Shown: in pieces, positions 1 to 64,000 of the stretch
Position numbering within the stretch: the first letter of the stretch is position 1
Layout of the letters: each line of letters opens with the position of its first letter
NCBI GenBank assembly: GCA_037200985.1
Contig: JBBCGJ010000001.1
Coordinates: 2,580,756 to 2,644,755, forward strand
DNA from: Rhizomicrobium sp.
GTDB taxonomy: Bacteria; Pseudomonadota; Alphaproteobacteria; Micropepsales; Micropepsaceae
DNA: 64,000 nt
Reading direction: 5' to 3'
Program-made: the position numbers and the translations under genes
The notes under the pieces: model-generated
Seen by the model: only the letters and a program-made list of their open reading frames with translations
What the model was told of the DNA's origin: nothing
Databases searched by the model: none

Positions 1-278
1 TCGCTCGTGATCCCGGCGCGCCGGGCGAAGACGGCCTTGAACAGCGCCAGCTTGTCCTCGAAATAATAGTGCATCAGCGAGGTGTGGACGCCGACCTTCA
101 GGGCCACGTCGCGCAGCGTCACGACGTGCAGGCCATGCTTCGAGAACAGAAGCTCGGCCGCATCCATGATCTGCTCCAGCGTCTCGGCGCGCTGCTCGGC
201 CTTCGTCCGGGGCGCCTTCCTGGACGTTCTTTCTCGCGGAAGCTTCGCCAAGGGTTTCGTCATCGCTCCGGCCATCAT
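1..278 (-). CDS. TetR-family transcriptional regulator (N-terminal part, cut by window edge)
   Basis: The visible ~90 residues form the N-terminal DNA-binding domain of a TetR repressor. A basic leader is followed by a helix-turn-helix in which 'TLRDVALKVGVHTSLMHYYF' is the classic TetR recognition region, then 'DKLALFKAVF'. The ligand-binding C-terminus lies off the left edge. Three in-frame ATGs (278, 275, 263) are possible starts and none has a clear ribosome binding site; the first is given. The gene lies 53 nt downstream of the acyl-CoA ligase on the same strand and is probably the last gene of the receptor-ligase-regulator unit. It is a candidate for binding the 26-bp palindrome at 4336-4361 (inference). 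Confidence 0.85.
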   Translation of the reverse strand, partial: MMAGAMTKPLAKLPRERTSRKAPRTKAEQRAETLEQIMDAAELLFSKHGLHVVTLRDVALKVGVHTSLMHYYFEDKLALFKAVFARRAGITS

Positions 279-331
279 TGCGTGCGTCGGACGACACATG
301 CCAGCCCGGCCGGATGGCCCATACCGCCCGC

Positions 332-1891
332 CTAGGCCCTAGCGTATTCCGCGCGAAGACGATTCTTGTCAATTTTTCCGGTGGCCGCCAGTGGCATATG
401 CGCCACCTGAATCACCCGATCGGGTATCCACCAGTCGGCGACGTTGCCGCGAAGCGCGTCGAGCAGCGATGTGTCGTCGATGGTCTGGTTCTGCTGGAGT
501 TCGACCACCAGGACCGGACGCTCGCCCCATTTCGGGTCGGCCTCGCCGATGACGGCGACGAGGCCCACGCCGGGCAGCCGCCCGACGATGGTCTCGATCT
601 CCGCCGGATTGATCCACTCGCCGCCCGACTTGATCAGGTCCTTGGAGCGGCCCGAGATCGTCAGATTGCCGGCATCGTCGATGCTGGCGAGGTCGCCGGT
701 GTCGAAATAGCCCTCGGCGTCGAGCGCGTCCGCCTCGGCCTCGAAGTAGCGGTCGACGACGCTGGCGCCCTTCGCCTTCAGATGTCCGGTGACGTTCCGC
801 TGCCGCGGCAGGGTCGCGCCGGCGGCATCGGTAAGCTTCAGGTCGAGCCCGACCGGCGGGCGGCCGGCGCCCACGGCCCGCGTTTTCGCGCGCGCGGGCG
901 CGATCGTGCCGAGCGGCGACAGCTCCGTCATGCCCCAGCTGGTCTGCACGCGCGCGCCGAGCCGTTCCTCCATCCGCCGGATCAACGCGTCCGGACAGGC
1001 GGAGCCGCCGATCAGCACGCGCTCCAGCGTGGGAACGTCGCCGCCGGTCGCGTCGAGATGGTCCAGCAGGCCCTGCCACACCGTCTGCACGCCGGCCGCG
1101 ACCGTCACCCCTTCGTCGCGGATAAGCTTCGCCAGATGCGCCCCGTCGGCCTGGCGGCCGGGCAGGACGAGCTTGGCGCCGGCCGCCGGCGCGGCGAAGG
1201 GAAAGCCCCAGGCATTCGCATGGAACATCGGCACGGCGACGAGAACGGAGTCGGCCGCGGTCAGCGCGAAGGCGTCGGCCTGCAAGGCGCGCAGCGTATG
1301 CAGGTAGTTGGAGCGATGCGTATAGAGCACGCCCTTGGGCGCGCCCGTCGTTCCGGAGGTGTAACAAAGCCCCGCGGCCGTCTCTTCGCCGAAATCGCCC
1401 CAGCGCGCCTCCGCGCCCAGCTCGGCAAGCAACGTCTCGAACGCAAAGGTGCGGCGGCCCGCGATGGCGCGCGGTCCGGCCGGCGCGCCGTCCAGATACA
1501 CGACGGCCTCGATGCCCGGACAATGGAATGCCAGTTCGAGCGCCAGATCCGTGAGCCCGGCGCCGACGGCGAGCACGCGGTCCTGCGCCTCGTTCGCCAT
1601 CGCGGCCAGATGCGCGACGGTCAAACGCGGGTTGAGCGTGTGGCACACCAGCCCCGCGCCCATGACGGCATAATAGGTTTCGAGATGGTGCTGGGTGTTC
1701 CAGGCAAGCGTCGCGACCCGGTCGCCGGCCCGCAACCCAAGGGCGGCCAACGCGCCCGACAAGCGGTTGCTGCGGGCTCTCAGCGCGGCATAGCCGATCC
1801 GGCCGGTTCCGGCGGTGACGACCTGCGCGTCTCCCGACCACTTGGCGGCGTGGTCGAGGAATTTGTCCAGCGTGAGCGCGTAAGCTTGCAT
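332..1891 (-). CDS. AMP-binding acyl-CoA synthetase (FadD/DmdB-like)
   Basis: An adenylate-forming ligase of about 519 residues that should activate a carboxylic acid to its CoA thioester through an acyl-AMP. Visible motifs are the P-loop 'YTSGTTGAPKG', 'PMFHANAWGFPFA', the 'GYFDTGDLASIDDAG' and 'GRSKDLIKSGGEWINP' hinge region, and the C-terminal catalytic lysine in 'AATGKIDKNRLR'. The FHANAWG signature is typical of medium/long-chain fatty-acyl-CoA and methylthiopropionyl-CoA ligases; the substrate cannot be told from sequence. The start at 1891 ('MQAYALTLDKF') was chosen because an upstream in-frame start at 1936 adds only a low-complexity leader. It lies 72 nt after the TonB receptor stop and before a TetR gene, suggesting uptake and activation of an outside acid. 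Confidence 0.9.
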   Translation of the reverse strand: MQAYALTLDKFLDHAAKWSGDAQVVTAGTGRIGYAALRARSNRLSGALAALGLRAGDRVATLAWNTQHHLETYYAVMGAGLVCHTLNPRLTVAHLAAMANEAQDRVLAVGAGLTDLALELAFHCPGIEAVVYLDGAPAGPRAIAGRRTFAFETLLAELGAEARWGDFGEETAAGLCYTSGTTGAPKGVLYTHRSNYLHTLRALQADAFALTAADSVLVAVPMFHANAWGFPFAAPAAGAKLVLPGRQADGAHLAKLIRDEGVTVAAGVQTVWQGLLDHLDATGGDVPTLERVLIGGSACPDALIRRMEERLGARVQTSWGMTELSPLGTIAPARAKTRAVGAGRPPVGLDLKLTDAAGATLPRQRNVTGHLKAKGASVVDRYFEAEADALDAEGYFDTGDLASIDDAGNLTISGRSKDLIKSGGEWINPAEIETIVGRLPGVGLVAVIGEADPKWGERPVLVVELQQNQTIDDTSLLDALRGNVADWWIPDRVIQVAHMPLAATGKIDKNRLRAEYARA

Positions 1892-1963
1892 GAGCCTGAA
1901 TGGGACCGAAAAAGCGCGGCCGCCGGCTGGCCCCAACAGCCGGCGGCCGCCGCGAATGCCGCG

Positions 1964-4249
1964 TCAGAACACCTTCATGACGCGAATGCCGAACTGGCGC
2001 GGCGAGCCGGCGAAGCGCAGCGGATAGAGAAGCGCCGCTTCGTAATGCTGGTCGGTCAGGTTGGTGCCGTAGAGCGTCACGACGTAGTCGTTGTGCGCCC
2101 ATTCGAGCTGGGCGCCCAGAAGATCGCGCGGCGAAAGCTTGTCGCCCAGCGAGGCCACGTCGAAGATCGTCGCCCACTGTCCGGACACGTGTCCGAAATT
2201 GGCCCGCGGCGTCAGCTTGTCGCCGTTCTCGAGGTCGAACTGGTACTGGAGGTTGACGTCGAACGAGACGCTGGGCGCGTAGCTCAGCGGCTTGTCCTTC
2301 AGGTTGACGCAATTGGGCGTCGCGGGGCCGGTCGCCGGATCGCACACCGCGCCGCTGCCGCCGGGCCGCGAGTCCACGGCATAGAAAGTGCCGAGCGATG
2401 AGTGGTTCAGGCCGAGGCCCAGGCCGAACGACAATTTGTCGAACACCGCCTCGATCTCGCCTTCCAGGCCGTAGACCTTGGTCGTGTTCGGATCGTTGAC
2501 CTCGGTCAGGAAGCCGGAGACCGGCAAGGTGAGGGCCGGATAGGAGACCGTCACGATGAAGTCCTTGTAGTCGTTGTAATAGGCGTCGAGCGTCGAGCGC
2601 ACATGGCCGCCGAACAGGGTGGCCTTCCAGCCGCCCTCGTACTCCGTCACCTTCTCGGGCCCGAACGGTTCGGGCTGGGCGACGGTGTAGATCGGCGGGT
2701 TCAGGCCGCCGGGCTTGTAGCCGGTCGCGACGAAGGCATAGAGGAAGTTGTTGTCGTTGACCTGCCAGTTGATCGAGCCCTTGTAGGTGAAGGCATAGGA
2801 CTTGGCGAAGGCGTGCTGGTTGATGACCGTGCCGTACTGGTTCCACGTCACGTCGTTGGTGGTGCGGTTATAGGAATAGCGCGCGCCGAACTGGATCTGC
2901 AGGTTGTCCAGGATCTTGTAGCCGACCTGTCCGAAGCCGGCGAAGGACATCTGCGGGTTCTTGCCGAACAGCGTCGAATCCAGCACGCCGTGCGGCACGC
3001 CGGTATAGAACTTGCCCGGCGGGAAATTGTAGATGTCGGACTGCCCGAACGCACCCAGGATCCAGTTGAAGCGTCCCTCGTCGGGCGAGATCAGGTTGAT
3101 CTCTTCGGAATAGATCGTCTCGTCGACATGGTCGAAGAACGTCCAGTTGTTCGGGAACGGCGGGGCGTAGTTGATCGCGCCGTAATCCGTGCCGTCGAGA
3201 TCGGTCAGCCAGTTGGTGTTGCCGAACTGGTAGCCGGACACCGAGCGCAGCGTGATGCCGCCCGGCAGGACGTAATCGACTTTCAGGATCGCGCGGCTGA
3301 ACCGGTCGGTCGCCGACATCGGCGCGTTGGCCGAGATGTGATAGATGTCGGAATAGAGCGGGTTGGGCGTCGCGCTGCCGAAGGGAAGCGTCTTGAACCC
3401 CTCGTAGAACGGGCTCGCCGGATAGGCGCCGTTGTCGAGATAATCCGCGTCGTATTTGAACGACACCGTCAGCGCGTCGCTGGGCTTCCACAGCACGCTG
3501 ACGCGCCCGGCGCCCCAGCGCTCGTCGCCCGGATTGTAGCCCGCCTTGCAGCCCGCGTATTTCTGGCCCGGGCAGTTGTCGGCCGGATCGGCATCGCGGA
3601 TGCTGAAGAAGCTGCCCCGCGCCTCGCCGAAGGCGGCGACGCGGACCGCAAGCGTATCGTCGATCGGGATGTTGACCGCGCCCTGAAGCTGGCCGTCGGA
3701 ATAGTTGCCGAAGCTGCCCATGACATAGCCGTCATAGCCGCCGCCGATGACGGGATCGTTCGAAGTGACGAACACCGCGCCGCCGGTCGCGTTCTGGCCC
3801 ACGAAGGTGCCCTGCGGGCCGCGCAGCACCTGGACGCTGGAGATATCGTAATAGGGTTCTTCCTGCATGTAGCCGGGGAAGGTCGGCACCGCGTCGCGAT
3901 AGGTGATCACGCCGGTCAGGGTCTGGGTGTTGTGCTCGCCCTTGCCGATGCCGCGGATGTTGAAGTCGATGCCCTGGCCGAAATTGTTGATCACCACGCT
4001 GGGCGAAACGAATTGCAGGTCGTCGACCTTCAGGACGCCCTTGTTCGCGATGTCGCTCCCGGTCAGCACGTCGGCCGAGATCGGCGTCGTCATCAGGTTT
4101 TCCGACCGGCGCTCCGCCGTCACGACCACCGTCTCGATGGTGCCGCTCGACGCGCTGTCGGACGAGTCGGCCGCCGCCGCCGGCGCGTGGACCGCACCGC
4201 AGCAAACAAGCGCCAGAATGGACGTGGAAAGGCTTAACGCGCGCCTCAT
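1964..4249 (-). CDS. TonB-dependent outer-membrane receptor
   Basis: A 761-residue outer-membrane receptor. It has an N-terminal signal peptide (cleavage around residues 24-27, 'APAAAADSS'), a TonB-box-like 'ETVVVTAERR', a plug domain with 'DFNIRGIG' and 'QVLRGPQGTFVGQNATGGAV', and a long beta-barrel ending in the terminal phenylalanine expected for outer-membrane insertion ('FGIRVMKVF'). Receptors of this class take up ligands larger than porin size using TonB-ExbBD energy. No FecA-type signalling extension is seen. Being first in a unit with an acyl-CoA ligase and a TetR gene argues for an organic acid, lipid or aromatic ligand rather than a siderophore, but this is inference. Confidence 0.93.
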   Translation of the reverse strand: MRRALSLSTSILALVCCGAVHAPAAAADSSDSASSGTIETVVVTAERRSENLMTTPISADVLTGSDIANKGVLKVDDLQFVSPSVVINNFGQGIDFNIRGIGKGEHNTQTLTGVITYRDAVPTFPGYMQEEPYYDISSVQVLRGPQGTFVGQNATGGAVFVTSNDPVIGGGYDGYVMGSFGNYSDGQLQGAVNIPIDDTLAVRVAAFGEARGSFFSIRDADPADNCPGQKYAGCKAGYNPGDERWGAGRVSVLWKPSDALTVSFKYDADYLDNGAYPASPFYEGFKTLPFGSATPNPLYSDIYHISANAPMSATDRFSRAILKVDYVLPGGITLRSVSGYQFGNTNWLTDLDGTDYGAINYAPPFPNNWTFFDHVDETIYSEEINLISPDEGRFNWILGAFGQSDIYNFPPGKFYTGVPHGVLDSTLFGKNPQMSFAGFGQVGYKILDNLQIQFGARYSYNRTTNDVTWNQYGTVINQHAFAKSYAFTYKGSINWQVNDNNFLYAFVATGYKPGGLNPPIYTVAQPEPFGPEKVTEYEGGWKATLFGGHVRSTLDAYYNDYKDFIVTVSYPALTLPVSGFLTEVNDPNTTKVYGLEGEIEAVFDKLSFGLGLGLNHSSLGTFYAVDSRPGGSGAVCDPATGPATPNCVNLKDKPLSYAPSVSFDVNLQYQFDLENGDKLTPRANFGHVSGQWATIFDVASLGDKLSPRDLLGAQLEWAHNDYVVTLYGTNLTDQHYEAALLYPLRFAGSPRQFGIRVMKVF

Positions 4250-4335
4250 GGTGTTGTCTCCCCTTGCGCCCGCAGGCGGTCACACGTGCTCTTCGGCACG
4301 TCGCGGCAAGCTGTCAGGAACCTGCCGACCCGTCA

Positions 4336-4361
4336 ATATTCATTCACATGTGAATGAATAT
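4336..4361. promoter_or_regulatory. Perfect 26-bp palindrome, candidate TetR operator
   Basis: The half-site ATATTCATTCACA is followed directly by its exact reverse complement, with the centre between 4348 and 4349. It is AT-rich within very GC-rich DNA and lies 86 bp upstream of the TonB receptor start, between it and the divergent tRNA-Gly. Perfect dyads of this size upstream of a unit that ends in a tetR gene are typical TetR-family operators. Binding is inferred. Confidence 0.7.
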
Positions 4362-4451
4362 CTTGGCGGCGGTGATGCTTTTGCGTCACGGGTGCCGCGC
4401 CGCCCCGTCCCCTCTTCAAGCCATCCGGGGATGTGCTATCCCTTCCGGATC

Positions 4452-4525
4452 GCGGGCGTAGTTCAATGGTAGAACGGAAGCTTCCCAAGCTTCATACGAG
4501 GGTTCGATTCCCTTCGCCCGCTCCA
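4452..4525 (+). tRNA. tRNA-Gly (anticodon CCC)
   Basis: A complete cloverleaf can be folded by eye. The acceptor arm GCGGGCG pairs with CGCCCGC, the D-stem is GTTC/GAAC, the anticodon stem is GAAGC/GCTTC around loop TTCCCAA (anticodon CCC), and the T-arm contains GGGTTCGATTCCC. The discriminator T is followed by an encoded CCA. It closely resembles enterobacterial glyU. It decodes GGG. Confidence 0.97.
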
Positions 4526-4572
4526 TCTCCCGGCGCAGCCGACGGCCTGCTTCGAACGACGCGCCGTCGCGA

Positions 4573-4731
4573 TCAGCCGTCGCGGCGAAACATCCGCGTC
4601 GCGACGAGACCGACGACAAATCCGATCGCCGCCGCGATCAGCGCGACCTTGAGCACCAGGCCCAGGATCTTCAGCACGACGAAGATGAGGACGGCCACGA
4701 CGAGCGCGGCAATGAGTTCGAGGGCCCGCAT
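4573..4731 (-). CDS. Small hydrophobic membrane protein (52 aa)
   Basis: A short protein made almost entirely of hydrophobic residues: '[20 protein letters not shown]' then '[20 protein letters not shown]', ending in the basic tail 'FRRDG'. This predicts two membrane-spanning helices with a cytoplasmic basic C-terminus. The start at 4731 was chosen because a GGGAG ribosome binding site lies about 10 nt upstream; an in-frame ATG at 4770 would add a non-hydrophobic leader. It follows the TIGR02206-like gene by 62 nt on the same strand. No family recognised. Confidence 0.6.
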
Positions 4732-4793
4732 GTCGAGTCCGCTCCCGAAGGTTGCGTGTCGGAAACCCATTCGCCGCCGCTTCGATCCCAGAA

Positions 4794-5501
4794 CTATGCG
4801 TCCCGGAGCGCCGGCACGCGCATCCGGTCGGCGATGTACCAGGGACTATACAGCACCAGCGTGGCGAGGATGCCGATCGCGATCGCTTCGGGGATGTACC
4901 AGGGCCAGGCCGGCATGAGGTCGAACACGGTTGCGTGGCCGGGCTTGGCGCGGAAGAAGCCGTAGTTCACGCCGAGAATCCAGTCGGTCGTCGCGGCGGC
5001 GGCGGCATAGGCGAAGATCCAGGCCACGACGCGCGGGATCGAGGCGGGCACCGGGCGCAGGCCGGTGCCGAGCACGAGATAAAGCACCGCGGCGACGATC
5101 GCGCCGTGGCCGAGCAGGAAAACGACGAATTGCGCCTCGGGAAAGGCGTAGTTCACATCCGGCGTGACCAGCCCCTGCGTGGTGCCGGCGAGCGCCCAGA
5201 AATAGGCGAGTTCGAACGTCTTCTGCCCCGGCGCAAGCAGCGCCGCGATCAGCGCGATGGATGCCCAGTCGCACAAATTCATCGGAAGTTCGTTACCGGG
5301 GCCGAGCCAGCCGCGGGCGATGAAGAGTCCGTACCAGGCGATCCAGGTGCCGATCAAAAGAGCGGCGAGCCCCTTGCGGACGATGGCGTCGGCGCGCGGC
5401 CCGCGCCGGCGGGCGATGCCGGCGAGGATCGTGGGGACCGCGAGCGTGAGCGCGATCGCCACGAGATGCTGGGTCCCGAACAGGACGAATGGCTGGTGCA
5501 A
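4794..5501 (-). CDS. TIGR02206/YwaF-like integral membrane protein
   Basis: About 235 residues with six or more predicted membrane helices. The opening '[19 protein letters not shown]' and the motifs '[15 protein letters not shown]', '[17 protein letters not shown]' and '[10 protein letters not shown]' match the conserved TIGR02206 (YwaF) family of unknown function. A TTG start at 5501 is preferred: it is preceded at about 5 nt by the strong ribosome binding site AGAGGGG, and no ATG lies near. The gene is divergent from purA. Confidence 0.78.
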
Positions 5502-5789
5502 GAGTGCCCCTCTTCGCCGACGCGCAGCCGAGGGAACCGCGCGAGCATGGCGGATTGTGGGCGCAATGACGGCCGGTTCGCGCCGTGTCCGCATTGCCCC
5601 TCGCGCGAAGGACGGCACACCCCGGCCGGCAGACCCGAATACCGCGCCGGCGGGACCCGGTTCCGGCGCGGAATGGCCGAACGTCGCAGCGCCGCAATTG
5701 GGTTCGCGCGCCGCGGCCGGCGCGCTATAAGTGGTCACCGTGCCCGGCGAATCCCTTGCCGGGAGACTCGTTTCATCCGGGTACGGTTC

Positions 5790-7079
<1,290 letters not shown>

Positions 7080-7082
7080 TCA

Positions 7083-7227
7083 CCCTCCCCTTGAGGAAGG
7101 GTCGAGATCTGCGAAGCAGATTTCGGGGAGGGGTCCGGCGGCAGGGCTCCACCCCTCTCCGAAAATCTCGCGCGCGCGCTGTCGCTACGCGCCGCTTCGA
7201 TTTTTCGGCCCTCTCTCAAGGGGAGGG
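7083..7227. repeat. Family-1 palindromic repeat, copy A
   Basis: A 145-bp element bounded by CCCTCCCCTTGAG at the left and CTCAAGGGGAGGG at the right. Inside are two further hairpin-forming pieces: AGATCTGC-GAA-GCAGATTT next to CGGGGAGGGG, and a right half with CCCCTCTCCGAAAATCTC and GATTTTTCGG. The whole could fold as a branched cruciform. The same plan is seen at 18628-18757 and 61502-61677, and a short form at 34868-34926. It starts 3 nt after the purA stop and may act as a terminator. Confidence 0.85.
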
Positions 7228-7314
7228 CGGGCTTCCCTAACGGCACCGCCTCTTTCGCGGCGTCACAAAACGCGGCACCCTTCGCGGCAGAGATAACGCG
7301 AAGGGAAACGCTCC

Positions 7315-8289
7315 ATGATCAAGACCCGGTTCACCGAGATGTTCGGCGTCGAAACGCCGATCACGATGGGCGGCATGACGCGCGTCGGCAAGGCCGGGCT
7401 CGTCGCCGCCGTCGCCAATGCCGGCGCCCTGCCCTTCCTCACCGCCCTGACGCCGGGCTCGCCGGACCTGCTGGCGAAGGAGATCAAGAACACCTTCCAG
7501 ATGACGAACAAGCCGTTCGGCATCAACCTCACCATCCTGCCGACGATCAATCCGGTGCCGTACGACGAATACCGCCAGGTGATCGTCGAGAGCGGCGTCA
7601 AGGTGGTGGAGACCGCGGGCAACAATCCGCAGCCGCACCTGCCGGCCTTCCGCGCCGCCGGCATCAAGGTGATCCACAAATGCACCAGCGTGCGCCATGC
7701 GGTGAAGGCGCAGTCGGTCGGCGTCGACTGCGTCTCCATCGACGGCCTGGAATGCGCCGGCCATCCCGGCGAGGACGATGTCGGCGGCCTGATCCTCTTT
7801 CCGGCGACGGCCGACAAGCTCACCATCCCGATCATCGCGAGCGGCGGCATCGCGGATGCGCGCGGGCTGATCGCGGCGCTGGCGCTCGGCTGCGACGGCG
7901 TGAACATGGGCACGCGCTTCATGGCGACGGTCGAGGCCGACATTCACGAGAACGTCAAGAAGCAGATCGTGGCGAATGACGAGCGCGGCACCAACCTGAT
8001 CTTCCGCACCATGCACAACACCGCGCGCGTCGCGAAGAACGCGATTTCCGACCAGGTCGTCGCCATCGAAAAGAAAGGCGGCGCCAAGTTCGAGGATGTG
8101 CGCGATCTCGTCGCCGGCACGCGCGGCGCCGGCGTGCTCGACAGGGGCGAGATGGATGCCGGCATCTGGTCGGCCGGCCAGACGCAAGGCCTCATCCACG
8201 ACATCCCGACCTGCAAAGACCTGGTCGGGCGCATCATGCATGAAGCGCACGCCATCGTGCGCGAGCGGCTGGACCGGATGGTGGCGTAG
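7315..8289 (+). CDS. Nitronate monooxygenase (2-nitropropane dioxygenase family)
   Basis: A 324-residue FMN-dependent TIM-barrel enzyme that oxidises propionate-3-nitronate or alkyl nitronates. Visible features are the N-terminal 'PITMGGMTRV', the active-site histidine in 'ECAGHPGE' (H150), and the FMN phosphate-binding 'PIIASGGIADARG' and 'NMGTRFMAT'. The ribosome binding site GAAGGGAAA precedes the ATG by about 6 nt. It sits alone between the purA repeat and a secreted transglutaminase, so no pathway partner is evident. Enoyl-ACP reductase FabK is a relative, but the ECAGHPG pattern fits NMO better. Confidence 0.9.
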   Translation: MIKTRFTEMFGVETPITMGGMTRVGKAGLVAAVANAGALPFLTALTPGSPDLLAKEIKNTFQMTNKPFGINLTILPTINPVPYDEYRQVIVESGVKVVETAGNNPQPHLPAFRAAGIKVIHKCTSVRHAVKAQSVGVDCVSIDGLECAGHPGEDDVGGLILFPATADKLTIPIIASGGIADARGLIAALALGCDGVNMGTRFMATVEADIHENVKKQIVANDERGTNLIFRTMHNTARVAKNAISDQVVAIEKKGGAKFEDVRDLVAGTRGAGVLDRGEMDAGIWSAGQTQGLIHDIPTCKDLVGRIMHEAHAIVRERLDRMVA

Positions 8290-8401
8290 CGCCGTCCGCC
8301 GCTTCGCGGGGCCAAATCACGGGGCAATGCGCCGGAGTTAGCTCTGGCCTGCCCCTTGATTTGCCGTTACTTTACGGCGTCTGTCGGGCTGTGGGGGCCG
8401 T

Positions 8402-10243
8402 TTGCACCGTTTACTTGCGGCGCTGTTCGTTCTGGTCGCCGCTGTGCTGGAAGCGTCGGCTGCCTTCGCCGCGCCCGTGACCCCGCCCTTCGAAGTCGTC
8501 AAGAACCATGTCGAGATCGAGGTCCAGCCCGACGGCGCCTATGTCGAATCGCGCGAAGTGGTGTACCGCCTTCTGACCGAGCAGGGCGCGCGGGCGCTGC
8601 GCGAAATGCAGCTCGGCTTCACCCGCAGCTATCAGTCCTACATGATACCGGCGGCCTATACGCTGAAGAAGGACGGGACGCGCATCGACGTGCCGCGCGA
8701 CAGCATGCTGCTCGGCTACGGCGCATCGAACTCGCCGGGCTTCCAGGACACCCAGACCCTGACGGTCGTCTTTCCCAATGCCGAGGTCGGCGACGAGGTC
8801 GCGATCACGACCCTGTTCCGCCAGATCAGGCCGTGGTTCGGCCAGTCCTACACCGAGGAATTTCTCTACAGCAGCGAGATCCCCGCGCATGACGTCGTGG
8901 TCGCCCTGACGGCGCCGGCCGACATGACGTTCCAGATCGACGCGGCGGGGCTGACCGCCCTGCCCGACGAGACTCTGGGCGGCAAGACCCGCCGCGTCTG
9001 GCATTTCCGGAACGACACGCCGACCGCGCCGGAAAGCGAGGCGGTGGACGCCTATGACCGCAGCACCAAGCTCGTCATCAGCACGTTCAAGGACTACCGC
9101 GCCTTCGCCGGAACCTATTCCGAGATGCTCAAGGACCGCGCCGAGGTCACGCCGGAAATCCGGACGCTGGCCGACACGCTGACGCAAGGCCTCAAGGGGG
9201 ATCGCGAACAGGCGCGCGCGCTTTACGAATGGGTGGCGCTGCACATCGCCTATGTGAACATCGTGCTCGGGGCGGGCGGCTTCGTTCCGCACCGGGCCGC
9301 CGACGTCCTCGAAAACAAATACGGCGACTGCAAGGACCACGTCATCCTGCTGGAGGCCCTGCTGGCCGCCAAGGGGATCGACAGCACGCCGGTGCTGATC
9401 AGCGCCGAGGACCGTTTCACGCTGTCGCCCTCGCCGTCGCCCTATGTCTTCAATCACATGATCACCTATGTGCCGGAGCTCCATCTCTACCTGGACTCGA
9501 CCGCGCGCTATGCGCCGTTCGGCGTGCTGCCCTTCTCGGACGCGGGAAAGCCGGTGATCCACGTCGACGGCGGCGAGACCGCGCGCACGCCGCCGGCCGG
9601 CGCCGCCAACGCATCGATCCGCTCGGTCGAGACCATCGCCATTGCCTCCGACGGCAGCGTGAGCGGCGAGACGCGGGTCACCGCGACGGGCGCGCCGGCG
9701 GTCGACCTGCGCGGGCTGGTGGACTCGATCAAGACCACCGGCGAGGTCAATTATTTCCGCCAGATTATGGGACCGGGCGTCGACGCCACGCTCGACGCCG
9801 GCAATGTCGGCGGTCTCGACCCGGTCTACAGGTTCTCGGCGCATTACCAGGAGGCCGGCGCGCTGAATATTCCCGGCCCCGGCACGATCCCGTACCACGT
9901 CGTCTACAAGCCCTTCGCCTTCACCAGCCTGATCGCCGGCGGGCTGCCGCCGACCCGAACCCAGCCCTATATCTGCATGTCGATGGCGGCGGAGGAGGAC
10001 CTCACCATCCGGCTTCCGCCGGAAGTCCATATCCTGGCGCTGCCGCATAGCGAGACGCTGTCGGCCGAGGGCGTCGACCTGGCGATGACCTTCTCCCATC
10101 CGGACCCGGCGACCATCCGTGCCGAATTGCGGGCGCGCATCGACCATCCGACGAGCAGCTGCACGCCTGCCTATTACGCGCGGGTGCGCGGCGCGCTGGC
10201 CCGGATGACATCGGCGCTGCGCTCAGAAATCCTCTACAACTAG
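8402..10243 (+). CDS. Secreted DUF3857/transglutaminase-like protein
   Basis: A 613-residue exported protein. The signal peptide covers residues 1-23 ('LLAALFVLVAAVLEASAAFA'). A DUF3857 beta-sandwich spans about 30-230. A transglutaminase core at about 265-380 has the catalytic triad visible: C310 in 'NKYGDCKDH', H352 in 'NHMITYVPE' and D365 in 'YLDSTARY'. The remainder is a DUF3858-like beta region. The start is TTG at 8402, the only start that keeps the signal peptide; GGGGG lies just upstream. It is followed after 7 nt by a TonB-C-like protein and is probably co-transcribed with it. The periplasmic substrate is unknown. Confidence 0.85.
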   Translation: MHRLLAALFVLVAAVLEASAAFAAPVTPPFEVVKNHVEIEVQPDGAYVESREVVYRLLTEQGARALREMQLGFTRSYQSYMIPAAYTLKKDGTRIDVPRDSMLLGYGASNSPGFQDTQTLTVVFPNAEVGDEVAITTLFRQIRPWFGQSYTEEFLYSSEIPAHDVVVALTAPADMTFQIDAAGLTALPDETLGGKTRRVWHFRNDTPTAPESEAVDAYDRSTKLVISTFKDYRAFAGTYSEMLKDRAEVTPEIRTLADTLTQGLKGDREQARALYEWVALHIAYVNIVLGAGGFVPHRAADVLENKYGDCKDHVILLEALLAAKGIDSTPVLISAEDRFTLSPSPSPYVFNHMITYVPELHLYLDSTARYAPFGVLPFSDAGKPVIHVDGGETARTPPAGAANASIRSVETIAIASDGSVSGETRVTATGAPAVDLRGLVDSIKTTGEVNYFRQIMGPGVDATLDAGNVGGLDPVYRFSAHYQEAGALNIPGPGTIPYHVVYKPFAFTSLIAGGLPPTRTQPYICMSMAAEEDLTIRLPPEVHILALPHSETLSAEGVDLAMTFSHPDPATIRAELRARIDHPTSSCTPAYYARVRGALARMTSALRSEILYN

Positions 10244-10250
10244 GCCCGCG

Positions 10251-10988
10251 ATGCAGCGCCCGATCCTCGCCGCCCTGTTCGCCCTCGCGATGCCGGCGAC
10301 GGCGCACGCGCAGGCGCCCGTCCTGTGCGACCGGCTCGGCGCGAACGCGCCGGTGGCGCTGACCTCGCACCTGCCGCCGCCCGAACTCTATCCGCCGCTG
10401 TCGGCGATGATGGGCGAAACCGGCATGACGATGGTGCGCTATTCGGTCGAAGCGAGCGGCGATGTCGGCGAGGCCGGCGTCGCGCGCTCGAGCGGCTCGC
10501 TGCGCCTGGACGATGCGGCGATCGCCTTCGTGAAAGGCTTCAAGTTCAAGCCCGCGACGGTCGACGGCAAACCCGCGGCCTGCGTCCGGCAGATCGGCGT
10601 GCAATGGGCGCTCCACGAGGATACCTCGCAGACGGCGGCGCATATCGGCGGACCGGCCCTCTATCCCGCGGCCGGGGACTTCCCGTCCGGCGCGTTGGCC
10701 GCGCACGAGGAGGGGACCGTCGACTTGATAGTCATGGTCGACGAGAAAGGCACCATCAACCTCATTCTGCCGATGACAAAGACGCGGTTCCCCGACCTCA
10801 ACGCCGCCACGGTCGCCTATCTGGGCCGGCAGAAGATCGTTGGACCGACCATCGACGGCAGCCCGGTTCGCGCGGCGATCATCGTGCGGGTGGTGTGGTC
10901 GCCGACCGGAAAGCCGCCGGAGGCCACAGCCTCCGCCCCGCCCGCGCCGCCGCCAGCCGGCGAGGATGCCCGGGCACAGCATCCTTGA
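10251..10988 (+). CDS. Periplasmic protein with two TonB C-terminal-like modules
   Basis: 245 residues: a signal peptide ('LAALFALAMPATAHAQA'), then two copies of a TonB-C-like fold. The first (about 45-120) has 'YPPLSAMMGETGMTMVRYSV', 'SSGSLRLDDAAIAFVKGFKF' and 'PATVDGKPA'. The second (about 140-220) has 'EEGTVDLIVMVDEKGTI', 'FPDLNAATVAYLGRQKI' and 'GPTIDGSPVRA'. A Pro/Ala tail ends the protein. Both repeats follow the order gly-x-hydrophobic strand, helix, 'P-x-xxDGxPV' seen in TonB/TolA C-termini. There is no membrane anchor or long Pro-rich spacer, so it is unlikely to be a true energy transducer. It starts 7 nt after the transglutaminase stop. Confidence 0.7.
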   Translation: MQRPILAALFALAMPATAHAQAPVLCDRLGANAPVALTSHLPPPELYPPLSAMMGETGMTMVRYSVEASGDVGEAGVARSSGSLRLDDAAIAFVKGFKFKPATVDGKPAACVRQIGVQWALHEDTSQTAAHIGGPALYPAAGDFPSGALAAHEEGTVDLIVMVDEKGTINLILPMTKTRFPDLNAATVAYLGRQKIVGPTIDGSPVRAAIIVRVVWSPTGKPPEATASAPPAPPPAGEDARAQHP

Positions 10989-10994
10989 GCGCCG

Positions 10995-11804
10995 TCAGGC
11001 GTCCCTGATCCCAAACCGCAACAGATCGAGCGGGCCGCGGCCCGCGCCGAAGCCGGGTGCATTCGCGATGGCGGCCTGCACGAAGGCGTGCCCGCGCGCG
11101 ACGGCGCCGGCGAGCGCCAGGCCCTGCCCCAACCCGCACGCGATGGCGGTCGACAGCGCGCAGCCGGTGCCGTGCGTGTGCCGGGTCTCGATGCGCGCGG
11201 CGGTGAAGGCGCGCGGCGGATCGTCGGGCGTGAACAGCATGTCCGTCAGCACGCCGCCTTCGCCATGGCCGCCCTTGATCAGCACCGCTTCGGGGCCGAG
11301 CGACAGCAGCGTCTCGCCGGCGCGCGCGATATCGCCGGACATCGCCGGCGCAAAGCCGCACAGGCGCCGGGCCTCCGGCAGGTTGGGCGTGATCAGCGCG
11401 GCGCGGGGAAAGAGTTCGGCCTTCAGCACCTCGACCACGGCCTGGTCCGCCAATGCGGTGCCGCTCGTCGCCGCCATGACCGGATCGACCACCAGCGGAA
11501 TGCCCCTGGCATGGGCGGCGAGGCTCGCGGCGACCGCGCGCGCGATCTCGGCCGAGCCCAGCATGCCGATCTTGATCGCGTCGGCGCCGATGTCGGACAG
11601 GCAACGCTCGATCTGCTCGCGCACCATGGCGGGCGCCATGAGCTGGATCGCGCCGATGCCGGTCGTGTCCTGCGCCGTCACCGCGGTGACCGCGGTCATC
11701 GCATAGACGCCGAGGGCGGACGCCGTCTTGATGTCCGCCTGGATGCCCGCCCCGCCGGAGGAATCCGAGCCGGCGACGGCGAGAAGCCGCGCGGGCTTCG
11801 TCAA
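10995..11804 (-). CDS. thiD: Hydroxymethylpyrimidine/phosphomethylpyrimidine kinase
   Basis: Phosphorylates HMP and HMP-P to give HMP-PP for thiamine synthesis. The 269 residues carry the ribokinase-fold motifs '[16 protein letters not shown]', '[11 protein letters not shown]' and the anion hole '[14 protein letters not shown]'. The start is a TTG at 11804 that overlaps the glmM stop as TTGA, with AGGAAG about 7 nt upstream, so thiD is translationally coupled to glmM. The stop lies 6 nt from the end of the convergent TonB-C-like gene. The other thiamine gene in the window, thiE, is 15 kb away. Confidence 0.95.
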
Positions 11805-13147
11805 GCCGCGACTTCCTGGATCGCGCTCACGATGTCGTTCACCACCGAACGAACCAACGCCTCGTCGTCGCCTTCGGCCATCACGCGGATCACCGGCTCG
11901 GTGCCCGACTTGCGCACCAGCAGGCGCCCGGTGCCGTTGAGCCGCGCCTCGCCGTCCTTGATGCACTCGGCGACGCGGGCATTGCCGAGCGGCGAGCCCT
12001 TCTGATAGCGCACGCTTTCGAGCACCTGGGGCAGCGCATCGTAGAGATGCGCCGCCTGGCTCGCCGGCTTTCCGTCCGTCGCGAGCACCGCCAGCACCTG
12101 AAGGGCCGCTATCAGCCCGTCGCCGGTGGGCCCGATGTCGTTGAGCACGATATGGCCGGACTGCTCGCCGCCGACATTGTAGCCGCCCTTCTGCATCTGC
12201 TCGATCACATAGCGGTCGCCGACCGGGGCGCGCGCCAGGTTGAGATTCATGCCTTTCAGGTAGCGCTCGAGCCCGGCATTCGACATCACCGTGCCGACCA
12301 CGCCGCCCCCCTTGAGCCTTCCCTTCGCCGACCAGGATGTCGCCAGCAGGGCGAGCACCTGGTCGCCGTCGATGATGCGGCCGCGCTCGTCGCACATCAC
12401 GACGCGGTCGGCGTCGCCGTCCAGAGCGATGCCGAAATTGGCGCGCATCTCGCGCACCTTGGCCGACATGGCCTCCGGCGAGGTCGAGCCGCAATCCGAA
12501 TTGATGTTGAAGCCGTTGGGCGCAACGCCGATGGCGACCACCTCGGCGCCGAGTTCCCACAGCACCTCGGGCGCGACCTTGTAGGCGGCGCCGTTGGCGC
12601 AATCGATCACGATGCGCAGGCCCTCCAGAGTGAGGTCGGTGGGGAAGGTGCGCTTGGCGAATTCGATGTAGCGCGCCTGGGAATCGTCGATGCGCTTGGC
12701 GCGGCCGAGCTTGGGCGCGGTGGCGAGGCCGGATTCGAGTCCGTTGTCCATCAGCGATTCGATCGCCGCTTCGTGCTCGTCGGACAGCTTGCAGCCGTCC
12801 GGGCCGAAGAACTTGATGCCGTTGTCCTGGTACTGGTTGTGCGAGGCGGTGATCATCACGCCCATGTCGGCGCGCAGGCTGCGCGTCAGCATGGAGACGG
12901 CCGGCGTCGGCAGGGGCCCGAACAGGAAGACGTCCATGCCGACCGCGGTGAAACCGGCGGTCAGCGCGTTCTCCAGCATATAGCCCGACAGGCGGGTGTC
13001 CTTGCCGATCACGACGCGATGGCGATGTTCGCCGCGCGTGAAGATGCGGCCGGCCGCCATGCCGGCGCGCATCGCGACGGCCGGCGTCATGGAACCTGAA
13101 TTGGCGCGGCCACGGATGCCGTCGGTGCCGAAGTACTTCCGGCTCAT
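11801..13147 (-). CDS. glmM: Phosphoglucosamine mutase
   Basis: Interconverts glucosamine-6-P and glucosamine-1-P for UDP-GlcNAc, peptidoglycan and LPS synthesis. 448 residues, the normal length. Visible are the N-terminal '[14 protein letters not shown]', the phosphoserine loop '[12 protein letters not shown]', the Mg-binding 'DGDADR', the sugar loop 'GGEQSGHI' and the phosphate-binding '[11 protein letters not shown]'. It sits downstream of folP in the common alphaproteobacterial order ftsH-folP-glmM. The stop overlaps the thiD TTG start. Confidence 0.98.
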
Positions 13148-13233
13148 GCGCTGTCGATCCCCTGGGTGCGGTGCGGATTTAACAGCATTTTGACAGCGAG
13201 AGGCGCAACAATTGTTAACGGATGCGACAGCGC

Positions 13234-14025
13234 CTAGCCGCCGTCCAGGGCTTTTTCCAGCAAAAGCGCGTCCTTCAGTTGCCCCGGCGCGTGGGTCCGG
13301 ATGAAATCCGCCCCCCGGCGAACGGCGTGGAGCTCGGCCGCCAGGCTCGCCGGTCCGGCCTCGGCGGCGTTCTTGCCGGTGATCCGGCGCAGGAAGGATT
13401 TCCGGGAGACCGAGACCAGAAGGGGAAGGCCGTAGCGCGCCTTGAGATCGGGAAGTTGCCGCAGGACGGTGAAGGAGGCTTGCGGGTCGGAGCCCAGGAA
13501 GAAGCCCATGCCGGGATCGAGGATCAGCCGCTCGCGCGCGACGCCGGCCTTTTCAAGCACCGCGAGCCGCGTGTCGAAGAAGCGGATGACGCGGTCCATG
13601 ATCTCGCCCGCGGGAATGTGCACGCGCGTGGCCGGGCCGCGCTGCTGCACCGAATGCATGACGATGAGCTTCGACCGCGCGGCCGCGAGATCGGGGTAGA
13701 GCGCCGGATCGGCGAAGCCTTCGATGTCGTTGAGATAGGCGACGCCCTCAGCCAGGGCCCAGCGCTGCACCGGCGGCGAAAACGTGTCGATGGAGAGCGG
13801 CACGCCGGCGAGTGCCGGCAGCACCGAAGCCAGCCGCGCGATCTCGACCTCCGGCGCGACGCCGCGCGAATTGGGATTGGAAGAGGCCGCCCCGATATCG
13901 AGTACATCCGCGCCCTGCGCCGCCAGCGCCTTGCCTTGCGCAATCGCCGCCTCCGGATCGAGATACTTGCCCCCGTCCGAGAAGGAATCGTCGGTGATGT
14001 TGAGGATGCCGAGGATGACCGTCAT
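13234..14025 (-). CDS. folP: Dihydropteroate synthase
   Basis: Condenses p-aminobenzoate with hydroxymethyl-dihydropterin diphosphate in folate synthesis; the sulfonamide target. 263 residues with '[16 protein letters not shown]', '[17 protein letters not shown]', '[16 protein letters not shown]', '[12 protein letters not shown]' and '[15 protein letters not shown]'. The ATG at 14025 overlaps the stop of the upstream small secreted protein as ATGA, so translation is coupled. The first strand begins only 4 residues before the substrate loop, shorter than in enterobacterial FolP. Position 2 of the usual 'NxTPDSF' is changed to 'NITDDSF'. Confidence 0.95.
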
Positions 14026-14363
14026 GGCCTGCGGCGGCCGAAAGGCGTGAAACGCGACGGCGCCGCGCCGTCCGGACTCCAGCCGATCCACACCGGTCGC
14101 GCGGTATCGCCGCCCTCGAACAGGACCCACACCGTCGCGCCGGGCGGCGGCGATGCGGTCGCCCGCGGATCGGCCGTGAAGGGCACGCTGGCGCTTGCCC
14201 ATTCGGTGAGGCCGTCGAGATCGGGGATGCGCACAAGCAGGCGAAAGGCGCGCTGCGGATCGGCCGACGATTCGACGGTGGCGCGGTGAAGCGCGAAATC
14301 GGCGGCCTGTGCCGGCGCCGCGGCAATCAGAGCGGCGACCGCCGCCGGAACCGTCAGACGCAT
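14022..14363 (-). CDS. Small secreted protein with gp5/VgrG-like OB motif
   Basis: 113 residues: a signal peptide ('LTVPAAVAALIAAAPAQA'), a beta-rich middle ('RAFRLLVRIPDLDGLTEWA'), and the C-terminal stretch 'PPGATVWVLFEGGD' followed by 'ARPVWIGW'. That last pattern (G-x-x-VWV-x-FEGGD-x4-PVW-x-G) is the hallmark of the OB-fold of phage baseplate gp5/gpV and VgrG spikes, known from family knowledge. No phage genes lie nearby. It lies between ftsH and folP and its stop overlaps the folP start (ATGA). GGGGGAAGG sits just before the ATG. Function unknown. Confidence 0.7.
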   Translation of the reverse strand: MRLTVPAAVAALIAAAPAQAADFALHRATVESSADPQRAFRLLVRIPDLDGLTEWASASVPFTADPRATASPPPGATVWVLFEGGDTARPVWIGWSPDGAAPSRFTPFGRRRP

Positions 14364-14421
14364 TCCTTCCCCCGTCGGATTGACGGAGGAAGGATAGCAT
14401 CGATTGGACGAAATGAGAGGT

Positions 14422-16344
<1,923 letters not shown>

Positions 16345-16531
16345 AGGGCCGTCCTTTCGAGCGGGGGCCAGGGCCTAAGGCACGACATGCGACCTGACAG
16401 ATAGGTCGCTTTTAGCCGATTGCCAGCCTGCAAAACGTTAAGAGTTTTGCACCGGCACCGCAATGACAATGCCGAAAGCCGATTAACACAGTCTGATCGA
16501 GATCAGCCTACGGCGCCGGCCCCGAAACGGA

Positions 16532-17533
16532 TCATTTGCCGCGGGAGCGGGCAGTTTCCCTGGCGATCGTCACGGTTTCCGCGCCAAAAGCCCCACTGCG
16601 GCCGGGGGCAAAGAACACACGGCAGCCATGCAGCGTCGCGCCGCCGCCCAGCGTGCCGTCGCGGAGCCGGTCGAACAGGCGCTCCAGCCGCTCGAACCGC
16701 GGGCGATAGGCTTGGCCCGAAACGGCCATCAGGAGTTGCGCCAGGGCGCGCAAGCCCACTTCGCGCGGCGCCGCGGCCAGGCCGGACGCATCGACATCGA
16801 GGCCGTCCTCGCATGGGCGGACCACGCGCGCCAGCACCGCGGCGGTGACGGCATCGAGCGCCTCGCGGGCCCGCGACAGATGCGCCGCCGCGGCCGCGAT
16901 GCGCTGGCGCGACAGCCCCGCCTCCTCCAGTGCCGGAATGAGCTTGCGCAGGCGGACGCGGGCGAAGCGGTCTTCGTCGTTCATCGGATCGTCGAGCCAG
17001 GGAAGCTTCTTCGCCGTCAGATGGGCGCGGACCGCATCGCGCTCCAGCGCGAGCAGCGGCCGAACGATGCCGAGTTCGCGAAAGCCCGGCAGGGGAAAGG
17101 GCGCGATGGCGCGCATCGCGGCCAGCCCGTCGATGCCGCTGCCGCGCATCAGCCGCAGCAGGAAGGTCTCGGCCTGGTCGTCGCGCGTATGCGCGACATA
17201 GAGCGCGGCGATGCCGTTCCGCTTCGCCCAATCGCCCATCAGCCGATAGCGCGCCTCGCGCGCCTTCGCCTCGATATCCGCCGTCGGGCGCGGCCCGGTC
17301 CAGCGCAGCGTCTTGGGCTTCAAGCCCGCTTCGCGCGCCCAGCGCATGACCTTGCGGGCGTCGGCACCGGAGTCCGCTCTGAGGTCATGATCCACCGTGA
17401 CCACGATGGGCGGCGGGCGGCGCTTTTTTTTCGCCCAGCCCGCGAGCAGATGCATCAGCGCAATCGAATCGCCGCCGCCCGAAACGGCCACGGCACCCGG
17501 CCAGGGCGCGCCGGCGGCGAGAAGCTCCGCCAT
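16532..17533 (-). CDS. tilS: tRNA(Ile)-lysidine synthetase
   Basis: Converts C34 of the CAU-anticodon tRNA-Ile to lysidine, an essential decoding step. The N-terminal ATP-pyrophosphatase motif 'AVSGGGDSIALMHLL' is clear, followed by 'VTVDHDLRADSGADA', 'AHTRDDQAETFLLRLMRGSG' and the 'WLDDPMNDEDRFARVRLR' region typical of TilS. The ATG at 17533 (333 residues) is given because it starts 20 nt after the cpoB stop. An ATG at 17650 would add 39 Pro/Ala/Arg-rich residues and overlap cpoB by 98 nt; it cannot be excluded. Confidence 0.92.
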   Translation of the reverse strand: MAELLAAGAPWPGAVAVSGGGDSIALMHLLAGWAKKKRRPPPIVVTVDHDLRADSGADARKVMRWAREAGLKPKTLRWTGPRPTADIEAKAREARYRLMGDWAKRNGIAALYVAHTRDDQAETFLLRLMRGSGIDGLAAMRAIAPFPLPGFRELGIVRPLLALERDAVRAHLTAKKLPWLDDPMNDEDRFARVRLRKLIPALEEAGLSRQRIAAAAAHLSRAREALDAVTAAVLARVVRPCEDGLDVDASGLAAAPREVGLRALAQLLMAVSGQAYRPRFERLERLFDRLRDGTLGGGATLHGCRVFFAPGRSGAFGAETVTIARETARSRGK

Positions 17534-17552
17534 CGCGGCGGCGAAACGGTCC

Positions 17553-18554
17553 TCAAGCCTCGGCGCGGCAGGCGGCGGCTTTGCGCGCGTCGGAGCCTTG
17601 GGCGAGGAGGCTCTTGCTGGCCTTGGGGTATTTGGCCGGGAGCGCGGCAAGGGCGGTGCAACCTTCCTTCTTCTGCCCGGCGGCGATCAGCGCCTGGCCG
17701 AGCTTGAGCATGCTATCGGGCGCGCGGACCGAGGTGGGATATTTCTTGATCACCTCGGCGAAGGCGCGCGTCGCATTGTCGTAGTCCTTCTGCACATAGG
17801 CGATGTCGCCGACCCAATAGACGGCCTGCGGCGTCAGATCGCTCTGCGGATTGGCGTCGGCGAAGGCGCGGAAGGCGGCGCGCGCGTCGTCGTAGCGCGC
17901 TTTCGCCAGGAGGTTCATCGCCGACGAGAACTGATCGCGGGCCGCATCGTCGCCCGGACCGGGCCCCGGCGCCGCGGCCGCGCTGCCGGCCGGCAAGGTT
18001 CCGAGCACGCCCGGCGGTGGCGCAAGGTGGCTGTCGCCGCGCGGCGCCACGGTCATCGGGGCGGACATCGCCGGGGCCGGCGCGCCGGGTGCCATGCTCA
18101 GGGCGGGACCGGCCGCGGGACCCGAGCCCGGGCAGGGAATGGCGTTGGGATCGCCCTGGCCCGTCGCGGTGCCGAGCTGCTGCGCGGCCAGGGCGCAGAG
18201 GCGGTATTCGAAATCCTTCTGCTGGCGGTCGATCTTGTCGTTCAGCTCGGTGACGCGGTGCGACAATTCCTCGTTCTGTCCGGTCAGGGTGCGCACGCTG
18301 TCTTCCAGGTCGCGCACCTTGTCGCTCAGCGAACGGATCTGGCTGTCCTGGCCGTCCTCGTGCTGCTGGCGCGCCGCCTTCTCCTCGTCGCTTTCGCCGA
18401 ACAGGTCGGCGACGCGGACATAGCCGGCCGGGCTAGGGGCGGGCGCGGCATAGTGCGGAACCGGCGGCGCGACGTTGGAGGCGCCCACCGTGATCGCCAG
18501 AAGCAGCGCGACGACGGAACTCGCGCCGACGATCCCCAGTCTCGATCCGGTCAT
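17553..18554 (-). CDS. cpoB: Cell division coordinator CpoB / Tol-Pal protein YbgF
   Basis: A 333-residue periplasmic protein that links Tol-Pal to peptidoglycan synthesis at division. An N-terminal signal sequence ('GIVGASSVVALLLAITVGAS') is followed by a coiled coil (about 65-125, 'IRSLSDKVRDLEDSVRTL'), a Pro/Ala linker, and C-terminal TPR repeats ('YDDARAAFRAFADANPQ', 'AVYWVGDIAYVQKDYDNA', 'APDSMLKLGQALIAAGQ'). A strong GAAGGAGG lies before the ATG. It is downstream of pal in the tol block but separated by a 130-bp palindromic repeat. Confidence 0.93.
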   Translation of the reverse strand: MTGSRLGIVGASSVVALLLAITVGASNVAPPVPHYAAPAPSPAGYVRVADLFGESDEEKAARQQHEDGQDSQIRSLSDKVRDLEDSVRTLTGQNEELSHRVTELNDKIDRQQKDFEYRLCALAAQQLGTATGQGDPNAIPCPGSGPAAGPALSMAPGAPAPAMSAPMTVAPRGDSHLAPPPGVLGTLPAGSAAAAPGPGPGDDAARDQFSSAMNLLAKARYDDARAAFRAFADANPQSDLTPQAVYWVGDIAYVQKDYDNATRAFAEVIKKYPTSVRAPDSMLKLGQALIAAGQKKEGCTALAALPAKYPKASKSLLAQGSDARKAAACRAEA

Positions 18555-18627
18555 GGTCGCCTCCTTCTGCGAAGCTCGCCGAACACTTAGCCGAAAATGG
18601 GGCTTGGCGGAATTTGTGCCGAATTTA

Positions 18628-18757
18628 CCCTCCCCTTGAGGGAGGGTCGAAATCTGCGAAGCAGATTTCGGGGAGGGGTCGGGCCGCGTGGCTGAACCCC
18701 TCCCCGAAAAATTCTTCGCTCCGCTTCGAATTTTTCGACCCTCCCTCGAGGGGAGGG
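18628..18757. repeat. Family-1 palindromic repeat, copy B
   Basis: A 130-bp element with ends CCCTCCCCTTGAGGGAGGG and CCCTCCCTCGAGGGGAGGG. Its left half holds the hairpin AAATCTGC-GAA-GCAGATTT followed by CGGGGAGGGG. Its right half begins CCCCTCCCCGAAAAATTC and closes with GAATTTTTCG. It is the most regular copy and lies between pal and cpoB, where it could attenuate transcription or stabilise pal mRNA 3' ends (inference). Confidence 0.88.
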
Positions 18758-18814
18758 TCAAACGAAAAAGGCGCCCGACGTATCGAGCGCCTCTTCCAAT
18801 CGGTGGAACTACGC

Positions 18815-19327
18815 TTACGAGTTCGCGCCGGAGGTCACCGACGTCACGCCGCGGCGGTTCTGCGCCCAGCAATCTTCCGTCGATTCCGAGCAGATCGGAT
18901 GTTCCTTGCCGTAGGAGATCGTGTCGACCCGCGACGACGAAACGCCGAGGCTGACCAGATATTCCTTCACCGCATTGGCGCGCCGGGCGCCGAGCGCGAG
19001 ATTGTATTCGCGCGTGCCGCGCTCGTCGCAATCGCCTTCGACCGTGACGCGCACGCTGGGGTATTTCTGCAGCCAGGTCGCCTGGCGCTGCAGCGTCGCC
19101 CTGTCGTTGTCCTCGATATTGTACTGGTTGTAGGCGAAGTGGACCGTGTCGCCGACATTGACGCGCAGATCCTCGGCGCTGCCGGGAACGATCGTCGAGG
19201 TCGGGGCTGAATTGCTCGGCGCGCTCGCCATCGGCGGCGGCGCGTCATTCGTGGGCTTCGGCGTCGAGCACCCGGCCAACAACAGTGCAACCGACAGCAC
19301 GGCCAAACCTGCGGAAATCTTCGTCAT
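18815..19327 (-). CDS. pal: Peptidoglycan-associated lipoprotein Pal
   Basis: A 170-residue outer-membrane lipoprotein anchoring the membrane to peptidoglycan in the Tol-Pal system. The lipobox 'LLLAGC' puts the acylated cysteine at residue 20. A short Pro/Ser linker leads to an OmpA-like domain with 'VHFAYNQYNIEDND', 'VTVEGDCDERGTREYNLALG' (the DAP-binding region) and 'RRANAVKEYLVSLG'. It is 138 bp downstream of tolB. Confidence 0.98.
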   Translation of the reverse strand: MTKISAGLAVLSVALLLAGCSTPKPTNDAPPPMASAPSNSAPTSTIVPGSAEDLRVNVGDTVHFAYNQYNIEDNDRATLQRQATWLQKYPSVRVTVEGDCDERGTREYNLALGARRANAVKEYLVSLGVSSSRVDTISYGKEHPICSESTEDCWAQNRRGVTSVTSGANS

Positions 19328-19465
19328 CGAATTCGGACTCCTCCAAATGTTGGCCAGGACGTCTCGCCATCGTGCGATGGCCGGCCACGGAACTTACGAT
19401 CTAACGCATTCGTGGCCAAAAAGAGCCAAAAAACGCTAGCGGGGATAAGTTTACGGACGTAACTC

Positions 19466-20782
19466 CTATTGGATCAAGGGCGACCAGGCCGGATCGGAGG
19501 CGTCGCCGGGCGTCGGCACGCGCCTTTCGTTGCGTCCCGAGACGTCGATCGACCAGATTTGCGAGCCGCGCCCGCCCTGGACCGTGCGGCCGAACATGAT
19601 GACACGGCCGTTCGGCGCCCAGGTCGGACCTTCATCCTCCCAGCCATTTGTGATGATTCGCGCACCCGAGCCGTCGGTTTTCATCACGCCGACATGGAAT
19701 CCGCCGCTTTGATTGGTAAATGCGATCAGGTCGCCGCGCGGACTCCACACCGGCGTGCCGTTACGGCCCGACGAGAACGAGATGCGGCGCGGGCTCGAAC
19801 CGTCGGCGTTCATAACATAAATCTGTTGGCTGCCGCCGCGGTCGGATTCGAAGGCAATCTGGGTTCCGTCCGGCGAAAAGGACGGCGAGGTGTCGATGCC
19901 CGGATCGGTCGTTAACCGCGTTATCGCCCGAGTTCGCAGATCCATCACATAAATGTCGGAATTGCCGCCGGATTCCAGCGACATGGCGACCTTGTTGCCG
20001 TCCGGCGAGAAGCGTGGCGAAAAGGTCATATTCGGGAAATTTCCGAGCATCTCCTGCCGGCCGCTCTCCAGATCGAACAGATAGACCCGCGGCTTGGTGC
20101 CGATATACGACATATACGCGATCATCTGCGCCGTCGGATTGAAGCGCGGCGTCAGCACCAGATAGTCGCCGCGGGTGAGGAAGATCGGATTGGCGCCGTC
20201 CTGGTCCATCACCGCCAGCCGCTTCTTGCGGGCGAGGGCCGGCCCGGACTCGGAGATGAACACGACGCGGGTGTCGAAATAGCCCTTTTCACCGGTGATG
20301 CGCTGGTAGATCGCATCCGCGATGATGTGCGCGATGCGGCGCCAATTGTCGGGGGTGGTGAAATATTGCTGCCCGATCATCTGGCTTTCGCCATAGACGT
20401 CCCACAGCCGGAAATCGACGCGCAGTCTGCCGTCGGGCTGGCTCTGCACCTGGCCGGCGACGAGGGCCTGGGCGCTCAGCGCGCGCCAGCTCGCGAATTG
20501 CGGCGCGGTGTTGATGTTGGTGATCTTCTCGATGAAGGCCTTGGGGTCCAGCTGACGGAACAGGCCCGAGCGGTCGAGATCGGCGCGGATCACCTTGGCG
20601 ATGTTCTGGCCCGCGACCGTGTCGCCGGCGGTCGGCGCCGCGAAATCGGGAATGGCGATCGGCATGGGCTGCACGTTCGCCTGGTCGACGGTCACATGCA
20701 GTTCGGCGCGCGCGGGCGCGGCCAGAATCGTCAGCGCGAGGCCCAAGGCTGCGGCCAGTCGGATCAGGCGGCTGTCGGTCAT
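19466..20782 (-). CDS. tolB: Tol-Pal translocation protein TolB
   Basis: A periplasmic protein bridging TolA and Pal. 438 residues: signal peptide ('[12 protein letters not shown]'), N-terminal alpha/beta domain ('[20 protein letters not shown]', '[14 protein letters not shown]'), then a WD40-like beta-propeller with repeated '[18 protein letters not shown]', '[18 protein letters not shown]' and '[18 protein letters not shown]'. The ATG at 20782 has GGGAG about 9 nt upstream. A GTG at 20800 overlapping the tolA stop is the alternative. Confidence 0.97.
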
Positions 20783-20796
20783 TCTTAGGTCTCCCG

Positions 20797-21660
20797 TCAC
20801 TGGCTCAATTGGCGCGGATCGAAGTTGATCGTGATGTCGTGCCAGGTGCTGTACTTGTCGGCCGGCAGTTTATAGGGCGCGCAGGTGTAGATCGCACGCC
20901 GCGCCGCTTCGGCGGCCGCGCGCATGAACGGATCGGACGCCGCGACCGCCGCCGAGTCTGCCGACAATTGTGGCGGCTGTGCGACGCTGCCGTCGGGATT
21001 GAGGAAAAGCTGGAACACCGGGATCAGCCGCTCGGGATGCGGCGCGCCGACCGGCGGGTTCCAGCATTGCGCGATCTGGTTCTTCAAGGCATCGACCAGG
21101 TCCATGGTCATCGCGTTCATCGCGCCGATGCCCTTCACCGTGCGGTCGGCGACATGCGCATTGCGCGGCGTCGCGGCCGGCTTGGTGAGCTTGTTGAGCA
21201 GATCGGCGAAGTCGTCCGCTTTGGGCTTCGGCGGCGCCGGAGTCGGGGCCGGCGCGGCCGGCACGGGCTTCACCTGCGGCTTGGGCGGCGGCGGCGAAGG
21301 CTTGGGGACCGGCGGCGCAGGCGCCGGCTCGGGCGCGGCTTCGGCCACCGGCGGCGGCTCGGGCGTCGGCGTCGGCGGCGGCGGCACCGGTTGCGGCGGC
21401 GGCTGCGGTTCTTCCTCCGCCGGCTTGGGCTGCACGCGCTGCACCGTCGGCGCGATGTTCGTCTTGTCGGCGACCGTCACCAGATCGACCGGGATCGGCG
21501 GCGGCGATTCGTCGGCGATCTCGAGCTTGTGCTGCCAGCTGAACAGCGTCGCCGCCACGATGGCGGCGTGCAGAAGCAGCGCCACCACGATACCGACGCG
21601 CGGTCCGCGCGCGGTGGTCGGGACCCGCCTAGTGGTCTTGAGGGTTAGGCTTTGCGACAT
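20797..21660 (-). CDS. tolA: TolA/TonB-type energy transducer
   Basis: An inner-membrane protein of 287 residues spanning the periplasm. It has a basic N-terminus, one transmembrane helix ('[19 protein letters not shown]', about 22-40), and a long Pro-rich spacer (about 75-150) in place of the long helix of enterobacterial TolA. The C-terminal domain has '[17 protein letters not shown]', '[13 protein letters not shown]' and '[15 protein letters not shown]'. The spacer looks TonB-like, but the tolQ-R-A-B-pal context and the CAPY motif support TolA. The start lies inside tolR (32-nt overlap). Confidence 0.92.
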
Positions 21661-22078
21661 CGGTCACCAGCCCAATGTGGGTGAAGCCTGCGGCGGAAAG
21701 AAGGCCCATAACTTCCATGATGCGGCCGTAGTCGACCGCCTTGTCGCCGCGCACGAAGATGCGCTGGTCGTAGCCGTTGGCGGCGATGGCCGTGAGCTTT
21801 GCGACCAGTTCCTCCTCCGCGATCGGCGTGTTCTGCAGATAGATGCCGCCGTCGCGCTTGACCGTGACCGAGAGCGGCTCGTTGTCCTGGCCGAGCGTCT
21901 GGGCGCGGGTCTTGGGCAGGTCGACCGGCACGCCGACGGTGAGCAGCGGCGCCGTCACCATGAAGACGATGAGCAGCACCAGCATCACGTCGACGAAGGG
22001 CGTGACGTTGATCTCCGCCATCGCGCGTCGCCGCGCGCCGCGCCTTCCCTGGCTGCGAGACTGGAGCGCGCCCGCCAT
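21629..22078 (-). CDS. tolR: Tol-Pal proton-channel subunit TolR
   Basis: 149 residues: one transmembrane helix with the proton-carrying aspartate in '[20 protein letters not shown]', then a periplasmic domain ('[19 protein letters not shown]', '[18 protein letters not shown]'). The N-terminus '[16 protein letters not shown]' is basic and cytoplasmic. The ATG shares one base with the tolQ stop (TGATG), and its 3' end overlaps tolA by 32 nt, so expression of the three is coupled. Confidence 0.97.
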
Positions 22079-22944
22079 CAGGGCCGCGCCTTCTCGTCGA
22101 GCTGGCGCGACAGGATGGCGGAGAACTCGTCGGCGAAGGCGTCGAGCCGCGTGGAATAGCGGCCGATCTCGTTGATGAAGCGGTTGTAGAAGATGACCGC
22201 CGGAATCGCGGCCAGAAGGCCCATGGCGGTGGCGAACAGCGCCTCGGCGATGCCGGGCGCCACCACGGCGAGCGTCGTATTGTGTTGCGCGGCGATCGCG
22301 GTGAAGGAATTCATGATGCCCCACACCGTGCCGAACAGGCCGATGAACGGCGCGGTGGAGCCGACCGTGGCGAGGAAGCCGAGCTGGCGCTCCAGCCCGT
22401 CGGTCTCGCGCATGATGGTGACGCTCATCGCCTTCTCGATGCGGTCGCGGATGCCGGGCACCAGCGCCTCGCGCGGGGCGCCGCCCTCGAAGGCGCGGCG
22501 CCATTCGCGCAGCGCGGAGACGAAAGTCACCGCCAGCGGATGATCGGCCTTGGGCGCGAATTGCTGGTAGAGCTCGTCGAGCGATTGGCCGGACCAGAAG
22601 CTTTTCTCGAACTTCGCGGCGCGGCGCTTCAGCGTGCCGAAGGCGAGCCATTTGTTGATGATGATCGTCCACGACCACAGCGAGGCGATCAGAAGGATCA
22701 CCATCACCGTCTTGACGATGGGATCGGCGCGCAGGAAGACCGAAACCACCGACAGCCCGCCCGGGGTATCGAAACCGGTGCCGCCCGAAGGCGCGATGTC
22801 GACATTGGTCGGCGCGGCAAGATCGTGCGTTTCGGCCGGGGCGCCGGTCGGCGCCGCGTCCGGCGCACGCTGCGCGAAAGCGGGCGCCGCGAACATCAGC
22901 GTAAGGGCCGCGAGCGCCGCGACGATGGTGCGGTGAAAGCTCAT
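22078..22944 (-). CDS. tolQ: Tol-Pal proton-channel subunit TolQ with N-terminal extension
   Basis: The channel subunit that works with TolR to harvest proton motive force. The core (about 70-288) has three helices, '[20 protein letters not shown]', '[20 protein letters not shown]' and '[20 protein letters not shown]'. Unlike usual TolQ (about 230 residues) it begins with a signal-peptide-like '[19 protein letters not shown]' and a ~45-residue Ala/Pro-rich segment. That layout is more familiar from extended ExbB proteins. The ATG at 22944 has GGAAGGAAAAGG about 8 nt upstream, which supports the long form. Confidence 0.94.
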
Positions 22945-23036
22945 TCCGAATCCTTTTCCTTCCGGGCGCGATCCCGCTTTCATCCTCGCAAATTCGCAGA
23001 GGTCATTCAAAGGTGGCCGAATTTGGGCGCCAAAGG

Positions 23037-23489
23037 TTAAACGCCTGTTTCCAAAAGGTAAGGAAGCAGTTTCTCGCGAACGGTTTGCGGAATGCGACGC
23101 GGCTTTCCGCTCAGCGTCATCATACAGGCCTCGACCCTTCCATGCACCAGCAGCGTATCGCCACACATGATCTTCTGATCCGCCCGCATGCGCGCGCCGG
23201 TGAGGCCCGAACAGACGCTCCGCACTTCGATCTGATCTTCGAGCCGCGCGGGACGATGGAATTCCAGGCTGGCATGGCGCAGCGTCCAGGCCGTCGGCTG
23301 CTCGTCTGCGAGGGCGGCCAGTGCGATGCCGGCGAGGCGGAAGAATTCGGTGCGGCCGCGCTCCATGAAGCGCAGGTAATTGGCGTGATAGACGACGCCG
23401 GAGAGGTCGGTGTCCTCGTAATAGACCCGGAGCGGCAGGATGTGGGTCTTGCCCACGAAGCGGCCCAGGCCGGCAGGCCCGTCAGACAT
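23037..23489 (-). CDS. ybgC: YbgC-type acyl-CoA thioesterase (Tol-Pal associated)
   Basis: A 150-residue single hot-dog-fold thioesterase of the 4HBT family. The active-site loop '[20 protein letters not shown]' has the catalytic Asp and the usual YHANY. '[17 protein letters not shown]' is also conserved. YbgC hydrolyses short-chain or acyl-ACP/CoA thioesters and is regularly encoded first in tol-pal operons. Its ATG overlaps the ruvB stop by 8 nt, tying the Tol-Pal block to the ruv block. Confidence 0.96.
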
Positions 23490-24546
23490 CGTCGTCGTCG
23501 CTTATCGGCAGCGTCATCTGCTGAGGATCGCGCGGCGGGGCGGGCAAGCCAAGATGCCCATACGCCGCGCTGCTCAGCACCCGGCCGCGCGGCGTCCGCT
23601 GCACGAAACCCTGCTGCAGCAGGAAGGGCTCGACCACGTCCTCCAGCGCGTCGCGGGATTCGCCCAGCGCCGCGGCGATGGTCTCGATCCCGACCGGCCC
23701 GCCGCCGAAGGCCTCGGCGAGCAGCTTCAGATAGCGGCGGTCGAAGGCGTCCAGACCGCGCTTATCGACTTCCAGGCGATTGAGCGCCGCATCGGCGATC
23801 GCGGCATCGACCGTCTTGTGACCCGCCACGGCGGCGACGTCGCGCACGCGCTTGAGCAGGCGGCCGGCGATGCGCGGCGTGCCGCGGGCGCGGCCCGCGA
23901 TCTCGCGCGCGCCGTCGGAGGTAAGGGAAAGGCCGAGCACCCGGGCGCCGCGTTCGACGATGGCGAAGAGTTCCGCCGCGGAATAGAAATTGAGCCGCAC
24001 CGGAATGCCGAAGCGGTCGCGCAAGGGCGTGGTGATGAGGCCCGAGCGCGTCGTCGCGCCGACCAGCGTGAAGGGATTGAGCGTGATCTTGACCGAGCGC
24101 GCCGACGGCCCCTCGCCGATCACAAGGTCGAGCTCGTAATCCTCCATCGCCGGGTAAAGGATTTCCTCGACCGCCGGCGACAGACGATGGATCTCGTCGA
24201 TGAAGAGCACGTCGCGCGGCTCCAGATTGGTCAGGATCGCGGCAAGATCGCCGGCCTTCGCCAGCACCGGCCCCGAGGTCGAGCGGAAATTCACCCCGAG
24301 CTCGCGCGCCACGATCTGGGCCAGCGTGGTCTTGCCGAGCCCCGGCGGGCCGGAGAACAGGACATGATCCAGCGCCTCGCCGCGATCCTTCGCCGCCTGG
24401 ATGAAGATCGACAGATTCTCCCGCGCCTGCGCCTGGCCGACGAATTCGGCCAGCCGCTTGGGACGCAGGGAGGATTCGAGCGTGTCTTCCTCGGAACGCT
24501 CGGGCGTCACGAGGCGGTCGGTGTCGGGTTTTGGTTTCCCAGCCAT
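23482..24546 (-). CDS. ruvB: Holliday junction branch-migration helicase RuvB
   Basis: The AAA+ motor of the RuvABC resolvasome. 354 residues with '[20 protein letters not shown]', Walker A '[16 protein letters not shown]', Walker B '[16 protein letters not shown]', sensor '[18 protein letters not shown]' and the C-terminal winged helix ('[18 protein letters not shown]'). The ATG at 24546 shares its A with the stop of the PIN toxin (TGATG). In most bacteria ruvB directly follows ruvA; here two TA genes intervene. An ATG 12 nt upstream (24558) is possible but would overlap the toxin more. Confidence 0.98.
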
Positions 24547-24950
24547 CAGGCTTCCCATGGGTTGACGACGGCGAGGCCATTGAACCGGAAATGCCGCACG
24601 TGGCGCGTCGCGAAAGTGAAGCCATGCGCCAACGCAGTCGCGGCAAGTTGTGCATCGACCGTCTGCGTCTGGGGATAGAATGCGCGAAGATAACCCCACT
24701 GTCTCGCGATAACGTCGTCGAGCACGACAATGCGATTTGCAAAAAGCCGCTCGACATCGCCGATCCAAACGTTGTGCTCGCGCTTCCTGGCGACAGCCTT
24801 CGACTTTGCGGCACCGCAATGAAGCTCGCCAAGAGAAATGACGCTGATGAAAAGCGACGTAGGATCCTGAAACTTCAACCAGGCAAGATAGGCCGGAGCG
24901 GGCTTCGGCTTCACGCTCTCCGACACGACGCAGGTATCGAGCAGGATCAT
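24546..24950 (-). CDS. vapC: VapC-type PIN-domain ribonuclease toxin
   Basis: 134 residues with the PIN fold of VapC/FitB toxins: D5 in '[11 protein letters not shown]', E42 in 'ISLGELHCG', D99 in '[14 protein letters not shown]', and the C-terminal '[20 protein letters not shown]'. The fourth acidic position is H120, a change also seen in other VapC proteins of the RHF type, so activity is not ruled out. The ATG is fused to the antitoxin stop and the TGA to the ruvB start, both as TGATG. The local base composition is less GC-rich than the flanking ruv genes, suggesting acquisition. Confidence 0.9.
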
Positions 24951-25195
24951 CAGAACACTTTGCGCATTTTTTCGCGCCGGCGCGGCGGCAATTTGAAATC
25001 CGGGTCCTTGGGCGCGGAAAGTATCCAGTCGACCAGCGTCTTGGGTTTCGGCTTGCCGGAACGCTTCTCCTTGATGAGCCGAACCTCGAATTTCGGCTTG
25101 CCGCGATAGGTGATGATCTGCGGCGTGGTCTCAGCCTCGCGGAGGAATTCCGAAAAGCGCGCCTTGGCGTCCTGCACCGGCCATCCCTTGTCCAT
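24950..25195 (-). CDS. vapB: Antitoxin (Phd/YefM-like) of the PIN toxin
   Basis: 81 residues. The N-terminal '[19 protein letters not shown]' is the Phd/YefM dimer and DNA-binding pattern (V-x-x-A-K-x-x-F-S-x-x-L). '[17 protein letters not shown]' matches its second half, then a basic tail '[14 protein letters not shown]' probably wraps the toxin. The ATG at 25195 has a near-perfect AGGAGG about 5 nt upstream. It lies 38 bp after ruvA with its own candidate operator in between, and its stop overlaps the toxin start (TGATG). Confidence 0.88.
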
Positions 25196-25204
25196 GTCCA
25201 CCTC

Positions 25205-25225
25205 CTGACTAGTCTGACTAGTCAG
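25205..25225. promoter_or_regulatory. Candidate antitoxin operator between ruvA and vapB
   Basis: The 9-mer CTGACTAGT is repeated in tandem (25205-25213 and 25214-25222). The second copy with CAG makes a perfect 12-bp dyad, CTGACTAGTCAG (25214-25225). It lies between the ruvA stop and the vapB ribosome binding site, where type II antitoxins normally bind to repress their own promoter. On the minus strand TACTAT just upstream could be a -10 element. Binding is inferred. Confidence 0.6.
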
Positions 25226-25233
25226 ATAGTAAC

Positions 25234-25842
25234 TCACCGTCCCATTGCCCGCAAACTCTCGCGGATCAGCGCGTCCACCGGCGCGGCCGGTCCCAGATCG
25301 TTCGCGGCGCGCGCCACGGATTCGGCCGCCACGCCCTGGCTGTAGCCGAGCTTCACCAGCGCGGCGACGGCGTCGGCCTCCGGTCCGCGCGGCGCGATGG
25401 CGATGGCGGCCGCGCCGTCCTCGCCGTGGCCGCGCAGCATCATCGCGGGCGCCTTGTCCTTCAGCTCGGTCACGATGCGCAGCGCAAGCTTCGGTCCCAC
25501 GCCCTGCGCCTTGCCGATCATCGACTTGTCCGACAGCGCCAGCGCGCGTTCGAGTTCGCGCGAGGACAGCGCCGAGAGCACGTTCAGCGCCACACGGGCG
25601 CCGACATTCTGCACGGTCTGGAGCAGCCGGAACCATTCGCGCTCCTCCGCGGAATGAAATCCGTAGAGACGGATCGCGTCGTCCGACACCTTGGTCTCGA
25701 TCATCAGCGACGCATGCGCCCCGGCCGACAGCTTCGCCAGCGTCGAGGACGGGCACTGCACCAGATAGCCGACGCCGCCGACATCGAGGATGCAGTGATC
25801 CTCCGCGACGCTGTCGACGAGGCCGGTCAGCTTGCCGATCAT
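25234..25842 (-). CDS. ruvA: Holliday junction DNA-binding protein RuvA
   Basis: 202 residues. RuvA tetramers hold the four-way junction for RuvB. The N-terminal OB domain is 'MIGKLTGLVDSVAEDHCIL', the helix-hairpin-helix region holds 'LLQTVQNVGARVALNVLS' and 'AQGVGPKLALRIVTELKDK', and the C-terminal RuvB-binding UBA-like domain is 'DAVAALVKLGYSQGVAAESV'. The start overlaps the ruvC stop (ATGA). Downstream comes a TA pair instead of ruvB. Confidence 0.98.
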   Translation of the reverse strand: MIGKLTGLVDSVAEDHCILDVGGVGYLVQCPSSTLAKLSAGAHASLMIETKVSDDAIRLYGFHSAEEREWFRLLQTVQNVGARVALNVLSALSSRELERALALSDKSMIGKAQGVGPKLALRIVTELKDKAPAMMLRGHGEDGAAAIAIAPRGPEADAVAALVKLGYSQGVAAESVARAANDLGPAAPVDALIRESLRAMGR

Positions 25843-26348
25843 GCGAGCGCCACCAGCATCCGCGCCCTTGTGCCGGCGAGATGGGCATGCGCGATGGCGC
25901 AGGCGAGCGCATCGGCGGCGTCCGCCTGCTCGACGCGGCAGGTGGGCAGCAGCCGCCGCACCATCGCCTGCACCTGCTCCTTCTGCGCATGGCCGACCCC
26001 GACCACGGATTTCTTGATGTGGTTGGGGGCGTATTCGGCGATCTCCAGCCCCGCCTGCGCGGCGGCGAGCAGCGCGACGGCGCGGGCATGGCCTATCTTG
26101 AGCGCGGCGGAGGGATCCTTGGCGACGAAGGCCTGCTCCACGGCGATGGCCGTCGGCCGCTGCGCCGCGATGATTTCGCCGAGCGCGCCGTGCAGGGCCA
26201 GGAGGCGCCGGGCAAGGCCCTCGGCCGTACGGGTGACGATCACGCCATGCGCGACATGGTCGAGGCGCGAGCCCGTCACCGCGATCACGCCCCATCCCAT
26301 CCGGGCAAGGCCGGGATCGAGTCCGAGAATGCGAATCGGGACGGTCAT
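25839..26348 (-). CDS. ruvC: Crossover junction endodeoxyribonuclease RuvC
   Basis: 169 residues. The RNase-H-fold resolvase cuts Holliday junctions. Catalytic acidic residues appear in 'ILGLDPGLARMGWGV' (D11), 'TAIAVEQAFVAKDP' (E71) and 'DAADALACAIAHAH' near the C-terminus. It is first in ruvCA-(vapBC)-B. A divergent small secreted-protein gene starts 78 bp upstream, so that gap should hold the ruv promoter. Confidence 0.97.
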   Translation of the reverse strand: MTVPIRILGLDPGLARMGWGVIAVTGSRLDHVAHGVIVTRTAEGLARRLLALHGALGEIIAAQRPTAIAVEQAFVAKDPSAALKIGHARAVALLAAAQAGLEIAEYAPNHIKKSVVGVGHAQKEQVQAMVRRLLPTCRVEQADAADALACAIAHAHLAGTRARMLVALA

Positions 26349-26426
26349 CGCGACTTTGTACCCTTTCTGTTCGGTTGTTTCCTAGTGCGAGCCCCGGCAA
26401 CAATCGCGGCGTCGGGGGAAATTCGC

Positions 26427-26888
26427 ATGCGCCATCTCATCCTTGCCGCGATCGCGTTCCTGGCGCTGGCCGCGCCGGCCGCCGCGCTGTCGATCCGCGA
26501 TTGCGCCGACGATCAGGCGACCGCGAGCGCCTGGAACATCGCCGAGCCGTGGGAAAAGAACACCAAGGTGTTCTCCAATGGCAATGTGCGGGTGGCGCTG
26601 ATCGATACCGGCGGCGAGCCGGTCTGCTGTTCGATGCATCTTCTGGTCCTGAGCCCCAATACCGACGAACAGGCCGAGGACCGTTCTTGCCATCTGATCA
26701 ACGATCACGAAGGCCTGGGCTTCGTCGGCATCGACTTCGCCCGCCTCTCCGCGAGCTACGACCCGAAGAAGGGATTGCTGATCAGCTTTCCCTATGCGCT
26801 CTACAACGACGAAGGCGGACCGCAGAAACAGGGCCTCGCCAAGCTTCGCATCAACAGCGCGAACGGAACCGTGACGGCGGAGCGGTAG
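26427..26888 (+). CDS. Secreted hypothetical protein, cysteine-containing
   Basis: 153 residues: signal peptide 'LILAAIAFLALAAPAAA', then 'SIRDCADDQATASAWNIAEP', 'GGEPVCCSMHLLVLSP', 'DRSCHLINDHEGLGF' and 'RLRINS'-like C-terminal strands. Four cysteines (one adjacent pair) fall in the exported part and could form disulfides. GGGGGAA precedes the ATG. It is divergent from ruvC and convergent with thiE (stops 3 nt apart). No family recognised. Confidence 0.75.
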   Translation: MRHLILAAIAFLALAAPAAALSIRDCADDQATASAWNIAEPWEKNTKVFSNGNVRVALIDTGGEPVCCSMHLLVLSPNTDEQAEDRSCHLINDHEGLGFVGIDFARLSASYDPKKGLLISFPYALYNDEGGPQKQGLAKLRINSANGTVTAER

Positions 26889-26891
26889 CGC

Positions 26892-27512
26892 TCAGAACAG
26901 CGCGTTGAACGCCTGCACGGCGGCGGCGGGTCCTTGCGCGTGGTCCCACACGCCGCTCGACACGGCTAGGAAATCGGCGCCGGCCTCGACAAGCGGGGCC
27001 GCGTTGCCGACCGTGATGCCGCCGATGGCGACGCAAGGCACCACCATCATCTCGGCCCACCAGCGCAGGGTCTCGATCTCGGCGCGGGCCTTCGCCTCCT
27101 TGGTCGCGGTCGGGAAGAAGGCGCCGAAGGCGACATAATCCGCGCCGGCCTCCGCCGCCTCCATCGCCAGATGGCGGGAGTCGTGGCAGGTCACGCCGAC
27201 GATGGCGGTCTTGCCCACGATGAGGCGCGCCTCGGCATAGCCGGCGTCCTCCTGGCCGACATGCACGCCGTCGCAGCCCAGCGCGCGCGCGAGGTCGGGC
27301 CGGTCGTTGAGGATGAACGCCACGTCGCGCTTTTGCGCGATCGGCATGAGGATTTCGGCGGCGCGCCGGATCTCGTCGTCGGAAACGGCCTTCAGCCGCA
27401 ATTGCAGCGACGCGACGTCGCCGGCATCCAGCGTGCGCTTCAAGGTCTCGGCGAAAGCCTTCGCCTCCAGCTTGGGCGGCGTGATGAGATAGAGCCGGCA
27501 GCGTTCGCTCAT
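26892..27512 (-). CDS. thiE: Thiamine-phosphate synthase
   Basis: Joins HMP-PP and thiazole phosphate into thiamine phosphate. 206 residues of TIM barrel with '[19 protein letters not shown]', '[20 protein letters not shown]', '[16 protein letters not shown]', '[20 protein letters not shown]', '[14 protein letters not shown]' and '[13 protein letters not shown]'. Its ATG overlaps the stop of a HEPN-like accessory gene (ATGA), so it is probably read from a transcript through that module. No TPP riboswitch was recognised upstream. Confidence 0.95.
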
Positions 27513-28009
27513 GAGCGAATGTCGAACAAAATGTATGCGAGAAACTTATTCCGTTCTTGGTCGCCAGCCGAGTTCAAATCCGCCATGGCTTTGCTTGCAT
27601 CATCAATGCATTGCTGCGCCAGCGCCTTGGTCAGTCTATAGTCGGGATCGTAGTCGGACTGGTGTCGCAGTTCTTGGAGCTGGACAAAGGTATTTGCGAA
27701 GTCACGCAGCTCTTGGCCAAAGGCTTGTGCTTCGAAGAATATCTTTTCTTTGTTAGGCAGTGGTTTCTGACCCAATTTCTTGCACCGATCCTTCGTCTTG
27801 CCATGGTCCAGGGATCGGTAAAACAGCACTCGGGACTTCCAGACTCCCGCCGACACGAACGTCTCGGCAATCGTTCCGCAGGGCACGTGAAAGACCGCGT
27901 AATAGGCCGTCGATACCGCGCGCCGTAGAACGACCTGCCGAGGAGCGCCTACGCCTCGGGCATTGACCAGAGTCTGAGCAAGCTCGATTAGGTGGTCGGC
28001 ATCGAGCAT
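27509..28009 (-). CDS. HEPN/UPF0332-like protein, candidate toxin
   Basis: 166 residues. '[11 protein letters not shown]' (31-41) and '[15 protein letters not shown]' (111-125) correspond in order and spacing to helices of HEPN/UPF0332 proteins, where an 'R-x-x-x-A-YYAxFH' helix and a 'LRxxADYD' segment are typical. HEPN proteins are often RNases or the larger half of TA pairs. The gene directly abuts a 97-residue partner (stop and start adjacent) and its stop overlaps thiE. The DNA here is visibly more AT-rich than its neighbours, a sign of transfer. The assignment rests on motif reading only. Confidence 0.6.
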
Positions 28010-28303
28010 CTAGGCTTGGCTCGACAGTTCTTTCTCGTCTTTTTCTGTCAAGAACGAAAAATAGGGAAAGCGGTCGTCCCCTTCCATGGCCAACCACGTG
28101 CGCAGGTCGTCGACAAGCCGATGTCGTTCATATCGCATTTCGTCCTTGGCGGGACCGTTTCGAAACACGATTCTCACGTCGATGCTGGGCTGTCCGTCCG
28201 AGTCCGCCCCTTCCACGACCTCGATGTGCGAAAGCCGGGACTTCCGAAATCTCGTTTCCAGAAGTCTCATCACTTCAGCTTTGGTATTTTCGGCCGTGAC
28301 CAC
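28010..28303 (-). CDS. Small partner protein of the HEPN-like gene
   Basis: 97 residues, mixed charge: 'NTKAEVMRLLETRFRKSRLS', 'SIDVRIVFRNGPAKDEM' and 'YFSFLTEKDEKELSSQA'. There are no nucleotidyltransferase residues, no PIN or HTH motif and no membrane segment. It is encoded immediately before the HEPN-like gene with no gap and shares its low-GC composition. By position it could be an antitoxin or immunity partner. Not recognised otherwise. Confidence 0.55.
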   Translation of the reverse strand: MVTAENTKAEVMRLLETRFRKSRLSHIEVVEGADSDGQPSIDVRIVFRNGPAKDEMRYERHRLVDDLRTWLAMEGDDRFPYFSFLTEKDEKELSSQA

Positions 28304-28354
28304 GTTGCAACACCAATAACGACCACCAAAGCTTAGCAGAACTTGGCTTCAATT

Positions 28355-29380
28355 TCACGCCGCCTTCTTCTCCTCGGCCGGCGACCATTTGCCGAGCGCG
28401 GCGAGGCTGTTCATCCGGGCGCGGTGCAGGAAGGCGGCCTGGGCGGCCGCGACATTCTCCTTCTTGCCCGACCACGCCTTCTGCGGCGCCGCCTGCAGCG
28501 CGCGTCCGTAGGAGAAGGTCAGGTGCCAGGGCAGCTTGTGCCGCGCGTTCATCGCGGAGAGATGCGCCGTCGCGTCCTCGTCCGACTGGCCGCCGGAGAG
28601 AAAGGCGACGCCAGGCACGGCGGTCGGCACGCAGCGCTTGAGCACTTCGACCGTGCGGTCCGCGACCTCGTCCACGCTCGCCTGCCTGGCGCATTTCATG
28701 CCCGGCACGACCATGTTCGGCTTCAGCACGATGCCTTCGAGCGCGACATTGGCGTAGTAGAGCTGCTGGAAGACCTCCTTCAGCACCCACTCGGTCACCG
28801 CCGCGCAGGTGTCGATATCGTTGTCGTAGTCCATCAGGACTTCCGGCTCCACGATGGGAACGATGCCGTTCTCCTGCGCCAGCGCCGCGTAGCGCGCGAG
28901 CGCATGCGCGTTGGCGGCGACGGAATTGTAGGTCACTTTCGCCGGATTGTAGGTCGCGCGCCATTTGGCGAAGCGGGCGCCGAGCTTGTGGTATTCGACG
29001 AAGCGCTCGCGCAGTCCGTCGAGACCCTCGGTGATCGTCTGCTCGGGATCGAGCGCCATCGGCTTGGCGCCGGCATCGACCTTGATGCCCGGCACCGCGC
29101 CAGACTTCTCGATCAACTCCACCAGCGGCGTGCCGTCGCCGTCGGCGGATTTCTGGCGGATCGTCTCGTCGAACAGGATGACGCCGCCGATATAATTCTT
29201 CATCGCGGCGTCGGTGCGGAACAGGAGCTCGCGATAGTCGCGGCGGTTCTCCTCGACATTGGCGACGCCGATCTTGTCGAAACGCTTCTTGATGGTGGAC
29301 GTGCTCTCGTCCGCCGCCAGGATGCCCTTGCCGCCGGCCGTCATCTTCAAGGCGATCGCGTTCAAATCCGCGAGATTCAT
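28355..29380 (-). CDS. Fructose-bisphosphate aldolase, class I
   Basis: 341 residues of the metal-independent, Schiff-base aldolase, cleaving fructose-1,6-bisphosphate to GAP and DHAP. 'GKGILAADESTSTIKKRFDK', 'GVILFDETIRQKSADG', 'PIVEPEVLMDYDNDI' and the lysine K220 in 'LEGIVLKPNMVVPG' are diagnostic; 'FLSGGQSDEDATAHLSAMN' binds phosphate. The stretch from the upstream pgk is 33 nt, so tkt-gap-pgk-fda read as one glycolytic/pentose cluster. Many alphaproteobacteria use class II here instead. Confidence 0.97.
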   Translation of the reverse strand: MNLADLNAIALKMTAGGKGILAADESTSTIKKRFDKIGVANVEENRRDYRELLFRTDAAMKNYIGGVILFDETIRQKSADGDGTPLVELIEKSGAVPGIKVDAGAKPMALDPEQTITEGLDGLRERFVEYHKLGARFAKWRATYNPAKVTYNSVAANAHALARYAALAQENGIVPIVEPEVLMDYDNDIDTCAAVTEWVLKEVFQQLYYANVALEGIVLKPNMVVPGMKCARQASVDEVADRTVEVLKRCVPTAVPGVAFLSGGQSDEDATAHLSAMNARHKLPWHLTFSYGRALQAAPQKAWSGKKENVAAAQAAFLHRARMNSLAALGKWSPAEEKKAA

Positions 29381-29413
29381 GTCAGATCCCCCAAGGCGCG
29401 CCTCGCGCGTCGT

Positions 29414-30610
29414 TCAGCCATTGCTCAGGGCCGCCACGCCGGGCAGCTCCCGTCCTTCGAGCCATTCTAGGAATGCGCCGCCCGCTGTCGAGACATAGGT
29501 GAAGTCGTCTGCCGCCCCTGCGGCATTCAGCGCCGCCACCGTGTCGCCGCCGCCCGCGACCGAGAGCAGGTCGCCGGCCTTGGTCGCGTCCGCCACCATC
29601 CGCGCCGCGGCCACGGTTCCGACATCGAACGGCCTGGTCTCGAAGGCGCCGAGCGGGCCGTTCCACACCAGCGTGCGGGTTCCCGCCAGACGCTGGCGGA
29701 AGGCTTCGAGGCTTTTGGCGCCGACGTCCAGGATCATCTCGGTTTTGCCGACATGGCGGATGTCGACGGTGCGGTGCGGCGCATTCATTTTGAATTCATG
29801 GGCGACGACGACATCGACCGGCAGCATCAGCGCGCAGCCGCTGTCGCCCGCGAGGTGCACGACGCGCAGCGCGGTCTCGATATGGTCGCGCTCGACCAGC
29901 GATTTGCCGACCTCGAAGCCCTCGGCGGCGAGGAAGGTGTTGGCCATCGCCCCGCCGATCACCAGCGTCTCGACGCGCTGCACGAGGTTTTCCAGCAGCG
30001 CGATCTTGGTCGACACCTTGGCACCGCCGATCACCGCCATCACCGGCCGCTCGGGATCGCTGAGCGCCTTGTCCAGATGCTTGAGCTCCTGCTCCATCGA
30101 GCGGCCGGCGGCATGCGGCAGCAGATGCGCCAGCGCCTCCGTCGTCGCATGCGCCCGATGGGCGGCGGAGAAGGCGTCGTTGACGTAGATATCGCCGAGG
30201 CTCGCGATCTGTCTGGCGAAATCGAGGTCGTTCTTCTCTTCGCCGGCGTGGAAGCGCGTGTTTTCGAGCAGCAGCACGTCGCCGTCTTTCAGCTTCGCCA
30301 CGGTGGCCTTCGCGGCGTCGCCGATGCAGTCGTCGGCGAAGGCGACCGGCTTGCCGAGCGCTCGCGACAGCGGCCCCGCGACGGGCTTCAACGACATCGC
30401 CGGCACGACCTCGCCCTTCGGCCGGTCGAAATGGGAGAGCACGATGACGCGCGCGCCCTTCTCCGCGAGTTCGCGGATCGTCGGCGCCTGCCGCTCGATG
30501 CGCGAGGCATCGGTGACATGGCCGTCCTTCATCGGCACGTTCAGGTCGGCGCGGACGAGCACCCGCTTGCCGCGGACATCGAGGTCGTCGAGGGTCTTGA
30601 ACGCCGGCAT
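29414..30610 (-). CDS. pgk: Phosphoglycerate kinase
   Basis: Transfers phosphate from 1,3-bisphosphoglycerate to ADP. 398 residues. N-terminal '[16 protein letters not shown]', '[12 protein letters not shown]', 'VYVNDAF'-type '[16 protein letters not shown]', '[20 protein letters not shown]', '[17 protein letters not shown]' and the C-terminal '[14 protein letters not shown]' are visible. Located between gap and fda; a dispersed repeat separates it from gap. Confidence 0.98.
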
Positions 30611-30629
30611 TTTCCACCCTTCATGCGGC

Positions 30630-30695
30630 TGTCATTCCCGCGCAAGCGGGATTCCAGGGCCGCGAGTCTGGATGCCCGCCTTCGCGGGCATGACA
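30630..30695. repeat. Family-2 palindromic repeat, copy 1
   Basis: A 66-bp element: left half TGTCATTCCCGCGCAAGCGG, right half TGGATGCCCGCCTTCGCGGG then CATGACA. Each half forms a hairpin (CCCGC-GCAA-GCGGG and CCCGC-CTTC-GCGGG) and the outer ends TGTCAT/ATGACA pair. It lies in the 92-bp gap between gap and pgk. A second copy is at 56961-57034. Elements of this form are common in alphaproteobacterial intergenic DNA. Confidence 0.85.
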
Positions 30696-30702
30696 ATCCG
30701 AT

Positions 30703-31710
30703 CTAGATCAGCTTCCCCATCACCACCGCGATGTCGGCCATGCGGTTGGAGAAGCCCCATTCGTTGTCGTACCAGGCCAGGACGCCGGCGAGATTGCCGC
30801 CGATCACCTTGGTCTCTGGCAGCGCCACAGAGGCCGACGCCGGATTGTGGTTGAAATCGCTAGAGACCAGCGGCGCCTCGACGATGTCGAGGATGCCCTT
30901 GAGCGATCCGGCGGCCGCGGCCTTCATCGCTGCGTTGATTTCCTCCACCGTGGTGTCGCGCTTGGCGACGATCTTGAGATCGACCAGCGAGACGTTGGGC
31001 GTGGGCACGCGCACGGAAATGCCGTCGAGCTTGCCCTTGAGCTCCGGCAGCACCAGGCCGATCGCCTTGGCGGCGCCGGTCGAGGTCGGGATCTGCGACA
31101 GCGCGGCGGCGCGGGCGCGATAAAGATCCTTGTGCAGCGTGTCCAGCGTCGGCTGGTCGCCGGTGTAGGAATGGATCGTTGTCATGAAACCCTTCTCGAT
31201 CCCGATCGTGTCGTTCAGGACCTTGGCCACGGGCGCCAGGCAGTTCGTCGTGCACGAGCCGTTCGAGACGACGATGTGATCCTTGGTCAGCTTCTCATGG
31301 TTGACGCCATAGACCACCGTCAGGTCGACACCGTCGGCAGGGGCGGAGACCAGCACCCGCTTGGCGCCCGCCTTCAGATGCGCCGACGCCTTGTCCTTGG
31401 AGGTGAACAGGCCGGTGCACTCCAGCGCGATGTCGACGTCCAGCGCCTTGTGCGGCAGCTCCGCCGGGTCGCGCACCGCGGTGACCTTCACCTTGTGACC
31501 GGCCGCGACGATGTAATCGCCGTCGACCGTCACATTGGCGGGAAAGCGCCCATGCACCGAGTCGTAGCGCAGCAGATGCGCGTTGGTCTCGACGGGCCCG
31601 AGATCGTTGGCCGCGACGACCTCGATGTCGCGCCGCCCGCTCTCGACGATGGCGCGGAACACAAGGCGCCCGATGCGGCCGAAGCCGTTGATTGCGACGC
31701 GGATAGCCAT
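30703..31710 (-). CDS. gap: Glyceraldehyde-3-phosphate dehydrogenase
   Basis: 335 residues. N-terminal Rossmann motif '[17 protein letters not shown]', the catalytic cysteine C153 in '[12 protein letters not shown]', '[20 protein letters not shown]', '[19 protein letters not shown]' and '[12 protein letters not shown]'. The residue after the second NAD-binding strand is 'AANDL', which fits NAD specificity. The ATG at 31710 has GGGAG about 8 nt upstream; an in-frame start 15 nt earlier is less likely. Second gene of the tkt-gap-pgk-fda cluster. Confidence 0.98.
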
Positions 31711-31759
31711 GCTCTTTTCTCCCAACAGACATCTGCCGCCCCAACCCCGGGGAGGTCGA

Positions 31760-33766
31760 TCAGTGCTTCGCCTTCAGCGCCTCTTTCGCGGCATCCGCCA
31801 CGGCTTCAGGCGTCAGGCCGAAATGCTTGTACACGTCTTTATACGGCCCGCTTGCGCCAAAACCATGCATTCCGACAAAGCGGCCATGCGGCCCGATATA
31901 GCGGTCCCAGCCTTCGCGCACCCCGGCCTCGACGGCGATCCGGACCGTATGCTTGCCGAGAACGGCGTCGCGCTCCGTTTCGGGCTGCTGCTCGAACAGG
32001 CTCCAGCTCGGCAGCGACACGACGCGGGCCGCGATCCCATCCTTGCCCAACAAGTCCCGCGCCTGCATCGCCAGGCCCACTTCGGAGCCCGTCGCGAGCA
32101 GGGTCACCTTGGCGCCCTCGGCCGCGGCGATCTCGTAACCGCCCTTCGCGGTCAGGTTCTGTCCCACCGTGTCGGCGGTGCGAAGCGTCGGAACGTCCTG
32201 GCGGGAGAACACCAGGAGACTGGGGCCGGTTGTGTGATTCAGCGCAATGTCCCAGGCCTCGACCGTTTCCACCGCATCGGCGGGGCGGATGACGGTGAGG
32301 TTCGGGATCGCGCGCAGCGCCGCCAGATGCTCGACCGGCTGGTGCGTCGGCCCATCCTCGCCCACGCCGATGGAATCGTGGGTCATCACGAAGACCACGC
32401 GGATGCCCATCAGCGCCGCGAGCCGGATCGACGGGCGGCAATAATCGGAGAACACCAGGAAGGTGCCGCCATACGGGATGATGCCGCCATGCAGCGCCAT
32501 GCCGTTCATCGCCGCCGCCATGCCGTGCTCGCGGATGCCGTAATGGATATAGCGGCCGTCGAAATGGTCCGGCTTGATCTCGGTGATGTTCTTGGTCTTG
32601 GTGTTGTTGGACGGCGTCAGGTCGGCCGAGCCGCCGACCGTCGTCGTCAGCGTGCCGTTGACGACTTCGAGCACCTTCTCCGAGGTGCGCCGCGTGCCGG
32701 CATTGGGCTTCTCCGCCGCCAGCTTCGCCTTCAATTCGCCCAGCGCCTTGCCGAGTTCCGCCGGGATCGCGCCGCTCATCGTCGCGTCGAAATCCTTCGC
32801 CTTGTCGGATTTCGCCTTGCGCCCGTTCCAGGCCTCGCGCGCGGCCGCGCTGCGCGTGCCGATCTTGCGCCACGCCTCGAGCACGCCGTCTTCCAGCGCG
32901 AAGGCGTCCCCCGGCAGGCCGAGCGCCTTCTTGGCGCCCGCGATCTCTTCGGCGCCCGGCGCGTCGGAATGGGCCTTCTGCGTGCCGGCGCGGGTGGGAA
33001 AGCCGAAGCCGATGACCGTCTTGCAGGCGATCAGGACCGGTTGCTCGCTTTCCTGCGCGTCGTGGAGCGCGCGATAGACTTCCTGCGCCGAATGGCCGTC
33101 GCAGACCGTCGTCCGCCACCCCGCCGCCTCGAAGCGCTCGATCATGTTGCCGGTCTCGGACAGCGACAGCGCCCCGTCGATCGTGATGTTGTTGTTGTCC
33201 CAGAGGACGACGAGGTTCTTGAGCTTCAGATGGCCCGCGAGATGGATCGCCTCATGGCTGATGCCTTCCATCAGATCGCCGTCGCTGGCGATGACATAGG
33301 TCTTGTGGTTGACGAGGTCGTCGCCGAAGCGGGCGTTCAGGATGCGCTCGGCCAGCGCCATGCCGACCGCATTGGCGATGCCCTGCCCCAAGGGACCGGT
33401 CGTGGTCTCGATGCCGGGGATGTGGCCGTGCTCGGGATGGCCGGCGCAAGGGCTGTCGACCTGGCGGAAGCGCTTGATGGCGTCGAGGCTGATGCCCGGA
33501 TAGCCCGTCAGCCAGAGCAGGGAATAAAGCAGCATCGAGCCGTGGCCGGCGGAGAGCACGAAACGGTCGCGGTCCGGCCAGGCCGGATCGGCCGGGTCGT
33601 ATTTCAAAAAGCGGGAAAAGAGGACGGTAGCCGCATCGGCCATGCCCATGGGAAGGCCCGGATGGCCGGATTTCGCCTGTTCCACCGCGTCCATGGCGAG
33701 GCCGCGGATGGCGTTGGCGAGGCGCCTGATTTCGGCCTGCTCCGGCGGAGCCTTGTCCTGATCCAT
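31760..33766 (-). CDS. tkt: Transketolase
   Basis: 668 residues, thiamine-diphosphate enzyme of the non-oxidative pentose phosphate pathway. TPP motif '[20 protein letters not shown]' and '[11 protein letters not shown]', N-terminal '[17 protein letters not shown]', substrate loop 'TPLGQGI'-type '[17 protein letters not shown]', and the pyrimidine-domain '[19 protein letters not shown]' are visible. First gene of the sugar-phosphate cluster; the 214-bp gap to DUF4164 must hold the divergent promoters, though none stands out. Confidence 0.98.
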
Positions 33767-33980
33767 GTAAACTTCTCCGCAACGGGACTTGGCCTTAGCG
33801 AGCGCCCTCGGTCCCCGTCAAGGGCGCGCAACGACGCCTGTGAACCGGCGCCTTCCGACAATTTCCGACAGGCACAATCGCTCCCGTGGAACCTGCGGCT
33901 TTTGTGCGTTGCCGCACGGCACCCACAAGCCTAAGGTCCGCTCGGCTTGTACAGATGACTCGCGAAGAGGAGGAGCGCGC

Positions 33981-34244
33981 ATGACGAGGCTCGAAACCGC
34001 TCGGCAGCGCTTCGATGCGGCGCTCGGCGCCCTGGAAGACAAGGCGGCGCACATCCCCGCCCTCAGGGCCTCCGCTGCCGATCTGCGCGCCAAGGTCGCC
34101 GAACTCGGCGAGGAGCGCGAAAGGCTGCTTGCGCGCATTGCCGAGCTCGAAGAAGAAAACCGCGCCCTGGCCGGCATCACCGAGGACGTCGAAGACCGTC
34201 TCGACGGCGCGATCGGCGAAATCCGAAGCGCCCTCGGCCGCTGA
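33981..34244 (+). CDS. DUF4164-family coiled-coil protein
   Basis: 87 residues, almost wholly a coiled coil: 'RFDAALGALEDKAAHIPALR' then 'ELGEERERLLARIAELEEEN'. In alphaproteobacteria a DUF4164 protein regularly precedes zapA, and it is thought to belong with cell-division proteins by position only. The ATG at 33981 has GAGGAGG about 7 nt upstream, which is why the longer open frame was not used. zapA follows after 11 nt. Confidence 0.8.
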   Translation: MTRLETARQRFDAALGALEDKAAHIPALRASAADLRAKVAELGEERERLLARIAELEEENRALAGITEDVEDRLDGAIGEIRSALGR

Positions 34245-34255
34245 AGGAGACGCCG

Positions 34256-34615
34256 ATGCCGCTCGTCAATGTCATGGTCAATGCCCGTGCCTACACCATC
34301 GCCTGCGACGACGGCGAGGAGGATCATCTGCGCGAGCTCGCGGGCCATGTCGACGCGAAGGTGAAGGAGCTGCTCGCCAGCGTCGGACAGGTGGGCGAGA
34401 CGCGCCTGCTGCTGATGGCGGCGCTGCTGATCGCCGACGAGCACCACGAAACGGCATCGCAGCTGCATCTGCGCACCGAGGAACTCGCGGGCTTGCGCGA
34501 CACGCATGACGATGTGAGCGGCAGGCTCGATCGGGCCGAAGCCGCCGCCGCCGACGCGTTCGAGGCGGCCGGCAAGCGCATGGAAGAGCTTTCGGCAAAA
34601 CTCGGCGTGGCGTAG
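34256..34615 (+). CDS. zapA: Cell division protein ZapA
   Basis: 119 residues. ZapA cross-links FtsZ filaments. The N-terminal globular head 'VNVMVNARAYTIACDDGEED' and 'LRELAGHVDAKVKEL' match the family, followed by 'RLLLMAALLIADEHHET' and a long coiled coil to the end. GAAGGAG precedes the ATG. Followed by 6S RNA and the folate cyclo-ligase, an order conserved across alphaproteobacteria and mirrored in E. coli (zapA-ssrS-ygfA). Confidence 0.95.
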   Translation: MPLVNVMVNARAYTIACDDGEEDHLRELAGHVDAKVKELLASVGQVGETRLLLMAALLIADEHHETASQLHLRTEELAGLRDTHDDVSGRLDRAEAAAADAFEAAGKRMEELSAKLGVA

Positions 34616-34675
34616 CGCAGACAGGCCGCTCGGACCGCCGCCGTTTCATTCTCCCCACCGCTGACCTATATAGGA

Positions 34676-34845
34676 GGCGGACGGACACTGCCCCGCGCGT
34701 CAGGTTAGCGATGCCCAGGGGCCTTAATGGTACTCACCGGGAGCTGTCCCTGGCCAGGATCGTGGTCTTGGTCATATGGCGCCCACCTGCACTTGCAGGC
34801 CCGTGAGGATCCAAACACCAACGGCGATGGCGGTTCCGTCCGCTA
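34676..34845 (+). ncRNA. ssrS: 6S RNA
   Basis: The ~170 nt between zapA and the 5-FCL gene have no open frame and show the 6S plan. A closing stem GCGGACGG (34677-34684) pairs with CCGTCCGC (34836-34843), extended by A-U and C-G pairs after a bulge, around a long partly unpaired body containing GGGAGCTGTCCCTGGCC. A TATATA box at 34667-34672 sits about 8 nt upstream of the stem. 6S RNA mimics open promoter DNA and binds sigma70 polymerase in stationary phase. Position zapA-ssrS-fau is the standard one. Ends are approximate. Confidence 0.82.
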
Positions 34846-34867
34846 TCTCTCGCAGCTTCCCGCGCCT

Positions 34868-34926
34868 CTACCCTCCCCTTGAGGGGTTCCCACGCTGGCG
34901 CTAGGAACCCCTCAAGGGGAGGGTAG
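34868..34926. repeat. Family-1 repeat, short copy D: 23-bp perfect hairpin
   Basis: CTACCCTCCCCTTGAGGGGT followed by TCC (34868-34890) pairs without mismatch with 34904-34926 across a 13-nt loop. The arms share CCCTCCCCTTGAG with the longer family-1 elements, but the inner hairpins are missing. It begins about 25 nt after 6S RNA and its right arm ends 10 nt before the folate cyclo-ligase start, so it could end 6S transcription and mask the cyclo-ligase ribosome binding site. Confidence 0.88.
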
Positions 34927-34936
34927 GATAGAGTTG

Positions 34937-35482
34937 ATGTCCAAACCCGACCTCCGCGCCGCCGCCCGCCGCCATCGCACCACGCTGACGCGCGCCGACT
35001 TCACGGAGACCATCGCGCGCTTCGCCGGCGATATCGCCGTCGCGCCCGGCGCCGTCGTCGCCGGCTATTTTCCGTTCCGCGACGAGGCCGATCCGCGCGC
35101 GCTGATGGCGGCGCTGGCCGCGAAGGGCCATCGGCTCGCCCTGCCCTCGGTCGAACCCGGCCGGCCGCTCACCTTCCGCGCCTGGAAAATGGGCGATGCG
35201 ATGCATGCCTCGGCCTTCGGTATTCCCGAGCCGCTGCCGAGCGCGCCCGAGGCCGTTCCCGACCTCGTCCTCGTGCCGCTGCTGGCCTTCGACACAACCG
35301 GCCACAGACTCGGCTATGGCGGCGGCTTCTACGACAGGACGCTGGCCGCGCTGAAGGACGTCACCGCCATCGGCGTCGCCTATGCCGGACAGGAAGTGGC
35401 TGCCCTGCCGCGCGAGGCGCACGACCATCCGCTCGACGCCGTGATCACTGAAAACGGCCTGCGCCGCTTTCACCGGACATAG
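34937..35482 (+). CDS. 5-formyltetrahydrofolate cyclo-ligase
   Basis: 181 residues; converts 5-formyl-THF to 5,10-methenyl-THF with ATP (E. coli ygfA/fau homologue). 'VVAGYFPFRDEADPRALMAA', 'LALPSVEPGRPLTFRAW', 'PDLVLVPLLAFDTTGHRLGY' and 'YGGGFYDRTLAAL' are the family motifs. A TTG at 34934 precedes the ATG at 34937; ATG is preferred. The ribosome binding region (GGGGAGGGTAGG) is the 3' arm of the repeat hairpin at 34868-34926. Downstream of 6S RNA as in many proteobacteria, where the two are linked in stationary-phase control. Confidence 0.95.
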   Translation: MSKPDLRAAARRHRTTLTRADFTETIARFAGDIAVAPGAVVAGYFPFRDEADPRALMAALAAKGHRLALPSVEPGRPLTFRAWKMGDAMHASAFGIPEPLPSAPEAVPDLVLVPLLAFDTTGHRLGYGGGFYDRTLAALKDVTAIGVAYAGQEVAALPREAHDHPLDAVITENGLRRFHRT

Positions 35483-35629
35483 GGCGCCGGCGGCGCGGGC
35501 GCAAAAAGTTTCGCCACATGCATGTAGTGGAAACATTACACGGCATGTTGTCTGTGCTAAGCTTCCCCTGGGGGATCGAGACAACCGACAGAGTTGAGCG
35601 GGCTCCCATGGCGTAGTTGGGGGGTGACC

Positions 35630-37237
35630 ATGCGTTTTATCGGAGCAGTCTTTGCGGCCGTCCTGGTTCTTTTCACCGCCGCGCCGGCCGCGGCGCAGAC
35701 CTTTCCGCCGCAGGGCGAGTTCTACCGCGATTTCGAGTCCAACTTCTTCACCCGCTGCGACGGCGGCTTCATGGTCGGCATCCATGCGCGCACCGGCGCG
35801 TGGTTCAATTCGATCGGCGCGCTCTGCGCGACCTACGATCCGGCCTCGCATCAATTGGTGCCCAGCGCGCCCGCCCAGATCATGGGCTTCAACGGCGGCG
35901 GCGTGGTCCAGGAAAAGCGTTGCCCGCCGGGCCAGGCGATCGAATACATCGCCTTCTCCGAATTCGAGCAGAAGGACACGACGCTCGGCGTGCCGGGCGA
36001 TCCGTTCACCATGCTCGACGAGATCGTGTTCCGCTGCCGCGGGATCGTCACCCAGGCGGAATCGGTAAACGATCCGGTCATCGGCATGACCAGCGACGAT
36101 CCGCTGGAAATCGCCGACATGAACACGACCAAGCCCTATCCGTCGGGGCCGGCCGTCAATCCCGGCTTCACCCACAAGGAGCGCTGCGTCGACGGCAGGC
36201 TCGCGCAAGGCCTGTCGGTCGGGGTGCCCGGCGCGTTCGAGCAGGCGCCGCGTTTCCAGATCGACGGCGTGCACGGCATCGGCCTGCAATGCGTCGTGCA
36301 GCCCCCCGTGCCGCCGCCCTTCGGCGGCGGTTCGCCGCCGCCGCCGCCGCCGCCTCCGCCCCAGCCGATCGACACCGCCGGCGGCGCCTCCTTCCCGCTC
36401 GGCCGCCAGGGCGGCGGCCGGCAGATCGACATCGTCTGCCCGACGGGCAAGGCGATGATCGGCCTCTACGGTTCGGGCAAGGCGGGCAACCTGGACCGCC
36501 TCGACGTGCAATGCGCGGTCTATGCGGGGCGCACCTGGTCGGGCCTGCCGCAGCAGGGCGGCACGCTCGGCAGCGGCGCGTTCCCGTCCGGTAGGATGCT
36601 CAAATGTACGCCGCCCTATGCGGTCACGGCGCTGGACGGCGATGTCTCGTCCTATGGCGGCATCGCGCGGCTGCGCCTGCGCTGCGGGTCGCAGGCCACG
36701 GACTATATGGGCCGCGGCGCGCCGAACAATCTCGAGAACTGGACGCACGGCACCATCACCTGCGGGCCGAACAATGTCGCGACGGGAATCTATGGCTGGC
36801 TCGATGCGTCGGGCGCGGTGCAGAGCTTCGGCCTGCACTGCCTGCCGGCGAACGCGTTCTCCGGCGGTCCGTCCGGCGGCGGTGGCATGGGCAGTGCGAG
36901 CGGCGGCGGTGCGGGCGGCACGCCATCCGGCGGCAGCAGCACGGCCTCGCTCAACGATTTCGCGGGCACCTGGCACGTCATGGTGAACAGCGGCTACAGC
37001 TACACGATGACCCTGTTCGTTTCCGGCGGCGCGATCCGCGGCACCTATGACGTCGGCCGCGCCAACGGGCAGGTGAACAACGGCTTGCTGAGCGCCGGCA
37101 CGCTGACGATGGACCTGTCGCAGACCTCCGTCATCGTCGGCTCCGGCAAGGGGACGTTCAAATTCGTCGATCCCGTGACCTTGAAGGGGACCTGGTCGAT
37201 CGGCCCGTTCAGCGGAACCTGGACGGCGACGCGCTGA
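35630..37237 (+). CDS. Secreted multi-module protein (two Cys-rich repeats plus lipocalin-like end)
   Basis: 535 residues, no known family recognised as a whole. Signal peptide 'VLVLFTAAPAAAQT'. Module 1 (about 25-225) has paired cysteines in 'RCDGGFMVGIHARTGAWFNS', 'KRCPPGQAIEYIAFSEFEQ' and 'LQCVVQPP'. A Pro linker of about ten prolines follows. Module 2 (about 255-420) repeats the plan: 'IVCPTGKAMIGLYGSGKAG', 'LKCTPPYAVTALDGDVSSYG' and 'ITCGPNNVATGIYGWLDASG'. A Gly/Ser linker leads to a C-terminal beta-module ('DFAGTWHVMVNSGYSYTMTL' to 'GPFSGTWTATR') that looks lipocalin-like. Start at 35630 has GGGGGGT upstream. Confidence 0.75.
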   Translation: MRFIGAVFAAVLVLFTAAPAAAQTFPPQGEFYRDFESNFFTRCDGGFMVGIHARTGAWFNSIGALCATYDPASHQLVPSAPAQIMGFNGGGVVQEKRCPPGQAIEYIAFSEFEQKDTTLGVPGDPFTMLDEIVFRCRGIVTQAESVNDPVIGMTSDDPLEIADMNTTKPYPSGPAVNPGFTHKERCVDGRLAQGLSVGVPGAFEQAPRFQIDGVHGIGLQCVVQPPVPPPFGGGSPPPPPPPPPQPIDTAGGASFPLGRQGGGRQIDIVCPTGKAMIGLYGSGKAGNLDRLDVQCAVYAGRTWSGLPQQGGTLGSGAFPSGRMLKCTPPYAVTALDGDVSSYGGIARLRLRCGSQATDYMGRGAPNNLENWTHGTITCGPNNVATGIYGWLDASGAVQSFGLHCLPANAFSGGPSGGGGMGSASGGGAGGTPSGGSSTASLNDFAGTWHVMVNSGYSYTMTLFVSGGAIRGTYDVGRANGQVNNGLLSAGTLTMDLSQTSVIVGSGKGTFKFVDPVTLKGTWSIGPFSGTWTATR

Positions 37238-37283
37238 TAGGCGCCCTTCGCCTTCGGCCGCTCCTTTGTGATAAGGAGCGGCC

Positions 37284-38096
37284 ATGCGCATCCTGTTCAT
37301 CGGCGACATCATCGGAAAACCCGGCCGCGACGTCGTGGCGGCGGAGCTGCCGCGGCTCCGCCAATCGCTCGGGCTCGACCTCGTGATCGCGAACGGCGAG
37401 AACGCGGCGGGCGGCTTCGGCCTGACCCAGGCCATCGCGCGCGAGTTCTTCGCCACCGGCATCGACGTGATCTCTACCGGCAATCACTGGGCCGACCAGA
37501 AGGAGATCCTGTCCTTCATCGGCGACGAGGATCGCATCCTGCGCCCGCTGAACTACCCGAAGGGCACGCCGGGGCGCGGCGCCAATCTCTACCAGACGGC
37601 CAAGGGCGAACGCGTGCTGGTGATCAACGCGATGGGCCGGGTGTTCATGGATGCGCTGGACGATCCCTTCGCCGCCGTCGAGGCCGAGCTCTCCGCCTGC
37701 CCGCTCGGCGAGGCGGCGGACGCCATCGTCGTCGACATGCACGCCGAGGCGACGTCGGAGAAGATGGCGATGGGCCAGTTCTGCGACGGCCGCGCCAGTC
37801 TGGTCGTCGGCAGCCACAGCCATATCCCGACGGCGGACGCGCAGATCTTTCCCGGCGGCACCGCCTACCAGACCGATGCCGGCGCCTGCGCCGATTACGA
37901 CAGCGTGATCGGCATGGAGAAATACCAGCCGGTGCAGCGCTTCGTGACCAAGATGTCGAGCGGCCGCTTCACGCCCGCGACCGGCCCCGCGACCTTGTGC
38001 GCGGTGTTCGCGGAGACGAACGCCAGGGGCCTCGCGACGCGCATCGAACCCGTGCGCCTCGGCGGACGGCTGAAGCCGGCGCTGCCGACAGGCTGA
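37284..38096 (+). CDS. ymdB: YmdB-family metallophosphoesterase (TIGR00282)
   Basis: 270 residues of a calcineurin-like phosphodiesterase acting on 2',3'-cyclic nucleotides in characterised homologues. Metal ligands lie in 'ILFIGDIIGKPGRDVV', 'LVIANGENAAGGFGLTQ', 'ISTGNHWADQKEI', 'IVVDMHAEATSEKMAMG' and 'LVVGSHSHIPTADAQI', ending with 'TDAGACADYDSVIGM'. AAGGAG precedes the ATG. The gene follows zapA-fau in many alphaproteobacteria. Its stop codon overlaps the candidate -35 element of the mntA promoter. Confidence 0.96.
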   Translation: MRILFIGDIIGKPGRDVVAAELPRLRQSLGLDLVIANGENAAGGFGLTQAIAREFFATGIDVISTGNHWADQKEILSFIGDEDRILRPLNYPKGTPGRGANLYQTAKGERVLVINAMGRVFMDALDDPFAAVEAELSACPLGEAADAIVVDMHAEATSEKMAMGQFCDGRASLVVGSHSHIPTADAQIFPGGTAYQTDAGACADYDSVIGMEKYQPVQRFVTKMSSGRFTPATGPATLCAVFAETNARGLATRIEPVRLGGRLKPALPTG

Positions 38097-38121
38097 CCGC
38101 CGCGCCGGATTGTGCTAAAAT
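38093..38121 (+). promoter_or_regulatory. Promoter for mntA-hepT, predicted leaderless
   Basis: CTGACC (38093-38098) lies 17 bp before TAAAAT (38116-38121), which also has an extended -10 TGC just upstream. The first transcribed base is expected around 38128, the A of the mntA ATG, leaving no leader. There is indeed no Shine-Dalgarno sequence before mntA. The -35 overlaps the ymdB stop codon. Confidence 0.6.
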
Positions 38122-38127
38122 GCCGCC

Positions 38128-38427
38128 ATGTCGATGACCCTCGAAAAGGCCCTGGATATCTTGCGCGCCAATCAGGCGATGCTGCGCGCCCGCGGCGTCA
38201 GGCATGCCGCCATTTTCGGCTCGGTCGCGCGCGGCGACGCGCGGGAGGACAGCGACGTGGACGTCCTGGTCGATCTCGAGCGCGAGAGGCCATCGGGGAT
38301 ATACGAATACGTCCGGCTTCAAACCGACATTGCGGCCTTGATCGGTCGCAGGATCGATCTCGTCGAACGCAAGGCCGTCAAACCGCATATGCAGAGCGCG
38401 TTGAAAGACGCCGTGGATGCCTTCTGA
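38128..38427 (+). CDS. mntA: MntA-type minimal nucleotidyltransferase (antitoxin)
   Basis: 99 residues with the polymerase-beta nucleotidyltransferase signature 'IFGSVARGDAREDSDVDVLV': G31-S32, and the metal-binding D43 and D45, plus a third Asp at D77 in 'RRIDLVE'. In MntA/HepT systems this protein AMPylates a tyrosine on the HEPN toxin to silence it. All catalytic residues are present. No ribosome binding site is seen, in line with a leaderless transcript. It overlaps hepT by 11 nt. Confidence 0.92.
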   Translation: MSMTLEKALDILRANQAMLRARGVRHAAIFGSVARGDAREDSDVDVLVDLERERPSGIYEYVRLQTDIAALIGRRIDLVERKAVKPHMQSALKDAVDAF

Positions 38428-38755
38428 TTCCGAACGTCGCCGTCTCGAACATATCTGTCAGAACATCGCTTACATTCGCGAGTTCATTGCGGGACGTTCC
38501 TTCGACGCGTTCGCCGCCGATCGCCTGACCTTTTACGCGGTCATGCGCGCCCTCGCGATTATTTCGGAAGCCTCCCGTCATCTCGGCGCCGACATCCAGG
38601 CCCGCCATAGGCATATCGACTGGATCGCGGTGAGGGACGCCGGAAATGTCTATCGACACGGCTATGACGTCATTACCGAAGAGCGCGTGTGGGACACGGT
38701 GACCAAGCATTTGCCGATCTTGGAGCAGGCCGCGGTGAGCGAATTATCAGGCTGA
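38417..38755 (+). CDS. hepT: HepT-type HEPN ribonuclease toxin (DUF86)
   Basis: 112 residues, all-helical. The N-terminus 'RRRLEHICQNIAYIREFIAG' and 'TFYAVMRALAIISEASRHLG' match DUF86. The catalytic motif reads 'RDAGNVYRHGYD', with R73, H81 and Y83; Y83 is the position AMPylated by MntA in characterised pairs. The spacing R-x7-H-x-Y is slightly longer than the R-x4-H-x-Y first described, but 'GNVxRHxY' is a known DUF86 variant. Starts inside mntA. Confidence 0.92.
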   Translation: MPSDSERRRLEHICQNIAYIREFIAGRSFDAFAADRLTFYAVMRALAIISEASRHLGADIQARHRHIDWIAVRDAGNVYRHGYDVITEERVWDTVTKHLPILEQAAVSELSG

Positions 38756-38862
38756 TCCGCGTCCGCCGGGCTTTCGGCATTATCCGCACTGTCGTCACGG
38801 TTGAAAGACATCTGGCATCGCACGATCTTTTGCCCGACAGCCATCCGCAAAGGAATCCACAC

Positions 38863-39894
38863 ATGGAATACCGTCAATTGGGGCGTTCCGGTTTCAACGT
38901 CCCCGTTCTCAGCTTCGGCACCGGCACGTTCGGCGGCAAGGGAGAGCTGTTCAAGGCCTGGGGCGGCCTGGACGATAAGGAGGCCACGCGCCTCGTCGAC
39001 ATCTGCCTCGACCACGGCCTGACCATGTTCGACTCGGCCGACATCTATTCCGCCGGCGAATCCGAGAAAGTCCTGGGCGCCGCGATCAAGGGCCGCCGCG
39101 ACAAGGTCCTGATCTCCACCAAGGCGACGTTCCGCGCCGGCGAGGGCGCCAACGATCTGGGCTCCTCGCGCTTCCACCTGACCCGCGCCGTCGAGGGTTC
39201 TCTGAAGCGGCTCGGCACCGATCATATCGATCTCTTCCAGTTGCACGGCTACGACGCCAAGACGCCGCCCGAGGAAGTGCTCTCGACGCTCGACACGCTG
39301 ATCCGCGCCGGCAAGATCGGCTATATCGGCGTCTCCAATTTCTCCGGCTGGCATCTGATGAAGGCGCTGGCGACGGCCGACAAATACGGCCTGCCGCGCT
39401 ATGTCGCGAACCAGACCTATTACTCGCTGATCGGCCGCGACTATGAGTGGGAGCTTCTGCCGCTCGGCCTCGACCAGGGCCTGGGCGCGGTGGTGTGGTC
39501 GCCGCTCGGCTGGGGCCGTCTCACCGGCAAGATCCGCCGCGGCCAGCCGCTGCCCGAGACCAGCCGCCTGCACAAGACCGCCGAGATGGGCCCGCCGGTG
39601 CCCGACGAGCATCTCTACAAGGTGGTCGACGCGCTGGACGTGGTGGCGAAGGAGGTCGGCAAGACCGTGCCGCAGGTCGCGCTCAACTGGCTGCTGCAGC
39701 GCCCGACCGTGTCGACCGTGGTGATCGGCGCACGCAACGAGCAGCAGCTCAAGGACAATCTCGGCGCCATCGGCTGGAACCTGACGCCCGAGCAGGTGAA
39801 GGTGCTGGATCACGCGAGCGCGGTGACGCCGCCCTATCCCTATTGGCACCAGAAGCAGTTCAAGGAGCGCAACCCCTTCCCGACGCGGGTGTGA
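38863..39894 (+). CDS. Aldo/keto reductase
   Basis: 343 residues of an NADPH-dependent TIM-barrel oxidoreductase. Catalytic tetrad positions: D in 'GLTMFDSADIYSAGESE' with Tyr in the same motif, K in 'LISTKATF' and H in 'LFQLHGYDAKTPPEE'. 'KIGYIGVSNFSGWHL' and 'QRPTVSTVVIGARNEQQL' bind the cofactor. The AKR11/12-like N-terminus 'YRQLGRSGFNVPVLSFGTGT' is typical. AAAGGA lies before the ATG at 38863. Its stop shares a base with the start of the dioxygenase gene (TGATG). Confidence 0.95.
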   Translation: MEYRQLGRSGFNVPVLSFGTGTFGGKGELFKAWGGLDDKEATRLVDICLDHGLTMFDSADIYSAGESEKVLGAAIKGRRDKVLISTKATFRAGEGANDLGSSRFHLTRAVEGSLKRLGTDHIDLFQLHGYDAKTPPEEVLSTLDTLIRAGKIGYIGVSNFSGWHLMKALATADKYGLPRYVANQTYYSLIGRDYEWELLPLGLDQGLGAVVWSPLGWGRLTGKIRRGQPLPETSRLHKTAEMGPPVPDEHLYKVVDALDVVAKEVGKTVPQVALNWLLQRPTVSTVVIGARNEQQLKDNLGAIGWNLTPEQVKVLDHASAVTPPYPYWHQKQFKERNPFPTRV

Positions 39895-40646
39895 TGCTGC
39901 CGTCCCTCTTCGTCTCCCATGGCGCGCCGACGCTGCCCTTCGATGCGGTGCCGGCGCGCGAATTCCTTTTGGGCCTCGGCGCGTCGCTGCCGCGCCCCAA
40001 GGGCATCGTGATCGCGACGGCGCATTGGGAGACGGAGGCACCCGAGGTGAACCGCGCCGCGGTCAACGGCACGATCCACGACTTCTACGGTTTCCCCGAA
40101 GCGCTCTATCGCCTCGCCTATCCCGCGCCCGGCGACGCGGCACTCAGCGACCGGGTGGCCGCGCTGCTCGGTGCCGAAATCGAGGACGGCCGGGGCCTGG
40201 ATCACGGCGCCTGGGTGCCGCTTCTGCTGATGTATCCCGCGCACGATATCCCCGTGGTGCAGATCGCGGTGCAGCCGCATCTGGGCGTGGCGCACCACAT
40301 CGCGCTCGGCCGCGCCCTGGCGCCGCTGCGCGACGAGGGCGTGCTGGTGATCGGCTCGGGCAGCTTCGTGCACAATCTGCGCCTGCTCGACCGGCGCGGC
40401 GTGGACGCGCCGGAGCCCGAATGGTCGAAACTGTTCGCGGCTTGGATGGACGACGCGCTGCGGGCGCGCGACGACGCGGCGCTGATCGACTATCGCGGCC
40501 GGGCGCCCTATGCCGTGCAGGCGCATCCGGAGGAGGAGCATCTGCTGCCGCTGTTCGTCGCCTATGGCGCGGGCGGCAAGGCGGAATGCATCCATGCCAG
40601 CGCGACCTTCGGCCCGCTGCGCATGGATGCCTATTCCTTCGCTTAA
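39894..40646 (+). CDS. DODA-type extradiol ring-cleavage dioxygenase (YgiD-like)
   Basis: 250 residues of the class III extradiol/LigB superfamily. Metal-binding and acid-base histidines are in '[13 protein letters not shown]' (H9), '[15 protein letters not shown]' (H44), '[15 protein letters not shown]' and '[13 protein letters not shown]'. '[18 protein letters not shown]' closes the fold. The bacterial homologue YgiD acts on DOPA-like catechols. Coupled to the aldo/keto reductase by TGATG, which suggests a shared substrate path; convergent with ahpD, the ends overlapping by 4 nt. Confidence 0.92.
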
Positions 40647-41194
40647 GCCGCCTGCGCCAGCGTCGCGGCGCCGGCATCGACGCCGTCCAGCGTCACCGCT
40701 ACGGCGTGGACGACGCTGGCGATGCGGACCGCGGCCTGGATCGCCTCGGTGGTCGCACCGTGCTCCCGCAGGACCTTCTCATGGCTGTCGATGCACATGC
40801 CGCAGCCATTGATCGCCGACACCGCCAGCGACCACAGCTCGAAATCGGCCTTCTCGACGCCGGGCTTGGCCATCGCGTTCATCCGCAGCCTTGCCGGCAT
40901 GGTCTTGTAGTCCGGCGCGGAGGCGAGATGCGTGAAGCGGTAATAGATGTTGTTCATCGCCATGATCGCGGCCGAGGCCTGCGCCGCGGCCAGCGCCTCG
41001 GGCGAGAGCTTCGGCCCGAATTCGGCGAGGACCGCCGCAGTCGTTTCGGCGTTGCGCGCAGCCAGCGCCGAGACGATGAAGGTGCCGGCCTTCTGCTGTT
41101 CCGTGAGCACGCTCTCCGCCGCCAGCGACGACAGGTTGAGCTTCAGGTCCTTGGCGTAGTCGGGAAGACGCGACTTCAGATGTTCGAGGGACAT
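40643..41194 (-). CDS. ahpD: Alkyl hydroperoxide reductase AhpD
   Basis: 183 residues, all-helical carboxymuconolactone-decarboxylase fold. AhpD passes electrons (from lipoyl proteins in characterised cases) to AhpC. The active site '[19 protein letters not shown]' gives C131, C134 and H138, with a matching glutamate at E119, almost the numbering of the M. tuberculosis enzyme. It follows ahpC by 113 nt on the same strand. Confidence 0.96.
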
Positions 41195-41307
41195 GGGATT
41201 TCCTTTGCGGTGTCTACCGCGTTAAAGGCCCGCCTCCCCCGCGCATGCGAAGCACGCCGGCGGGGTGCCCGTAGCACCGTCAGGCGCGAAGGGCGGAGGG
41301 GGCCAAG

Positions 41308-41847
41308 TTAAGCTGCTTTCAGCACCTCATCGCCCTTCTGCCAGTTGCAGGGGCAGAGCTCGTCGGTCTGCAGCGCGTCGAGGACGCGCAGGACCTCCTG
41401 CGGATTGCGGCCGACATCCAGATCGGTGACGTAGACGAAGCGGATGATGCCTTCCGGATCGACGATGAAGGTCGCGCGCTGCGCGACACCGGCCTTCTGG
41501 TCGATGATCCCGAGCGCGCCGGTCAGCTCGCGCTTGACGTCGGCCAGCATCGGGAACGGCAGCGACTTCAGGTCGGCATGGTTCTGCCGCCAGGCAAGAT
41601 GCACGAACTCGCTGTCGATCGACGCGCCATAGACCACCGCGTCGCGATCGTTGAACTCGCCGTTCAGCTTGCCGAAGGCGGCGATCTCGGTCGGACACAC
41701 GAACGTGAAGTCCTTGGGCCAGAAGAACACGACCTTCCATTTGCCGGCGTCGCTCGCCTGCGTGAAGTCTGCGAAGGCAGTCTTCGGGTCGGTGGAAACG
41801 ACGCCGGTCAAGGCAAAGTCCGGGAATTTATCGCCGATACGCAGCAT
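41308..41847 (-). CDS. ahpC: Peroxiredoxin AhpC
   Basis: 179 residues of a 2-Cys peroxiredoxin reducing organic and hydrogen peroxides. The peroxidatic cysteine C51 is in 'DFTFVCPTEIAAFG'; C-terminal C165 and C167 in 'LCPCNWQKGDEV' form the CxC pair of the AhpD-dependent AhpC group. GAGGAG lies 7 nt before the ATG at 41847. A Fur-family-like inverted repeat sits about 42 bp upstream, suggesting peroxide or iron control. Pairs with ahpD. Confidence 0.97.
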   Translation of the reverse strand: MLRIGDKFPDFALTGVVSTDPKTAFADFTQASDAGKWKVVFFWPKDFTFVCPTEIAAFGKLNGEFNDRDAVVYGASIDSEFVHLAWRQNHADLKSLPFPMLADVKRELTGALGIIDQKAGVAQRATFIVDPEGIIRFVYVTDLDVGRNPQEVLRVLDALQTDELCPCNWQKGDEVLKAA

Positions 41848-41888
41848 GAAAGGCTCCTCAAAAGCTCGGGTTTCGTTGCGATTGATAC

Positions 41889-41903
41889 TTAGAACTATTC
41901 TAA
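41889..41903. promoter_or_regulatory. Inverted repeat upstream of ahpC (Irr/Fur-family-like box)
   Basis: TTAGAA-CTA-TTCTAA is a perfect 6-3-6 dyad, in an AT-rich patch starting 42 bp before the ahpC start. This form resembles the iron-control element bound by Irr in alphaproteobacteria and, less closely, PerR boxes. The assignment to a given regulator is inference; OxyR sites are longer and were not seen. Confidence 0.55.
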
Positions 41904-42026
41904 TATTTGTCAAGCGCGTCGTCCTGCGACGTGCTGCCGGAAGGTGCGTCGAATGGTTCGGCTGACACGAGAAACAGAATCTTCGCGCGCGCCGTTCTGC
42001 AAGCGACCAACCCAAAGGAGTGTGTC

Positions 42027-42452
42027 ATGTCGTTTTTCTCCCCTTCGTTTTTCACCCGTTCGCTTCTCTTCGGAGCGGCATCGCTCGCCTTGCTCGCCGC
42101 CGTGCCGGCGCGCGCGCAGGAAGCGGGCAGCACCAGCTATGTCGAAGACAGCAGCGGCATACCGGAACGCGTCGTCGTCACCATGGTGCCCAACAAGCGC
42201 AGCGCGATCGGCGCCCCGATCGAACTTCGCTCGATCTCGCGCGCGGTGCGCTTCGACGATCTCGATCTCACGACGCATGCCGGCCGGCGCGAGCTGCGCA
42301 TGCGCGTGCGCGAGACGGCGCGGAATCTGTGCGACGATCCCAACCTCTACTTCACGCTGCGGACGGCGGGCAGCCCGCCCTGCTATCGCACGGCCGTCGC
42401 CAACGCGATGATGCAGGTCAAGGCGGCGATCACGAAAGCCGACCACGGTTGA
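42027..42452 (+). CDS. UrcA-family periplasmic protein
   Basis: 141 residues. Signal peptide 'LLFGAASLALLAAVPARAQ', then the UrcA pattern 'AVRFDDLDLTTHAGRRELR', 'ETARNLCDDP' and 'PPCYRTAVANAMMQVKAAI', whose two cysteines probably form the family's disulfide. UrcA proteins are small exported proteins of unknown role, frequent in sphingomonads and Caulobacterales. AAAGGAG precedes the ATG. It is divergent from ahpC. Confidence 0.88.
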   Translation: MSFFSPSFFTRSLLFGAASLALLAAVPARAQEAGSTSYVEDSSGIPERVVVTMVPNKRSAIGAPIELRSISRAVRFDDLDLTTHAGRRELRMRVRETARNLCDDPNLYFTLRTAGSPPCYRTAVANAMMQVKAAITKADHG

Positions 42453-42535
42453 ATGCGAAAATGGCCGCCGGTGGGGAGCCGGTGGCCGTTTCGCCTTGTC
42501 GCCGGACGGTCACGCCGACCGGACACTCCATGCGA

Positions 42536-42922
42536 TCACGAATAGGGCCGACGTCCCACCAGCGTCGCGCCGATCCAGGCGCAAGGCAGGGAGATCGCGG
42601 CGAGCGTAAACGGATACCAGTGCGCGCCGGCCTTCCACTCGACAATCGCACCCACGATGTTCAGCACCGCGCCGATGGCGCCGAAGACGAGCGCGTGCGT
42701 CATCGGCCGCGACGGCGCCAGCCAGGCGACGGCCGCGCTCGAAACGACCGCCCATGCCGCGCGATGCGCGGTGGCGATCAGGAGCAAGGGCGTCGCGAAG
42801 GCCGCGCCGGCGAAGGGCGGGAAGATGCCGAGGGCCTGAAGCGCGACATCCGTCGCCGTCGATCCGATGCCGATGATCAGGATGCCCGCGACCACCGCGC
42901 CGATGCTTTTGAGCCAGTACAT
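42536..42922 (-). CDS. Four-helix integral membrane protein, unknown
   Basis: 128 residues with four predicted membrane helices ('SIGAVVAGILIIGIGSTATD', 'TPLLLIATAHRAAWAVVSSA', 'MTHALVFGAIGAVLNIVGAI', 'PFTLAAISLPCAWIGATLVG'). The start 'MYWLKSIG' at 42922 follows GGGGGA by 6 nt; an ATG at 43000 would add a polar leader. No catalytic motif and no family recognised. Confidence 0.7.
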   Translation of the reverse strand: MYWLKSIGAVVAGILIIGIGSTATDVALQALGIFPPFAGAAFATPLLLIATAHRAAWAVVSSAAVAWLAPSRPMTHALVFGAIGAVLNIVGAIVEWKAGAHWYPFTLAAISLPCAWIGATLVGRRPYS

Positions 42923-43238
42923 GCGTCCCCCAAAATCCCGCGCGGTCCGGTTTGCTTGCGGCCCGGGCGAAATCTGATACCATGTTCCCCCTTTGTTCAA
43001 GAGATGGATTGTGCGCTTCGACGATCTCTCAAGACCGTGTCCCGCAGCCTCCCGATGGAGGTTGTCCCTGCCGTTTTCCCTGGCGACTCAGTCGCTTAAC
43101 CCAGTTTCGGCCGATTGGAACGGCAAAATCGTTTCGAAGGGTCCTTTCGCCGGCGTGCCGGAGCCGATCGCGCGCGACATGCCCTTGAATCCTTCGCCCG
43201 CCCCCGGCTATCTCACCCGCCGCATCCACGAGACAGCC
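42923..43238. other. Intergenic region before yebC
   Basis: 316 bp between the divergent membrane-protein gene and yebC. The yebC reading frame stays open through most of it but the predicted peptide has no family-like sequence. A weak promoter-like pair, TTGCGG (42956-42961) and TACCAT (42978-42983, spacer 16), points towards yebC. No repeat, RNA fold or terminator was recognised. Confidence 0.4.
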
Positions 43239-43985
43239 ATGGCCGGTCATTCCCAGTTCAAGAACATCATGTTCCGCAAGGGCAAGCAGGATAAGGAGCG
43301 CTCCAAGCTCTTCTCCAAGCTCAGCCGCGAGATCACCGTCGCGTCCAAATCGGGCCTGCCCGATCCCAACCACAATCCGCGCCTGCGCACCGCGATCATC
43401 GCCGCCAAGGCGGAGTCGATGCCCAAGGACAATATCGAGCGCGCGATCAAGAAGGGCCAGGGCGGCGACGCGGAGAACTACGACGAGGTCCGCTATGAGG
43501 GCCGCGGTCCCGGCGGCGTGGCCCTGATCGTCGAGGCGCTGACCGACAACCGCAACCGCACATCCGCCGATGTGCGCTCGACCTTCTCGAAGTTCGGCGG
43601 GGAGATGGTGGCGAACAACTCGGTCGCCTTCCTGTTCAACCATGTCGGCCAGGTCGTCTATCCCAAGGACAAGGGCAGCGACGACGCGATGCTCGAACTC
43701 GCCATCGAGACCGGCGCCGACGAGGTGGTCTCCACGGAGGAGGCGCACGAATTCCTGACCGGCCTCGACCAGTTCATCGCGGTGCGGGACGCGCTGGAAG
43801 CCAAGCTCGGCGCCCCCTCCTCCGCCGGCTTCGTGTGGCGCCCTCAGAATACGGTCGCGGTCAAGGACGACGCGGGCGAAAGCCTCGTCAAGCTGATCGA
43901 GACGCTCGACGACCACGACGACGTGCAGAACGTCTACGGCAATTACGAATTGTCCGACGCGCTGATGGCGAAGCTATCGTCGTAA
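43239..43985 (+). CDS. yebC: YebC/PmpR family protein (TACO1-like)
   Basis: 248 residues. '[18 protein letters not shown]', '[20 protein letters not shown]', '[20 protein letters not shown]', '[12 protein letters not shown]' and '[20 protein letters not shown]' are the family core. YebC proteins have been described as transcription regulators and, more recently, as factors easing ribosome stalling at proline runs. In this window efp follows directly, which fits the second view. Ribosome binding site weak. Confidence 0.97.
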
Positions 43986-44087
43986 TTTACGGGCCGGGTG
44001 ACATCGGGGCCTTCGCCTGCTATCACCCGCGCGCTCTTTGTCCGTTTGAACCTGGGAACGCGCCCTAAACCGGCGCCGCATGCGACT

Positions 44088-44654
44088 ATGGCCAAGATCA
44101 CCGGCAACGAAATCTCGCCCGGCACGCTGATCGAATACGACGGCGGGCTGTGGGTCGCGGTCAAGACCCAGAAGGTCAAGCCCGGCAAGGGCGGCGCCTA
44201 CAACCAGGTCGAACTCAAGCACATCATCCAGGGCACCAAGCTGAACCAGCGCTTCCGCTCCGACGAGGCGGTGGACGAAATCTATCTCGACAAGAAGGAC
44301 TTCAGCTTCCTCTACGCCGCGGGCGACATGCTGACCTTCATGGATGTCGAGACCTACGACCAGATCGAGCTCCAGGCCGACTGGGTCGGCGACCAGGCGC
44401 AGTTCCTCGTCGACGGCATGAAGGTCATGCTCCAGCTCTACGAAGGCAAGCCGATCTCCATCAAGCTGCCGGCGCAGGTGACGCTGGAAGTGGTCGAGGC
44501 CGATCCGGTGATGAAGGGCGGCACCGCCGCGCCGTCCTACAAGGGCGCCAAGCTCGAGAACGGCATGATGGTCCAGGTCCCGCCCTTCATCGATGCCGGC
44601 ACCCGAATCGTGGTCTCCACCGAGGACGGTTCCTACGTCCGGCGGGCCGAGTAA
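44088..44654 (+). CDS. efp: Translation elongation factor P
   Basis: 188 residues; rescues ribosomes stalled on polyproline. N-terminal KOW domain '[20 protein letters not shown]' with the modifiable lysine in '[17 protein letters not shown]', then OB domains ending '[20 protein letters not shown]'. The K in 'GKGGA' suits EpmA-type beta-lysylation; no epmA is seen in this window. The stop overlaps the suhB start (TAATG). Confidence 0.98.
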
Positions 44655-45463
44655 TGCCCTATCTGTCCCCGGCCCTGAACGTCATGGTCGCCGCCGCGCG
44701 CAAGGTCGGCCGCGGCCTCATCCGCGACTTCGGCGAGATCGAAAACCTCCAGGTGTCGATGAAGGGACCGGCCGATTTCGTCTCCACCGCCGACAAGCGC
44801 ACCGAGACCAAGCTGATCGAAGAGCTGACCAAGGCGCGGCCCGGCTACTGCTTCCTCACCGAGGAGACCGGCGTCATCGACGGCCCCGACAAGTCGCACC
44901 GCTTCATCATCGATCCGATCGACGGCACCACGAATTTCCTGCACGGCATCCCGCATTTCGCGATCTCCGTCGGGCTGGAGCGCGATGGGGCGCTGGTGTC
45001 CGGCGTCATCTTCAATCCCGTGACCGACGAGATGTATGTCGCCGAGAAGGGCCATGGCGCCTATCTCAACGACAAGCGCCTGCGCGTCGCGGCGCGCAAG
45101 AAGCTGAACGAGGTCATCCTGGCCACCGGCATCCCGTTCCTCGGCCGCCCGGGACATGAGACGTTCGAGCATGAGCTCGCCGCGGTCATGGCGGTGACGG
45201 CCGGCGTGCGGCGCTTCGGCGCGGCGAGCCTGGATCTCGCCTATGTCGCGGCGGGGCGTTTCGACGGCTATTGGGAACGCGGCATCAATGCCTGGGACGT
45301 TGCGGCAGGTATCCTGCTGGTCAAGGAAGCGGGCGGCGTGGTCACCGATCTCGCCGGCGGGCCGGACGCCCTGAACGGCGGCCAGATCCTGGCCAGCAAC
45401 GAGTATCTGCACGCACCCGTCCTGAAACTTTTGAAAGACGCAGGGCGCGCGGCCAAAGGTTGA
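44654..45463 (+). CDS. suhB: Inositol-1-monophosphatase family protein SuhB
   Basis: 269 residues. Mg-dependent phosphatase motifs 'LTEETGVIDG', 'FIIDPIDGTTNFLHGIPHFA' and 'ERGINAWDVAAGILLVKEAG'. In proteobacteria SuhB also takes part in rRNA antitermination. Directly coupled to efp by TAATG; yebC-efp-suhB form a translation-linked run. An Ala/Lys tail ends the protein. Confidence 0.97.
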   Translation: MPYLSPALNVMVAAARKVGRGLIRDFGEIENLQVSMKGPADFVSTADKRTETKLIEELTKARPGYCFLTEETGVIDGPDKSHRFIIDPIDGTTNFLHGIPHFAISVGLERDGALVSGVIFNPVTDEMYVAEKGHGAYLNDKRLRVAARKKLNEVILATGIPFLGRPGHETFEHELAAVMAVTAGVRRFGAASLDLAYVAAGRFDGYWERGINAWDVAAGILLVKEAGGVVTDLAGGPDALNGGQILASNEYLHAPVLKLLKDAGRAAKG

Positions 45464-45518
45464 GGCGCGGAGCATAGGACATTATGGTCCGCACGCGAAT
45501 AATGGGCTGAACCGGCGA

Positions 45519-46499
45519 ATGAAACGCGCTTTCGCGCTCGGCGCGACGATCTTGCTCTTCTGCACGGCGCCGGCGGCGAGCCAGGTGTATCCGGGCGAAG
45601 AGGTGACGGTGAACCCGTCCGCGCTGGGCCATGGCTATCTGCTCTATCCGGGCGGCAAATACGGCCGGCATATCGGCAACCTGCTGCAGCCGGGCGAGCG
45701 GCAGGGTCCCATTCGCCTGCACATGCCGGTCAAGCGTCCCCGTGTCGCGCGCCGGGCCGCACGCGCCGCGCCGCCGGTCGCCACGGCGCCGGCCGCCCGC
45801 GATGCCGGCCTCGCGACCTCGCCGGACCAGTTCGCCAGCGCGCCGGACATGAACACACCGTCGCCGGCCCCGACGCCTTCCCGGCGCGTCGCGCGCCAGG
45901 CGCCGCCGCCGGCCGCCAGACCCGCGCCGCATTCCTCCGATCCCGGATCCATGCCGGAAGACAGCGCCTCGCGCCTTGTCGGACCCATGGCCGACCCCGG
46001 CCCGATGCCCGCGCCGCCCAAGCCGCGCGCCGCTGCGGCGACGCCGCCCAAACCCGCGGCGTCCGAGCCCGATACCGTCTTCAGGGTGCGCCAGGTGGCC
46101 GGCCCGCCGCCGCGCCGCGTCGCCAGCGCGACGCCGCCGCCCGCCAACACGACACCGCCGCCAAGCGTCGCCGCCGGCCTGCGCAAGCAGAGCTCGATCC
46201 CCTTCGCGCCCGGCGCGAGCAGCCCGGCCGGCCCGGACGTGAATGCGGTGCATACCCTGGCGACCGCGCTGAACGCGGCGATCAATTCCGGCGCCCAGCA
46301 CGTGCAGCTCAACGCCTATGGCGGGCCGCGCGGCGACAAGTCGTCGGACGCGCACAGGCTCGCGCTCAAGCGTGCCCTGGTGATCCGCGAATTGCTCATC
46401 GAGGACGGCGTGCCGGCCGAGAAGATCGACGTGCGCGCGCTCGGCGGCGCCGACGACAGCGGACCGGCCGACCGGGTCGACGTCTTCGTCGGGGCCTAA
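45519..46499 (+). CDS. Exported Pro/Ala-rich protein with OmpA-like C-terminus
   Basis: 326 residues: signal peptide 'FALGATILLFCTAPAAS', a short N-terminal region ('GEEVTVNPSALGHGYLLYPG'), a low-complexity Pro/Ala/Arg stretch of about 150 residues, and a C-terminal module 'HVQLNAYGGPRGDKSSDAHR', 'LALKRALVIRELLIEDGVPA' and 'KIDVRALGGADDSGPADRVD'. The last part matches the OmpA-like peptidoglycan-binding fold, but the usual 'TD-x2GS' and N-D motifs are altered, so binding is uncertain. Follows suhB by 55 nt. Confidence 0.75.
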   Translation: MKRAFALGATILLFCTAPAASQVYPGEEVTVNPSALGHGYLLYPGGKYGRHIGNLLQPGERQGPIRLHMPVKRPRVARRAARAAPPVATAPAARDAGLATSPDQFASAPDMNTPSPAPTPSRRVARQAPPPAARPAPHSSDPGSMPEDSASRLVGPMADPGPMPAPPKPRAAAATPPKPAASEPDTVFRVRQVAGPPPRRVASATPPPANTTPPPSVAAGLRKQSSIPFAPGASSPAGPDVNAVHTLATALNAAINSGAQHVQLNAYGGPRGDKSSDAHRLALKRALVIRELLIEDGVPAEKIDVRALGGADDSGPADRVDVFVGA

Positions 46500-47713
46500 G
46501 CCGGCTTCGCGTCCAACCGGATGTCGCGCGCCTCGCGGCCGAACGCGGTCAGGATCGCGATGGCGACGGCGGCCGCCACCGCAACGCCGAACAGCGCCAG
46601 CGAATAGTTCTCGCCATGGCTGTCCGCGATCCTGGTCTGAAGCACCAGATTGTAGGACGCGATGAAATTGCCGAGCTGGTAGACCGTTCCCGGGAACGTG
46701 CCGCGCGCATCGGCCGGCGACAGCTCGTTCAGATGCGCCGGGATCACGCCCCAGGCGCCCTGCACGAAGAACTGCATCAGGAAAGCGCCCAGGGCGAGCA
46801 TCGCGGCGGTCTCGGAATAGGCCCACAGCCAGGCGACGGGAATCGACAGAAGCGACGCGACGATGATCGTGCGCCGCCGCCCGAAGCTCTGGCTCCACAG
46901 CCCGAATGTCCAGCCGCCGAGGATCGCGCCGATATTGTAGAGGATCGCGATATTGCCGGTCGTGTGGGTATCGAATTTGTGCTGCACCTGGAGGAAGGTC
47001 GGGTAGGCGTCCTGCGTGCCGTGACTGTAGAAGTTGAACGCGGTCATCAGGACGATGGCGTAGAGCGCCAGCTTCCAGTGCCGGCTGAGAACGCTGAGCA
47101 CCGTTCCGGTCCGCGCATGGTCGCGCGACCAGCCCGGCGATTCCGGGACGTGGCGGCGGATGTAAAGGATCAACAGCGCCGGCACGATGCCGATCAGGAA
47201 CATGCCGCGCCAATGCAGCACGTCGTAGAAGTTGCGATAGACGATGCTGGCCAGCAGGTATCCCGTCGGATAGCCCGATTGCAGCAGGCCCGAGACGAGG
47301 CCCCGCGCTTCCGGCTTGACTGTCTCCATGGTGAGCGAGGCGCCGGTACCCCATTCGCCGCCCATCGCGACGCCGAACAGGGCGCGGATGACGAGGAAGA
47401 CAATGAGGTTCGGCGAGAAGGCGGTCGCGAAGCCGAGCACCGAATAGAGCGCGACGTCCGCCATCAGGACGGGCCGCCGGCCGAAGCGGTCGGCGAGGCG
47501 CCCGAAGATGAATGCGCCCAGCGGTCGCAGGGCGAGGGTCAGCGTCGTCGCCCAGGCGATGTCCGCCTTGCCGGCGCCGAACTCATGCGCCACGTCCTTG
47601 ATGACGAAGACCATGAGGAAGAAATCGAAGGCATCCAGCGTCCAGCCGAGATAGCTGGCCGCGACGACGTGCTTCTGCGTCGAGGTCCAGCCCTTCAGTG
47701 CATCCAATGCCAT
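46496..47713 (-). CDS. MFS transporter (sialate/lactate:H+ symporter-like)
   Basis: 405 residues with 12 predicted helices. The N-terminus 'VVAASYLGWTLDAFDFFLMV' and loop 2-3 'GRLADRFGRRPVLMADVALY' are typical of the metabolite:H+ symporter group including sialic-acid and lactate/pyruvate carriers; 'ALFGVAMGGEWGTGASLTME' is a conserved helix-4/5 segment. The substrate cannot be assigned from neighbours. Its end overlaps the OmpA-like gene by 4 nt on the opposite strand. The 187-bp gap upstream shows no gene. Confidence 0.88.
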   Translation of the reverse strand: MALDALKGWTSTQKHVVAASYLGWTLDAFDFFLMVFVIKDVAHEFGAGKADIAWATTLTLALRPLGAFIFGRLADRFGRRPVLMADVALYSVLGFATAFSPNLIVFLVIRALFGVAMGGEWGTGASLTMETVKPEARGLVSGLLQSGYPTGYLLASIVYRNFYDVLHWRGMFLIGIVPALLILYIRRHVPESPGWSRDHARTGTVLSVLSRHWKLALYAIVLMTAFNFYSHGTQDAYPTFLQVQHKFDTHTTGNIAILYNIGAILGGWTFGLWSQSFGRRRTIIVASLLSIPVAWLWAYSETAAMLALGAFLMQFFVQGAWGVIPAHLNELSPADARGTFPGTVYQLGNFIASYNLVLQTRIADSHGENYSLALFGVAVAAAVAIAILTAFGREARDIRLDAKPA

Positions 47714-47900
47714 CGGTACGCATCCCGCTTGTTCCCGCCGGGTTCATATTGCACGAGATTGCCGGCGCTCGCGCCTGTTCTGTGAAGCAATATGTCCGTG
47801 TCCGCACCGTATTTTTCTGTTGCCGACGACGGGCGGGCTTTCACGGAAACGCGGCGAACCCGGTCACGCACGGGATTGCACCCCCATGTGCGACGACGCG

Positions 47901-49151
47901 TCAGGTGACCGGCGATTTCGCCGCGTCGGCGAGCCGGTCGATCTTCCGCAGCGGCGGGAAAAGCGCCATCCACGCCCCGACCACGGCCAGCGTGCCGATG
48001 CCGCCGATCACGACGGAGAGGATCGTGCCGAACCAGTCGGCGGTGATGCCGGATTCGAACTCGCCGAGCTCGTTGGAGGCGCCGATGAAGAGCATGCTGA
48101 CGGCGCTGACGCGGCCGCGCATCTCGTCGGGCGTGGCGTATTGGATGAGGGCCGAGCGCACGAAGACGCTGATCATGTCCGAGGCGCCGAGCACGGCCAG
48201 CGCCGCGAGCGAGACGAAGAAATTGGTCGACAGGCCGAACACGATGGTGGCGACGCCGAAGATCGCGACGGCGATGAACATGATCATGCCGGTGCGACGC
48301 TGGATCGGCCAGCGCGCCAGGCTGAACGCCGTCAGCGCGGCACCGACCGCCGGACCGCTGCGCAGCACGCCCAGCCCGATGGGCCCGACATGCAGGATGT
48401 CCTTCGCATAGACCGGCAGCAGCGCGGTGGCGCCGCCGAGCAGCACGGCGAAGAGATCGAGCGAAATCGCCCCCAGCACGACGGGACGACGGCGCACGAA
48501 ATCGATGCCCTCGCGCACGCGCTCGATCCCCGAGGCGCCCGTATCGACATGGGGCGGGCGCTGCCGCCCCCCGAGCGAAGCGGTGAGCAGCGAGGCGATC
48601 ACCATCAATACGAGGCTGACCGAGAAGGTCGCCGTCGGACCCAGCGCGAACAGGATACCGCCCAGCGCCGGACCGGCGATGGTCGCGGTGGTGAATACCG
48701 AGGACGACAGCGCGATGGCTCGCGGCAGCTTCTCCGGCGGGACGAGAAAGGGCAGCAGCGACTGCGATGCCGGGCCGTAGAAGCCGCGCGTCGCGCCGAA
48801 CAGGATCAGTACGGCGTAATAGGGCCATGCGACCTGCGGCGCGAACAGGACGAGGATGAGGAACAGGCCGGAACAGATGCTCTGCATCGCCTGCGTCGCG
48901 CTCAGCACCTTGCGCTGGTCGAAACGGTCGGCGATGTCGCCGGCCGGCAGCGTGAGGAGAAACATCGGGCCGAACTGGCACAGTCCGACGAGCCCGAGCG
49001 CGAAGGTCGAGTGCGTGATGTCGTAGACCTGCCAGCCGATCGCGACCGACTGTATCTGGAAGGCGATCGTCACGATGAACCGGACGGCGGCGAAGACATA
49101 GAAGTCGCGGTCGCGATAGACCGTGGGCGGGACGTCCGTCATGCCGGCCAT
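47901..49151 (-). CDS. MFS transporter (EntS/MFS_3-like efflux)
   Basis: 416 residues, 12 predicted helices. 'SVAIGWQVYDITHSTFALGL', 'LPAGDIADRFDQRKVL', 'GATRGFYGPASQSLLPFLVP' and 'ATPDEMRGRVSAVSMLFIGA' match the MFS_3 group of exporters such as EntS. An in-frame ATG 9 nt downstream is an alternative start. It is 22 nt downstream of a GNAT gene on the same strand. Confidence 0.9.
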   Translation of the reverse strand: MAGMTDVPPTVYRDRDFYVFAAVRFIVTIAFQIQSVAIGWQVYDITHSTFALGLVGLCQFGPMFLLTLPAGDIADRFDQRKVLSATQAMQSICSGLFLILVLFAPQVAWPYYAVLILFGATRGFYGPASQSLLPFLVPPEKLPRAIALSSSVFTTATIAGPALGGILFALGPTATFSVSLVLMVIASLLTASLGGRQRPPHVDTGASGIERVREGIDFVRRRPVVLGAISLDLFAVLLGGATALLPVYAKDILHVGPIGLGVLRSGPAVGAALTAFSLARWPIQRRTGMIMFIAVAIFGVATIVFGLSTNFFVSLAALAVLGASDMISVFVRSALIQYATPDEMRGRVSAVSMLFIGASNELGEFESGITADWFGTILSVVIGGIGTLAVVGAWMALFPPLRKIDRLADAAKSPVT

Positions 49152-49173
49152 GGAGCGCGATTGGGCGCGCGGG

Positions 49174-49719
49174 TCAAGCGACGGCGCGTCGCCGCTGCCA
49201 TTCGCCGCGCGCGATGCTCCAGATGTCGACCTCGAAATCCTTGCCGCCGGTGCGCAGCGTGCGCCGTTCGCCCTTCGTCTCGCCGATGCGCTGCGCGACC
49301 GCCTGCGAGCCCTTATTGTCGGGATCGATGCAGGAGATCATGCGGTCGACCGGCTGCGTCAGAAAGGCATAGTCCAACGCCGCGGCGGCCGCCTCGCTGG
49401 CATAGCCCTGGCCCCAATGGGGACGCCCCAGCGTCCAGCCCAGTTCCAGCGACGGCCAGCCTTCGGGATTGATGAGCCCGACGCGACCGAGGAGGACGCC
49501 GTCCGATTTGCGCTCCACCGCCCAGGTGCCGTAACCGCGCAAAGTCCAATGGCCCATCGTGCCGGCGAGCGCGCGCCAGGCGTCGTTGCGTTCCATCACG
49601 CCGCCGAGAAATTTCATCACCTCCGCGTCGGCATAGAACTGCGCGAGTGCGTCGAAGTCCTCGGCCCGCCATTCGCGCAGCGCGAGCCGCCCGGTCTCGA
49701 GGCGCGGAATCATGTTCAT
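49174..49719 (-). CDS. GNAT-family N-acetyltransferase (RimJ/RimL type)
   Basis: 181 residues. 'IPRLETGRLALREWRAEDFD' is the standard opening of RimJ/RimL-like enzymes, 'SLELGWTLGRPHWGQGYASE' holds the acetyl-CoA pyrophosphate loop, and 'DRMISCIDPDNKGSQAVAQR' is motif B. Substrate unknown. Followed by the MFS_3 transporter. Confidence 0.9.
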   Translation of the reverse strand: MNMIPRLETGRLALREWRAEDFDALAQFYADAEVMKFLGGVMERNDAWRALAGTMGHWTLRGYGTWAVERKSDGVLLGRVGLINPEGWPSLELGWTLGRPHWGQGYASEAAAAALDYAFLTQPVDRMISCIDPDNKGSQAVAQRIGETKGERRTLRTGGKDFEVDIWSIARGEWQRRRAVA

Positions 49720-49887
49720 CCTCCATTCACGGTGTTCGCATTTTCAGCGGCAACATCGGATTGCGCGACAGTCAGCGACAAAGATCGCGGAAACTGTACG
49801 CCCTGTCGAGCAGTTCATGCTTGCGCAAGGCGAGGGACAGATACGATTTCTTTGAATGGGCGCTGCCCGTAACCGATGGAGACGACC

Positions 49888-50157
49888 ATGATGATCAAAA
49901 CCAAATTACTCGCGACCGCCCTTGCGCTGTCGCTTGCCGCGCCGCTGGCGCTGATGCCCGCGGAAGCCGCGCCCCCGCGCGGCGGTGCGATGATGTCCGG
50001 CCATCACGATGTCTTCCACGACCGCAACCACCGGCCGCCCAATCGTTTCGAGCGCCGCACGCCCCAGCCGCGCGGCCATTATCGCTGGCGCGCCGGCGCC
50101 TGGAACTGGCGCAACGGCGTCTGGGTGTGGGCACCGGGCATCTGGATCCGATTCTGA
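49888..50157 (+). CDS. Small secreted YXWXXGXW-repeat protein
   Basis: 89 residues: signal peptide 'LATALALSLAAPLALMPAEA', a His/Arg/Pro-rich middle ('SGHHDVFHDRNHRPPNRFE'), and the C-terminal aromatic repeats 'HYRWRAGAWNWRNGVWVWAP', matching the YXWXXGXW-repeat family of small exported proteins. Start at 49888 has GGAG 8 nt upstream; an ATG at 49876 is the alternative. Role unknown. Confidence 0.75.
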   Translation: MMIKTKLLATALALSLAAPLALMPAEAAPPRGGAMMSGHHDVFHDRNHRPPNRFERRTPQPRGHYRWRAGAWNWRNGVWVWAPGIWIRF

Positions 50158-50279
50158 CTTCCGTACCCGCGAATCGCGCAATAGCAGATCGGGCCGCCGC
50201 GTCCAGTCGTGCTAATGCGGATAGAAGAACACGGAGCAGAATGAGAGATTCGCACCGTCGCGGGTGATTCCGTGATTTC

Positions 50280-50326
50280 GGGCCGCCTGCCGAGGCACTG
50301 CTTCAGGCATGGCGGCCCATTTCTTT
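50280..50326 (+). terminator. Candidate intrinsic terminator
   Basis: GGGCCGCC (50280-50287) pairs with GGCGGCCC (50311-50318), with TGCC/GGCA extending the stem inside, followed by ATTTCTTT. It would end plus-strand transcription from the small secreted-protein gene and lies 13 bp before the convergent DUF2141 stop. Confidence 0.5.
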
Positions 50327-50338
50327 GGGCGGCATCCG

Positions 50339-50752
50339 CTATCGCAGATGGACGGTGATGGTGTTGGCGCCCGGCCGCAATTCGAACTTGGTGGCGTCGA
50401 AAGGCGGCTCGCTGAGGGTGGGCGACGCGTCGTTCGAAAAACCGTATTTCTCGAGCGGCAGGCCGATCCAGTTCATGTCGAACTCGCCGTTGCGGTTGAA
50501 GTCCTGGAACAGCTTGACGGCATAGATGCCGGGCTTGACCGGCTTCAGCACGACGATCGTCTCGCCGGGCTTGGCCGGGACGATCGCGTCGATCGTGGCG
50601 TCGGCATCGCCCGAATAATTGTCCCTTGTGTAAAGCGCGACACGGACGTCGCCGCCGCGCGGGCTCACCTTTTCGACCTTGATCGTCAGCGTCGCGAGCG
50701 GGACGGGGACGGCCGCGAGCGCGAGTACGCCCGCAAGGAGGAGTCGAAGCAC
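50339..50752 (-). CDS. DUF2141-family exported protein
   Basis: 137 residues: signal peptide 'LRLLLAGVLALAAVPVPLA', then an Ig-like beta-domain with the family pattern 'GDVRVALYTRDNYSG', 'GIYAVKLFQDFNRNGEFDMN', 'IGLPLEKYGFSNDA' and 'PPFDATKFEL'. 'DFNRNGEFD' resembles a Ca-binding loop. It follows mdh by 23 nt. Role unknown. Confidence 0.85.
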   Translation of the reverse strand: MLRLLLAGVLALAAVPVPLATLTIKVEKVSPRGGDVRVALYTRDNYSGDADATIDAIVPAKPGETIVVLKPVKPGIYAVKLFQDFNRNGEFDMNWIGLPLEKYGFSNDASPTLSEPPFDATKFELRPGANTITVHLR

Positions 50753-50775
50753 CTGTCCGTCCTTTCCCCCGGGCG

Positions 50776-51822
<1,047 letters not shown>

Positions 51823-52989
51823 TCACGGAATTTGTGCCGCCGTTTCAACGGCTTTCGGCGCGGCCAAGCGGTTGAACAGGCGCTGGCCCGGCCGCTCTAT
51901 ATGGCGCCAGGTGAAGGCGGCCAACGCAACGACCGCGGCAAGCACCGCCAGCATCGCGAAATCGTCGCCCCGGCCCAGCGCCAGGATGGCGTTGCCGTCC
52001 GGTGTCTGGACCAGCCAGGTGCGTTGAAAGACAGGCTCCGCCATGTGAACCGCGGAGAACAGGAGCGCGAGCACCAGCGTGTGGACCATATAGATGGAAT
52101 AAGACCAGCGTCCGAGCGCCGCCGCGGGCGGCGTCGTCAGCGCGCGGGAGACGATCCCGCCCTCGCCGGCGAAGACCAGGACCGCGAGCGCGAAGAGGGG
52201 CGTCGCCAGGAATTCGCCGGCGCGGTCGCCGGGCACGAGGGTGAGAAAGCCGATGACGGCGGCAACCGCAACGAGTTCGGCAATCGTCCCCTTCAACCAT
52301 CTTGCAACGCCTTGCCGCCAGGCCTCGTACGCCAGGACGCCCGTGAAGAAGCCGAAGAGGCAGCGGAAGAAGCCCCAACCGAAGGTCTCGCGCATGCCGT
52401 AGCGCGAGAAACGCGCCAGCACGACGGCGCCGCCGGCCGCGAGCAGCAACGAAAGCGCGAAGCGGACCGTTCGTCCGCGCGCCGCGAAGCAGACCGCCGC
52501 GAAGACAAGATAGGTGTAGAATTCCGTGCTGATCGACCAGGCCGGACCGTTCCAGGTCTCGTAAGGATACAGGCCGAGCGATTGCACCAGGAACAGGTTC
52601 GTCAGGATCGCATAGGGCGAACGATCCGCGGTGAAGGCAGCGCGGTCTCCGGCCAGCGGATGTCCCTGCGCGATCGCGAGATGGCTCAGTTCCAGCGCGA
52701 CCAGCGCGGCCAGCATCGCAACATGAAGCGGCCAGAGACGGCCGATGCGGCGGATGGCGAAGGTCCTGATCTGCGGTCCCGAGGCCAGCGCGTCGCCATA
52801 GGCATGCGCGATCACGAAACCGGACAGCACGAAGAAAAAGTCGACGAACAGCCAGGCGTTGCGGATCAAGGGCTGCCAATAGAGAAAACCCCGCGCCTCG
52901 ATGTGGTGGGCGGCGACCAGGAGGGCGCAGATCCCGCGCCAGCCGTCCAGCGCGCGGAACCGCGCCGTCACATGAGCAGCCCCCGACAT
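51823..52989 (-). CDS. Acyltransferase 3 family membrane protein
   Basis: 388 residues, about ten predicted helices. The opening 'FRALDGWRGICALLVAAHHI' with its catalytic histidine, 'WLFVDFFFVLSGFVIAHAYG' and 'IRRIGRLWPLHVAMLAALVA' are the OafA/OpgC family core. Such enzymes acetylate or succinylate surface glycans. It has no SGNH domain, unlike the second copy at 59560-61488. It is 9 nt downstream of the copper-associated porin-like gene. Confidence 0.92.
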   Translation of the reverse strand: MSGAAHVTARFRALDGWRGICALLVAAHHIEARGFLYWQPLIRNAWLFVDFFFVLSGFVIAHAYGDALASGPQIRTFAIRRIGRLWPLHVAMLAALVALELSHLAIAQGHPLAGDRAAFTADRSPYAILTNLFLVQSLGLYPYETWNGPAWSISTEFYTYLVFAAVCFAARGRTVRFALSLLLAAGGAVVLARFSRYGMRETFGWGFFRCLFGFFTGVLAYEAWRQGVARWLKGTIAELVAVAAVIGFLTLVPGDRAGEFLATPLFALAVLVFAGEGGIVSRALTTPPAAALGRWSYSIYMVHTLVLALLFSAVHMAEPVFQRTWLVQTPDGNAILALGRGDDFAMLAVLAAVVALAAFTWRHIERPGQRLFNRLAAPKAVETAAQIP

Positions 52990-52998
52990 GCCTCCAGG

Positions 52999-54273
52999 CT
53001 ATTCCGCAATCGCGCGGAGGAACACCATGGCGCCGTGCGGCGAGCCGCCATAGGACGGCACGCCCGACGGCACGAAGTCGAAGCTGTAGGAACCGCCGAT
53101 GCCGAGTTTGAAATGATCGGCGACGCGCCAGTCGCGGATGACGCCGAGCGTGGCTTCGCCGGCCGTCCGGATCGCCGGCCCGGCGAACAATTCGCCGCTC
53201 TCGATGGATTCGGCGCGGACGAACAGCGTCCACAGATCGGCGGGCTTGTATTCCGCTTCGGCGAGGAAGCCGTTCTCTCCCACCCCGCCGGTCAGTTGCT
53301 TGCGCCCGAAGGCCAGCGTCGCGGCGACGGAGGACTCGTCGCCCAGCGGCGTCACATAGGTCGCGCTGGCCGTGTATCGCGTTTCGTTCGCCGTGGGTTC
53401 GAGCTGTTCGGGACTCTTGAGGAAACCCCAGGAGACCTGCAGCGACCAGTTCGCCGTCGGGTTCCAGCTCAGCCGCGCCGAGGTGCTGTCGAAGCGCGCG
53501 GAATCGAAATTGAAGCGGAACTGGTCCGGCTCGCGGCCGGTGAACTGCGAGACCTCCAGCTTCCAGTCGTCATGGACATAGCCGGCCGTCACCACGCCGA
53601 AGGTGATATGCGTGGAGTCGAGCCAGTGATGCGCGATGGGCGCCTGCGGAATGTCCTCGCTCGACGCGCGGTGCATGAAGGCGGCCGGCCCCAGCGCCGG
53701 CTCGCCGGGATAGCCGGCATAGACGAAGAGGCTGTCGGCATCGGTCAGCCGGTGGCTGTAGGAAGCCGAAAGCTCCATGAACAGGTCGTGCGGGTGCTGG
53801 CGGTCGACCAGCGGCGTCGTGCCGTTCGCCGTCTCTCCGGTTGCGAGCAGGAGGGGATAGCCGCTGCGCCCCAGGAACGGATCGGGGCTCAGCATGGCGC
53901 GCAGGTTCAGCGTGTCGCCGCTCGCGAAATCGCGCCGCGCTGCGGCCATGAACATGCCGGTGAGGAACGTCTGGTCGTCGCCCCGCGGCCCGCTCTGGGT
54001 GTCGTAGACGCCGATCAGCCGCGCGTGGAGCATGATCGCCCAGTCGTCGGCCATCAGGTGGATGCCGGCATGGCTCGCCGCATCCGGTTGCCAGCTCGTG
54101 CCGGAGGCATCGCGCGTCATCGGGTAGTTCCCGAGCGTGCCGGTCATCGCCATCCCGGGCATCTCCATGCCGGGCATCTCCATGCCGGGCATGTCCATTC
54201 CGGCCATGGAATTGTCCTGCGCGGCCGCCGGCGTGACGGCGCAGAGGGCTGACGCAAAAACAAAACGGCGCAT
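52999..54273 (-). CDS. Met-rich outer-membrane protein of the copper locus
   Basis: 424 residues. A signal peptide ('FVFASALCAVTPAAAQ') is followed at once by a methionine-rich string, 'MAGMDMPGMEMPGMEMPG', the type of Met motif that binds Cu(I) in PcoA/CopA/CopB proteins. The rest is beta-rich with alternating patterns ('AIMLHARLIGVYDTQSGPRG', 'WSLQVSWGFLKSPEQLEPTA', 'LWTLFVRAESIESGELFAGP') and suggests an outer-membrane barrel. It is divergent from csoR-copA across 72 bp, supporting a copper role. The barrel itself was not assigned to a named family. Confidence 0.75.
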   Translation of the reverse strand: MRRFVFASALCAVTPAAAQDNSMAGMDMPGMEMPGMEMPGMAMTGTLGNYPMTRDASGTSWQPDAASHAGIHLMADDWAIMLHARLIGVYDTQSGPRGDDQTFLTGMFMAAARRDFASGDTLNLRAMLSPDPFLGRSGYPLLLATGETANGTTPLVDRQHPHDLFMELSASYSHRLTDADSLFVYAGYPGEPALGPAAFMHRASSEDIPQAPIAHHWLDSTHITFGVVTAGYVHDDWKLEVSQFTGREPDQFRFNFDSARFDSTSARLSWNPTANWSLQVSWGFLKSPEQLEPTANETRYTASATYVTPLGDESSVAATLAFGRKQLTGGVGENGFLAEAEYKPADLWTLFVRAESIESGELFAGPAIRTAGEATLGVIRDWRVADHFKLGIGGSYSFDFVPSGVPSYGGSPHGAMVFLRAIAE

Positions 54274-54296
54274 TTGAAATCTCCAGACCGGGCGGC

Positions 54297-54340
54297 TTGC
54301 GATTGTGAGCGCCGGACCCTATTATACCCCTATGGGGTAT
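54297..54340 (+). promoter_or_regulatory. csoR-copA promoter with overlapping CsoR-type operator
   Basis: TTGCGA (54297-54302) lies 17 bp before TATTAT (54320-54325). The dyad ATACCCC-TAT-GGGGTAT (54324-54340) covers the end of the -10 and the expected start of transcription and stops 5 bp before the csoR ATG. G/C-tract dyads of this form are bound by CsoR/RcnR repressors. Copper binding by CsoR would free the promoter. Confidence 0.75.
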
Positions 54341-54345
54341 GCAAG

Positions 54346-54630
54346 ATGACGACGAAGAAAACCAAGCACGATCCGGCGCTGGCGGCCCGCCTCGCCCGTA
54401 TCGAGGGCCAGGTGCGCGGCATCGCGCGCATGGTCGAGGAAGAACGCTACTGCATCGACATCCTGACCCAGATGCAGGCGGTCAAGTCGGCGCTGAAGCG
54501 CGTCGAGGAGCACATCCTGAAGGAGCATGCGGCGCATTGCGTGGCGCATGCGATCAAAAGCGGCGACGCCGAGGACCAGACGAAGAAGTTCAACGAACTC
54601 GTGGAGCTGTTCAGCAGATATGGCGGATAA
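54346..54630 (+). CDS. csoR: CsoR-type copper-sensing repressor
   Basis: 94 residues, all-helical CsoR/RcnR/FrmR family. The Cu(I) ligands C36 ('[14 protein letters not shown]'), H61 and C65 ('[11 protein letters not shown]') sit at the same numbers as in M. tuberculosis CsoR, so copper is the likely signal rather than Ni/Co or formaldehyde. '[18 protein letters not shown]' is the DNA-contact helix. The start at 54346 follows the operator dyad. It overlaps copA by 11 nt. Confidence 0.93.
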
Positions 54631-56926
54631 CGAAATGCCTGTGCGCGATCCGGTCTGCGGCATGACCGTCGATCCGAAAACGGCCAAACACCGCGCGGAC
54701 CATCAGGGCCAGGAATACGTGTTCTGCAGCGCGGGCTGCCGCGACAAATTCGTGGCCGATCCGGAGAAATATCTTGCGCCGAAGAGTACGGCGGCATCGC
54801 ACGATCATGCCGCGAAGGAAGGCACGATCTACACCTGCCCGATGCATCCGCAGATCAGGCAAGTCGGTCCGGGCTTCTGCCCGATCTGCGGCATGGCGCT
54901 GGAGCCGGTCAAGGTCACGGCAGACGACACGTCTCATCCCGAGCTGGACGACATGTGGCGGCGGTTCTGGATCGGCGGCGTGCTGACGGCGCCGGTGTTC
55001 GCATTGGCGATGGCCGAGGACCTCACCGATCTCGGCCGGTTCGTGTCGCCGCAGGCTTCGCAATGGATACAGTTCGCGCTGAGCACGCCGGTCGTGCTGT
55101 GGGCGGGCTGGCCGTTCTTCGTGCGCGGCTGGGCCTCGCTGGTCAACCGCTCGCTCAACATGTTTACGCTGATCGCGCTGGGCGTCGCCGCGGCCTATGG
55201 CTACAGTCTTGTCGGATTTCTGGCGCCCGGCCTCTTCCCCGACGCGGTGAAGATGGACGGCATCGTGCCGGTCTATTTCGAAGCGGCGGCGGTCATCACC
55301 GTTCTGGTCCTGCTCGGCCAGGTGCTCGAATTGCGCGCCCGGGCGCAGACCGGCGGCGCCATCCGCGCCCTGCTGAAGCTGACGCCGACCCACGCCAGGC
55401 GCCTGACCGCCACCGGCGAAGAGGACATCCCGCTCGCCGATGTGCGCGAGGGCGACCGCCTGCGCGTGCGGCCGGGCGAGCGCGTGCCGGTGGACGGCGC
55501 GGTGCTGGACGGCGCGAGCGCGGTCGACGAATCCATGGTCACGGGAGAATCCGTTCCGGTCGAGAAACAGACCGGCGCCAAGCTGATCGGCGGCACGGTC
55601 AACGGCACAGGCACGCTCGTCATGCGCGCCGACAAGGTCGGCGCCGACACCGTTCTGGCGCGCATCGTCGCCATGGTGTCCGAGGCACAGCGCAGCCGCG
55701 CGCCGATCCAGCGCCTGGCGGACCAGGTCTCGGCGATCTTCGTGCCCGCGGTTCTGGCCGTCGCGGCGGCGGCGTTCGTCATATGGCTCGTCTTCGGACC
55801 GCAGCCGGCCTTCGCCCATGCGCTGATCGCGGCCGTGTCCGTTCTGATCATCGCCTGCCCCTGCGCACTCGGCCTGGCGACGCCGATGTCGATCATGGTG
55901 GGCGTCGGCAAGGGCGCTGCGGCCGGCGTCCTGATCCGTAACGCCGAGGCGCTGGAACGCTTCGAGCGCGTCGACGTCCTGGTCGTGGACAAGACCGGCA
56001 CGCTCACGGAAGGACACCCGCGGCTGATCGGCCTCGTGGCGGCCGACGGCTTCGACGAACAGGCGATGCTGGCCATCGCCGCCGCGTTGGAAAAGGCGAG
56101 CGAACATCCGCTCGCCGCGGCAATCCTGGCCGGCGCCTCGGCGCGCGGCATCGTTCCCAAGACGGCGGAGAATTTCCGCGCCGTCACCGGCAAGGGCGTG
56201 TCCGGCACGCTCGACGGCGCGGATGCCCTGGTCGGCACCGCCGATTTCCTCGCCGAGCGCGGCATCGATTGCGCCGGCCTCGCGGCCAAGGCGGAAGACT
56301 TCCGCCGCGACGGCGCCACGGCGATGTTCGTCGCCAGTGGCGGGCACGTCGCGGGACTGCTCGCCATCGCCGATCCGGTGAAGGCAACGACGCCGGCGGC
56401 GCTGGCCGCGCTGCGCGACGAGAACATCCGCGTGGTGATGGTCACCGGCGACAACCGCACGACGGCGATGGCGGTGGCGGGCAAGCTCGGCATCGCCGAT
56501 GTCGAGGCCGGGGTCCTGCCTGAGAAGAAGGGCGAGATCGTGCGCCGCCTGCGCGGCGAGGGCCATGTCGTCGCCATGGCGGGCGACGGCGTCAACGACG
56601 CGCCGGCGCTGGCGGCGGCCGATATCGGCGTCGCGATGGGCACCGGCACCGACGTCGCCATGCAGAGCGCCGGGATGACCCTGGTCAAGGGCGATCTCGC
56701 GGGCCTGGTGCGGGCGCGGCGGCTGAGCCGGGCGACGCTGCGCAACATCCGCCAGAATCTGGGGCTTGCCTTCGTCTACAACGTCATCGGGGTGCCGGTG
56801 GCGGCGGGGGTGCTCTATCCGTCCTATGGACTCCTGCTCAGCCCGATGATCGCGGCGGCGGCGATGAGCCTGAGCTCGGTATCGGTGATCGCCAACGCGC
56901 TACGCCTGCGGCGGGTCGTTCTCTAG
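54620..56926 (+). CDS. copA: Copper-exporting P1B-type ATPase CopA
   Basis: 768 residues. N-terminal YHS domain ('[11 protein letters not shown]' to '[19 protein letters not shown]', about 10-51), a heavy-metal-binding segment '[20 protein letters not shown]' (71-90), then eight helices and the catalytic domains: '[15 protein letters not shown]', ion-channel '[14 protein letters not shown]', phosphorylation '[12 protein letters not shown]', '[12 protein letters not shown]' and '[18 protein letters not shown]'. CPC plus the HP motif mark a Cu(I) pump. No HMA domain is present. An ATG at 54635 is an equally good start. Confidence 0.96.
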
Positions 56927-56960
56927 GATTCAAGCCTCCCGGATCGATTCAATTCCAGAC

Positions 56961-57034
56961 TGTCCCGCGAAAGCGGGAATCCCGTCTTGGCGGACCGCCC
57001 GGCCGCTGGATGCCCGCCTGTCCGGGCATGACAG
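56961..57034. repeat. Family-2 palindromic repeat, copy 2
   Basis: A 74-bp element with TGTCCCGCGAAAGCGGGAAT at the left and TGGATGCCCGCCTGTCCGGG then CATGACA at the right; each half is a hairpin. It matches the plan of 30630-30695. It lies 34 bp after the copA stop and may help end that transcript. Confidence 0.82.
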
Positions 57035-57078
57035 TCGTTTTTGAACGACGCGACGGGCACATTCACTGCACAAAGAAA

Positions 57079-57111
57079 AAGCCGGCCCATGCCTTGCGCA
57101 TCGGCCGGCTT
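57079..57111 (-). terminator. Intrinsic terminator of the HU gene
   Basis: On the minus strand AAGCCGGCC (57111-57103) pairs with GGCCGGCTT (57087-57079) across a 15-nt loop, followed by TTTCTTTG. It lies 26 bp after the HU stop. The other side also has a run of T after a short gap (57118-57123), so weak action on the plus strand is possible. Confidence 0.8.
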
Positions 57112-57136
57112 GATCTCTTTTTTCCGAAGAAACCGA

Positions 57137-57460
57137 TCAGATCGATTCCTTCAGCTCCTTCGCGGCGCGGAAAGCGACCTTCTTCGAAGCCTTGATCTTG
57201 ATCGCTTCGCCGGTCGCCGGATTGCGGCCCATGCGGGCGGCGCGCTTGCGCACGACCAGGATACCGAGACCGTTCAGGCGGACGCGGGCGCCCTTCTTCA
57301 GGTGCTTGGTGATCAGCGCGATCGAGTCGTCCAGGATCGCGAGCGCGGCCTTGTTCGACATGTCATGCTTCTCGGCCAGCGAGGCGCCAAGCTGGCGGGT
57401 GCTCACCGTTTCGACCTTCGCCTTGGCGGCCTTCGGGGCGCCAGTTCCAGCTATTGCCAT
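57137..57460 (-). CDS. HU-family DNA-binding protein with Lys/Ala N-terminal extension
   Basis: 107 residues. The HU/IHF fold is clear: 'STRQLGASLAEKHDMSNKAA', 'KHLKKGARVRLNGLGILVVR', the DNA-contact arm 'RKRAARMGRNPATGEAIKI' and 'KVAFRAAKELKESI'. It differs from standard 90-residue HU by an N-terminal stretch 'AIAGTGAPKAAKAKVE' rich in Ala and Lys. AAGGAG is 8 nt before the ATG at 57460, which supports this start over an ATG 111 nt upstream. Confidence 0.92.
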   Translation of the reverse strand: MAIAGTGAPKAAKAKVETVSTRQLGASLAEKHDMSNKAALAILDDSIALITKHLKKGARVRLNGLGILVVRKRAARMGRNPATGEAIKIKASKKVAFRAAKELKESI

Positions 57461-57624
57461 TGTTTTTGCTCCTTGTTGCGAATCAAACGAATGCCCGATT
57501 TTACTGCACTTCCGAGACCAGAAGCACGTGCCGCAAGCGGAAAAGTGCGATAAATCGGGCATTATATGCACTATTGCGGCGGTTCGGACCCGCCGACGCG
57601 CGAAAGGCCCGATTTATGGGCCTT

Positions 57625-59457
57625 TCACGCCGCGTCGATGAAGCCGCCCATCTGGCGGTTCCAGAGCCTGGAATAAGGCCCCTTGTTCGCCAGCAGCACG
57701 CGATGCGGCCCGTCTTCCAGGATCCGGCCCCGGTCGAGATAGACCACGCGGTCCATGCCGGCGATGGTCGAGAGCCGGTGCGCGATGGCGATCACCGTGC
57801 GGCCCTGGACCAGCGTCCACAGCGCTGACTGGATGAGGTGCTCGCTTTCGGAATCGAGCGATGAGGTCGCCTCGTCCAGCACCAGGATGCGGGCATCCTT
57901 GATCAGGGCGCGGGCGATGGCGACGCGCTGCCGCTCGCCGCCGGAGAGCTTGATGCCCTGCTCGCCGACGATCATGTCATAGCCTTCGTCGCGCTCGGCG
58001 ATGAAGTCGTGCGCATGGGCCTGGCGCGCCGCGCTTTCCACTTCCTCGGCTTCGGCGAGCGGCCGCGCGTAGCGGATATTGTCGCGGACATTGCGGTGGA
58101 AGACGCCCGGCATCTGCGGCACCTCGGCGATCGCCTCGTTGAGAGAGTCCCAGGTGACATGCGCGATGTCCTGGCCGTCGATGGTGATGCGGCCCGACTG
58201 CGGCTCGAACTGGCGGCGCAGGAGACGCACCAGCGTCGACTTGCCGGCGCCGGAGGGGCCGACGAGCCCGACACGCTCGCCCGGCTGGATGTCGAGGTTC
58301 AGATTCTCGAACACCGAAAAGCCGTTGGGGTGGCGGAACGAGACATTCTCGAAGCGGATATGGCCGCGGGCGACCGCGAGCGGACGGGCGCCCGGCGCAT
58401 CGACGATCTCGTGCGGGGCGCTGACCAAGTCGAGCGCCTCGGCCAGCGTGCCGAGCTGCTCGAAATAGTCGAGCATGCGGAAGGAAAGCTCCTGCACGCC
58501 GCGTGCGATCTGGTTGGCGAGCAAGTAGATCATCGTGAAGGCGCCGAGCGAGATCGCGCCGGCGACGATGTCGCGCGCCGTCACGAAGACCAGGGCCACC
58601 AGCAGCAGCAGCGTCGCGGACTGCATGAACATGCGCATGGTGATGAGGAACCAGCGCAGCCGGCGCGAGGCGTTCATCTCGTCGGCCAGGAAATAGGAGA
58701 TGAATTTGCGCTCATAGGCCGCCTTGGCAAAGGCGCGCACGAGATCGGCGTTGGATACCGCATCGATCAGCCGCCCGGTCGAGGTCGAGACCTCGTCGGA
58801 CAAGGCCTTGGACAAGACGACGCACCGCCGGGCGAGCGCTAAGACGACGCCGAGATAGAGCACCGTCCACACGCCCAGGATGATCGCATAGGCCGGCGCC
58901 TGCAGCGCCATCAGCACCGCGCCGATGACCACGAGACCGAACACGCGCACCGCGTCCATGCACACGATGCCGAGGATGCCGATGGCCGCCTGGCCGGCCT
59001 GCTTGACCTTCTGGCCGAGCTTGCCGGCGAAATTGTCCTGGAAATAGCGCGGCGAATGGCCGAGCAGGTAGACGAAGAGATATTTCTGCGCCAAGCCGCG
59101 CATCCGCGGGCCGGTGTTGACGTCCACCATCTCATAGGCGCGATAGGCCAGCGCGCCGCCGAACCAGATGCCCGCCAGCCATACGATCCACGGCCATACC
59201 GTGGCGAAGCCGGCATGGCTCTTCACCGCTGCCGTGATCGCATTGACCAGATGGGAAAAGACGAGCGGCGTGAACGCCTCGATCGAGGTCGCAAGCAGGG
59301 CGAAGCCCGCCATCGCCGCCACGCGCCCGGGAAAGTGCGTCGCGATCAGGAACCAGATGAAGGCGAACGGCGTGCCCGGGACATGCGCCAGCTTGACCGT
59401 CTCGTCGAGCGGTTCGGCGTCCTTGACGACGGCTTCTGTTGCGATCACGCGCGGCAC
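57625..59457 (-). CDS. ABC exporter (fused membrane and ATPase domains)
   Basis: 610 residues. Six helices in the first ~330 residues ('VAAMAGFALLATSIEAFTPL', 'FGLVVIGAVLMALQAPAYAI'), then the ATPase: Walker A 'GLVGPSGAGKSTLVRLLRR', signature 'GIKLSGGERQRVAIARALI', Walker B 'ARILVLDEATSSLDSES' and H-loop 'IAHRLSTIAGMDRVVYLDRG'. It fits the MsbA/AprD-like exporter class (lipid, peptide or drug). The start is a GTG at 59457 without a strong ribosome binding site. Confidence 0.92.
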   Translation of the reverse strand: MPRVIATEAVVKDAEPLDETVKLAHVPGTPFAFIWFLIATHFPGRVAAMAGFALLATSIEAFTPLVFSHLVNAITAAVKSHAGFATVWPWIVWLAGIWFGGALAYRAYEMVDVNTGPRMRGLAQKYLFVYLLGHSPRYFQDNFAGKLGQKVKQAGQAAIGILGIVCMDAVRVFGLVVIGAVLMALQAPAYAIILGVWTVLYLGVVLALARRCVVLSKALSDEVSTSTGRLIDAVSNADLVRAFAKAAYERKFISYFLADEMNASRRLRWFLITMRMFMQSATLLLLVALVFVTARDIVAGAISLGAFTMIYLLANQIARGVQELSFRMLDYFEQLGTLAEALDLVSAPHEIVDAPGARPLAVARGHIRFENVSFRHPNGFSVFENLNLDIQPGERVGLVGPSGAGKSTLVRLLRRQFEPQSGRITIDGQDIAHVTWDSLNEAIAEVPQMPGVFHRNVRDNIRYARPLAEAEEVESAARQAHAHDFIAERDEGYDMIVGEQGIKLSGGERQRVAIARALIKDARILVLDEATSSLDSESEHLIQSALWTLVQGRTVIAIAHRLSTIAGMDRVVYLDRGRILEDGPHRVLLANKGPYSRLWNRQMGGFIDAA

Positions 59458-59559
59458 GACTCGACGCCCGGCTGAAATTGGGGCGCGGAGAATAGTCCCG
59501 GCAAATGCGTTGGGAAGAGGGCGAAACGGAATGATTTTGCGTGTGGCGCGAAAGCCGCG

Positions 59560-61488
59560 TCACCACGGCCAATGGCGCAAGGCGGCCTCGAGCGCCCGCC
59601 CCACACGCGCCGCGCCGGCGGGCGACAGATGGTGATCGTCCCAGTAGAGCAACTGGCCGTCGGCGAGCGCATGGCAACCGGCTGCGTCGCACAGCGCCCG
59701 GTTGGGCAGATAGGTGCGGACGGCGGGGCGGTGCTCGGCCAGCGCAGCGATCAGCCGGTCCGCGGCGGCCGTCCGGGGCAGGGCCGCGGCGAGCGGCAGA
59801 TTCATGCAAGGCGACGGGTCGCGTCCGGCGATCCGTTCGCGGCCGTAGCAATGCGCCGGGTTTTCCGGAAACGGCACCACGGCGCCGATCACCAGGACGG
59901 CGACTCCGCGCCGGTTCAGCTTGTCGATCAGGGCTTCCAGCGCGGCCGCGATCGCGGCTTGGCCGCCGGCGACATAGCCGCTCCCGTCGTTGACATAAAG
60001 TTCCCAACGCGCCTCCAGGATCACCAGCCGCACGGCATGCGACGCGAGCACCAGGTCCGCCGCGGCCTCGGCGAATTCGGCACAGGGCCGGAAATTCCGA
60101 TCCGGCCGCGTGATCCGGATTCCGGGCAGCGGCAGGCAGCCGGGACGTGTCGTCTCGCGCAGCCGCAAATGCCGCTCGGCGGCGAAACGCTTCAACACAG
60201 GCGAGAGGACGCGCGCATGGGAGTCGCCGATCAGGACGGCCTCGCCCACGAAGGCCGCGTTGCCGCTCACGCAATTGTCCTGCGGCCTGCACCAGCGGCC
60301 GGGCATCGGGCGCTGGATCACCGCGTCGAGGGCACGGATATCGGGCGGCATGCGCCAAGGCAATCCGTGAAACCACATGAAGACGACGGCCGTCACGGCG
60401 AAAAATCCGATTCCGATACCGGCGGCGGCGAAGCTGAACGGACGGCCTCGCCAAACCGCGCGCCGGCGCCGGATCGGCTGCTCGACATAGCGCCACGACA
60501 GGATCGAGGCCGCGAACACCGCGGCCAGGATCGCGGCCGCCTCGGCAAAGGTTGGCTCGCGATGGAGATAAAGCCGCGCATAGACGAGCGCCGGCCAATG
60601 CCAGAGATAAAGCGAATAGGAGATCCGCCCGACAAAGACGGGCAGGCGCGTGGCGAGCGCATCGCCCACGATATTGCCGCCGCCTTCGGACGCGAAGAGG
60701 AGGACCGCCGTGCCCAGCGTCGCGACGAAGCTGTGCAGGAGTTGCGAAGATGCGTCCGCGCCCGGAAGAAGCACGGCGGCGAGGATGAGGGCAAAGCCCG
60801 CAGCCGCGGCGCCATGGCGCGCCGCGGCGGAGCGGAGCGGCGCAGCTACGCCGGTCGACAGAAACGCCCCGGCCAGCAATTCCCAGGCGCGCGGCGGCAG
60901 AAGATAGAACGCCGCGCGCGGATCGTTCTGCGTGACATGCAGAATGAGCGCGAGCGCCAGAGACGCGGCGGCAGCCACGAGGATGACGGCGGGAAGCGAC
61001 TTGCGAAAGCGGGCAAGAAGGATCAGCAGAGGCGGCCAGACCAGATAGAACTGTTCTTCCACCGCCAGCGACCAGACGTGCAGCAGCGGATTCTCGCCGG
61101 CTTGCGGCGCGAAATATTGCGCGCCGTCCTGCCAGTCGCGAATATTGGCGTAGAACAGCGCGCTGGCCATCAGGTTGCGCCCGAACTCCCGGAGTTCGTC
61201 GGGGAGAAGGACGATCAGCGCCACGATCGTCGATGCGAAAAGGACGACGCCGAGCGCCGGCAGGATGCGGCGGATGCGCCGGTCGTAGAAATCGGCAAGC
61301 GAAAAGCCGGCGCCATCCTGCTCGCGCAGGATCAGCCCGGTGATGAGATAGCCCGAGATGACGAAGAAGACATCGACGCCGACATAGCCGCTCGCGAACG
61401 GCCAGATATTCGCGTGATAGAAGAGGACCGGCAGGATCGCGAGGGCGCGCAGGCCGTCGATATCATTGCGATGTCCGCGAACCATCAC
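59560..61488 (-). CDS. OafA-type acyltransferase with C-terminal SGNH domain
   Basis: 642 residues. N-terminal membrane acyltransferase-3 part ('NDIDGLRALAILPVLFYHAN', 'GYVGVDVFFVISGYLITGLI', 'FYDRRIRRILPALGVVLFAS', about ten helices to residue ~370), then a periplasmic SGNH esterase-like domain with the nucleophile in 'AVLIGDSHARVLSPVLKRF' and the D-x-x-H box in 'YWDDHHLSPAGAARV'. This two-part plan is that of O-antigen, peptidoglycan or other glycan O-acetyltransferases. Two ATGs (61488, 61485) are adjacent. Confidence 0.94.
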   Translation of the reverse strand: MMVRGHRNDIDGLRALAILPVLFYHANIWPFASGYVGVDVFFVISGYLITGLILREQDGAGFSLADFYDRRIRRILPALGVVLFASTIVALIVLLPDELREFGRNLMASALFYANIRDWQDGAQYFAPQAGENPLLHVWSLAVEEQFYLVWPPLLILLARFRKSLPAVILVAAAASLALALILHVTQNDPRAAFYLLPPRAWELLAGAFLSTGVAAPLRSAAARHGAAAAGFALILAAVLLPGADASSQLLHSFVATLGTAVLLFASEGGGNIVGDALATRLPVFVGRISYSLYLWHWPALVYARLYLHREPTFAEAAAILAAVFAASILSWRYVEQPIRRRRAVWRGRPFSFAAAGIGIGFFAVTAVVFMWFHGLPWRMPPDIRALDAVIQRPMPGRWCRPQDNCVSGNAAFVGEAVLIGDSHARVLSPVLKRFAAERHLRLRETTRPGCLPLPGIRITRPDRNFRPCAEFAEAAADLVLASHAVRLVILEARWELYVNDGSGYVAGGQAAIAAALEALIDKLNRRGVAVLVIGAVVPFPENPAHCYGRERIAGRDPSPCMNLPLAAALPRTAAADRLIAALAEHRPAVRTYLPNRALCDAAGCHALADGQLLYWDDHHLSPAGAARVGRALEAALRHWPW

Positions 61489-61501
61489 GCCCCCCGCTTA
61501 G

Positions 61502-61677
61502 CCCTCCCGTTCACGGGAGGGTCGAAAAATTCGGAGCGGCGCGTAGCGACAGCGTGCGCGAGAATTTTTCGGGGAGGGGACAGCGGCGCAGACGGAACTC
61601 TTCCGGAGAGGCTGTCCCCTCCCCGAAATTTGCCTCGCTTCGCGATGCAAATTTCGACCCTCCCGTGAACGGGAGGG
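61502..61677. repeat. Family-1 palindromic repeat, copy C
   Basis: A 176-bp element with ends CCCTCCCGTTCACGGGAGGG and CCCTCCCGTGAACGGGAGGG. Inside, GAAAAATTC/GAATTTTTCGGGGAGGGG and CCCCTCCCCGAAATTTGC/GCAAATTTC form two side hairpins, around a variable centre. The bounding CCCTCCC/GGGAGGG and the CGGGGAGGGG/CCCCTCCCCG core match copies A and B. It lies between rplS and the OafA-type gene. Confidence 0.87.
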
Positions 61678-61683
61678 TGTCCA

Positions 61684-62106
61684 TTACGACTCGGCGGTCT
61701 CGACCGGCGCGGCGACGTCCGCGTCCTGGCGCTCGGCGATGCGGGCGGACTTGCCGCGGCGGCCGCGCAGGTAATAGAGCTTGGCGCGGCGCACCCGGCC
61801 CTTGCGCACGACCGTCACGCTGTCGACCAGCGGCGAGTAGATCGGGAACACGCGCTCCACGCCCTCGCCATACGAGATCTTGCGCACGGTGAAGGCCTCA
61901 TTGAGGCCGGCGCCCTGGCGCGCGATGCAGACGCCTTCGAAGGCCTGGAGGCGCTCGCGGCGCTTCTCCGCCTTGGCCTTCTCGTCATAGGAGACTTCGA
62001 CGACCTTGACGTTCACCTTCAGCGTGTCGCCGGCGCGGAATTCCGGGAGGGGCTTGGCCCGGACGGCCTTCATCTGCTCGGCTTCGAGCGTCTGCAACAG
62101 GTTCAT
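61684..62106 (-). CDS. rplS: Ribosomal protein L19
   Basis: 140 residues. '[16 protein letters not shown]', '[20 protein letters not shown]', '[20 protein letters not shown]' and '[20 protein letters not shown]' are the L19 core; an acidic/Ala tail of about 20 residues is extra, as is usual in alphaproteobacteria. Last gene of ffh-rpsP-rimM-trmD-rplS. Confidence 0.99.
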
Positions 62107-62156
62107 GGCGGTGATCTCCGGGCGGCGATGGTCGGCAAAAGAGCGGGGCGTATAGC

Positions 62157-62852
62157 CTAGGATTTTTTCTTTTCATAGAGGGTCCAGAGGTCGGGGCGCC
62201 GCGCCTTGGTCAATTCCTCCGCCCGGGCCTTGCGCCATTTGGCGATTTCCCTGTGATTTCCGTTGTTTAGGACCTCCGGAATAGGCCGGTCCTCGACCGT
62301 CTGCGGCCTGGTATATTGCGGATATTCCAGCAGGCCGGCCGAGAAGCTCTCCTCATCCGGCGATTGGGCGTCGCCCAGCACGCCCGGGATCAGCCGGACG
62401 CACGCCTCGATCAGCGCCATGGCGGCGATCTCCCCGCCCGCCAGCACGAAATCGCCGAGGCTGATCTCCTCGATTTCGCGGGCGTCGATGGCGCGCTGGT
62501 CCAGTCCCTCGAACCGGCCGCACAACAGGATGGCGCCCGGGCCGGCGGCGAGTTCGCCCACCCGCTTTTGAGTCAGCGGCAGGCCCCGCGGCGAGAGATA
62601 GATCAAGGGCCGGTCGCGGCGCTCGACGGCGTCGATGGCCGCCAGTGCCACGTCGGCGCGCATCACCATGCCGGGCCCGCCGCCGGCCGGCGTGTCGTCG
62701 ACCTTGGCGTGGCGGCCGATGCCGTGATCGCGGATATCGCGCACGTCCAGCGACCAGAGCTCTTTCTGTAGCGCCTTGCCGAGCAGCGAGATGCCGAGCG
62801 GCCCCGGAAACATCTCGGGGAACAGCGTCAGGACCGTCGCGGACCAGTTCAT
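62157..62852 (-). CDS. trmD: tRNA (guanine-N1-)-methyltransferase
   Basis: 231 residues; methylates G37 next to the anticodon. SPOUT-knot motifs: '[20 protein letters not shown]', '[20 protein letters not shown]', '[19 protein letters not shown]', '[20 protein letters not shown]' and '[20 protein letters not shown]'. The ATG overlaps the rimM stop by 4 nt. 50 nt separate it from rplS. Confidence 0.99.
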
Positions 62853-63382
62853 TCCACGCCGTGCTCGCGCTCCGCGTCGTCGTCGCGCGGCACCGCGACG
62901 ACGATGCGGCCCTTGTCGATCTCGATCGAGGGCACCGTCTCTTTGGTGAAGGCGAGCAGCACCGTGTCGCCGCCCGGCTGCTCGATCTCGATCACGTCGC
63001 CGGCGCCGTAATTGTGGATCGCCTTGACGATCCCGATGACGCGGTCCCCGACATCCTCGGCGCGCAGGCCGATGAGATCGGCGTGGTAGAACTCGTCATC
63101 TGCCGTCGCCGGCAGGACGTCGCGCGAGACATAGAGCTCGGTGCCCTTGAGGCCCTCCGCCGTCGTGCGGTCGGTCACTTCGGCGAGCGTGAGCACCGCC
63201 TCGCTGGGCTTGGTGGCGCGCGCCGCCGTCACGGTGAAACGGCGGCCGTCTTGCGCGTGCAGGCCGCGATAGCGCGCCAGCGCCTCGGGATGCTCGGTGA
63301 AGGTCTTCACCCTCACCTCGCCCTTCAGGCCCTGCGCGCCGATGACGGCGGCCAGCAGCACGTCGCGGGACGGCCCCGCCAT
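62849..63382 (-). CDS. rimM: Ribosome maturation factor RimM
   Basis: 177 residues; assists 30S head assembly through S19. N-terminal beta-barrel 'LLAAVIGAQGLKGEVRVKTF', 'LKGTELYVSRDVLPATADDE' and the PRC-barrel part 'EFYHADLIGLRAEDVGDRVI', 'GIVKAIHNYGAGDVIEIEQP'. The acidic C-terminus ends '[11 protein letters not shown]'. It starts 4 nt after rpsP. Confidence 0.98.
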   Translation of the reverse strand: MAGPSRDVLLAAVIGAQGLKGEVRVKTFTEHPEALARYRGLHAQDGRRFTVTAARATKPSEAVLTLAEVTDRTTAEGLKGTELYVSRDVLPATADDEFYHADLIGLRAEDVGDRVIGIVKAIHNYGAGDVIEIEQPGGDTVLLAFTKETVPSIEIDKGRIVVAVPRDDDAEREHGVE

Positions 63383-63386
63383 GGCC

Positions 63387-63743
63387 TTAAGCCTCGGCGG
63401 AAGCGGCTTCGGCGGCCTTGGCGTTCGCCGCGGCGCGCTCCTGCGCCTTCTTCTTGGGCTTGGCCTTTTGCGGATTGTTCTTCGCCAGCGGCTTCACGAG
63501 GCCGGCATTGGCGAGGAAGCGGTGGACGCGGTCGGACGCGGTGGCGCCCTTCTTGATCCACTCGCCGGCCTTTTCCGTGTCGAGCTTCACGCGATCGGCA
63601 TGGTCCTTCGGCAGGAGCGGATTATAGAAGCCGATCTTCTCGATGAAGCGGCCGTCGCGCGGGCTACGCGAATCCGCAATGACGATCGCATAATGCGGGC
63701 GCTTCTTGGTGCCGCCGCGGGCCAGTCTGATCTTGAGAGACAT
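63387..63743 (-). CDS. rpsP: Ribosomal protein S16
   Basis: 118 residues. '[20 protein letters not shown]', '[20 protein letters not shown]', '[18 protein letters not shown]' and '[20 protein letters not shown]' are diagnostic. A Lys/Ala-rich tail of about 35 residues goes beyond the core, as in other alphaproteobacteria. A hairpin separates it from ffh. Confidence 0.99.
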
Positions 63744-63785
63744 TTATTTCTTCCTTCCGTTGTTCGTTCGAAACCGTCTGAATCA

Positions 63786-63828
63786 CGCGGAGGCGCGGAG
63801 CACGCGGAGTTCTTTCCGCGCCTCCGCG
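63786..63828. repeat. Intergenic hairpin between ffh and rpsP
   Basis: CGCGGAGGCGCGGA (63786-63799) pairs perfectly with TCCGCGCCTCCGCG (63815-63828) across a 15-nt loop made of similar CGCGGAG units. No U-tract follows. It looks like a third type of dispersed GC-rich palindrome and could attenuate transcription from ffh into rpsP. Confidence 0.65.
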
Positions 63829-63842
63829 TCTCCGCGCGAGAT

Positions 63843-64000
63843 TTATCTTCGCCCGCCGGGCATTCCCGGCGGCATGCCGCCGCCTCCGCCGAACAGGGCG
63901 CTCAGTCCCTGCATGGCGCGGCCGCCCTTGCCCATCTTCTTCATCACATCCGACATCTGCCGGTGCATCTTGAGGAGCTTGTTCACTTCGCTGACCTCGA
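63843..64000 (-). CDS. ffh: Signal recognition particle protein Ffh (C-terminal end, cut by window edge)
   Basis: The last 51 residues are visible: 'EVSEVNKLLKMHRQMSDVMK' then 'KMGKGGRAMQGLSALFGGGG' and the Gly/Met/Pro tail 'MPPGMPGGRR'. This is the end of the methionine-rich M domain that binds 4.5S RNA and signal sequences. The order ffh-rpsP-rimM-trmD-rplS is the classical one. Confidence 0.92.
   Translation of the reverse strand, partial: EVSEVNKLLKMHRQMSDVMKKMGKGGRAMQGLSALFGGGGGMPPGMPGGRR

What the first reader, a model, noticed from the sequence alone, without database searches (positions are those of the whole stretch)
7083..7227. Family of branched palindromic repeats (copies A, B, C and short D)
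Four intergenic elements share CCCTCCC...GGGAGGG ends and CGGGGAGGGG/CCCCTCCCCG inner boxes with variable stems. Three of them could fold as a cruciform with two side hairpins of different sequence but kept pairing, a sign of selected structure or of a mobile element moved by a transposase in trans.
Basis: seen in the sequence. Interest (0 to 1): 0.5.

Follow-up and report, generated by a model that had tools for sequence, protein, structure and literature searches.

The report
Nuclease-linked triplex palindromes spreading in bacteria
The branched repeats in this window appear to be gene-less copies of a small, so far undescribed kind of mobile DNA whose ends may fold into a three-stranded structure and whose full-size version carries a gene for a DNA-cutting enzyme, which could explain where a common and puzzling class of bacterial repeats comes from.

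Summary
Copies A, B and C are real and far beyond chance; short D shares only the ends. The element is dispersed through the 4.64 Mb genome (20 full-length copies delimited), with side arms that differ but pair.

The RAYT idea fails: no Y1_Tnp match was found. All 3 DUF559 (Vsr/homing-type nuclease) genes found in the genome instead lie in the apex of such an element, each in a different repeat family. Of 123 DUF559 genes tested, 85 have C/T-arm hairpins within 200 bp on both sides (0 of 864 control pairs; 1 of 18 weak paralogues). Within one genus, nuclease clade and flanking-hairpin class agree almost perfectly (7 changes; shuffled mean 22.6).

Beside these genes the inner G-box mirrors the hairpin's purine arm (96 to 3, 56 ties), the signature of the intrastrand triplex motif known as BoxC/PIT/TM in E. 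coli, for which no mobiliser had been reported. A congener shows full, solo-palindrome and empty states at orthologous sites.

Best reading: MITE-like copies of a DUF559-encoding element, spread by nuclease-provoked copying. The association is strong; mobilisation is inferred, and some genomes with many copies lack a matching nuclease.

The parts
7083..7227 (.). Copy A, full-length non-autonomous class-A element
7083..7101 (+). A: left terminal hairpin (one changed base)
7102..7124 (+). A: left side-arm hairpin
7125..7133 (+). A: left G-box GGGGAGGGG, the candidate third strand
7134..7151 (.). A: apex loop; the nuclease gene occupies this position in the gene-bearing copy elsewhere in the genome
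7152..7160 (-). A: right G-box, decayed (CCCCTCTCC)
7161..7208 (+). A: right side-arm hairpin with the GCGCGCGCTGTCGCTACGCGCCGC insert
7209..7227 (+). A: right terminal hairpin (decayed)
18628..18757 (.). Copy B, full-length class-A element; end hairpins 18628-18646 and 18739-18757, arms 18647-18669 and 18706-18738, boxes and apex 18670-18705
61502..61677 (.). Copy C, subtype 2 (ends CCCTCCCGTTCACGGGAGGG, boxes GGGGAGGGGACAGC/GCTGTCCCCTCCCC); end hairpins 61502-61521 and 61658-61677, arms 61522-61570 and 61625-61657, boxes and apex 61571-61624
34871..34923 (.). Copy D: simple inverted repeat with the class-A end sequence, no inner boxes, 31 bp after the 6S RNA match; derivative or relic

Best explanation
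The repeats are non-autonomous (MITE- or REPIN-like) copies of a small mobile element. The gene-bearing form is [end hairpin - side arm - G-box] - DUF559 nuclease gene - [inverted half], about 0.5 kb; the copies in the window are the two halves with an apex of tens of bases instead of the gene. SHOWN: the dispersed family; the nuclease gene at the apex position in all three DUF559 loci found in this genome, each in a different repeat family; the same flanking arrangement in many other bacteria; nuclease clade matching end-hairpin class; mirror symmetry between G-box and purine arm in the wider family, as a purine-motif intrastrand triplex requires; full, solo, empty and re-armed states at orthologous sites; no target-site duplication of 3 bp or more. 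INFERRED: the nuclease recognises its own class of hairpin/triplex, exposed for example in single-stranded DNA at the fork or by supercoiling, and nicks or cuts there; repair then copies an element into the broken site from another copy (homing-like gene conversion), which spreads copies, swaps arms between copies and leaves no transposon-type target duplication; solo palindromes are either the preferred target or what is left after loss. Gene-less copies are moved in trans.
For: 3 of 3 DUF559 genes of the genome sit between inverted half-elements of three different families. Both-sided hairpins at 47 of 70 named and 38 of 53 strong genus/class loci against 0 of 752 and 0 of 112 control pairs; 1 of 18 weak paralogues. 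Nuclease tree against hairpin class: 7 changes for 7 labels, shuffled mean 22.6, 0 of 200 shuffles as low. Class-matched co-occurrence over 37 genomes, after subtracting the nuclease's own ends: A p=0.011, D p=0.0003; mismatched classes 0.08 and 0.18. G-box fits the mirror of the arm 96, the direct repeat 3, tie 56. Site polymorphism against the congener G028, including window copy A, which is a decayed solo palindrome there. Arms or apex changed far more than the flanks in orthologous copies. Invariant E, D, E, H residues in 25 proteins. AlphaFold2 model, pLDDT 87; the only PDB matches with E up to 0.001 are the DUF559 protein 3hrl and two chains of the catalytic domain of homing endonuclease I-Bth0305I; Vsr is at rank 8.
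Against: No cleavage, binding or movement was observed. G034 (146 class-A palindromes), G028 (43) and G004 (34) have no class-A nuclease that I found, so copies persist or spread without a detectable matching gene. Repeat number also rises with genome size (rho 0.43 for A, 0.50 for D), and within the 20 genomes that have any strong DUF559 the matched tests weaken (rank test A p=0.026, D p=0.13). Only three sites are plainly empty in G028 (4417097, 1538563, 1051276), and their junctions are too diverged to give the exact insertion point. The direction of solo/full changes is not polarised. Class A of the window has symmetric arms, so the mirror test says nothing about it. Counts and p values are not corrected for relatedness. 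By my criterion 23 of 70 named and 15 of 53 strong genes lack the hairpin on at least one side. No strain-level insertion was found.
Confidence: 0.65

Rival explanations
1. DUF559 is a host-type nuclease (VSP-like repair, or a resolver of DNA secondary structures) that was captured between repeats; the repeats multiply by replication slippage and template switching alone and the nuclease only processes them.
For: Caulobacter VsrA (DUF559) is reported to cause SOS-inducing damage and is proposed to be a mismatch-repair nuclease (PMC12907096, passages seen). Copies persist where no matching nuclease was found. Vsr is among the fold matches.
Against: A captured host gene should not sit at the same apex position, on its own class of ends, in many distant bacteria nor co-diversify with the class of its ends. 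The weak paralogues lack the arrangement (1 of 18).
Confidence: 0.2
2. Selected RNA structures: terminators, mRNA stabilisers or regulators that were multiplied by selection.
For: Copies are intergenic and several start right after a stop codon; side arms keep pairing; D follows the 6S RNA match.
Against: Rfam at gathering threshold finds only tRNA and 6S in the window. The mirror box has no use in an ordinary RNA hairpin, and purine-motif triplexes are stated not to form in RNA (PMC4666352, passage). Arms change between orthologues and sites are empty or solo in a relative. A nuclease gene in the apex is unexplained.
Confidence: 0.08
3. The gene-bearing DUF559 elements are mobile, but the dispersed gene-less repeats are only their preferred target sites, not their derivatives.
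For: Solo palindromes occur where the relative has a full element and the reverse. Different classes occupy one site in relatives (3082992, class A here and class-C-like in G028; 2464484, subtype 2 here and class A in G034).
Against: Gene-less copies carry both complete halves with arms and boxes in the same order as the gene-bearing copy, more than a target would need.
Confidence: 0.1
4. REP/REPIN elements mobilised by a RAYT.
For: Paired inverted palindromes, intergenic, tens of copies.
Against: No PF01797 match in the single-contig genome while the search rings in 5 of 14 controls; no GTAG or CGTC tag in 20 copies.
Confidence: 0.02

Closest known systems
BoxC / PIT / intrastrand triplex motif (TM, TMECO; Holder et al. 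2015, PMC4666352: abstract, sections 15 and 18 and passages seen)
   Same: C/T-rich hairpin followed by a G-box that can serve as third strand; intergenic; repeated; the G/C-rich motif is reported in more than 260 genomes; in 5 cases in E. coli two motifs lie close as an inverted pair of types A and B
   Different: The authors report never finding remnants of transposases or integrases around TMECO sites; the words endonuclease, Vsr and DUF do not occur in the main text. Here a DUF559 gene lies between inverted motifs
REPIN / RAYT system (PMC3116915, PMC2817692: search listing only)
   Same: Gene-less inverted pairs of palindromes plus a rarer gene-bearing form flanked by the same ends
   Different: The enzyme is a PD-(D/E)XK-type nuclease, not an HUH/Y1 transposase; no GTAG tag
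CGTC REPs (Di Nocera et al. 2013, PMC3733652: abstract and passages seen)
   Same: Palindromic repeats common in alphaproteobacteria; that family is said to lack a dedicated transposase
   Different: No CGTC tag in 20 copies; different sequence
Homing endonucleases of the I-Bth0305I type (PDB 3r3p)
   Same: Fold of the catalytic domain (TMt 0.80-0.81)
   Different: Not in an intron or intein; flanked by palindromes; has gene-less derivatives
DUF559 / Vsr-like proteins: E. coli YcjD, Caulobacter VsrA (PMC12907096, passages seen), N. gonorrhoeae 3hrl
   Same: Same Pfam family; a gonococcal DUF559 gene has related hairpins on both sides by eye, one imperfect; K-12 ycjD has BoxC-like sequence at and beyond its 3' end
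   Different: None was linked to repeats in the passages seen

Membership tests
REPIN/RAYT | Y1/HUH transposase gene in the genome, flanked by the repeats | tested here: not met
   0 matches to PF01797; control rings in 5 of 14
GTAG or CGTC REP | unpaired GTAG or CGTC tag at the foot of the hairpin | tested here: not met
   0 of 20 copies
Intrastrand triplex motif (BoxC/TM) | third block that mirrors the purine strand of the hairpin | tested here: met
   of 210 half-elements beside DUF559 genes (123 loci), 51 symmetric or without A, 4 too short; of the 155 scored 96 mirror, 3 direct, 56 ties. Met for the wider family; class A of the window is symmetric, so uninformative
Intrastrand triplex motif (BoxC/TM) | loops of 1-6 nt as in the ITxF search | tested here: not met
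   side arms between duplex and box are roughly 20-50 nt in the own copies; limit
Intrastrand triplex motif (BoxC/TM) | triplex actually forms | not testable with these tools
   needs CD, NMR or footprinting of these sequences
Classical MITE of a DDE transposase | terminal inverted repeats | tested here: met
Classical MITE of a DDE transposase | target-site duplication | tested here: not met
   no direct repeat of 3-9 bp at the ends in 20 copies; 2-bp identity in 6
DUF559 (PF04480) | profile match over the curated cut-off | tested here: met
   133, 123 and 115 bits against 20.6
Homing endonuclease | fold of a known homing nuclease | tested here: met
   3r3p E 3.1e-04, TMt 0.80
Homing endonuclease | cuts the empty site and is copied into it | not testable with these tools
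   needs an experiment

The most novel reading that the evidence does not exclude
A previously undescribed class of mobile DNA, widespread in bacteria and including the element behind E. coli BoxC, in which a nuclease of about 130 residues spreads itself and gene-less copies by recognising an intrastrand DNA triplex and provoking homing-type repair; each nuclease clade has its own triplex class.
Probability: 0.4. Interest if true: 0.95.

Novelty: categorically new. Interest (0 to 1): 0.84.

Why it matters
BoxC/triplex repeats were found in E. coli in the 1990s and no mobiliser was reported for them (PMC4666352, passages), and DUF559 is still described as of unknown function in Pfam. Linking them would give a very common bacterial repeat an origin, would give a widespread nuclease family a substrate that can be tested at once with short oligonucleotides, and would be a candidate for a biological system that reads a DNA triplex. 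It would also explain the proline- and glycine-rich C-terminal tails of many predicted DUF559 proteins as translated repeat.

Tried and rejected
RAYT/Y1_Tnp as mobiliser: no match in the genome. Rfam at gathering threshold: only tRNA and 6S. First flank test by Smith-Waterman: 41 of 80 loci above the 99th percentile of 379 controls (largest control 64); replaced by the hairpin test because some controls held second copies. A first hairpin test used a profile that ran into the right repeat and so undercounted the downstream side (both sides 14 of 70 and 10 of 54); one search uses the trimmed core. Strain-level empty sites: the S. meliloti Ak57 locus finds 4 of 139 plasmid records with 80% or more of the query; the other three (Sinorhizobium K101, C101, M103) hold the same occupied locus and are identical to each other there. 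E. coli ycjD region: 3330 of 5426 genomes have a place covering 80% or more; I opened 4 hits: one has a TetR and RND efflux genes beside fabI, one a deletion, one a frameshift note, one a longer motif at the end of ycjD; no clean empty site. Gene-size interiors in class-A pairs of G034: none in the listed part, which scored 40 of 115 candidates. Paper searches on CCCTCTCCC, general terms and REP terms gave no report of the link. My statement that no paper links DUF559 or Vsr-like nucleases with palindromic or triplex repeats rests, their listings and the passages that I opened, in an open-access library only. Mistakes: one search placed minus-strand loci reverse-complemented and one search failed for that reason and because of a too narrow pattern; corrected. 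One search is a careless alignment with a placeholder row and was not used. In one search two of 20 copies (3918554, 2371772) had the left half mis-parsed. In one search the G028 end of the 1385964 element was cut too late, so its right-arm identity there is not valid. The search scored only 7 candidates per genome, so its matches are incomplete.

Full report
OBSERVATION. Copies A, B and C are present at the stated places and have the stated anatomy; D has only the end sequence. Six end-type hairpins stand in the window against 0.02 expected. The window lies at 2580756-2644755 of a single 4.64 Mb contig. There, copy A finds at least 71 blastn matches (40 of 116 candidates scored), the box with its leading T 42 hits against 4 for the reversed pattern, and the class-A end palindrome 39 against 0. 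I delimited 20 full-length copies, one of them gene-bearing. No two share an identical left or right arm, though some differ by a single loop base; all 20 right arms and 17 of the 18 correctly parsed left arms fold with z of -2.0 or lower against mononucleotide shuffles, one (2731496) has -0.8. There are two subtypes in which ends and inner boxes change together: CCCTCCCCTTGAGGGAGGG with GGGGAGGGGTC, and CCCTCCCGTTCACGGGAGGG with GGGGAGGGGACAGC.

THE ENZYME. No Y1_Tnp match was found. While reading the copies I saw one whose apex is a gene (1091525-1092008). It is DUF559, PF04480. The genome gives exactly three DUF559 matches, all over the cut-off, and each lies between inverted half-elements, each of another repeat family: class A (box GGGGAGGGGT), class B (ACCTCTCCC..GGGAGAGGT, box GGGTGAGGGC) and class C (CCTCCCCC..GGGGGAGG, box GGAGGGGGC). 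In some congeners the box stands directly before the start codon, where it could serve as ribosome-binding site (L102, L105, L114, L125), and the C-terminal tail of many predicted proteins is read from the right half.

GENERALITY. PF04480 in 61 genomes (own, 36 of the same genus, 24 of other families of the class) gave 87 rows by my count in 37 genomes; 72 of these were held as loci, all 54 rows with E up to 1.5e-25 and 18 of the 33 weaker ones. A scan of named genomes gave the best 80 of 543 relatives of the query, so it is a selected set, from Alpha-, Beta- and Gammaproteobacteria, Planctomycetota, Gastranaerophilales, Dehalococcoidia and others. After removing 4 duplicates, 148 distinct loci remained: 76 named (core scores 97.9 bits or more), 54 strong and 18 weak. 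Loci with less than 200 bp on a side were dropped (6 named, 1 strong). C/T-arm hairpins within 200 bp: upstream 58, downstream 56, both 47 of 70 named; 42, 46 and 38 of 53 strong; 1, 1 and 1 of 18 weak paralogues. Controls in the same loci at least 700 bp away, for the named and the strong set: 29 of 1101 and 10 of 377 single windows; 0 of 752 and 0 of 112 pairs of the same geometry. Of eight further DUF559 loci opened in plasmid and phage records (L283-L290), S. meliloti, Sphingomonas and Pseudanabaena have such hairpins on both sides, N. gonorrhoeae related sequence on both sides by eye (one imperfect), two Azospirillum and one phage contig upstream only, one Sinorhizobium downstream only. 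E. coli K-12 ycjD has BoxC-like sequence at its 3' end and a full palindrome downstream, none upstream. A BoxC-type pattern occurs in 17 of 19 searched genomes or records that hold such loci, with 0 reversed-control hits in all 19 (L282 was not held there).

CO-DIVERSIFICATION. For 40 DUF559 cores of the genus, without the repeat-encoded tail, labels of the flanking hairpin class need 7 changes on the tree for 7 labels (least possible 6); shuffled labels need 22.6 on average, 0 of 200 as low. Three rows had no hairpin and were not counted; the labels were assigned by me from the hairpin sequence; L136, labelled C, falls with class F. Class-matched repeat number is higher in genomes with the matching nuclease: A, 7 genomes with and 30 without, p=0.011; D, 10 and 27, p=0.0003, after subtracting two ends per nuclease; mismatched classes p=0.08 and 0.18. 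G002 is counted under D because its unflanked gene falls in the D clade; without it D gives p=0.0004 before subtraction. Against this: repeat number also correlates with genome size (rho 0.43 and 0.50), and restricted to the 20 genomes with any strong DUF559 the matched tests weaken (rank tests A p=0.026, D p=0.13; presence of two or more copies p=0.044 and 0.043). G034 with 146, G028 with 43 and G004 with 34 class-A palindromes have no class-A nuclease that I found.

STRUCTURE OF THE ENDS. Hairpin plus G-box is the layout of BoxC, also called PIT or intrastrand triplex motif (PMC4666352; abstract, sections 15 and 18 and passages read). A purine-motif triplex needs a third strand that mirrors the purine arm, where a simple repeat would give the direct copy. 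Of 210 half-elements beside 123 DUF559 genes, 51 are uninformative by symmetry and 4 too short; of 155 scored, with A or T accepted opposite A, the mirror fits better in 96, the direct copy in 3, and 56 tie (halves of one locus are not independent, so the binomial p of 5e-25 overstates). The relation holds in arms as different as GGGGAGG, GGGGAGAAG, AGGGAGGGG and AAAGGGGGG. In the window's class A the arm is symmetric, so the triplex there rests on family resemblance, and the side arm takes the place of the second loop.

SITE COMPARISONS. With joined flanks, G028 was the closest of 41 congeneric genomes searched, by identity of the flanks (capped at 7 scored candidates per genome). Own full against nothing in G028: 4417097, 1538563 and 1051276. 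Own full or partial against a solo palindrome: 2841835, window copy A at 2587838 (solo decayed) and 1398071; the reverse, own solo against a full element, at 1667553. Occupied in both: 987412, 989843 and 1385964; there parts of the element differ far more than the flanks (flank identities between 82 of 102 and 96 of 99 columns; left arm of 989843 20 of 32 and right arm 25 of 36; apex of 987412 36 of 68), while other parts are conserved (right arm of 987412 33 of 35; left arm of 1385964 28 of 31 with a compensatory pair). Other class at the same site: 3082992, class A here and class-C-like in G028; 2464484, subtype 2 here and class A in G034, empty in G011 and G004. 1385964 and 2731496 have no element in G022. 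Solo in both: 3159781. Own solo against unrelated sequence in G028: 1590204, 2102181, 2346512, 3118189. The remaining sites were not aligned (2096575, 2599383, 3287972, 2371772, 1091525, 3967179 among them) and are not counted. The ends show A before (18 of 20) and T after (18 of 20) and no duplication of 3 bp or more.

THE NUCLEASE. 25 aligned proteins keep E28, D57, E68, D70, G71 and H74 without exception (L080 numbering). The model (pLDDT 87.2) has three PDB matches with E up to 0.001: 3hrl, a gonococcal DUF559-type protein, and two chains of the catalytic domain of the homing endonuclease I-Bth0305I; E. coli Vsr is at rank 8, among unrelated mitoribosome proteins at similar scores. This suits a nicking or cutting enzyme whose cuts are repaired by copying, but activity on these ends is inferred.

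MECHANISM. Two facts point to nuclease-provoked copying rather than DDE transposition: no target duplication, and change of arms inside orthologous copies, which is what gene conversion between copies would give. The class of ends recognised would be set by the nuclease clade. Whether solo palindromes are targets or remnants is open. The alternative that the nuclease only processes structures that multiply by themselves is the main rival.

NOVELTY. Repeat motif and protein family are both known; their union as one element, with co-diversifying parts, was not found in the held open-access library (listings, and passages of the papers opened). Holder et al. state that they never found remnants of transposases or integrases around TMECO sites. 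In the Caulobacter VsrA paper the words palindrom and transpos do not occur in the main text. Subscription papers were not searchable.

Noticed in passing
window 34682-34839 and 34871-34923: Copy D lies 31 bp after a 6S RNA match and could serve as its terminator hairpin; it has no inner boxes.
   Followed up: partly
window 7161-7208; own genome 956220, 2170953, 2723518, 3656025, 4166491, 177980: A module like GCGCGCACGCTGTCGCTACGCGCCGC is shared between arms of class-A elements and the otherwise different class-C elements, as if arms were exchanged between families.
   Followed up: no
L334, L333 (G028) and flanks of own 3287972: Another inverted repeat (CGCGGAGACGCGGAG..CTCCGCGTG type) occupies the same intergenic sites in the relative and encloses one class-A copy here.
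   Followed up: no
L282 (E. coli K-12, ycjD), L323: ycjD ends in triplex-motif sequence, longer in strain STN0717-11, and has a BoxC-like palindrome between it and fabI, so E. coli may carry a relic of the same element.
   Followed up: partly
L163, L161, L098 and others: C-terminal tails such as PSPxPSPxRGEG of predicted DUF559 proteins are translated from the right triplex motif; the Planctomycetota one is doubled.
   Followed up: no
L284, L356 (Sinorhizobium): The DUF559 gene is flanked on each side by a whole inverted pair of motifs, not only by a half-element.
   Followed up: no
L321 (E. coli FDAARGOS_1302): A TetR regulator and RND efflux genes stand next to fabI where K-12 has ycjD.
   Followed up: no
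G034: 146 class-A palindromes, in the listed part mostly as pairs about 125-145 bp long, with no class-A nuclease found: a genome with a large orphan population.
   Followed up: partly
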